Assembly (NCBI RefSeq): GCF_029258575.1
Contig: NZ_JARHYI010000070.1
Span: 1-34,993 of the forward strand
Length of the DNA stretch: 34,993 bases
Direction: 5' to 3'
From: Brachyspira sp.
GTDB taxonomy: Bacteria > Spirochaetota > Brachyspiria > Brachyspirales > Brachyspiraceae
A model generated the notes under the pieces. That model ran no database searches and was not told where the DNA came from. It worked only from the letters and a program-made list of their open reading frames with translations. Of the stretch, positions 1 to 34,993 are shown one piece after another; position 1 is the stretch's first letter; every line of letters begins with the position of its first letter. A program made the translations under genes and the position numbers.

Positions 1-171
1 ATTAGAATAACAACTAATAATAAATTAATGTATTTCATAACATACTCCAAAATATATTTTTTACATATAAAATATAATAGTTTTCTATTATTAGTCAAAA
101 AATATAATAATAATATTACAATTTAATTAAAATTAGTTTATAATAAAATAATATTACTATTTGGATATAAA

Positions 172-600
172 ATGATACTTGGAGTAGATTTCGGACGAAA
201 AAAAACGGGAACAGCTTTTATGGATATGGATATAAAAATTCCATTTCCATGCAGACTTATAGAAGAAAGTAATGCAAGAAAAGTAAAACGTGCTTTAATG
301 GACATAATAGAAGAAAAAAAAATTGACACTGTTGTTTTTGGCTTGCCATTATCTGATGAAGGAAAAGAAAGCGAGTGGTGTTCTGAAATAAGAAGATTTT
401 CTGAATTCCTATTAAAAAGTATAAAAGTAAATATTGTTTTTGTTGATGAATACGGCACTTCAAAAGAGGCTGATTTTATATTGAGAGGAAAAAAAAAGAA
501 TGTAAAAAAAAAGGCTAATGATTTAATTGCTGCTGTTTTAATATTAGAAAATTATTTGAATGTTATTAATATGAATAAAATAAATGATATTAATCAATAA
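172..600 (+). CDS. ruvX: Putative pre-16S rRNA nuclease / Holliday junction resolvase-like protein RuvX (YqgF)
   Basis: This 142-residue protein belongs to the YqgF/RuvX RNase H-fold family, whose members process the 5' end of 16S rRNA and resemble Holliday junction resolvases. The N-terminus carries the GVDFG motif with Asp6 and a following Gly-rich turn. The family's GLPL segment lies near residue 57, followed by DEG. The DE(R/Y) motif appears as VDEYGTS around residues 91-97, and the last acidic motif is Asp117 in NDLIAA, followed by an aliphatic helix. Length matches the family (about 140). Arg in the usual DERLTT motif is replaced by Tyr, a small deviation. The ATG is preceded by a weak GGA element. 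The next gene follows on the same strand after about 70 bases, so the two may be cotranscribed. Family assignment is good; which activity dominates cannot be told from sequence. Confidence 0.85.
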   Translation: MILGVDFGRKKTGTAFMDMDIKIPFPCRLIEESNARKVKRALMDIIEEKKIDTVVFGLPLSDEGKESEWCSEIRRFSEFLLKSIKVNIVFVDEYGTSKEADFILRGKKKNVKKKANDLIAAVLILENYLNVINMNKINDINQ

Positions 601-672
601 TTTAATTATTTACTATTTTGATGATTAAATAGTTATATAATATAAATAAAAATATGAAAGGTAATAAAAAAC

Positions 673-1599
673 ATGAATAATAATATAATAAAAAAATATA
701 TAAAATTATCGTCTATAATTGTTGCTTTAATAATAATATTGATAGTAATAACTTTTTTCAAAAATAAAGGATATTCATTACCTTCTATGAAAAAAATTAA
801 TTCCAATATATCAGAAATAACAATAAAAAGAGGTGCTAATGAAACTATATCAATAAAATATGATGATGACAAATGGATTATAAATGATAAATACAATGCT
901 GACAATTCTTTAGTAGATGCTATTACAAATGCTTTAAATACTATACAGCCCATTGAGATAGTTTCAAGAGGTGATGATGATACTATATCAAAATATAAAT
1001 TATCAGATGAAGAAGCATTAACTGTTTTGGCATTAGATAGTTCTTCAAAAGAAGTAAGAAATATAAAATTTGGTATGAAATCAACATTTGGAAATAGTGT
1101 ATACTCAAAAATAGATAATGATAAAAATATATATTTACTTGGAAATACTGCTTCAAATCCTAAAGATATATTCGATAAAACTGAAAATGATCTTATAAAT
1201 AAAACTATAACAAAAATAAAAAATGATGATATACAAAAAATATCTATAGAATATAATAATAATTCTTATACTTTAGAAAAACTTCAAAATGATACTAATA
1301 ATAATTGGCTCAAAACTTGGAACAATAGCACAGTAAATGCCAATGATATTTATGCTAATATATTTGATTTAGTTAATTTAAATGCTGACGGATTAATAAC
1401 AAATGATAGTATAGCTAAAAATACATCATTATATAAAATAAATATACAAACAGCAAATGATAATTTATCATATGAGATATTAAATAAATACGATACTAAT
1501 AATTACGAAATAGTAAATAGCAATGATAATAATAGATATTATATGACAGAAACTTCATTTAATAATATTATGCAATCAATTAATAATATAATTAAATAA
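673..1599 (+). CDS. DUF4340 domain-containing membrane-anchored protein
   Basis: The 308-residue product starts with a short basic segment and one hydrophobic helix (about residues 12-30), which looks like a signal anchor with the remainder outside the cytoplasm. The body resembles DUF4340 proteins: short beta-rich repeats with a W-I/L-N segment near residue 68, a helix of the form VDAITNALNTI, and a second related half beginning with a KISIEYNNNSYTLEK-type strand near residue 200. DUF4340 proteins often accompany gliding/ABC-type export genes, but no such partner is visible here, so function is unknown. An AAAGG ribosome binding site lies 12 bases before the ATG. Composition is extremely rich in Asn, Asp and Lys, as expected for a very AT-rich genome. 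A bidirectional hairpin terminator follows the stop codon. Confidence 0.7.
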   Translation: MNNNIIKKYIKLSSIIVALIIILIVITFFKNKGYSLPSMKKINSNISEITIKRGANETISIKYDDDKWIINDKYNADNSLVDAITNALNTIQPIEIVSRGDDDTISKYKLSDEEALTVLALDSSSKEVRNIKFGMKSTFGNSVYSKIDNDKNIYLLGNTASNPKDIFDKTENDLINKTITKIKNDDIQKISIEYNNNSYTLEKLQNDTNNNWLKTWNNSTVNANDIYANIFDLVNLNADGLITNDSIAKNTSLYKINIQTANDNLSYEILNKYDTNNYEIVNSNDNNRYYMTETSFNNIMQSINNIIK

Positions 1600-1621
1600 T
1601 CTTTAATAAAAAATAAATAAA

Positions 1622-1650
1622 AAGGGGCTTGAATAAAGCTCCTTATTTTT
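1622..1650 (+). terminator. Bidirectional rho-independent terminator between DUF4340 gene and lptB
   Basis: A GGGGCTT / AAGCTCC hairpin with a five-base loop is followed by TTATTTTTT on the plus strand and by a T-rich run on the minus strand. It sits between two convergent genes, so it can end both transcripts. Confidence 0.75.
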
Positions 1651-1680
1651 TATAAGAAAATTCATGTTTATAAAAAATTG

Positions 1681-2511
1681 TTACATACTAAATGATTCGC
1701 CCAAATATACTTTACGAGCCAATGGGTCATTTATTATCTCTTCAGAAGTACCTTTTACCAATATCTGTCCATTACCCATAATATATGCCCTATCAGTAAT
1801 TCTTAAAGTTTCCCTTACATTATGGTCTGTAATTAATATACCCAAACCTTTTTCTTTTAAAGAAGCTATAATATTCTGTATATCAATAACGGCAATAGGG
1901 TCAACTCCAGCAAAAGGCTCATCTAATAATATAAATTTTGGATTAACTGTTAATGCCCTTGCAATTTCGCATCTTCTCCTCTCTCCGCCTGAAAGAGTAT
2001 AACCTTTCTGCTTTCTTACATGAGTGATATTAAACTCTTCAAGAAGCATATCAGCTATCTTCATTCGGTCTTTAGTAGATAATGCCTTATTATATTCTAA
2101 TATAGCCAGCAGATTATCCTCTACAGAAAGTTTCCTGAAAATAGATGCCTCCTGAGGTAAATAACCTATTCCTAAAGTTGCTCTTTGATGCATATGAAGT
2201 TTTGTAATATCCAAATCATTTAAATATACATTTCCTGCTGTAGCAGTAACAAAACCAACTGTTATATAAAAACTTGTAGTCTTTCCAGCACCATTAGGAC
2301 CTAAAAGCCCTACAACTTCACCTTGCTTAACACTATAGGAAATATCACATATTATTTTTCTTTTGCCGTAATATTTTGTGAGATTAACTGCACGAATTTC
2401 ATAAGGATTGGATTTATTATAATTAAAAAAATTATCCGCTGTTATAGGTTCAGAGGGTATAATATTTTTATCATCCTTTTTTTTGAAAAAATCAAGAACT
2501 TTATTAAACAT
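1681..2511 (-). CDS. lptB: Lipopolysaccharide export ABC transporter ATP-binding protein LptB
   Basis: This ATPase would drive LptB2FG extraction of lipopolysaccharide or an equivalent glycolipid from the inner membrane. Walker A GPNGAGKTT is at about residues 71-79, the Q-loop Gln is near 120, the signature LSGGERRRCEIARAL starts near 173, Walker B ILLDEPFAGVDP near 194, and the switch His is in TDHNVRETL near 230. The LSGGERRR and FAGVDPI segments are typical of LptB rather than of generic branched-chain transporters. The 276-residue length exceeds the usual approximately 240 because of an N-terminal extension of about 37 Lys/Asp/Asn-rich residues before the first beta strand. A strong GGAGG site seven bases before the ATG supports the long start. 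It lies 23 bases downstream of a ferritin gene on the same strand, so the two are probably cotranscribed. No other lpt genes are in the window. Confidence 0.9.
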   Translation of the reverse strand: MFNKVLDFFKKKDDKNIIPSEPITADNFFNYNKSNPYEIRAVNLTKYYGKRKIICDISYSVKQGEVVGLLGPNGAGKTTSFYITVGFVTATAGNVYLNDLDITKLHMHQRATLGIGYLPQEASIFRKLSVEDNLLAILEYNKALSTKDRMKIADMLLEEFNITHVRKQKGYTLSGGERRRCEIARALTVNPKFILLDEPFAGVDPIAVIDIQNIIASLKEKGLGILITDHNVRETLRITDRAYIMGNGQILVKGTSEEIINDPLARKVYLGESFSM

Positions 2512-2534
2512 ATACCCTCCTAATAATATTTAAT

Positions 2535-3077
2535 TTATTGCATATTAATATCTATACTATTTGAATGTCTTTCTGTATCTAAAGCACCCATTGCTTTATC
2601 AAATGTATATAGATTTCTACCCTCTAAATTACCTTTACCAAGCATATTGATTTTTACTACAATATCATTGAATAATTCTTCTTCTTCAAGTTGCTCTTGT
2701 ATAAACCAATCTAAAAATCTTGAAGTAATATAATCTTTGCTTTCCATAGCTTTTCCAACTAATTCATTTATGCATGAAGTGATATACTGTTCATGTTTTA
2801 CAATAGTATCAAATAAATCCTCTATTGATTTGAAATCATTTTGAGGTGCATGCATTTCTCCTATGATAGACTGTCCACCTACTTTATTAATAAAATCTCT
2901 AAACTTATCGAAATGTTCAGTTTCTTCTTTGTAGTGTCCGTATAAGAATTTACTGCATCCTTTTAATCCCTGTTTGTCGCACCAACCTGCCATATTAAAA
3001 TAAAGACTTGCTGAATATAGCTCCTTATTTAATTGTCCGTTTAATAATTTTATTATTTCATCTTTTATTATAGACAT
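2535..3077 (-). CDS. Non-haem bacterial ferritin (first of two paralogues)
   Basis: This 180-residue protein is a bacterial (FtnA-like) ferritin that would oxidise and store iron in a 24-subunit cage. The expected ferroxidase ligands are present: Glu in NKELYSASLYFN (about residue 19), the EE..H pair in YKEETEHF (about 52-56), Glu in KHEQYITSCIN, and Gln in FIQEQLEEEELF. The conserved AGWC and LYTFDK segments match the FtnA pattern. A C-terminal tail of about ten residues extends past the usual end. An AAGGAG site precedes the ATG. It lies upstream of lptB with only 23 bases between them. The neighbouring paralogue at 3291-3806 has its own terminator, so this gene likely has its own promoter in the AT-rich 3078-3245 interval. 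Confidence 0.9.
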   Translation of the reverse strand: MSIIKDEIIKLLNGQLNKELYSASLYFNMAGWCDKQGLKGCSKFLYGHYKEETEHFDKFRDFINKVGGQSIIGEMHAPQNDFKSIEDLFDTIVKHEQYITSCINELVGKAMESKDYITSRFLDWFIQEQLEEEELFNDIVVKINMLGKGNLEGRNLYTFDKAMGALDTERHSNSIDINMQ

Positions 3078-3245
3078 AATACAACTCCTTTTAATATTTT
3101 ATAACCTTTATAATTTTATAATAAATTTTAAATTTATCAATAAAAAAACATAATTATAGTATCATAACATATTTTACATAAATTCATATAGATAGAATGA
3201 AAAATTAACACTTTTGAATATTAGAAATTAATATGAAATGAAAAA

Positions 3246-3283
3246 TACCTGCCCCATAATAATTCTTTATTATGAAGCAGGTA
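3246..3283 (-). terminator. Rho-independent terminator after second ferritin gene
   Basis: On the minus strand TACCTGC pairs with GCAGGTA, and CATAATAA pairs with TTATTATG inside it, followed by ATTTTT. It begins a few bases past the stop codon of the ferritin at 3291-3806 and separates the two ferritin genes transcriptionally. Confidence 0.8.
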
Positions 3284-3290
3284 CAATAAA

Positions 3291-3806
3291 TTAAGAACAA
3301 TGCTCTTGTGAATCTAAATTACCTACAAATTTGTCGAATGTATAAAGATTTCTTCCTTTCAAATCTTCTAAAATTCTTATTTTCTTGATAATATCATTGA
3401 ATAATTCTTCCTCTTCAAGCTGTTCTTTAACAAACCACTCTAAAAATTTTAATGTAACATAGTCTTTACTATCCATTGAAATACTTACTAATTTATTAAT
3501 GCATGATGTAATATATTCTTCATGCTTAATAATTTTTTCAAATAATTCTTCAACTGAATTAAATTTACATTCAGGAGCTTTCATCTCACCCATTACAGCC
3601 TGTCCACCTGCTTTATTGATGAATTCTCTAAACTTTTCTAAATGAGTATGTTCCTCTGATGAATGATTATATAAAAACTTGCTGCATCCTTTCAACCCTT
3701 CTTTCTCACACCAACCTGCCATATTAAAATAAAGATTAGCAGAATAATGTTCTAAATTAAGATGTTCATTTAATAAATTAACTGTTTCTTGACTAATTAC
3801 AGACAT
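3291..3806 (-). CDS. Non-haem bacterial ferritin (second paralogue)
   Basis: This 171-residue FtnA-type ferritin is closely related to the one at 2535-3077, sharing the N-E-(L/H)-YSA-LYFNMAGWC, KGCSKFLY and EQLEEEELFNDI segments. Ferroxidase ligands are retained: Glu in NLEHYSANLYFN, EE..H in SSEEHTHLEKF, Glu in KHEEYITSCIN, and Gln in VKEQLEEEE. Length is the family norm (about 165-175). The start is supported by an AGGAG element before the ATG. The two genes look like a tandem duplication that has diverged, the main differences lying in surface loops and the C-terminus. The transcript ends at the hairpin just downstream. Whether the two subunits co-assemble or respond to different signals cannot be seen here. 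Confidence 0.9.
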   Translation of the reverse strand: MSVISQETVNLLNEHLNLEHYSANLYFNMAGWCEKEGLKGCSKFLYNHSSEEHTHLEKFREFINKAGGQAVMGEMKAPECKFNSVEELFEKIIKHEEYITSCINKLVSISMDSKDYVTLKFLEWFVKEQLEEEELFNDIIKKIRILEDLKGRNLYTFDKFVGNLDSQEHCS

Positions 3807-3957
3807 AATCTCTCCTATATTTTAAAATTATCTAAAATTATATTAACCTATTCCAATATTTTTAACAAGAGATTTTCATAAAAAAATAGCAACACTATAT
3901 TTCTCATATAATATTACTATGATTTTATCAAACATATATAACAAATTATAGAATTAA

Positions 3958-4345
3958 TTATCCTTTTAATTTAAAATATTCTATAGATTTAATCAATTCA
4001 TTAGCCTCGCTTAATAATGATTTAGAAGCAGAATTATCCTCAGTAATAAACAGGCATTCTTTTTGAACAGCAGAATCTATATTATTTATAGCAGCATTAA
4101 TCTGTCCTATACCTTTTCCCTATTAATGAACGACTATATTTATTCTCTACATCAATGAAAAGGCACTATCCATCTTCTCAGAAATTTCATTAAAAATATC
4201 TTTTGATTCTCTTACACTTTTAGCAGTCAAATATATTTTTTCATTACTGTATGTTATTAATGATGTAATATTTTTTACTGATTCCTATATTGACTAGCAA
4301 TCTCATTCATAGATGCAGCTATCTCTTCCAAACTTATGATAAAGT
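3958..4345 (-). pseudogene. Remnant of a methyl-accepting chemotaxis protein (C-terminal part)
   Basis: Three segments in different minus-strand frames reconstruct the end of a chemoreceptor signalling domain. The first reads SLEEIAASMNEIASQ (about 4290-4340), the second ESVKNITSLI followed by ESKDIFNEISEKMDS (about 4160-4290). The third reads GIGQINAAINNIDSAVQ and then ASKSLLSEANELIKSIEYFKL (about 3958-4115). These match the helical hairpin and C-terminal pattern of MCP proteins. Frameshifts and stop codons separate the blocks, and nothing of the sensor, membrane or HAMP regions is present. It is a decayed fragment rather than a functional gene. Confidence 0.75.
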
Positions 4346-4388
4346 ATTCATTATATTTGATAAATGCTATCACAAAAATAAAAAATAC

Positions 4389-4418
4389 TTGATTTTTTAT
4401 CATTCTACTAATAGAATG
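4389..4418 (+). promoter_or_regulatory. Putative ilvD promoter with overlapping palindrome
   Basis: TTGATT (4389-4394), a 17-base spacer and TAGAAT (4412-4417) form a plausible vegetative promoter upstream of ilvD. A perfect palindrome with arms CATTCTA (4401-4407) and TAGAATG (4412-4418), separated by four bases, covers the spacer and the -10 box. That is where a repressor would block polymerase. The regulator is not in the window. Confidence 0.5.
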
Positions 4419-4464
4419 TATGCATTACAATTTTACAAAATTTTATAAAAATGGAGAAATAATA

Positions 4465-6147
4465 ATGAGTTTCAGAGAAAACAGTTCTTTAAGAAGTGAT
4501 AGAGTATTGAAAGGTGACGAAAGAGCACCAAATAGATCATTGTTCTATTCTATGGGTTATACAGATGAAGAATTAAAAAGACCTCTAATTGGAATTATTT
4601 CTGCATATAGTGAAATTGTACCTGGACATATACATCTTGACAAACTTTCTCAAGCTGTAAAATCAGGAGTATTAATAGGAGGAGGAACTCCTATACTTAT
4701 ACCATCTATAGGCGTATGCGATGGTATAGCTATGGGACATTTAGGAATGAAATATTCGCTTCCTTCAAGAGAATTAATAGCCGATTCAGTTGAGAGTATG
4801 GTTATAGCTCATGGATTAGATGGAGTTGTATTAATACCTAACTGCGATAAAATAGTACCTGGTATGATAATGGGACTTTTAAGAATGAATATACCTGGAA
4901 TAGTAATAAGCGGAGGTGCTATGCTTCCGGGCGATCATGGCGATGAAAAAATAAGTTTATCAAATATATTTGAGGCTGTAGGAGCTAAAAAAGCTAATCT
5001 TATAAATGATACTGAACTTGAAGAGTATGCTCAGAATACTTGTCCTAGCTGCGGTTCATGTGCTGGAATGTATACAGCAAATAGCATGAATTGTCTTTCT
5101 GAAGCTTTAGGAATAGCTCTTCCTGGAAATGGAACTATACCTGCTGTCTATTCTGCTAGAACTTTACTCGCTAAAAAAGCAGGAATGCAGGTTATGGAAT
5201 TATTAAAAAATGATATAAAGCCTTTAGATATAATAACTCCTGAATCTTTTAAAAATGCACTTGCTGTAGATATGGCTTTAGGATGTTCTACTAATAGTGT
5301 ACTGCATTTACTTGCTATAGCTAATGAAGCAGGAATACCCATAGATTTACAAACTATAAATGAGATAAGCGATCGTACTCCTAATCTTTGTCATTTGGCA
5401 CCTGCTGGACATAATTATATAGAAGATTTATATAAAGCTGGAGGAATACCTGCTGTAATGAAAGAGCTTGATAAGGGAAGATTTATAAATACTTCTCTTC
5501 TAACTGCTACAGCTAAAACTATAGCCGAAAATATAAAAGATGCTGTCAATAAAAATAATAATGTTTTAAGAAATATAGAAAACCCTTATAGTAAAACAGG
5601 TGGTATTACTATACTTTGGGGTAATATTGCTAAAGATGGATGTGTTGTTAAACGTTCTGCGGTTGCTGATGAAATGCTTGTACATAAGGGACCTGCTAGA
5701 GTATTTGACTGTGAAGAAGATGCTATAGCTGCAATATATGCTGAAAAAATAAATAAAGGCGATGTTGTTGTTATAAGATATGAAGGACCTAAAGGTGGAC
5801 CTGGTATGCGTGAAATGTTAAACCCTACTTCTGCTCTCGCTGGTATGAAACTAGATAAAGATGTTGCATTAATAACAGATGGAAGATTCTCTGGTGCTTC
5901 AAGAGGTGCTTCTATAGGGCATGTTTCACCTGAAGCTGCAAGCGGAGGAGAAATTGCTTTCATAAAAGAAAATGATATTATAAGTATAGATATACCTAAT
6001 CATAAAATCAATTTAGAAATCTCTGATGAAGAAATGGAAAAGAGAAGAAAAGAAATTCCTATTAAACCTTTAGAAGAAATTAGAGGCTGGCTTGGAAGAT
6101 ATAGAAAACTTGTTCAGTCTGCTAATACTGGTGCTGTATTGAAATAA
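4465..6147 (+). CDS. ilvD: Dihydroxy-acid dehydratase IlvD
   Basis: IlvD dehydrates 2,3-dihydroxy-3-methylbutanoate and its methylpentanoate homologue to the 2-keto acids of valine and isoleucine synthesis, using an Fe-S cluster and Mg2+. The protein shows PGHIHLDK near residue 53, [18 protein letters not shown] near 100, NCDKI (Cys127), [10 protein letters not shown] (Cys193-Cys199), [14 protein letters not shown] and the C-terminal [10 protein letters not shown] motif. I place the start at 4465: a GGAG site is correctly spaced from it, and homologues begin about here, giving 560 residues. A longer in-frame reading from 4420 adds 15 unlike residues. No other ilv or leu gene is nearby, so it is either a solitary locus or part of a scattered pathway. 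The gene is intact and its transcript starts downstream of a palindromic promoter candidate. Confidence 0.93.
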
Positions 6148-6170
6148 TTTTTTTAATAAAAAATAAAAAT

Positions 6171-6204
6171 TGATGTTATAGTGTATCTTAAAGCTATAAC
6201 ATCA
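6171..6204. repeat. Perfect 11-bp inverted repeat downstream of ilvD
   Basis: TGATGTTATAG at 6171-6181 is repeated inverted at 6194-6204, with a 12-base loop. A T-rich run follows only on the minus strand, toward the ilvD 3' end. As an ilvD terminator it would lack a proper U-tract, but it could protect the mRNA end or stop antisense transcription. Confidence 0.6.
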
Positions 6205-6408
6205 AATAAAACACTATTAATATAAAAGTCATTATAAAAAATTAATATTACAGACCGCTTGAATATATATATTTTAAGCCAGTAGAAATATTGTTTAGTT
6301 TATAGCTGATATAAGTTGTAATCTAAATTTATTTTAAATAATTTTATAAAAATTAAAAATAACAAAAAAAGATAATCAATAAAAAATAAATAATAAATGA
6401 TAATTAAA
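6205..6408. other. AT-rich intergenic stretch without recognised feature
   Basis: Between the inverted repeat after ilvD and the symporter remnant I see no open reading frame, RNA gene or clear promoter. Confidence 0.5.
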
Positions 6409-6795
6409 ATGAAAACATTAAAAACAAATAAGCAATTTCTTCGGTAAATATATGTCAGTTATAGTATTAGTGGTAGCGGTATTAGCTTTATTTTTACCAA
6501 AATCTGTAAACTTTATAAAAAGAAGTTATATTAACCATATCAATGTTCTGTATGGGTATAACATTAAAATTAGAAGATTTTAAAGTATTATTCACAAGAC
6601 CTAGAGATATAGTTATATGGAAACAGTACAATTTACTATAATGCCTAATTAACATTTCTTTTATCTATGGCATTTTTTCCGCCTGAACTTGATATAGTGT
6701 AATACTTGTAGGTACTTATCCAAAAGGAATATAATCAAATGTTATAACATATTTAGCTAAAGGAGATATGCCTTTATCTGTTGGTATGATGCTTT
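6409..6795 (+). pseudogene. Remnant of a bile acid:sodium symporter (BASS/YocS-type) family protein
   Basis: Pieces of a BASS-family membrane transporter can be read in shifting plus-strand frames. They include FGKYMSVIVLVVAVLALFLP, then MGITLKLEDFKVLFTRPRDI, then TIMP, then PPELDI. The last pieces are a damaged GTYPKGI-SNVITYLAKGD (normally GTCPGGTSSNV) and PLSVGM. These occur in the family's order. Several frameshifts and stop codons interrupt them, and everything after the SVGM segment is missing, so about two thirds of the transporter, including the C-terminal helices, is lost. No product is expected. Confidence 0.75.
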
Positions 6796-6924
6796 AGAAG
6801 TAGCTGTTTCTGCCAGATATTTAAATATAAGACCTTACAAGGTTGATAAGGAAATTATATTAAAAGCTATTATTGATTTAGAAAATTTTAATAATAAAAG
6901 TAATGCTATTAAATATAACAACTA
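6787..6924 (+). pseudogene. Unidentified gene tail fused to the symporter remnant
   Basis: Directly after the symporter remnant, one frame stays open to a TAA at 6922. It reads DALEVAVSARYLNIRPYKVD and then KEIILKAIIDLENF. This is not the BASS C-terminus and looks like the last 45 or so residues of a different, soluble protein, probably brought next to the symporter by a deletion. I do not recognise the family. There is no start codon or ribosome site for it. Confidence 0.35.
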
Positions 6925-6961
6925 ATAAATTGCATTTCAAAAATAAAAAAGTAATTAATAT

Positions 6962-6998
6962 AATAATAAAGATAGAATATACTATAACCTTTATTATT
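6962..6998 (-). terminator. Possible terminator of the sugar ABC operon
   Basis: A perfect 10-bp A/T-only inverted repeat (AATAATAAAG / CTTTATTATT) lies just past the permease stop codon. A TTTTTT run follows some distance later on the minus strand. It is weak because it contains only two G-C pairs. Confidence 0.4.
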
Positions 6999-7004
6999 AA
7001 ATTT

Positions 7005-7964
7005 TTATTTTCTGAAATTTTCTTTTATCTTATCTATAAACACAGCAACTATTATAACACATCCAATCATAACCTCTTGCAAAAATGCTGATACTCCCAT
7101 TAAATTAAGTCCGTTTCTTAGAGTTCCAATAATTAAAGATCCAATTAATGTACCTGTAATAATTCCTTCTCCTCCACTTAAACTAGTACCGCCTATTACA
7201 GAAGAAGCAACCGCATACAATTCATATCCAAAACCAGCTGTAGGCTGTCCAGAAAGTACTCTTGAAGCAAATATTATTCCAGCTATAGAAGCCAAAAATG
7301 CAGAAAAAATATAAACTAAAACTATAGTTATATTAGTATTAATACCTGATAATTTTGCAGCTTGTATATTAGAACCCGATGCATAAATGTGAAGCCCCAA
7401 AGGTGTTTTAGTTAATATATAATGGAATATAAAAGTTAATAAAAACATTATCCATACAGGTATAGGCAAACCTAAAATAGAACCTCCTCCTATAATAATA
7501 AAACCTTTAGGAAGTCCTGATACTGGTATTCCATTTGTAAGAAGTAAATTTATACCTTTAACAATACTCATAGTTCCCAATGTAACTACAAATGGAGGAA
7601 GTTTTGCATATACTATTAAAATACCATTCACTAAACCTACTGTCGTAGCTATTAAACATCCTAATATTACCGCCATAGGTATAGACATTCCATCAACCAT
7701 AAACATAGAACTTAACATTCCAGAAAAACCAATAACAGACCCTAAAGATAAATCAATTCCTCCTGTTATAAGAACAAGAGTTTGTCCTATGGATATTATT
7801 GCTATTATTGATGATTGTAAAGCAACTGTAAGTAAATTATTTTTGGTGAAAAAATATTTTGATGCTATTGAAAATACTATCATCATAGCTATTAGTACTA
7901 TCATAATTGATATTAATTGTTTTAATTGTGAATTTCTATTTATATAGTTCAATATTTTTTTCAT
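7005..7964 (-). CDS. Sugar ABC transporter permease, RbsC/AlsC family
   Basis: This 319-residue polytopic inner-membrane protein is the permease of a carbohydrate-type (CUT2) ABC importer. It contains roughly nine to ten hydrophobic segments. Family segments include the GQTLVLITGGIDLSLGSVIG stretch near residue 60, PPFVVTLGTMSIVKGINLL near 120, and SGINTN near 207, which is part of the ATPase-contact loop. The late GFGYELYAVASSVIGGTSLSGG stretch with a GTLIGSLIIGTLRNGLNLMG-type tail is also typical. It is the last gene of the operon on the minus strand and starts 13 bases after the ATPase gene stop. Substrate is carried by the partner binding protein; from sequence only a pentose or hexose (ribose, allose, xylose, galactose-like) can be proposed. 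Confidence 0.9.
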   Translation of the reverse strand: MKKILNYINRNSQLKQLISIMIVLIAMMIVFSIASKYFFTKNNLLTVALQSSIIAIISIGQTLVLITGGIDLSLGSVIGFSGMLSSMFMVDGMSIPMAVILGCLIATTVGLVNGILIVYAKLPPFVVTLGTMSIVKGINLLLTNGIPVSGLPKGFIIIGGGSILGLPIPVWIMFLLTFIFHYILTKTPLGLHIYASGSNIQAAKLSGINTNITIVLVYIFSAFLASIAGIIFASRVLSGQPTAGFGYELYAVASSVIGGTSLSGGEGIITGTLIGSLIIGTLRNGLNLMGVSAFLQEVMIGCVIIVAVFIDKIKENFRK

Positions 7965-7977
7965 ATAGTCCTCTTTA

Positions 7978-9468
7978 TTAATAATTTATAGTAGCATATC
8001 TCAATATCTCTTCTTGAGTTGTTTTTTTGGGATCAACTTCACCTGTAATTCTACCATTGGATACAACTATTATTCTATCGCATATCCCAAGTAATTCAGG
8101 CAATTCTGAAGATATAACCATTATACCATTTCCTGATTTTTTAATATCATTAATAATATTATATATATTTATTTTGGAATTTACATCAACTCCCCTAGTT
8201 GGCTCATCAAAAATATATATAAAAGGATTATTTAATATCCATTTACCTATCATAATTTTCTGTTGATTTCCTCCACTTAAAAATTGAACTTTATCTTCAG
8301 GTACTCTCATTTTTATTTTCAAATCATCTTTTAATTTTAATAAGCAATTAAATAATTTTTTTACATAAACAAAAAAAGGATTAGAAAAAGATTTTATATT
8401 AGGCATAATACTATTTTGCCATATACTCATCTTTAAAGCTAAACCTTCAGTTTTTCTATCTTCAGGAACATATACAACACCATTCTTTATAGCATCCTTT
8501 ATACTATTAATTTCTATTTTTTTCCCATTTAAAGTTAATTCTCCCTTTTGAATTTTAAAAACTCCGAATAAAGATTTAGCTATCTTTGTTCTTCCAGCCC
8601 CCACAAGACCAGCAAAACCTAAAATTTCACCTTTCTTAACTTCAAAACTTATATCTCTAAAAAATGGTTCACAAGCTATATTTTTTACACTTAAAATAGT
8701 TTCTCCTATAGGTACATCAACTTTAGGATATTTATCTGTAATAGTTCTTCCAGCCATAGCAGATATTATTTCATCTATATTGGTTTCTTTATATGGTTTG
8801 CTCATTATAAAATTGCCATCTCTTAAAACGGTAATTCTATCAGCAATATAATCTAATTCCTCCAATCTATGAGAGATATATATTATAGATATACCATCTT
8901 TTTTCAAACTATGTATAATACCGAATAATTGATCTGTTTCTCTATTGGATAATGAAGAAGTAGGCTCATCCATTATTAAAACTTTAGAAGATAAAGAAAC
9001 TGCTCTTGCTATTTCAACTATTTGCTGTTTTGATATAGGTAATTTTTTTACAATAGTATCAACATCATCTTGAATACCAAATCGTCTAAGCCATTCTACA
9101 GCCTTTTCACGCATTTTTTTCTTATCTAAAAATAGATAATTCTTTTTATATTCTCTAGCAAGAAAAAGATTTTCCATTACTGTAAGATGAGTACACATAT
9201 TTAATTCTTGGTGTATGGTAGTAATGCCATTATTTATAGCATCGGCAGGTTTATCAAAATGAACAGGCTTACCTTCTAAAAATAATTCTCCAGAATCATA
9301 AGTATATACACCAGCAATAATTTTCATCAAAGTTGATTTTCCAGCACCATTTTCACCTAAAATAGCATGAACTTCACCTTTCATCATATCTAAATTTACA
9401 TTTTTTAATACAGGTACACCAAAAAATCCTTTTGAAATATTTTTTGCACTAAAAACTATATCTGACAT
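7978..9468 (-). CDS. Sugar ABC transporter ATP-binding protein, RbsA family
   Basis: The 496-residue protein has two fused nucleotide-binding domains, as in RbsA/MglA/AlsA. Domain one has Walker A GENGAGKSTLMK near residue 39, a degenerate signature PISKQQIVEIARAVS near 143, and Walker B VLIMDEPTSSLS. Domain two has the typical degenerate Walker A GLVGAGRTKIAK near 293, the signature LSGGNQQKIMIGKW near 400, and FDEPTRGVDV. The linker YVPEDRKTEGL is also diagnostic. Length matches the family. It lies between the ROK kinase gene (14-base gap upstream) and the permease gene (13-base gap), strongly indicating one operon. Substrate class is CUT2 sugars; the exact sugar is not readable. Confidence 0.93.
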   Translation of the reverse strand: MSDIVFSAKNISKGFFGVPVLKNVNLDMMKGEVHAILGENGAGKSTLMKIIAGVYTYDSGELFLEGKPVHFDKPADAINNGITTIHQELNMCTHLTVMENLFLAREYKKNYLFLDKKKMREKAVEWLRRFGIQDDVDTIVKKLPISKQQIVEIARAVSLSSKVLIMDEPTSSLSNRETDQLFGIIHSLKKDGISIIYISHRLEELDYIADRITVLRDGNFIMSKPYKETNIDEIISAMAGRTITDKYPKVDVPIGETILSVKNIACEPFFRDISFEVKKGEILGFAGLVGAGRTKIAKSLFGVFKIQKGELTLNGKKIEINSIKDAIKNGVVYVPEDRKTEGLALKMSIWQNSIMPNIKSFSNPFFVYVKKLFNCLLKLKDDLKIKMRVPEDKVQFLSGGNQQKIMIGKWILNNPFIYIFDEPTRGVDVNSKINIYNIINDIKKSGNGIMVISSELPELLGICDRIIVVSNGRITGEVDPKKTTQEEILRYATINY

Positions 9469-9482
9469 TATATCTCCATATT

Positions 9483-10424
9483 TTATATTTTATTCATAGC
9501 AACAGCCAATGCAGAATAATCTCCAATAGATTCTCCTAAAAAAGAAGGAACTATTTCACAAAAATTGGCACTATATTCCAAAGCTTCAAATTTAATTATT
9601 TTAAGCATAGTATCTTTGAAATAGGATTCCATTCTAGTATATATTCCTCCTATAATTATTTTTTCTAAATTAAGAATATCAATTAATATAGATATGCCTC
9701 TTCCCAAATAAAAAGCACTTTCTTCAAATATAGAAACAGCAAATTTATTCCCCATTTTGGCTATATTAGCTATTTCATAAGTTGTCAAATTTTTATTATT
9801 TAAAAGACTTATAAATTCTTCTGTATCTTTTTCTTTAGATTTTTCTTTTAATCTAATCTCACAAAGTTTGACTATTCCACCACCACTGCAAAAACCTTCA
9901 AAAGAACCAGCTTTATTATATCCCATAGGTCCTTCATCATTAAGTCTTATATGACCTATTTCGCCAGCCATATCGGAAGCCCCCCTATATAATTGCCCAT
10001 TTAATATAAGTCCAGCACCCAAACCTGTACCAAATGTAAAAAAAGCCATATTAGAAGTATTATTTCCAGCTCCCCATAAATATTCGGCTATTGCACAAGC
10101 ATTGGCATCATTCTCTAATTTTGAATGTATATTTAAGTGTTCATCAAAATATTTAACTATTTCTACATTTTTCCATTGAGGTAAATTAGGGGGACAAATT
10201 ATGATTCCATCTTTACTAGAAAGAGGTCCTCCACAACTTATACCAATACTTTCTATATTACCATATTTAGATTGATAGTCTTTTATTATTTCAACTACAT
10301 TTTTTAATGTCGATGAACTATCTAATGTTTCAAATTTTTCTTTTGCAAAAATTTCAGGGCTACTACTTCCTATTATTACTGAAGTTTTAGTACCGCCTAT
10401 ATCTACTCCAACTATATTAGACAT
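9483..10424 (-). CDS. ROK family sugar kinase without the CxCGxxGC zinc motif
   Basis: This 313-residue cytoplasmic kinase of the ROK family would phosphorylate the sugar brought in by the adjoining importer. It has the phosphate loop GVDIGGTKTSV at residues 5-15, the catalytic-Asp motif LENDANACAIAEYLWGAG near 120, and the FGTGLGAGLILNGQLYRG segment near 150. The GEIGHIRL motif follows, with the conserved zinc His. After that His, the usual Cys cluster is replaced by GPMGYNKAGSFEGFCSGGG, so the structural zinc site is absent or altered. No DNA-binding N-terminal domain is present, which argues against a repressor. It lies between the binding-protein and ATPase genes; allose (AlsK), glucose, or N-acyl-sugar kinase activities are possible. 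Start ATG is plausible but the ribosome site is only moderate (TAGG). Confidence 0.85.
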   Translation of the reverse strand: MSNIVGVDIGGTKTSVIIGSSSPEIFAKEKFETLDSSSTLKNVVEIIKDYQSKYGNIESIGISCGGPLSSKDGIIICPPNLPQWKNVEIVKYFDEHLNIHSKLENDANACAIAEYLWGAGNNTSNMAFFTFGTGLGAGLILNGQLYRGASDMAGEIGHIRLNDEGPMGYNKAGSFEGFCSGGGIVKLCEIRLKEKSKEKDTEEFISLLNNKNLTTYEIANIAKMGNKFAVSIFEESAFYLGRGISILIDILNLEKIIIGGIYTRMESYFKDTMLKIIKFEALEYSANFCEIVPSFLGESIGDYSALAVAMNKI

Positions 10425-10442
10425 ATAAACCTACATAAAAAT

Positions 10443-10480
10443 ATTGATTAGATAACATTATAAAATATTATCTAATCAAT
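10443..10480 (-). terminator. 13-bp hairpin between binding-protein and kinase genes (attenuating terminator or mRNA stabiliser)
   Basis: A perfect 13-bp inverted repeat (ATTGATTAGATAA at 10443-10455, inverted at 10468-10480) with a 12-base loop is followed on the minus strand by ATTTTTATG. It lies inside the operon, right after the binding-protein gene. In ABC importers such elements commonly make the binding protein more abundant than the downstream membrane parts. Confidence 0.7.
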
Positions 10481-10498
10481 AATAAAATTTATTTTGAA

Positions 10499-11452
10499 TT
10501 ATTTTATAGTATCAATATTTTCTAAAGTAACAACATTTACTCCAGTATCCAATAATCTAGTAACTTCTTTTCCATCTATTATATCTACAGCAGACTGCAA
10601 TCCATCAAATCCCATTTTATAAGGATTTTGAACTACAGTAGCTTTTAATGTACCATTTTCTAAAGCTCTGATTGTATCCTGCGATTTATCAAAACCAACT
10701 AACATAACAGTATCTTTTTTACCCATATCTTCTATAGCTCTTGCAACTCCTACTGTAGAACCTTCATTAGAAGCAAAGAATCCAACCAAATCAGGATTAG
10801 CTGTCATTATATCAGTAGCTATATTCAATGCTTTAGCTTTATCTCCATCAGAATATTGTACAGAAACTATTTCTATTTCTGGAGCTATTTCTTTTATTCT
10901 AGCTTCAAAACCTTTACCTCTAGCTATAGCAGTAGCAGCAGCAGGTTGGGCATGAACTATTCCTATTTTTCCTTTTGAATTTACTAATTTAGCAAAAGTA
11001 TCAGCAGCTAAAGCACCAGCAGCCTCATTATCAGTAGATAAGAAAGAATCATAATCTTCTGTAGTAATTCCTGAATCTATCAAAACAAGAGGTATATTAG
11101 CAGCTTTTATTCTAGCAGCAACAGGAACCAAAGCAGCAGCATCAGAAGGAGCTAATAATATAGCATCTACTTGTTGATTTATAGCATCTTCAGCCATACG
11201 AGTTTGTTCATTAGGATCAGTTTTTCCAGCAGGAGCTCTGAATATTAATTCCACATTTCCCAATTCAGCAGCTTTATCCTCAGCACCTTTCTTAACTGAA
11301 AGCCAATGTTCATCTATGGAATCCATTGTTATTAATACTATCTTTTTAGAGTCACCTGAAGCAGAACTTGAAGATTTATCAGTTCCTGCATTACCTTGAC
11401 ATGACAAAATTAAACTAGATATAATAAAAATTGAAAATAATATTTTTTTCAT
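10499..11452 (-). CDS. Sugar ABC transporter substrate-binding lipoprotein, RbsB/AlsB-like
   Basis: The 317-residue protein begins with a lipoprotein signal, MKKILFSIFIISSLILSC, with the lipidated Cys at residue 18. It would be anchored outside the inner membrane and deliver sugar to the permease. A Ser/Gly-rich spacer is followed by a periplasmic-binding-protein type I fold. Recognisable parts are IVLITMDSIDEHWLSVKKGA near 37, PAGKTDPNEQTRMAEDAINQ, DAILLAPSD near 94, IPLVLIDSGI near 123, LSTDNEAAG and VGFDKSQDTIRALENG near 253. It is the first gene of the importer operon and has a consensus promoter upstream. It resembles ribose/allose/galactose binders; an exact ligand cannot be assigned. 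Confidence 0.9.
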   Translation of the reverse strand: MKKILFSIFIISSLILSCQGNAGTDKSSSSASGDSKKIVLITMDSIDEHWLSVKKGAEDKAAELGNVELIFRAPAGKTDPNEQTRMAEDAINQQVDAILLAPSDAAALVPVAARIKAANIPLVLIDSGITTEDYDSFLSTDNEAAGALAADTFAKLVNSKGKIGIVHAQPAAATAIARGKGFEARIKEIAPEIEIVSVQYSDGDKAKALNIATDIMTANPDLVGFFASNEGSTVGVARAIEDMGKKDTVMLVGFDKSQDTIRALENGTLKATVVQNPYKMGFDGLQSAVDIIDGKEVTRLLDTGVNVVTLENIDTIK

Positions 11453-11491
11453 ATAGAAATCCTTTATTAATTATAATGAGCTATATTTAAT

Positions 11492-11521
11492 TAGTATAGT
11501 AAAATATACTATGATTGTCAA
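11492..11521 (-). promoter_or_regulatory. Promoter of sugar ABC operon with overlapping palindromic operator candidate
   Basis: On the minus strand TTGACA (11516-11521), a 17-base spacer and TATACT (11493-11498) form a near-perfect vegetative promoter for the binding-protein gene. A perfect palindrome, TAGTATA (11492-11498) and TATACTA (11505-11511) with a six-base centre, covers the -10 box and part of the spacer. This is a likely repressor site; the repressor gene is not in the window. Confidence 0.75.
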
Positions 11522-11657
11522 TTAATATGTATTTTGAAGTATAATTATTGAATAGTTATAAAATAAATACATATAAACAATTAAATATATAAAAAAATTA
11601 CAAACTATTTTTATATGAAATATTTTGTTAGATAAACAATATTTTATAAATAATACT

Positions 11658-12452
11658 CTATTCTTTCACTCTATTTGAAGCATCATTAATATCAAGTTTA
11701 TAAAGCTCATCAATAAATGCAATAGAAAAACTAGCAGGTCCTTGAGCTTTCTTTGCAGCAGATTCTCCTGCTGAAGCCATTATACACATAGCAGATGCAG
11801 CAGCAATCAAAGGTTCAGACACAGCAATCATAGCACCTGTAATTGCAGTAGAAGTACATCCCATACCAGTATTAATAGGCATTAAATTAGAACCACCACT
11901 TATATATAAAACTCTATCTCCATCTGTAATGATATCAGTTTCTCCGCTTATACTTACAACTGTATTATATTCTTTGCCTAAATGTTTACCAGCTTCCAAT
12001 GCCATATTAACATTAGCAGTGCTGTCTACTCCTTTTGTATTTACACTTTCACCAGAGAGAACCATTATTTCAGAAGCATTACCTCTTACAACTTTAGGAT
12101 TATAATTTTTAATCAAATCAATAGCTGTTTTAGTTCTAAGTTTAGTAGCTCCAGCTCCAACTGGATCAATAACAAAAGGAACATTTTTTTTATTTGCTAT
12201 TTCACATGCACTGTACATAGCCTCAATAGAATTTTTAGTTAATGTACCAATATTAATAACCAATGATGAAGCTATAGAAAGCATATCTTCAAATTCTTCT
12301 TTTTCAAATGTCATAACAGGAGAAGCTCCTACCGCAAGCAATGCATTAGCTGTAATTTGCATAACAACATAGTTGGTAATATTATGAACTAAAGGACTTT
12401 TTAATTTCATATTTGAAATTGCTTTAGATATTTCATTTTGTAATGTATTCAT
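11658..12452 (-). CDS. thiM: Hydroxyethylthiazole kinase ThiM
   Basis: ThiM phosphorylates 4-methyl-5-(2-hydroxyethyl)thiazole, letting the cell salvage the thiazole half of thiamin. The 264-residue length is standard. Motifs include PLVHNITNYVVMQITANALLA near residue 20, GASPVM, and IGTLTKN. Further on are FVIDPVGAGATKLR near 113, VRGNASEI near 139, and the catalytic-region NTGMGCTSTAITGA near 193 with Cys in the GCT(S) position. A clear AAGGAG site precedes the ATG. It is the second gene of a unit driven by the TPP riboswitch upstream of the YjiH-type gene; the intergenic gap is 33 bases. No thiE, thiD or thiC is present here. Confidence 0.95.
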   Translation of the reverse strand: MNTLQNEISKAISNMKLKSPLVHNITNYVVMQITANALLAVGASPVMTFEKEEFEDMLSIASSLVINIGTLTKNSIEAMYSACEIANKKNVPFVIDPVGAGATKLRTKTAIDLIKNYNPKVVRGNASEIMVLSGESVNTKGVDSTANVNMALEAGKHLGKEYNTVVSISGETDIITDGDRVLYISGGSNLMPINTGMGCTSTAITGAMIAVSEPLIAAASAMCIMASAGESAAKKAQGPASFSIAFIDELYKLDINDASNRVKE

Positions 12453-12485
12453 TTTATACTCCTTATTTATAATAAATTAAATAAT

Positions 12486-13832
12486 CTATCTCAAAAATAA
12501 ATATGCAAAAGGTACTGCCAATATCAAAGAAAGTATTATTCTTTCTATCCATATAATAATAATATCTCTTATTCTTATAGGAATATCAGTAGCAAGCATA
12601 CAAGGAATAGGTGCAGCAAAGTAAAGTATTTCAGAAACACATACTATAGCTATTACACTTTTAGCCAATTGACTTGAATCCATAATAATACTTGAAGAAG
12701 AAAACATCTCTACTATTGTTATAGAGCAAGCCTTGGCAACTGTATAAGCCTCATTGCCTAAACCTAATAATTTAGTGAAAGGAAGAAATATATAACTTAC
12801 AAAATCAAATAAAGGCGTATAATTAACTATTAGTAAACCTATAAATGTTATAGCCATGAAATTTGGCATTATAGATATAGATATTAATAAACCTTCTTTT
12901 AAATTTTGTATTATATTGTTTAAAAAATTACTTGATTTATCAGCTACACTTACACCTTCATACAATGCCTTTTTAAAAATATTTCCACCTGTGAATTTAG
13001 GTTCTTCAATTATATCTCTATTCAAATAACCTTTATCTGATTTGTTTCTCAAAGGGTAAAGCCTCACTGTAATTGCAGTAACTATAAATGTTATAGCCAA
13101 AGTTCCCCAAAAATATATATTCCATTTATCTATTATACCCAAAGTTTTTGCAACAACAACCATAAATGTAGTTGATACGGTTGAAAATCCCGTAGCTATT
13201 ATGCATGCCTCTTTCGTAGAATAATAACCTTCTTTATAAACTTTATTTGTTATAAGAAGTCCCACAGAATAACTTCCTATAAAAGAAGCCAATGCGTCTA
13301 TAGAAGACATACCTGGCGTTTTCCAAATAGGACGCATTATATAACGCATAAATATTCCTACAAAAGCCATAAGTCCGTAATCTATTAAAAAAGATAAACA
13401 TACTGCCCCTATTGGTATGAGAATCGCAACTTGTGTAAGAAGCCTATATGAAAAAGGCAGCATATTCGGTTTATGAAAATCTGATGGTCCCAATTTAAAA
13501 TATGCCATTATAACAAAAGGTATTGCCAAAACTTTTATAAATGAAAATACTATTTCTGTTTTATTTTTATTCCAAGATTTATTGATAAAAGGATATATCC
13601 CTCCTATCATTGTAATAATTATACCATAATAAGGATCTACAAATGGAATCTTTCTTATAAAACTAACTAAATGATCTATTGGTATTGATTTAACTCCATT
13701 AATATTTATTGTTATAAAAAACATAAATACACCAAAAGCACTTAAAATAATAAATTTTAGATAAGATAATTTGCTATACTTAATATCACTCAAATTATTA
13801 TTAATAGTTTTTGAATTAGAAATATTACTCAT
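12486..13832 (-). CDS. YjiH/nucleoside-recognition 'Gate' domain membrane protein, candidate thiamin-precursor transporter
   Basis: The 448-residue protein has about ten or more hydrophobic helices and resembles the YjiH family (COG3314), which carries the nucleoside-recognition/Gate domain. Recognisable parts are FGVFMFFITI near residue 33, GIIITMIGGIYPFI near 69, an IDALASFIGSYSVGLLITNKVYKEGYYSTKEACIIATGFSTVSTTFMVVVAKT stretch between about 175 and 230 (only its outline is given here as the helix-loop-helix core), and a late EMFSSSSIIMDSS segment. Substrates of YjiH proteins are not established. The TPP riboswitch immediately upstream and thiM immediately downstream argue that this copy moves thiamin, hydroxyethylthiazole or another thiamin precursor. 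A TAGGA site precedes the ATG. Identification of the family is good; the substrate is inference. Confidence 0.8.
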   Translation of the reverse strand: MSNISNSKTINNNLSDIKYSKLSYLKFIILSAFGVFMFFITININGVKSIPIDHLVSFIRKIPFVDPYYGIIITMIGGIYPFINKSWNKNKTEIVFSFIKVLAIPFVIMAYFKLGPSDFHKPNMLPFSYRLLTQVAILIPIGAVCLSFLIDYGLMAFVGIFMRYIMRPIWKTPGMSSIDALASFIGSYSVGLLITNKVYKEGYYSTKEACIIATGFSTVSTTFMVVVAKTLGIIDKWNIYFWGTLAITFIVTAITVRLYPLRNKSDKGYLNRDIIEEPKFTGGNIFKKALYEGVSVADKSSNFLNNIIQNLKEGLLISISIMPNFMAITFIGLLIVNYTPLFDFVSYIFLPFTKLLGLGNEAYTVAKACSITIVEMFSSSSIIMDSSQLAKSVIAIVCVSEILYFAAPIPCMLATDIPIRIRDIIIIWIERIILSLILAVPFAYLFLR

Positions 13833-13911
13833 AAAAAATCCTAATATATATATGAATTAATAATTTAGAGAAACCTTAATGAAAAAATTACAAGTGCATA
13901 AAAAATAAAAA

Positions 13912-13941
13912 ACGAGACCAATTTTAGAAAACTGATCTCGT
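13912..13941 (-). terminator. Terminator hairpin of the TPP riboswitch expression platform
   Basis: On the minus strand ACGAGATCA pairs with TGGTCTCGT, extended inward by TTTT/AAAA, and the hairpin is followed by a TTTTTATTTTT run (13900-13911). It lies between the riboswitch aptamer and the YjiH-type start codon, about 70 bases before it. It fits a thiamin pyrophosphate-promoted transcription stop. Confidence 0.85.
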
Positions 13942-13951
13942 ATCTAATCAA

Positions 13952-14060
13952 TACAAAATATTTCCCTACACTGGCATTATCCAACAGGTTATAAGGGTCT
14001 AAGTTTTAAAATAGAAATTAAACTTACTCTCAGCCTTTTAAGCTCCCCTAAATATATATT
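13952..14060 (-). ncRNA. TPP (thi-box) riboswitch
   Basis: The minus strand contains the conserved thi-box parts in order. These are AGGGGAGC, GGCTGAGAGTAAG (CTGAGA at 14028-14033), a variable A/T hairpin, GACCCTTATAACCTG, and GGATAATGCCAGTGTAGGGA (13963-13982). The closing P1 stem is ATATTT with AAATAT. This is the aptamer that binds thiamin pyrophosphate. A transcription terminator follows, so high TPP should turn off the downstream YjiH-type gene and thiM. Confidence 0.95.
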
Positions 14061-14062
14061 TT

Positions 14063-14090
14063 ATTATACCTTAAATATTTATTATTTCAA
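14063..14090 (-). promoter_or_regulatory. Promoter of the TPP riboswitch transcript
   Basis: On the minus strand TTGAAA (14085-14090), a 16-base spacer and TATAAT (14063-14068) place the transcription start at about 14056, exactly at the 5' edge of the riboswitch aptamer and just past the uvrC stop codon. Confidence 0.75.
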
Positions 14091-14101
14091 GTTTAAAATA
14101 A

Positions 14102-15946
14102 TTATTTATGAAAATAGTCATATATATTATTTGCCGCCTTATAGCTTATACCAGGTATATTTCTAATACTTTCAAAAGATGCTTTTTTAATATTATCTAT
14201 ATTTATAAAATGAACATAAAGTTTTTCTATAGTTTTCTTTCCAATACCTTCTATACTCTCAAGCTCGCTTTTAACCATTTCCCTACTTCTCTTTTTACCA
14301 TGACTCGTATTAACCCATCTATGAGTTTCATCTCTAACCTTTTGCAAAAATAATCTTGCAGGTTCATTATCACTCAATTGAACAGGCTTATCCATGTTAG
14401 GAAGATATATTTCTTCAAACTTTTTAGCAAGTGCCATTATAGGCTGTCCATTTATATCAAGTTCTTTTAAAGCTTCTATTGCTGAATTGAGCTGTCCTCT
14501 TCCTCCGTCTATAAGTATTAAATCTGGAAAAGTTAAATTCTCTTCTTTGAGTCTTTTATATCTTCTGTAAACTGCCTCTTTTATAGATGCAAAATCATCT
14601 ATACCTGTAACTGTTTTCATATTAAATATTCTATAATTCTTATTGTCAGAAACTCCATTAACAAATCTCACCATTCCAGCCATAGTATAGCTTCCTTGAA
14701 TATGTGCTATATCAAAAGATTCTATGATAGTAGGATCTTTTTTCAATTTGAATATTTCCTTAAGTCTTGTTATGCCTAAAGGAACTTCTCTAATCAAAGC
14801 CTTTTCTTTAAATAAATGTTTGGCATTCTCATTTGCTATACTCATTAATCCTTTTCTGCTCTTATCCAATCTTATATCTACTTCTCTTCCTGAAACCTCT
14901 TTTAAATAATCTTTTATTATATCCGCATCTATAAGTGGAAAATCTGTAAATATAGAAGAAGGTATTAAATTGGCATGAGTATAGTATTGTGTAAAAAATG
15001 CTGAAAGTATCTCAGAATATTTTGATATGCCCATCTCTTCATAATATTCATCATTATTATTAGGAGACTGCATACTAAAAGTTTTTCTATCTACAAGTTT
15101 ACCACTCTTTATGGACAGAATAACTATAATATAATTTACATTCTCTCCATAAGCTCCTATTATATCAATATCATCACTTTCAGGTATATATATGCTCTGC
15201 TCAACAGTTATATATTTAAGCAAATCAATTTTATCCCTCAAATCTTTAGCAGCTTCAAATTCTAATTTCTCTGCATGAATAAACATATTCTCCTTTAATC
15301 TTGAAGTAAGTTCATCTACATTACCTTCAAGAACCATTATAGCATCATCAATCGTTTTATCATAATCCTCTTCGCTAATCAAATCTGCACAAGGAGCTGT
15401 ACATTTCCCTATATGATAATATAAACAGGGTCTTATAGGTCTTTTTAATGGAAAGTCATATTTACATCTTCTTAATTTAAAATTATCAATTACAAATTTT
15501 ACTATATTGTCAGCTTTCTCAGCAGCAACATAAGGACCATAATATTTTTTATATTTCTTTGAATTTTCCTTATCTATAACATTTCTAGCCTTAATAACTC
15601 TTGGAAAACGTTCATTGGTAACCGCTACAAATGGAAATGATTTCTGATCTTTAAGAAGTATATTATAATGTGGCTTATGCTTTCTTATCATCTCCGCTTC
15701 TAATATTAAAGCCTCAACCTCATTTTCTGTTAATATATAATCAATATCTCTAATATGCTCAACTAATGCTGTTGTTTTTGCATCTTTATTTGAATTATTA
15801 AAATACGATGAAACTCTCTTTTTGAGCGATTTTGCTTTACCTATATAGATTATAGTTTCTTTATCATCTTTCATAAAATATACTCCAGACTTATCTGGAA
15901 TACATTTTAATTTTTCATATATATAGCTCTTTACTTTATTATTCAT
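14102..15946 (-). CDS. uvrC: Excinuclease ABC subunit C (UvrC)
   Basis: UvrC makes the dual incisions around bulky DNA lesions within the UvrABC nucleotide excision repair system. The 614-residue protein has all expected parts. The GIY-YIG nuclease domain is at residues 12-95 (SGVYFMKD, then IIYIGKAKSLKKRVSSYF). A Cys-containing segment with KRPIRPCLYYHIGKCTAPC follows near 168, then the UVR motif LEFEAAKDLRDKIDLLKYI near 212. The RNase H-like C-terminal nuclease has SFDIAHIQGSYTMAGMV near 394 and LILIDGGRGQLNSA near 460. A helix-hairpin-helix pair comes at the end (SIEGIGKKTIEKL, then NIPGISYKAANNIYDYF). Length is normal. It has its own promoter upstream and ends next to the TPP riboswitch promoter. 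Confidence 0.97.
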   Translation of the reverse strand: MNNKVKSYIYEKLKCIPDKSGVYFMKDDKETIIYIGKAKSLKKRVSSYFNNSNKDAKTTALVEHIRDIDYILTENEVEALILEAEMIRKHKPHYNILLKDQKSFPFVAVTNERFPRVIKARNVIDKENSKKYKKYYGPYVAAEKADNIVKFVIDNFKLRRCKYDFPLKRPIRPCLYYHIGKCTAPCADLISEEDYDKTIDDAIMVLEGNVDELTSRLKENMFIHAEKLEFEAAKDLRDKIDLLKYITVEQSIYIPESDDIDIIGAYGENVNYIIVILSIKSGKLVDRKTFSMQSPNNNDEYYEEMGISKYSEILSAFFTQYYTHANLIPSSIFTDFPLIDADIIKDYLKEVSGREVDIRLDKSRKGLMSIANENAKHLFKEKALIREVPLGITRLKEIFKLKKDPTIIESFDIAHIQGSYTMAGMVRFVNGVSDNKNYRIFNMKTVTGIDDFASIKEAVYRRYKRLKEENLTFPDLILIDGGRGQLNSAIEALKELDINGQPIMALAKKFEEIYLPNMDKPVQLSDNEPARLFLQKVRDETHRWVNTSHGKKRSREMVKSELESIEGIGKKTIEKLYVHFINIDNIKKASFESIRNIPGISYKAANNIYDYFHK

Positions 15947-15973
15947 AATCTATTAATTTAGATTTTTTTACTA

Positions 15974-16001
15974 ATTATACATAAAATTTCAAAATTGTCA
16001 A
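15974..16001 (-). promoter_or_regulatory. Promoter of uvrC
   Basis: On the minus strand TTGACA (15996-16001), a 16-base spacer and TATAAT (15974-15979) form a consensus vegetative promoter about 30 bases before the uvrC start codon. No damage-response operator palindrome is evident. Confidence 0.75.
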
Positions 16002-16197
16002 AAAAGCAATATATATTACATTTTATATTTTTTTACTATCTATAAATAGTATTTTATAGAATATTATTAATTTTTTAAATCAGTATATTAAAAACTGATA
16101 ATTAATATCATGTATTTTAAATAAATTTATTTCTAACAACAGCAACAAAAAATTATGAACCAATAAGATTCGTTATTATTATACTATTTCAAGATTA

Positions 16198-16596
16198 TTA
16201 TTTACTTGAATCTTTAGTTTCCCAAGGAAATAAAAGCCAATTATCATGATTAATATTTTTATAACTGTATTTAGGTTTTATTTTACTTGTATGCTCTCTT
16301 ACAAATAAAGTTGCTATATCAAATTTCTGATCATCGAAATATCTTAAAGTTTCACCTGTATCTGATATATCATCTACTATTAAAGCAGCCTTATTTTTTA
16401 CTTTAAGCCTCCAAACCTCTTCCATATTAAGAACCATAGGAATTTTAAGTTTATGCGAAAGCATAACTGCAGGAACTAATCCTCCTCTTGCCAAACCATA
16501 AATAACTTCATAGCGTATATTTGAATCTTCTATCTTTTTTGCCAATACTTCAATAGCTTCATTTATATTTTCCCAAGAAATTATATCATACTCCAT
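16198..16596 (-). CDS. Purine phosphoribosyltransferase, Gpt/Hpt-like
   Basis: This small cytoplasmic enzyme (132 residues from the chosen start) would salvage a 6-oxopurine (xanthine, guanine or hypoxanthine) onto PRPP. It has an N-terminal ISWENINEAIEVLAKKI helix, the RGGLVPAV PPi loop near residue 40, and the PRPP-binding motif ALIVDDISDTGET near 71-83. A C-terminal hood with NWLLFPWE resembles the end of Gpt-type enzymes. A longer in-frame reading from 16674 adds 26 residues that overlap the end of pheT. I prefer the ATG at 16596 because a GGAG site sits seven to ten bases before it and the protein then aligns with the family. It follows pheT by 19 bases, so it is probably cotranscribed with it. 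The exact purine specificity is open. Confidence 0.82.
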   Translation of the reverse strand: MEYDIISWENINEAIEVLAKKIEDSNIRYEVIYGLARGGLVPAVMLSHKLKIPMVLNMEEVWRLKVKNKAALIVDDISDTGETLRYFDDQKFDIATLFVREHTSKIKPKYSYKNINHDNWLLFPWETKDSSK

Positions 16597-16615
16597 TATA
16601 AAACTCCTATATAAA

Positions 16616-19039
16616 TTAAGCACGCAAATTAATATTAAATCTAGTTTTAAGCATCTCAAGTAAAGAAGTTTCAACAGTATTAATATCTTCTTCTCTCAAA
16701 GTTTTATTAGGATCATAATAAGTTATAGATATCGCAATGGACTGCTTTCCTTCATCCACCTGCTCACCCACATACCTATCAACAACATCAACATTCTGTA
16801 TTATACTGTTAAATTTAGTTATGGATTTTATAACTTTATTAAACTCTATATCATTACTGCATACTAAAGCTAAATCTCTGAATACAGCAGGATATTTTCC
16901 TATATCTTTTAACTTCTGTTTTTTTACTCTCTCTTTTACAAGCTTCAAAGTTTTTCTAATATCAATATCTAAAAGGTACACTTCGCTATTTATATCAAAA
17001 ATCTTCAAAATTTTAGGATGAAGTCTTCCAATAACACCTATTTTCTCTCCAAATATAATAATATCAGCAGACATAGTAGGTATAAACCATTTATGTTCTT
17101 TAGGTATCAAATTATAATCAGTACATTTTAAATCTTTTGTTAAAAGCTCTTCAGCAACTCCGCTCATATCAAAAAAGTCATAAGCTCTGACATCTTTATT
17201 CCATAATTTTTCCTGATAAAGTCCGAACATAACAGCAGATAAATGCTTCTCTTCAACAAACTTTTCATTTTCTTTATAAAAAATATTTCCAATCTCAAAT
17301 AAAGCTCCATTTTTATGCCTGTGATTTTGATTATAAGCAACGCTATTAAGAAGAGAAACTAAAGTTGTAGGTCTTAATACATCCATTTCATTAGTTAATG
17401 GATTTACTACCTTTATTAACTTATCTTCTTCTATTCCCAAAGACTTAAATACATTACTATCCCCCATAGAATACTGTTTAGTTTCATAAAGTCCGTAAGA
17501 AGCCATTCTATGTTTTACAAAACTAATCTCTGAATAATCAGTATTTATAGGATTACATTTAATATGAGGCACATTTGAATCTATATTATTATATCCGTAA
17601 ACTCTTGCAATCTCTTCTATTAAATCTTCTGCTATAGATAAATCATGTCTATAAAAAGGTATATCAACTTTTAAATTATTCTCTCCAAGTGCTGAAGCTT
17701 TGAATCCGTATCTTTTGAATATAGAAGATATTTCCATCTTATTCATATTAAGACCCAAATATTTTTGTACAAGTCCGCAGTCAAATACTATTCTATTAAC
17801 TTCAAACTGCTTAACATTAACCTCTTTGGATCTTGAAGCTATTTTACAGGAATTATCTAAAGTTACTATTAAATCTACAACTCTATTTAAAGCTGCTAGT
17901 GTAAGAGTATGATCTATTTCTCTTTCAAATCTATATGAAGCATCAGTTTTTGTATTAGATGCTATTGTAGATTTTTTCACAGCTATATGATCAAAATATG
18001 CACTTTCTATCAATATTGTTTTTGTTTCATCTTCAATCTTTGTAGAATCGCCACCCATAACTCCAGCAATACCTATAGGTTTTTCACTATCTGCAATAAC
18101 CAAAACTTCATCTGTGAGATCTATATCCCTTCCATCAAGAAGTTTAATTTTCTCTCCAATTCTAGCATCTCTCACTATAATCTTACTGTCTTTTACCTTA
18201 TCAAAATCATAAGCATGAAGAGGCTGACCATATTCAAGCATAACATAATTTGTAACATCAACAATATTATTAACAGGATTAATACCACACATTTTTAATC
18301 TTTTCTGCATCCAATCAGGAGAAGGTCCTACCGTTATATCTTTTATAAGTCTTCCTACATATTTGTAACAGCTTTCCTGATTTTCTACAGTTATATCTAT
18401 ATTTCCGCCTGCAGCATCATAAGTATTAACAGAAGGAATACTTACTCTTCTCTCTAAAACCAAAGAACATTCACGGGCAAAACCTATAATACTGACCAAA
18501 TCTCCCCTATTTGCCGTAATTTCAACATTGAATATATGATCTGTACTTCCAACTATAGTAGAAAGGGAATTCCCTAATATACTATCTTTGTCAGCATGAA
18601 CTTTCTCTATATCTTCGTCTAATACCCAAATACCATAAACACCCTCTGCTTCCTCATAACCTAATTCAGTTCTGGAACATATCATACCATTACTTTCAAA
18701 ACCTCTTATAGAAGCCTTCTTAATTGTAAGACCATTAGGAAGTTTGGCACCTATCATAGCTATAGGAACATATATTCCTTCTCTTACATTGGAAGCACCA
18801 CAAACTATAGAGAGTACATCTCCATCTCCTACATCAACCTTACAAACGCTTAATTTATCAGCATCTGGGTGTTTATGTACGGATATTATTTTTCCAATAA
18901 TAACTCCCGGTATGTCTCCTCCTGTTGTTTCTATTGACGAAATTTCACTTCCTGCAAGAGTTATTTTTTTAGCAATTTCTTCTACATCAAATCCGTCTAA
19001 ATTAACAAACTCTTTTAGCCAACTTAATGGAACTCTCAT
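16616..19039 (-). CDS. pheT: Phenylalanine-tRNA ligase beta subunit PheT
   Basis: PheT pairs with PheS to charge tRNA-Phe in an alpha2-beta2 enzyme. The 807-residue length is typical. The N-terminal part has the VPLSWLKEFVNL start and the EMAP-like tRNA-binding OB fold (IISVHKHPDADKLSVCKVDVG near residue 50, then GMICSRTELG near 135). The B3/B4 editing and B5 regions follow, with NIVDVTNYVMLEYGQPLHAYD near 255 and ASYRFEREID near 365. A catalytic-like domain has RPTTLVSLLNSVAYNQNH near 550, and the C-terminal FDX-ACB anticodon-binding domain has KYPAVFRDLALVCSND near 710 and ITYYDPNKTLREED near 775. A GAGGG ribosome site precedes the ATG. It lies 125 bases downstream of pheS and overlaps no gene. 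Confidence 0.97.
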   Translation of the reverse strand: MRVPLSWLKEFVNLDGFDVEEIAKKITLAGSEISSIETTGGDIPGVIIGKIISVHKHPDADKLSVCKVDVGDGDVLSIVCGASNVREGIYVPIAMIGAKLPNGLTIKKASIRGFESNGMICSRTELGYEEAEGVYGIWVLDEDIEKVHADKDSILGNSLSTIVGSTDHIFNVEITANRGDLVSIIGFARECSLVLERRVSIPSVNTYDAAGGNIDITVENQESCYKYVGRLIKDITVGPSPDWMQKRLKMCGINPVNNIVDVTNYVMLEYGQPLHAYDFDKVKDSKIIVRDARIGEKIKLLDGRDIDLTDEVLVIADSEKPIGIAGVMGGDSTKIEDETKTILIESAYFDHIAVKKSTIASNTKTDASYRFEREIDHTLTLAALNRVVDLIVTLDNSCKIASRSKEVNVKQFEVNRIVFDCGLVQKYLGLNMNKMEISSIFKRYGFKASALGENNLKVDIPFYRHDLSIAEDLIEEIARVYGYNNIDSNVPHIKCNPINTDYSEISFVKHRMASYGLYETKQYSMGDSNVFKSLGIEEDKLIKVVNPLTNEMDVLRPTTLVSLLNSVAYNQNHRHKNGALFEIGNIFYKENEKFVEEKHLSAVMFGLYQEKLWNKDVRAYDFFDMSGVAEELLTKDLKCTDYNLIPKEHKWFIPTMSADIIIFGEKIGVIGRLHPKILKIFDINSEVYLLDIDIRKTLKLVKERVKKQKLKDIGKYPAVFRDLALVCSNDIEFNKVIKSITKFNSIIQNVDVVDRYVGEQVDEGKQSIAISITYYDPNKTLREEDINTVETSLLEMLKTRFNINLRA

Positions 19040-19164
19040 TATTGTACCCTCAACTTAATTCAGTTATAAATATTTTTTATTATTATCACATACCAATATA
19101 ACAAATAAATAAATTTACTTGCCATTATATATTACACTCTATTAAACATACTTAACTAAATATT

Positions 19165-20184
19165 TTACCATTGCTTTAAAAAATCTATATCATTTTCATA
19201 GAACATTCTTATATCAGTAATACCATATTTAATCATAGCAACTCTTTCTATACCCATACCAAAAGCAAAACCAGTATATTTATTTATATCATAACCTACA
19301 TGCTTAAATACATTAGGATGAATCATACCAGCCCCCATAAGTTCAAGCCACCCCTCACCGCCACATGTCTTACATCCGATTCCACCGCATATTACACAAG
19401 TAGCACTTAAATCAGCCCCAGGTTCTACAAATGGAAAATAATCTGGTCTTAATCTTATCTGAGTTTTATCTCCAAACATCTTTTTACAGAATAATTCTAA
19501 TATCCCCTTTAAATCATTAAAACTTATTCCACTATCAACCATAAGCCCTTCAACCTGATGAAATACAGGTGAATGTTTTGAATCTATAGCATCTCTTCTG
19601 GCACATTTACCAGGCGATACAACAGCTATAGGTGGAGGAGTTTCAAGCATAGTTCTTATTTGCATTCCTGATGTATGAGTTCTAAGTACATGCTCTTTAG
19701 ATACGAAAAATGAATCATGACTATCTCTTGAAGGATGATAATATGGTATATTTAATGCCTCAAAATTATGAAAATCATCCTCTATTTCATTACCTTCTAC
19801 TACTCTAAAACCTATTTCTGTTAAAATAGAAACTATTTCCTCTTCTACTCTTGTAAGTAAATTAATAGATGCAGATTTTGGTCTTCTGCCCGGCATTGTT
19901 ATATCTATTTTATTTTTTTTTAAAGAAGATATAAACTCCATTTCAGATATTTCATTCTTTTTATCTGATAAAGCAGTTTCACAATAATTCTTTATTTCAT
20001 TTATTTTTCTGCCCAATTCTCTTTTTTCATCTATGTTATCGATAAAAGATAAACCTTTTAAAAGTTCTGTTATCTTACCTTTTCTTCCAAAATAACGAAT
20101 TCTTATATCATCTATTTCTGCCTGAGTATTCGCATTTTCTATACTGTTTTTTAAAAAGCTATGAAGCTCCTCTAGATTCTCCAT
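19165..20184 (-). CDS. pheS: Phenylalanine-tRNA ligase alpha subunit PheS
   Basis: PheS carries the class II catalytic site that activates phenylalanine. The 339-residue protein has an N-terminal coiled-coil (residues 1-90) with the RYFGRKGKITELLKGL motif. The catalytic domain has TMPGRRP near 95, PYYHPSRDSHDSFF near 146, LRTHTSGMQIRTM near 166, a motif 2 region with SKHSPVFHQVEGL near 202, and motif 3 GFAFGMGIERVAMIKYGI near 308. An insert with CVICGGIGCKTCGG near 261 is a possible metal-binding knuckle seen in many PheS proteins. The start is supported by an AGGGA site and a good promoter (20218-20246). Confidence 0.97.
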   Translation of the reverse strand: MENLEELHSFLKNSIENANTQAEIDDIRIRYFGRKGKITELLKGLSFIDNIDEKRELGRKINEIKNYCETALSDKKNEISEMEFISSLKKNKIDITMPGRRPKSASINLLTRVEEEIVSILTEIGFRVVEGNEIEDDFHNFEALNIPYYHPSRDSHDSFFVSKEHVLRTHTSGMQIRTMLETPPPIAVVSPGKCARRDAIDSKHSPVFHQVEGLMVDSGISFNDLKGILELFCKKMFGDKTQIRLRPDYFPFVEPGADLSATCVICGGIGCKTCGGEGWLELMGAGMIHPNVFKHVGYDINKYTGFAFGMGIERVAMIKYGITDIRMFYENDIDFLKQW

Positions 20185-20217
20185 TGTTTTTCCCTAAAAT
20201 AAAAAATTAACTCTATT

Positions 20218-20246
20218 ATTATATCATAAAATTATTTTCAATACAA
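20218..20246 (-). promoter_or_regulatory. Promoter of pheS
   Basis: On the minus strand TTGTAT (20241-20246), a 17-base spacer and TATAAT (20218-20223) lie about 35 bases before the pheS start codon. No Phe-codon leader peptide or T-box-like structure is apparent in the short leader. Confidence 0.6.
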
Positions 20247-20449
20247 TAAAAAAATAACATAATAAATGTATGAAAATATCAAATAAAAATCATAATTTTT
20301 TTTGAATATTTTTTATAATTTTTTCACTTTCTTCAAAATATTAGCATTATATATATAATATAATACCTTTTATATTTTATTAAATCACTTGGTATTTTAT
20401 TACATAATTTAACTACATAATATAAAAAAGAAGTATTATTATATCCTAA

Positions 20450-20710
20450 TTATTGAATTAAAGCATCTCCCAAACATACACCGCTCTCTTTTAATATAAA
20501 CTCATCTTCATACTCAAAATAATCATTTCCTATTTCCTAATCAAATGAATACTTTTTAGCAAAATATTTTCTGTACTCTATATTTACCCTCTTTTTTGAA
20601 TAAACATAAATATCATAATCAGGCATATCATCATTGATTAAACTGCCACTAGAACCTGACAGAACTATAGAATCAATATCATTATTTTGAATTACAATAT
20701 TTATATTCAT
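20450..20710 (-). pseudogene. Nucleotidyltransferase-like ORF interrupted by an amber codon
   Basis: From an ATG at 20710 the frame runs 87 codons to a TAA at 20450, with a single TAG at 20537-20539 (codon 58). The N-terminal part reads IVLSGSSGSLINDDMPDYDI and continues into a YVYSKK-type strand, which fits the GS-x(n)-D-x-D core of small nucleotidyltransferase (DUF4037-like) domains. The part after the TAG stays in frame and reads like a continuation (EIGNDYFEYEDEFILKESG). The ORF is shorter than typical members, so a C-terminal deletion is likely too. It is either a recent pseudogene or two fragments. It lies between DUF58 and pheS. Confidence 0.55.
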
Positions 20711-20775
20711 AATGATATTTATACTAAATCAATATCTTTAATTATATAAAAGTATTATATACAAAAACACTGAAA

Positions 20776-21663
20776 TTATTTTCTTCTTTTGATAAAAAAC
20801 TTCATAACCTCATTAACATAATCGCTTGAAGTATCTAAAATAATTCTTTCTATTGAATTTCTTTTTAAAAATTCAAGTCTGTCTTCCATCATTTTATTTT
20901 GCTCATTAAAATATTCTTCTCTTATTTTTTTATTAGACATATCAAAATAAACATAATCTTCATTCTCTAAATCGGATAATACTAAAGTACCTCCTAAACT
21001 AGGTAGATTATATTCCAAATTATCATTAACCAAGCATACTATAAAATCATGGCGTTTTCTAGTAATATCAATTTCTTTTTTAGGAAGATCTGAACATGCA
21101 TCCGTTATCAAAAATGTAATACTATCTCTTTTCTGTATTCTATTAAAATATTCTAATGCATTAGCTACATTGGTCTTAGCACTTTTAGGCTGAAATTCTA
21201 TAAGTTCTCTTATTATTCTAAGAACATGATTTTTACCTTTTTTAAGTGGAATAAATTTTTCCACCGTATCAGTAAATATTAAAAGCCCTACTTTATCATT
21301 ATTTTTCAAAGCTGAAAAACTGAGTAATGCACTAAGTTCAACAATCAAATTATGCTTTGTTTTTGTAAATCCAAAATCTGTAGAAGCAGAAAAATCGGTA
21401 AGTATTATAACACTAAGCTCTCTTTCCTCTCTGAATCTCTTTATAAAAGGCTCATTATATCTAGCACTTACCTTCCAATCCATAGCTCTAACATCATCGC
21501 CTATAGCATATTTTCTAACCTCATCAAACTCTATACCATGACCTTTAAAGGCTGAATGATACTGACCTGAAAAATATGAATTAACTATTTTTGAAGTTTT
21601 TATCTCTATTTGTCTAACGGATCTAAGTAAATCCTGAGTTGTTATATTATTATCTTTAAACAT
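20776..21663 (-). CDS. DUF58 domain-containing protein (von Willebrand A-like)
   Basis: This 295-residue soluble protein belongs to the DUF58 family, usually found with MoxR AAA+ ATPases and implicated in assembly or maturation of other complexes. The family signature GDDVRAMDWKVSAR is near residue 55. It is followed by FIKRFREERELSVIILTDFSAS, whose DFSAS is a MIDAS-like metal-binding motif of a vWA fold. The LLIFTDTVEKFIPLKKGK segment and the later ITFLITDACSDL strand also match. Length is normal for the short DUF58 forms. No MoxR or other Bat-type gene is adjacent inside the window; the upstream neighbour on the same strand is the secreted ankyrin gene, about 100 bases away, with a weak A/T hairpin between. 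An AGG site precedes the ATG. Confidence 0.85.
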   Translation of the reverse strand: MFKDNNITTQDLLRSVRQIEIKTSKIVNSYFSGQYHSAFKGHGIEFDEVRKYAIGDDVRAMDWKVSARYNEPFIKRFREERELSVIILTDFSASTDFGFTKTKHNLIVELSALLSFSALKNNDKVGLLIFTDTVEKFIPLKKGKNHVLRIIRELIEFQPKSAKTNVANALEYFNRIQKRDSITFLITDACSDLPKKEIDITRKRHDFIVCLVNDNLEYNLPSLGGTLVLSDLENEDYVYFDMSNKKIREEYFNEQNKMMEDRLEFLKRNSIERIILDTSSDYVNEVMKFFIKRRK

Positions 21664-21721
21664 TATAAGCCTGTAACTTTTATAAAAAATGATTGTTGCA
21701 ATATTATATTATAAAAAATAA

Positions 21722-21737
21722 AAAAACAATAGTTTTT
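21722..21737 (-). terminator. Weak terminator-like hairpin after the ankyrin gene
   Basis: AAAAAC and GTTTTT form a six-pair stem with a four-base loop, followed by TTATTTTTTA on the minus strand. It has only one G-C pair, so it is a weak candidate. Confidence 0.35.
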
Positions 21738-21759
21738 AATTACAGCAAATATAAAAATA

Positions 21760-22914
21760 TTATTTAGCTCCATTAGACTTTAGAAAATCAACCATCTCTT
21801 TTTGTTCTTTTTCCTGAGCCATAGTTAAAGCTGTTTTTCCATTAGTAGCCTTATAATTTATATCAGCACCAGCATCCAATAATACTTGAGCCATTTCCAT
21901 ATTTCCTTTAATTGCAGCTCCCATTAATGCTGTATATCCTTCTTTAGTTACCGCCTCAATATCAGCACCAGATTTAAGTAAAGCCTCTACAATAACTATA
22001 TGATCCTCTATAGCAGAAACTATTAATGGGCAATAACCTACATTATCAGCTTTATTAATATCAGCATTATTTTTTATAAGTTCTTTTACAACATCATTAT
22101 AACCATCTATACATGCCGCTAATATAGGAGTAGTTCCATCATCGGCTGTAATATCTATATCCGCCTTATTCTTTATCAATTCTTTTACAACTTCTATTCT
22201 TCCAAATCTTGAAGCGTATATTAATGCACTTCCTCCATTAGATCCCTTTTCATTTATATTGGCTCCAGCTGAAATTAATGTTTTTACAATATTAATATCT
22301 CCTATAATAGATGCCATCATTACAGCACTGTCCCCAAAATTGTTTTTTTCATTAACATTTACGCCCAATTTTACAAGTTCTGATACAATATCCGCATATC
22401 CACTGTCGGATGCAATCATTAAAGGAGTACTTCCATTTACATCTTTCACATTAATATCAGCCTTTGCATTAATAAGCATTTTAAGAGTTGATAAATTCCC
22501 ATTAACACAAGCCCACATTATTACAGTCCAGCCATCTTTGTTTTTTATACCCAAATCAGCACCATTAGATATAAGTTCTTTTACAGTACTGCTTTTTCCT
22601 TCTAATATCGCAGCCATTATCGGTGTATTTCCAAAATTATTACCAATATTAATATCTGCCCCACTTGATATAAGTTCTTTTACTATTTTGTCATAGCCAA
22701 GTAAAGATGCCCATATTAAAGGAGTATTTCCTTCAGAGTCTTTTATATTTAAATCGGCTCCATTTGATATTAATCTTTTTAAAGTATTAACATCATTATT
22801 GGCAATAGCTTTTATTATTGGTATATTAACAGGAGGTTCTTGAGGCTCTTGAGAATATACAATATTTACAAATAATAAAAACATCATAATAATAACAGAT
22901 GATTTACTTAACAT
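21760..22914 (-). CDS. Secreted ankyrin-repeat protein
   Basis: The protein starts with a Sec signal peptide (hydrophobic core IIMMFLLFVNIVYS, predicted cleavage just before QEPQEP). It continues with about ten and a half ankyrin repeats of 33 residues, each with a G-x-TPLI-A-x-GY type pattern and an I-V-K-E-L-I-S-x-G-A-D-I-N turn. There is no lipobox Cys and no membrane segment after the signal, so it is probably periplasmic or exported. Ankyrin stacks bind other proteins; no enzymatic domain is present. I choose the ATG at 22914, preceded by a GGGG element, over an upstream TTG at 22926. A broken relative with a similar signal peptide lies at 29379-29890, suggesting a multigene family in this organism. 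Confidence 0.88.
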   Translation of the reverse strand: MLSKSSVIIMMFLLFVNIVYSQEPQEPPVNIPIIKAIANNDVNTLKRLISNGADLNIKDSEGNTPLIWASLLGYDKIVKELISSGADINIGNNFGNTPIMAAILEGKSSTVKELISNGADLGIKNKDGWTVIMWACVNGNLSTLKMLINAKADINVKDVNGSTPLMIASDSGYADIVSELVKLGVNVNEKNNFGDSAVMMASIIGDINIVKTLISAGANINEKGSNGGSALIYASRFGRIEVVKELIKNKADIDITADDGTTPILAACIDGYNDVVKELIKNNADINKADNVGYCPLIVSAIEDHIVIVEALLKSGADIEAVTKEGYTALMGAAIKGNMEMAQVLLDAGADINYKATNGKTALTMAQEKEQKEMVDFLKSNGAK

Positions 22915-23007
22915 AATAATCCCCAATTGATGATATTATCCCATTATAATATAAATGATACAATATTTAACTATATTATTTTTGATAATGAATAAAACAT
23001 AAATAAA

Positions 23008-23034
23008 GGCAATACTATTTTTTATAGAATTGCC
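23008..23034 (-). terminator. Terminator after the truncated haemoglobin gene
   Basis: On the minus strand GGCAAT pairs with ATTGCC, with CTAT/ATAG inside, followed by TTTATTTATGTTTT. It lies just past the stop codon of the gene at 23059. Confidence 0.65.
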
Positions 23035-23058
23035 ATTTATATATCATAAGTAAAATTA

Positions 23059-23433
23059 CTATTGCTGAAATAATACTGCTTTAAAATTTCTTCCTATATT
23101 ATCAGCAACTTCATAGTAATGATTAGCTGCTTTTTCTTCAAATACTTCATTTAAGCATTCTTTGAATAAACCAAGCCAAACATCAAAAAGTTTAATATCA
23201 AAAGGTAATAAATTAATATGAGACTGAACAGGATTTCCCATATACAATCTTTCATTCAATAACATAGTTTTCCAAAACTTAGCTATTTTTTCTTTATGCC
23301 TTTCCCATGAAGCATCATCAATTCCTACTGACCCATTAAATATAGGTCCTAATTGCTCATGAGTTCTAATTCTAGCATAAAATATATCCATAAGTTTTAC
23401 TATGCCTTCATTATTTATTTCAGTATATTTCAT
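23059..23433 (-). CDS. Group III truncated haemoglobin, Ctb-like
   Basis: The 124-residue protein closely follows the group III truncated haemoglobin plan known from Campylobacter Ctb. The key haem-pocket residues fall at the same positions: Tyr19 (B10) in MDIFYARI, His46 (E7) in WERHKEKIAKFW, proximal His72 (F8) in PVQSHINLLPF, and Trp86 (G8) in VWLGLF. The LGPIFN and NVGRNF-like C-terminal (here DNIGRNFKAVL) segments also match. Members bind O2 or NO and are linked to nitrosative or microaerobic stress. Start is supported by a AAGGA site. It is a monocistronic minus-strand gene with its own terminator, lying between the ankyrin gene and hbd. Confidence 0.9.
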   Translation of the reverse strand: MKYTEINNEGIVKLMDIFYARIRTHEQLGPIFNGSVGIDDASWERHKEKIAKFWKTMLLNERLYMGNPVQSHINLLPFDIKLFDVWLGLFKECLNEVFEEKAANHYYEVADNIGRNFKAVLFQQ

Positions 23434-23540
23434 AGTATTGTCCTTAAAACTATAATATTATATATAATACAATAAAATGGTATTAATTACAACTATTGAT
23501 ATAAAAAGTTTTATTTATTTTAGATATATTTCTTTAATAT

Positions 23541-23579
23541 AAAAAAGCGAAGAAAGTATAAGTTACAATCTCCGCTTTC
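23541..23579 (-). terminator. Terminator after hbd
   Basis: On the minus strand AAAGCGGAGA pairs with TCTTCGCTTT (one mismatch), followed by TTTTAT. It lies 20 bases past the hbd stop codon. Confidence 0.7.
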
Positions 23580-23598
23580 AATTTATATAAAATCACTA

Positions 23599-24441
23599 TT
23601 ATTTTTTAGTATAATCGTAGAAACCTTTACCTGTTTTCTGACCTAATAATCCACCTCTAACCATTTTTCTAAGTAAAGCACTAGCTCTATATTTAGGATC
23701 TCCTGTTTCTTTAAGAAGAACATCCATAATAGCAAGTACTATATCAAGACCAATTAAATCACCTAAAGCAAGAGGACCCATAGGATGATTAGCACCTAAT
23801 TTCATAGCATTATCAATACCCTCAGCAGAAGCAATACCCATAGCATATAAATCAATAGCTTCATTAATCATAGGAACAAGTATACGATTAACTACAAAAC
23901 CAGCAGTTTCATTAACCTCTACAGGAGTTTTACCTATTTCTTCAGATATTTTAATGATTTTTTCAACAACATCTCTAGGAGTATTAATACCAGAAATAAC
24001 TTCAACCAATTTCATAACAGGAGCAGGATTGAAGAAATGCATACCTAGAACAGGTCTGCCTACTCCAGCACCAATTTCAGTAATAGAGAGAGAAGAAGTA
24101 TTAGAAGAAAATACGCAATCAGGTTTACAAATCGCATGAAGGTCCTTAAAAGTATTCTTTTTTACTTCCAAATTTTCAAAAGCAGCTTCAACTATTAAAT
24201 CAGCATCTTTACAAATATCTTTTAAACCTGTAGTGATTTTAGCCAAAATTTTATCAGCATCAGCCTGCTGCATTTTACCTTTAGCAACTCTTCCAGCAAA
24301 TCCTTTAGCAATTCTATCCTTACCACCTGCTGCAAATTCTTCTTTTATATCGCACAAATAAACCTCATAACCTTCTGTTTGAGCAAAAGCCTGTGCTATA
24401 CCAGAACCCATAGCACCTGCACCAATTACACCTACTTTCAT
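23599..24441 (-). CDS. hbd: 3-hydroxybutyryl-CoA dehydrogenase
   Basis: Hbd reduces acetoacetyl-CoA to 3-hydroxybutyryl-CoA with NAD(P)H, the second step of the clostridial butyrate route. The 280-residue length is typical of the bacterial single-domain enzyme. The Rossmann loop [17 protein letters not shown] is at residues 3-19. Other motifs are the NTSSLSIT segment, the catalytic [17 protein letters not shown] with His near 138, and [14 protein letters not shown] near 182. The [22 protein letters not shown] stretch comes near 211, and GKGFYDY near the end. It is the last of three minus-strand genes (thlA, crt, hbd). The gap to crt is about 125 bases, so they may be one transcript with internal elements. 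No butyryl-CoA dehydrogenase or etf genes are in the window. Confidence 0.95.
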
Positions 24442-24565
24442 TTTTTAACTCCTTATTTTTTATTATTATAAGCCGTAAACTAATTTTAATAATATTATAA
24501 AACGATATCAATTTACAGCTAAAAATTATAAATATTAGAAAATTTATATAAAAAATCTCATATTA

Positions 24566-25342
24566 TTATTTATTAATAAATTTTTCTACTTTTCTCTTTT
24601 CTAAGAAAGCCTTCATACCTTCTTTTTGATCTTCTGTTTCAAAACAATCGCCAAATAATTTTTCTTCTATAACGATAGCTTTGTCCATATCAACCTGTAA
24701 ACCTTCATTAATAGCTTTTTTACTATTTCTTACAGCTATAGGAGCAGCAGCAGCTATAGAATTTGCCAATTTTTCAGCAGCACCCATAAGTTCAGCTTGA
24801 GGATAAACAGCATTAACAAGTCCTATTCTAAAAGCCTCATCAGCTTTAATATTTTTACCAGCATAGATCATCTGTTTAGCCATGCCCATACCAACTATTC
24901 TAGGAAGTCTTTGAGTACCTCCAAAACCAGGAGTAATACCAAGACCTACTTCAGGTTGACCAAATATAGCATTATCTGAACATATACGAATATCACAACT
25001 CATAGCTATTTCACATCCGCCACCTAAAGCAAAACCATTAATAGCAGCTATTACTGGAATAGGGAAAACTTCTATTTTTCTAAATACATCATTACCTTTC
25101 TTACCGAAAGCCTCTCCTTCTGATTTACTTGCAGTACTCATCTGAGATATATCAGCTCCAGCAACAAAAGATTTATCTCCTTCACCTGTTAAAATTAAAC
25201 ATCTTATTTTATTAATATCTACAGAATCAAAAGTTTTTTCAATTTCATCTAAAACTTGAGAATTAAGGGCATTAAGAGCTTTTTCTCTGCTGATGGTAAT
25301 AATACCAATCATGCCTTTTTCTTCATATTTAACAAATTCCAT
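24566..25342 (-). CDS. crt: Crotonase / 3-hydroxybutyryl-CoA dehydratase
   Basis: Crt dehydrates 3-hydroxybutyryl-CoA to crotonyl-CoA. The 258-residue protein has the enoyl-CoA hydratase fold with FVAGADISQM near residue 59, the oxyanion loop GFALGGGCEIAMSCDIR near 103 with the first catalytic Glu, and FGQPEVGLGITPGFGGTQRLPR near 126 with the second Glu. The C-terminal segment EGMKAFLEKRKVEKF is typical. Length is standard. A AAAGGAG site precedes the ATG. It sits between thlA and hbd on the same strand, which fixes its role as part of an acetyl-CoA to crotonyl-CoA pathway rather than of fatty acid degradation, although the latter direction is chemically possible. Confidence 0.94.
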   Translation of the reverse strand: MEFVKYEEKGMIGIITISREKALNALNSQVLDEIEKTFDSVDINKIRCLILTGEGDKSFVAGADISQMSTASKSEGEAFGKKGNDVFRKIEVFPIPVIAAINGFALGGGCEIAMSCDIRICSDNAIFGQPEVGLGITPGFGGTQRLPRIVGMGMAKQMIYAGKNIKADEAFRIGLVNAVYPQAELMGAAEKLANSIAAAAPIAVRNSKKAINEGLQVDMDKAIVIEEKLFGDCFETEDQKEGMKAFLEKRKVEKFINK

Positions 25343-25456
25343 CCGTATCTCCTTTAAACTATAAAAAAGTTATTATCGCTTGTATAAAATATTATTTACT
25401 ATATTTAATAGTAAATGTTATTAATTATATTGCAGATTCAATATAATTTTTAATAT

Positions 25457-25490
25457 TAGCCTTTGCATTAAATTAATAACACAAAGGCTA
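25457..25490. repeat. Inverted repeat between thlA and crt
   Basis: TAGCCTTTG at 25457-25465 is inverted at 25482-25490, with a 16-base loop. The T-run after it on the minus strand is poor (AATATTAAAAATT), so it is more likely an mRNA processing or stability hairpin than a full terminator. Confidence 0.55.
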
Positions 25491-25573
25491 TATTATTAAT
25501 AACCTTATTAATAAATTATCTCATTATCTTAATCATACTCAAAACACTATTTTATAAAAAATAATTAATTATA

Positions 25574-26761
25574 CTATTCTCTTTCTACTATAGTAGCACA
25601 GCCCATACCACCACCTATACAAAGAGTAGCAAGACCTCTTTTAGCATTTTTAGCTTCCATTTCATGAAGTAAAGTAACAAAAATTCTGCAGCCTGAAGCA
25701 CCTACTGGGTGACCTAAAGCAATAGCTCCGCCATTAGGATTAAGCTGTTTTTCAACATCAATACCCAATTCTTTACCAACAGCAACTGATTGAGCTGCAA
25801 AAGCTTCATTAGATTCAATAATATCAAAATCTTTAATAGTTAATCCTGTTCTAGCTAATAATTTTTTAGTAGCAGCAACTGGTCCAATACCCATAATTCT
25901 AGGTTCAACACCACCTAAACCGCCTGTAATCCAAGTAGCCATAGGTTTAATTCCTAATTCTTTGGCTTTTTCTTCACTCATAACAACAACAGCAGCAGCT
26001 CCATCATTTATGCTTGAGGAATTACCTGCTGTTACTCTTCCACCATCTGGTTTAAAAGCAGGTTTTAATTTGGATAAAGTTTCTACTGTAGTTCCAGCTC
26101 TTGGACCTTCATCTTTGTCTACAACTACATCGCCTTTTTTAGTCTTAATAGTAACAGGAACTATTTCTTTTTTGAAAGCACCAGCTTCCTGAGCTTTTAC
26201 GGCTTTCTGCTGAGAGTTAGCTGCAAATGAATCTAATTCTTCACGAGTAAGTTTCCAATCATCACAGATATTTTCTGCAGTTATACCCATATGGTAATTA
26301 TTGAATGCATCCCAAAGAGCATCATTAACCATAGTATCTATTACTGTATCATTACCCATTCTGTAACCATAACGGGCTTTTTTAAGAGCATAAGGAGCCA
26401 ATGACATATTTTCTGTACCGCCTGCAACAACTATATCAGCATTGCCTGCAGCTATCATATTAGCAGCCATATTTACAGCATCAAGTCCTGAACCGCAAAC
26501 TACATTTATTGTCATAGCTGGTACTTCTACTGGAAGTCCTGCTTTTATAGAACATTGACGAGCCACATTCTGACCCTGTGAAGCCTGTATAACACAGCCC
26601 ATATATACCATATCAACTTGATTAGGGGCTACTTTAGCTCTATTCAAAGCCTCTTTTATTACTATTGCACCCAATTCAGAAGCTGGAACTGTACTTAAAG
26701 CTCCTCCCATACTTCCTATTGCTGTACGGCATGCACTTGCTATTACTATTTTTTTAGACAT
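25574..26761 (-). CDS. thlA: Acetyl-CoA C-acetyltransferase (thiolase)
   Basis: This thiolase condenses two acetyl-CoA to acetoacetyl-CoA, opening the butyrate pathway continued by hbd and crt. The 395-residue length is standard for degradative/biosynthetic thiolase II. The nucleophilic Cys89 lies in [23 protein letters not shown] is near 114, [18 protein letters not shown] near 340 carries the catalytic His, and CIGGGMG near the end carries the second catalytic Cys. A TGGAG site precedes the ATG, and a good promoter lies 65-90 bases upstream. It is the first gene of the thlA-crt-hbd set and is divergent from the AtoE remnant. Confidence 0.95.
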
Positions 26762-26793
26762 ATTTTTATCTCCAAAGAATTATTAATTTTAAC

Positions 26794-26816
26794 CGCATTT
26801 TTATAATATCAATGCG
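26794..26816 (-). promoter_or_regulatory. 5' leader stem-loop of the thlA transcript
   Basis: CGCATT (26794-26799) and AATGCG (26811-26816) can pair across an 11-base loop. The element would begin only a few bases after the predicted transcription start (about 26818), a position typical of 5' stems that stabilise mRNA. Confidence 0.35.
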
Positions 26817-26824
26817 TTGCTTTT

Positions 26825-26853
26825 AGTATAGTACATTTTTTTTACAATTTCAA
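26825..26853 (-). promoter_or_regulatory. Promoter of thlA
   Basis: On the minus strand TTGAAA (26848-26853), a 17-base spacer and TATACT (26825-26830) form a good vegetative promoter for the butyrate-pathway genes. Confidence 0.7.
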
Positions 26854-26884
26854 TTAAATATAATATTTTTTGTTATACCTATGT

Positions 26885-26896
26885 ATTGTATACAAT
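26885..26896. promoter_or_regulatory. Perfect 12-bp palindrome ATTGTATACAAT between divergent promoters
   Basis: ATTGTATACAAT lies between the minus-strand thlA promoter and the plus-strand promoter of the AtoE remnant. The core TTGTATACAA resembles operators bound by some GntR-family regulators, and its place between divergent promoters suits a shared regulatory site. A chance palindrome in AT-rich DNA remains possible. Confidence 0.4.
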
Positions 26897-26928
26897 TTTA
26901 TGAATACAAATTTAATTAATACTTCTTA

Positions 26929-26956
26929 TTGACAAATGGATTATTATTCATATACT
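26929..26956 (+). promoter_or_regulatory. Promoter in front of the AtoE remnant
   Basis: TTGACA (26929-26934), a 16-base spacer and TATACT (26951-26956) form a strong promoter match on the plus strand, directed into the decayed transporter gene. Confidence 0.65.
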
Positions 26957-26999
26957 AAAAAACATGAAACTTATGCCAAAAATAGAATTTAATTTAAGC

Positions 27000-27291
27000 A
27001 GTTTTATTATTGACTAAGCAGTCATTTATTAGGGTTATTTCTCATTGTAAAATCGGAGTACAATGGGCTAGTCCTATTATGATACCTGCAGGGGCTTTAA
27101 TAGTAGTAGATCCAGCAAAAACGGCTATGGCTATTGCATATGGTGATAGCTGAACTAATATGATACAACCTTTTTTAGCTTTACTAGCACTTGGTATAGC
27201 AAAACTTGGAGTAAGGGATATTATGGGATATACTCTTATTGTTTTAGTTGTAAGTGGTATTGTGATAGGATTAGGTATTACTATATTCTAA
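27000..27291 (+). pseudogene. Remnant of a short-chain fatty acid transporter (AtoE family)
   Basis: The plus strand keeps the C-terminal end of an AtoE-type transporter. It begins with a damaged G-x-QWA segment, then PIMIPAGALIVVDPAKTAMA, IAYGDS, a TGA stop, and TNMIQPFLALLALGIAKLGV. It ends RDIMGYTLIVLVVSGIVIGL and a TAA at 27289. In intact homologues the TGA position is Trp (GDAWTNMIQPF), so a TGG to TGA change is likely. The N-terminal three quarters are missing. The original role would have been uptake or export of acetoacetate or butyrate, fitting the adjacent butyrate genes. Confidence 0.75.
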
Positions 27292-27316
27292 TATTAGATA
27301 AATATTTGATAAAAAA

Positions 27317-27345
27317 GGTTGGATTAAATTTATCTAACCTTTTTT
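27317..27345. terminator. Bidirectional terminator before mutL
   Basis: GGTTGGAT pairs with ATCTAACC (one G-T pair) across a seven-base loop, flanked by AAAAAA upstream and TTTTTTT downstream. It would end plus-strand transcription of the AtoE remnant. Confidence 0.8.
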
Positions 27346-27374
27346 TATTTTAAAAAAAATATATAATAAGATGA

Positions 27375-29261
27375 ATGAATAAAAATATAATGAAACTTCC
27401 GCAATCTGTAGCTAATCGTATAGCTGCTGGAGAGGTTATAGAAAGACCCGCATCTATGCTTAAAGAATTATTGGAAAATGCAATAGATTCTGGTGCTTCT
27501 GATATTGAAGTATTCGTAGAAGAAGCTGGTATTAGAACTATGATAGTAGAAGATAATGGAAACGGAATAAGATTCGATGAACTTCCTTTAGCTGTTACAC
27601 ATCATGCTACGAGTAAAATACATTCTATAGAAGATTTAGATTTTATATATACATTAGGATTTAGAGGAGAGGCTTTGGCTTCTATATCGGATGTTACAAA
27701 TTTAGAAATAGTTTCAAAAAGTATAGAAGAGAAAAATGGAGGTAGAATAATAGTAGAAGGCGGTAAAATAATAGAACATAAACCAGCTGCTGCTTCTCAA
27801 GGAACGAAAATTATAGCTAAAAATTTATTCTTTAATATACCTGCTAGATACAAATTCCTGAAAAATGTTTCCAGAGAATTTTTCTTAGTAAAAGAAGTTT
27901 TTGATACAGAAGCTTTAGTACAGCATAATATTTCTATGAAACTTAAAAATAATAGTAAAGTTGTAAGTTCATATATTAAAGCTGATTCTATAAAAGATAG
28001 AATAGAAAATTACTTATCTGATAACAATGTATTTAGAAATTTAATAGAAATTGAAATAGAAAAAGATGGAACATTGATTTACGGCTTATTTTCAAATTCA
28101 AAAATAAGTCAGTCTATGAGAAAAAATAATTTCATATTTCTAAATAACAGACCAATAGAAAATAGAGTTCTTGCCTATGCTATAAAAAATGCATATTCAA
28201 ATGCTATACCAAAAGAGAGATATCCTTTTTTCTTTTTATACATAAATATCGACAGCAGTAAAATAGATGTTAATGTTCACCCTAGTAAAAAAGAGGTAAG
28301 AATAAAAAATGAAAGAGAGATTTCTGGTATACTATACAACACTATATCAAAGAATATAAATTTAACAAATAATTTCGATTCTGTTAATATAGAGGTAGAT
28401 ATAGATAAAGATATTACACCTACTTTTCCAATACAGAATAATAATACAGAAAATTATCAAAATAATATAAATAATTCATCAGAATATCAAAACTTTCAGT
28501 ATAGTAATTCATTGAATAATAATTTTGATTATAATGAAAATATTACAGAAAATAATAATATAGAAAGCGATTATAAAAACACTATAATAGAAGAAAATAT
28601 TACTAATAAACAAATAAATTCAAATGAAAATAATTATAGCACATATAGTAGTATAAATAATATAAAAAATGATATAAAATTCGGTGAATATACAAGAGCA
28701 ATAGGACAGGCATTTTCTTCCTATATAGTAGCTGAACGCGGTAATGAAATGTATATAATAGATCAGCATGCCGCTTATGAAAGACTTAATTATGAAAGAA
28801 TATACAAAACTCTAATATCAAAAAAAATAGAATATGAAAGACTACTCATACCATGCGAAATTGAATACAGAGATTATGAAATAGATATTTTGAATGAAGT
28901 AAAAGAATCAATAGAAGCTATAGGTATAAAATTTGAGGCTAATTCTAAACATAGCATTATAATAGAAGATATACCAATATATATACCTAGAAATCAAAAA
29001 ATTGAAAAAATAATAAAAGACATATTAGATATATACATCAATAAAGGGGATAATAATAATTTAGAAAAAGTAATAAAGTACACCTGTGCCACTATATCAT
29101 GCAAATACTCTCCAAAGGCTGGAGATAAACTTTCAAATAGCGATATGCAGACATTACTTGATTTGCTTGAAAAAGAAAATATACTTACAAACTGTCCTCA
29201 TGGAAGACCTTTTGTATTAAGGCTATCAAAAGAATATTTAGATAAAAAATTCTTTAGATAA
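27375..29261 (+). CDS. mutL: DNA mismatch repair endonuclease MutL
   Basis: MutL links MutS mismatch recognition to strand removal. The 628-residue protein has the GHKL ATPase domain: IAAGEVIERPASMLKELLENA near residue 16, DNGNGI near 57, GFRGEALASI near 92, and VNVHPSKKEVR near 297. A disordered Asn/Glu-rich linker covers about residues 345-440. The C-terminal dimerisation domain has the endonuclease motif DQHA-x2-E-x4-E (IIDQHAAYERLNYE), then ACTISCKYSPKAGD and CPHGRPF, the metal-binding partner motifs. This is the nicking type used where no MutH exists. Start could be ATG 27375 or the in-frame ATG 27390; no clear ribosome site decides. It lies just after a terminator and is not obviously linked to mutS here. 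Confidence 0.95.
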   Translation: MNKNIMKLPQSVANRIAAGEVIERPASMLKELLENAIDSGASDIEVFVEEAGIRTMIVEDNGNGIRFDELPLAVTHHATSKIHSIEDLDFIYTLGFRGEALASISDVTNLEIVSKSIEEKNGGRIIVEGGKIIEHKPAAASQGTKIIAKNLFFNIPARYKFLKNVSREFFLVKEVFDTEALVQHNISMKLKNNSKVVSSYIKADSIKDRIENYLSDNNVFRNLIEIEIEKDGTLIYGLFSNSKISQSMRKNNFIFLNNRPIENRVLAYAIKNAYSNAIPKERYPFFFLYINIDSSKIDVNVHPSKKEVRIKNEREISGILYNTISKNINLTNNFDSVNIEVDIDKDITPTFPIQNNNTENYQNNINNSSEYQNFQYSNSLNNNFDYNENITENNNIESDYKNTIIEENITNKQINSNENNYSTYSSINNIKNDIKFGEYTRAIGQAFSSYIVAERGNEMYIIDQHAAYERLNYERIYKTLISKKIEYERLLIPCEIEYRDYEIDILNEVKESIEAIGIKFEANSKHSIIIEDIPIYIPRNQKIEKIIKDILDIYINKGDNNNLEKVIKYTCATISCKYSPKAGDKLSNSDMQTLLDLLEKENILTNCPHGRPFVLRLSKEYLDKKFFR

Positions 29262-29328
29262 TACTATTTTTATTATTCTTAATTCTACTTCTATTAATAA
29301 AAATTATACAAAAATAAACCCATTTTAA

Positions 29329-29357
29329 TTGACAAAGTATAATAATTACTATATAAT
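29329..29357 (+). promoter_or_regulatory. Consensus promoter in front of the broken ankyrin gene
   Basis: TTGACA (29329-29334), exactly 17 bases, then TATAAT (29352-29357): a perfect vegetative consensus 22 bases before the ATG of the ankyrin remnant. Confidence 0.8.
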
Positions 29358-29378
29358 CCAATTATATCCTATAAGCAT

Positions 29379-29890
29379 ATGGGGTATAAAAAAGTATTTA
29401 TTACATTATTATTGTTTAATATTCTTTTGTATTCTAAAACTTTAGATGAATCGTTCTTTTCCGCTGTAAAAGATAATAATATAAAAAGTTAAATCATATT
29501 TAGAGTAAGGTGCAAACTATAATACACTAGATTCTTATGATAGAACAGCTTTAATAAATGCTTCTATATAGATATATGATGATATAGAACAAGTGGCTGA
29601 TATAAATATTCAAGATAAAGTAAATGCTATAGCATTAATGTATACTGATAGAAATACAAATAGTGGAAAAAGGAGCAGATATTAAAACCCAAGATTACAA
29701 TGGATACACTTCTTTAATTTCGGCATAGGCAACATCAGAAGTGAGATTTGCTGAAGCATTTGTTAAATTTATAGTAGAACAAGGAGTTGATGAAAATATT
29801 GAAAATAACTATGGAGATACTGCTTTAGATATAGCGAGGCTCTTAAACTTAAAAAATTACAGGTATTCTAAAAAAGCTCAAAAAATATAA
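29379..29890 (+). pseudogene. Broken secreted ankyrin-repeat gene
   Basis: From ATG 29379 an intact signal peptide can be read (MGYKKVFITLLLFNILLYSK), followed by LDESFFSAVKDNNIK and a stop. Later pieces in other frames are ankyrin repeats: LDSYDRTALINAS, ADINIQDK, GADIKTQDYNGYTSLIS with a TAG, and ENIENNYGDTALDIARLLNL running to TAA 29888. Several frameshifts separate them. It is a decayed relative of the intact gene at 21760-22914 and lies between mutL and the RNase R gene. Confidence 0.75.
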
Positions 29891-29918
29891 ACTAAATTTT
29901 GATGATTAAATTTGTAAC

Positions 29919-29946
29919 TTTACATTTATAGTTAATTTAGTATAAT
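29919..29946 (+). promoter_or_regulatory. Probable promoter of the RNase R gene
   Basis: TTTACA (29919-29924), a 16-base spacer and TATAAT (29941-29946) would start a transcript near 29953, giving a leader of about 110 bases before the RNase R start. The leader contains an eight-codon ORF, MKDLEKLK, whose ATG lies at the predicted 5' end. Confidence 0.55.
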
Positions 29947-30064
29947 AAAGTCATGAAAGATTTAGAAAAATTAAAGTAAATATTAAATGGATCAATTACA
30001 ATAAATCATTTAAATAGAATTAATGATTATTTATGAAGTATATAAACAAAATCTAAGATAAATT

Positions 30065-32068
30065 ATGGGTAACATTGTAAATATGAAAGTAATAAAATTA
30101 TTGAAAAGAATTAACAAAGAAAAAGAATTGGATATATCTGATTATAAAAAAAAATATGTAGAAACGAAAAAAGACAAATTACGTTTTGAGAAAATGCTTC
30201 AAAAATCTGTTTCAATGGGGCTTGTCATGAAAAAATCAAGCAAATTGAAACTTACAAATGAAGGAATTAAATATTTAGAGAGAGAATTAAAACAATCAGC
30301 AGAAAAAGATAAATATGCATCTAATGATAGAAAAATAAGCAAAATTAAAAAAGATAATAAGTCAGATAAAAAAACAAGCATACCAAAACCTGAAATTAAA
30401 ATAGATATTAATAATGCTAAAAAAGATGCTGAAATAATAGCAAAGGCATACAATGTACCTACAGAATTTCCAAAAAAATGTATAGAAGAAGCAAAACTAC
30501 TTCCTGATAGCATGGAAAATGTGGAATTAGAATTTGACAGAATAGATTTAAGAAATATCAGAACAGTAACCATAGACGGATCCGATTCTAAAGATTTTGA
30601 TGATGCTATAAGTATAGAAAAATTAGATGAAGGCTATAAATTGGGAATACATATTGCGGATGTAAGTCATTTTGTAGTTATTGGAAGTGCTTTAGATAGG
30701 GAAGCAAGGAAGAGGGGCAACAGCGTTTATTTAATAGATACAGTTTATCCTATGTTTCCGCATGAGCTTTCAAATGGAATATGTTCTTTAAATGAAGGCG
30801 TAAGCAGATTTACAATGACAGTATTCGTAACTATAGATAATAAAGGCAATATAAAAGAAAGTTCATTTCATAAAAGTGTTATAAAATCAAGCAGAAGATT
30901 AACTTATGATTATGCTCAGGATATATTAGATTCTATAGAGCAAGATGAAGATTGGCTTGTAGAATTATTAAAAAATGCTGATGATGTAAAAAAAATACTT
31001 CTTCAAAAGAGAATAGAAAATGGAAGTATAGAGTTTAATCTCAATGAAACTCAAATAATATTAGATAAAGGAGGAAATCCTAAAGACTTTTTTATTGGAG
31101 AGAGAAAAGAAACTCATAAAATAATAGAAGAATTAATGCTCATTGCAAACTGCGAAGTAGCTAAGAGATTAAAAAATATAAAAGGCTCCATATACAGAGT
31201 TCATGACAGTCCAGACCAAGAGAAACTTGATACATTCACAAGAATAGCATTCAATAGAGGATATAGAGTTACAAGAGATTCTGACGGCAATTTAGATTTT
31301 CATTCATTTATAGAATCTATAATGGGAAAGCCAGATGAAAAATTACTTCTTACCCTACTTTTACGCTCAATGAAGCAGGCTATATATGATGTTAATAACA
31401 TAGGGCATTTCGGACTTTGTTTTGAATATTATACTCATTTTACATCACCTATAAGAAGATACACAGATTTACTCACTCATAGACTTTTAAAACAGTCATT
31501 AGAAGGAATAAATAATTTAAAACCTTCTATGCAGCAATTTTTCACAAACTCCGCTCAATGGTGTTCAAAGACTGAAAGGATAGCAGTTGAATGTGAAAGA
31601 AGTTTGGATAAAGTAAAAGCTGCTAGATTCATGAAAGATAAAATAGGAAATGAATATAATGGAATAGTAAGCGGAATCACAAATTTTGGAATATTCGTAG
31701 AAATAGAAGATAGAGGAATAGAAGGATTAATTAGATATGCTACTTTAAAATCGCATTATAAATATGATGAGCATGAACAGGCTGCATATAGCGAAGAAGA
31801 TGAAAAATGGTATACATTGGGCGACAGAATGCGAATAGTAGTTTATAAAGTTGATGTAAAAGAATTATTCATTGACTTCTTACCAGCAAGTGAATTTGAT
31901 AATAGTTTTGATGATAGAGATATAATAGACAGCAGAGATTTTTTAAAAAAGAAGAAAAAAAACAAAAAAGAAATATATTCAAAAAAATCTCAATCATCTA
32001 AAAGCAAAAATAAAAAAAGAAATACAAAATACCGAAAAGAAAAGAAAAAATCTAAAAAGAGAAGATAA
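30065..32068 (+). CDS. rnr: RNase R-type 3'-5' exoribonuclease lacking cold-shock domains
   Basis: This 667-residue RNase II/R-family enzyme would degrade structured RNA hydrolytically from the 3' end. Residues 1-80 resemble the winged-helix of RNase R. A Lys-rich linker (80-115) then leads directly to the helix that normally follows the second cold-shock domain (EIIAKAYNVPTEFPKKCIEEA). The two OB-fold cold-shock domains are therefore missing. The RNB domain starts near 160 and has TIDGSDSKDFDDA with Asp171, 177, 179 and 180, then GIHIADVSHFV and the late HFTSPIRRYTDLLTHRLL. An S1 domain follows (GIVSGITNFGIFVEI near 540), then a very Lys/Arg-rich tail of about 45 residues. Start could also be the in-frame ATG at residue 7. 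No smpB or other partner is adjacent. Confidence 0.9.
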   Translation: MGNIVNMKVIKLLKRINKEKELDISDYKKKYVETKKDKLRFEKMLQKSVSMGLVMKKSSKLKLTNEGIKYLERELKQSAEKDKYASNDRKISKIKKDNKSDKKTSIPKPEIKIDINNAKKDAEIIAKAYNVPTEFPKKCIEEAKLLPDSMENVELEFDRIDLRNIRTVTIDGSDSKDFDDAISIEKLDEGYKLGIHIADVSHFVVIGSALDREARKRGNSVYLIDTVYPMFPHELSNGICSLNEGVSRFTMTVFVTIDNKGNIKESSFHKSVIKSSRRLTYDYAQDILDSIEQDEDWLVELLKNADDVKKILLQKRIENGSIEFNLNETQIILDKGGNPKDFFIGERKETHKIIEELMLIANCEVAKRLKNIKGSIYRVHDSPDQEKLDTFTRIAFNRGYRVTRDSDGNLDFHSFIESIMGKPDEKLLLTLLLRSMKQAIYDVNNIGHFGLCFEYYTHFTSPIRRYTDLLTHRLLKQSLEGINNLKPSMQQFFTNSAQWCSKTERIAVECERSLDKVKAARFMKDKIGNEYNGIVSGITNFGIFVEIEDRGIEGLIRYATLKSHYKYDEHEQAAYSEEDEKWYTLGDRMRIVVYKVDVKELFIDFLPASEFDNSFDDRDIIDSRDFLKKKKKNKKEIYSKKSQSSKSKNKKRNTKYRKEKKKSKKRR

Positions 32069-32078
32069 TTTTTATTTA

Positions 32079-32117
32079 AAAAAGGTTTTCTTCATTTAAT
32101 ATTTTAGGAAACCTTTT
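32079..32117. terminator. Terminator shared by rnr and hsdS
   Basis: AAAGGTTTTC pairs with GGAAACCTTT around a 16-base loop between two convergent genes. The T-run is good on the minus strand (CCTTTTTTAAAT) and short on the plus strand. Confidence 0.65.
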
Positions 32118-32118
32118 A

Positions 32119-32916
32119 TCAGATATTAAATTTGATAGTATTAATAATATCATTCAGTTTATTAATTTTTTCAACAATTCTTTTTTGTTCTTCTATCGAA
32201 GGTAATGGAATATAGAGAGCATTTAAGCTATCAGTATTTAAAGTATTTCCCTTAATTGCTGTTTTAGTATCACCAGATTGAGAAATTAAAGGCATTATTA
32301 AAAATAGGTAATTTGTTATTATCTTATCACTATCAATAAATGGATGAATAGATATAATAGCTTCATTATGAAATGCATCTATTCCCAAAATTGATACTTT
32401 ACCTACTGTAAGTTTAAAACTCATTAAAAGAGTTCCTGCAGTTGATATTCTATTTTTAAATATTTTTTCCATAGAATATTCATTTACTTTTTCTTTAGTT
32501 TCATATAGAATACCATCAGGTATAAGATCAGCTATAGAAACCCAAGGAAAAGTAGAATTATCCCAATATTCATTTTCTTTTCTAGGAGGTGTTTTACCCA
32601 TTGAATATGATACAAGGTTATTAAATCTTACCCAAGTCCAACTATCAGGTATTTCAAAAGGAAGCTCTTCATCTATGCAAACATCTTTCAAAATATTTTT
32701 GCCGTCTGTAATTCTTTCATAATATGAACCGTCTTTCTTATATATCTCGCTTGTAGTTTTATCTTTTTTTATCTTGCCTTCTTTTATTAAACTTTCTTTT
32801 TCTTCCTTTATGCGTTTCAAAAGTTCTTCTACTGGCTCATCTCTTTTATTTTGCTCTGTGAGTTTGCCTTCAACTGCCATTTGAAGTATTGATTTTTTTA
32901 ATTCTGATGCTGTCAT
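32119..32916 (-). CDS. hsdS: Type I restriction-modification specificity subunit HsdS, half length
   Basis: HsdS recognises the target sequence for a type I restriction-modification complex. This 265-residue protein has the common N-terminal start (ASELKKSILQMAVEGKLTEQ, then a charged helix with EELLKRIKEEKE). It continues with EELPFEIPDSWTWVRFNNLV, then one target-recognition domain, and ends at the conserved LPSIEEQKRIVEKINKLND helix. Full-length HsdS proteins (about 400-460 residues) have a second recognition domain after this helix, which is absent. A half subunit could work only as a dimer; otherwise it is a truncated remnant. The stop lies next to the terminator shared with rnr. The matching hsdM and hsdR genes upstream are damaged, so the locus is probably inactive. 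Confidence 0.85.
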   Translation of the reverse strand: MTASELKKSILQMAVEGKLTEQNKRDEPVEELLKRIKEEKESLIKEGKIKKDKTTSEIYKKDGSYYERITDGKNILKDVCIDEELPFEIPDSWTWVRFNNLVSYSMGKTPPRKENEYWDNSTFPWVSIADLIPDGILYETKEKVNEYSMEKIFKNRISTAGTLLMSFKLTVGKVSILGIDAFHNEAIISIHPFIDSDKIITNYLFLIMPLISQSGDTKTAIKGNTLNTDSLNALYIPLPSIEEQKRIVEKINKLNDIINTIKFNI

Positions 32917-32985
32917 GTTGCTTCCTATTATTGTTATGCTCGAAAAATCCTATAAACTCCTAGATAATAATTTAAATTTTAATAT

Positions 32986-33046
32986 TGCAGGGCTTTGCCC
33001 CGCACCCCAGTTCTTTTATTGGTATAAAAGAACCAAAAAAACTGCA
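32986..33046. repeat. GC-rich palindromic intergenic element
   Basis: About 60 bases bounded by TGCAG and CTGCA hold two nested hairpins: GGGC-ttt-GCCC at the left and GTTCTTTTAT / ATAAAAGAAC with a four-base loop at the right. The G/C-rich start is strikingly unlike the surrounding AT-rich DNA. It has the appearance of a dispersed REP-like or miniature element, lying between hsdM and hsdS. Only one copy is in the window. Confidence 0.6.
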
Positions 33047-33110
33047 TTTATATACAAACAATTAATATTATATTTTTTACTATAAACAAATATTCAAAAC
33101 TATTTATATA

Positions 33111-33797
33111 TTATTTCAATATATTCATTATGTTATCAAGCACTCTGTCTATATCCGCGTCCAAACTCTTCCTATGCTCCTGATACTGTTTTATAAGTTC
33201 GTCCGGTGGAAGTATTTCCTCCTCCTCATTAGGGTATCCGCATAAGTCTATATTATAATTCCTTTCTATTATCTCATCAATACTGTATTTTCTGGTCTTA
33301 TCAAAACCGTCTGCACTAATCTCTTTTCTATTATTCCACCATTCAAATACTTCATTAAAATGTTCAAGTTTCATAGGTTTAGTTTTTGAGAAGTTTTTAT
33401 ATCCTTCGGGCATATCAAGTCTATACACCCAAGTTTCTTTTGTGGAATGCGTTTTATCAAAGAATAATATATTAGTTGTAATAGATGTATAAGGAGCAAA
33501 AACACTATGAGGCATACGCACTATAGTATGTAAGTTAAACTCTTTAAATAATTTTTTCTTTATAGACACTTTTATATTATCAGTACCGAATAAAAATCCG
33601 TCAGGAAGTATTACTGCACTTCTTCCATTGAGTTTAAGTCTATACATTATAAGAGTAACAAATAAATCTGCTGTTTCGCTGCTTCTTAAATCAGGCGGGA
33701 AATTCATTTTTATATTTTCTTTTTCATTTCCTCCATAAGGCGGATTCATTACTATAATATCAAATTTATCGCTTTCTTTAAAATCTCTTATATAACT
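33111..33797 (-). pseudogene. hsdM: Type I restriction-modification DNA methyltransferase HsdM, C-terminal part only
   Basis: The frame holds the second half of an N6-adenine methyltransferase HsdM: RDFKESDKFDIIVMNPPYGG with the catalytic NPPY motif, then SSETADLFVTLIMYRLKLNG, AVILPDGFLFG, and a C-terminal helical part ending in DNIMNILK. The SAM-binding motif I and the N-terminal helical domain are missing. The frame opens within the fused hsdR end: upstream of residue 1 it meets a stop at 33798-33800. The ATG of NPPY is not a natural start. A deletion has joined it to hsdR out of frame. No active methyltransferase is expected. Confidence 0.85.
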
Positions 33798-34831
33798 TTA
33801 AATGGAGCAAGAAATCCGTCATCTATTCCCTGTTTTAAACTATAAGTATAAATAGGATCTCCAAAATAATTAATATTAGAAACATATTTAGTTTCTTTTG
33901 GAGTAGCTGTCATACCTATTTGAACGGCACTAGAAAAATATTCTAAAATCCTTCTCCACAATGAATCATCTTTAGCAGAACCTCTATGACACTCATCAAC
34001 TATAATCAAATCAAAAAAATCTTTGCTGAACTCTCTAAAAATTTCTTTATCTTCATTTGTTATTAATTGCTGATAAAGTGATAAATAAACTTTATAAGCA
34101 CTATTCATTTTTCTATGTTCTATTTTAATCATAAAGTCTTTAAATATTTTAAAATCTTTATCTTTAGTTTGATCAACTAATATATTTCTATCTGCTAAAA
34201 ATAATATTTTCTTAGCTAGATTAGCTTCTATAAATCGGTATATAATTTGAGATGCAGTATAAGTTTTTCCTGTACCTGTTGCCATTACAAGAAGTATTCT
34301 TTTCTCTCCTTCAGACGCTGCTTTAACAGTTCTATTTATTGCAATTCTTTGATAATATCTAGGACTATTTGAACCCTGTCTGTAATAATAAGGCGATGTA
34401 ATTATTTTTTCTTTTTCAGTATCTATATTAGAATCTTGTTTATATCTATTCCATAATTCTTCAGGACTAGGAAAATCATATAAAGAAATTTCTCTTTCCT
34501 CTCCTGTTATCATATTATGTTCTAAAAATCCAGAACCATTTGAGCTGTATACAAAAGGCAAATCGAGTATATCAGCATAATTAATACCCTGCTGAATTCC
34601 ATCTCCCAAATTATGTTTATCATTTTTAGCTTCGATCACTGCTAAAGGTATATTTGATTTATAAGATAATAAATAATCTGCTCTTTTTGGTTTATCTCTT
34701 ACAACATCTTTACCTTTCAATATAAAACGTCCATTAGTAAATGCATACTCATAACTTATTTGATTATCTTTCCAGCCTGATTTTTTAATTGCAGGAGTTA
34801 TTATTTTCTGTTTTACATCTTCTTCTGTCAT
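33788..34831 (-). pseudogene. hsdR: Type I restriction endonuclease HsdR, N-terminal 347 residues only
   Basis: The protein starts normally with MTEEDVKQKIITPAIKKSGW. The nuclease domain has Asp52, Glu67 and Lys69 (ADYLL, then AVIEAK) with a QQGINYA motif near 80. The first helicase domain has Walker A ATGTGKT near 184, VDECHRGS near 278, and TATPKE near 308. It ends at GFLAPFKVI followed by a stop. Family members run to roughly 750-800 residues, so the second helicase domain and the C-terminal contact region are lost. The break lies exactly where hsdM sequence begins, so a deletion spanning the hsdR 3' half and the hsdM 5' half is the simplest cause. A TGGAG site precedes the ATG, and a TATAAT lies about 30 bases further upstream. 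Confidence 0.85.
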
Positions 34832-34993
34832 ATTAAAAACTCCAAAACAAACATTATTTATATTATAAAGTAAAATATAATTTTTACCATATTTTTTACA
34901 TTAATCATCTTTCACAAACATTATTGACAATATACAATTTTTTCTTACGGAATCTTTTATTTATATAAAAAATCTATGACAAATTAAATTTAT

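Follow-up and report, generated by a model that had tools for sequence, protein, structure and literature searches.

The window, a stretch of 34,993 nucleotides from Brachyspira sp. (contig NZ_JARHYI010000070.1 of assembly GCF_029258575.1), carries on its minus strand, in order of transcription, a promoter, a TPP aptamer, a terminator, a gene for a YjiH-type membrane protein and thiM, the two genes being separated by 33 bp (Table 1). An earlier note made from the DNA letters had proposed the promoter, a full thi-box aptamer, the terminator and both genes, all of which were found where it had placed them, and the TPP-controlled operon of a candidate transporter and ThiM is confirmed as real and as conserved across the genus. 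ThiM scores above curated equivalog cut-offs (TIGR00694, 273.8 versus 256.4; NF006830, 321.6 versus 180). The YjiH protein contains a Gate domain (PF07670, 48.1 bits versus a cut-off of 29.6) and is 40–44% identical to records annotated 'YjiH family protein', with its nearest named relatives in B. hampsonii and B. pilosicoli; against the CD0519/CD1768 family NF049989 it reaches 33.4 bits, far below the curated cut-off of 300. Elsewhere in the window, the open reading frames at 32119–34831 look, by eye, like parts of a type I restriction-modification system.

Table 1. Elements of the TPP-controlled yjiH–thiM operon in the window
Feature	Position	Strand	Evidence
Sigma-70-like promoter, TTGAAA-N16-TATAAT	14063..14090	-	11/12 consensus matches; consensus match only
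TPP riboswitch aptamer (RF00059)	13947..14059	-	Rfam covariance-model match, full length 1-105
Intrinsic terminator of the expression platform	13912..13941	-	13 pairs + T tail; expected ~0 in shuffles
yjiH-like gene of type A; polytopic Gate-domain membrane protein of 448 aa	12486..13832	-	PF07670
thiM, hydroxyethylthiazole kinase, 264 aa	11658..12452	-	PF02110, 269.9 bits

With 55.8 bits the aptamer exceeds the gathering score of 54.3 (E 1.7e-8, calculated over the whole window), and the aptamers of relatives mostly score 56–69 bits with the same model. Its core is invariant across 17 aligned Brachyspira leaders, which rules out a spurious or chance riboswitch, and the promoter region is largely retained in many of the aligned relatives. 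The expression platform expected of a TPP riboswitch is provided by the single intrinsic terminator of the leader, whose hairpin, when folded by itself, has an energy of -14.9 kcal/mol (z -4.7). An identical hairpin sequence is present in G007, G001, G018, G041 and G014, the last of which has no yjiH, while other Brachyspira leaders carry a weaker, A–U-rich version. When a longer piece of the leader is folded, an alternative structure is predicted in which the GCCAGU of the aptamer pairs with the 3' arm of the terminator; this is the pairing that an antiterminator would need, and we infer the switching itself. Judged from this anatomy, the leader would be read through at low TPP, allowing transcription of yjiH and thiM, and binding of TPP would let the terminator form and shut both genes off.

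Within Brachyspira, a genus of gut spirochaetes, every one of the 16 genomes with a full-length yjiH has a TPP aptamer immediately before the gene, about 90–120 bp away; a seventeenth genome (G013), in which yjiH is split over contig ends, is outside this count. Each genome holds one or two TPP aptamers, never more, and the link to yjiH is therefore beyond chance; recurrence in 16 genomes also rules out a one-genome oddity. Two types of yjiH occupy the same slot between riboswitch and thiM. Type A (the window, G019, G007, G003, G001 and G041) is 91–94% identical to the window copy and its operons lack phzF; type B is about 70–73% identical to the window copy and is followed by a PhzF-family gene and then thiM. 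This additional gene, which also lies under the TPP riboswitch (L071 4652–5443, minus strand; L008–L011, L013–L017), encodes a protein for which we know of no role in thiamin metabolism. Between G003 (type A) and G016 (type B), thiM is 96% identical and yjiH only 71%, with dS values of 0.29 and 1.01, respectively, and thus the yjiH of the slot has changed by exchange or differential loss. The dN/dS of yjiH is 0.06–0.08 within type A, equal to or below that of thiM, and about 0.19 between the types; by these ratios the gene is under strong purifying selection, and the low values within type A disfavour a decaying passenger gene. In four species with good genomes (G011, G014, G017 and G024) yjiH is missing and thiM follows the riboswitch directly, so the importer is not essential for retaining ThiM.

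Searching for genomes in which a thi-box RNA precedes yjiH had been proposed in the earlier note, and the 16 Brachyspira genomes are what such a search returns; outside the genus, however, an Rfam scan found no TPP aptamer adjoining yjiH at any of 30 loci. The sole TPP match there (L131) lies about 5.7 kb from yjiH, before a ThiT-like gene. The association of YjiH with TPP riboswitches thus stands for Brachyspira but is unsupported as a general trait of the family. Ten of the 30 outside loci have hut genes (HutH, HutU, HutI, formiminotransferase, formimidoylglutamase-like) within a few kb of yjiH, namely those of Clostridium (L024, L025), other Clostridia (L117, L122, L125 and L126), a Brachyspiraceae genus other than Brachyspira (L159), Treponema-like spirochaetes (L156, L157) and one more spirochaete (L160); the link is weakest in L126, where a single protein of the arginase family provides it. 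None of the hut-linked loci scanned with Rfam has a TPP riboswitch. Plasmid records are annotated with the orders hutH–yjiH in Sinorhizobium meliloti and hutI–hutH–hutG–hutU–yjiH–hutD in Pseudochrobactrum. We take COG3314 to be the YjiH family. Its proteins have been assigned to HutC regulons, with histidine transport as their proposed function (PMC5343134). The members encoded in hut operons (L257, L258) share with the window protein the family, 40–44% identity and the predicted membrane role, but adjoin hutH/hutU/hutI/hutF and have histidine as their proposed substrate. In a yjiH tree the Brachyspira sequences form a clade with full support that lies within the outside relatives, its nearest neighbours being the Clostridia L119–L121 and L118, and L160; no hut genes lie near the four Clostridia (L118–L121), and the argument for an azole substrate is therefore indirect.

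Other features of the outside loci include, by eye, an aminotransferase and an ornithine-cyclodeaminase-like protein in L120, whose PhzF is only 27% identical to that of Brachyspira. In Treponema-like spirochaetes TD-1 RNA (RF03155) occurs near yjiH (L156 4989–5107, directly before the gene; L158 8662–8780), with TD-2 matches on the opposite strand. A regulator-like protein of about 1020 aa directly precedes yjiH in Clostridia hut clusters (L024 2793–5855, L117 6567–9632, and L118; by eye), in L024 and L117 a DapF-like protein follows closely (by eye), and an azaaromatic (yjdF) riboswitch is found about 1 kb downstream of yjiH in L128 (8437–8571).

The family context bears on one of the two chief rivals to the interpretation developed below, according to which YjiH has kept histidine, urocanate or a related amino acid as its cargo and sits between riboswitch and thiM as a passenger, TPP-regulated because of where it lies. 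The histidine-utilisation setting of the family outside Brachyspira (for COG3314, PMC5343134), the loss of yjiH from four species that keep riboswitch and thiM, and the presence in type B of a further gene with no known thiamin role would all accord with this. We nevertheless regard it as unlikely, as yjiH is kept in 16 genomes, always at this position and in two divergent types, and is under strong purifying selection; moreover, no HutH, HutU, FtcD or HutG homologues were found in the 63% of the close relative G007 (1.6 of 2.56 Mb) that was searched, and G007 may thus lack histidine degradation.

Considering the question of what a TPP-regulated importer would supply, profile searches for the pathway in 26 Brachyspira genomes found no ThiC, no convincing ThiG and no ThiT (PF09515), the last having been reported missing at the locus in the earlier note. 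Matches to ThiG in 10 genomes are fragmentary (21–34 bits over about 65–90, at most 92, of 247 positions) and were read as TIM-barrel scraps. ThiE was found in 24 of the 26 genomes, including every high-quality one. TPK was not found in 24 genomes, the window's among them, all of which have ThiL above cut-off; the only genomes with TPK, G021 and G006, are the two in which ThiL does not exceed it. The final step to TPP thus differs within Brachyspira, being catalysed by ThiL or, in one lineage (G021, G006/L068), by TPK, and in G021 the operon runs riboswitch–thiM–thiE–HAD phosphatase–thiD with a divergent thiM (38%). The window's genome has ThiM, ThiE and ThiL, and ThiD was found in G007; with ThiC, convincing ThiG, ThiT and TPK missing, TPP would therefore have to come from preformed thiazole and pyrimidine. 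We predict that the organism makes TPP from salvaged hydroxyethylthiazole (HET) and HMP via ThiM, ThiD, ThiE and ThiL, and that it does not phosphorylate thiamin directly. A survey of gut genomes assigned 452 of them to the type that salvages both HET and HMP, and found the HET transporter ThiW in only 64% of human gut HET auxotrophs (PMC6593275).

This dependence on preformed moieties makes HET a likelier substrate of YjiH than intact thiamin; of the two cargoes between which the earlier note had left the choice, HET fits the pathway content and thiamin is disfavoured by the lack of TPK. The other chief rival is that YjiH imports intact thiamin, which TenA would split inside the cell before ThiM, ThiD and ThiE rebuild TMP and ThiL converts it to TPP. 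TPP riboswitches often control thiamin transporters, ThiT is missing from the 26 genomes, and TenA lies under a second TPP riboswitch in several species and elsewhere in G007. With no TPK in the genome and no convincing match to ThiK in the 63% of G007 covered by the search, imported thiamin would not be directly phosphorylated and would need cleavage first, e.g. by TenA, and the substrate of the hut-linked relatives is presumably a smaller azole; we therefore consider thiamin import decidedly improbable.

In Brachyspira the second TPP riboswitch lies before a gene for an OppA-like SBP_bac_5 lipoprotein (L066 1–3219, on contig C122 of the window's genome, G000; L164, L167 and L169). The SBP_bac_5 gene is followed by those for TenA and a rhodanese-like protein in G000, G016, G017 and G024, but not by TenA in G011 and G014, and the TenA of G007 is at another place. 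The SBP_bac_5–TenA–rhodanese unit is a candidate operon for salvage of pyrimidine or thiamin. Since it places a binding protein and a pyrimidine-side enzyme, TenA, under the second riboswitch, the thiazole side would be left to yjiH–thiM. At least eight further SBP_bac_5 paralogues are present in the searched part of G007.

An AlphaFold2 model of YjiH built from 34 homologues (pLDDT 85, pTM 0.83) was compared with known structures using Foldseek, and the best 16 PDB matches were all concentrative nucleoside transporters (CNTs; probability 1.00; TM 0.37–0.52, with high rmsd; 0.37–0.48 to CNTs by query length). CNTnw, vcCNT and human CNT3 were the best structural matches, at 12–15% identity and TM of about 0.45. 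A sequence-profile search of PDB sequences with E up to 1 returned no CNT chain; its only matches were to MotA and were judged spurious. CNTs are elevator-type cation symporters. The model supports YjiH as a secondary transporter, with a predicted CNT-like elevator fold, and agrees with the presence of the Gate ('nucleoside recognition') domain, without being proof of CNT membership. The fold also raises the idea that the pyrimidine moiety (HMP or an aminopyrimidine) is the cargo of YjiH, as a CNT imports a nucleoside-like compound, in an organism that lacks ThiC and needs pyrimidine; however, gene order pairs yjiH with the thiazole kinase, and TenA and the binding protein stand under the other riboswitch, which makes pyrimidine import very improbable.

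Histidine, urocanate and HET are all 1,3-azoles with a side chain. The interpretation that we prefer, HET import, is that a transporter descended from a histidine/urocanate family came under the control of TPP in Brachyspira, and that YjiH, as a CNT-fold secondary transporter, would import HET, which ThiM would phosphorylate, ThiE would join as its product to the pyrimidine HMP-PP, and ThiL would carry on to TPP. We put at about an even chance that the locus is a TPP-repressed B1 salvage operon in which a hut-type azole importer has turned HET importer; we infer the substrate, direction of transport and energy coupling of YjiH. The literature that we searched holds no proven substrate for the YjiH family, so the earlier note's view that none is settled still holds experimentally; nor did it yield relevant papers linking YjiH to thiamin or describing Brachyspira TPP riboswitches.

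ThiW, TPP-regulated in the known cases, and ThiU belong to a different protein family from Gate/YjiH. Both are predicted HET transporters (PMC6593275) and, like YjiH here, are proposed to import HET for ThiM. ThiT, the ECF thiamin component, likewise represents B1 uptake under TPP-riboswitch control, in a family unrelated to YjiH. HET uptake is a recognised gap (PMC6593275), for which this locus offers a concrete candidate from another family, found in organisms whose genes appear to leave preformed thiazole and pyrimidine as the sole routes to TPP. The Brachyspira YjiH gives the impression of a histidine-type importer redirected to a B1 building block. That it is a dedicated CNT-like HET importer under TPP control is a tentative proposal, somewhat short of an even bet; if true, it would represent a new family of B1-precursor transporters, in which an azole transporter has shifted from imidazole to thiazole, and it suggests 1,3-azoles as a testable substrate class for the widespread YjiH family.
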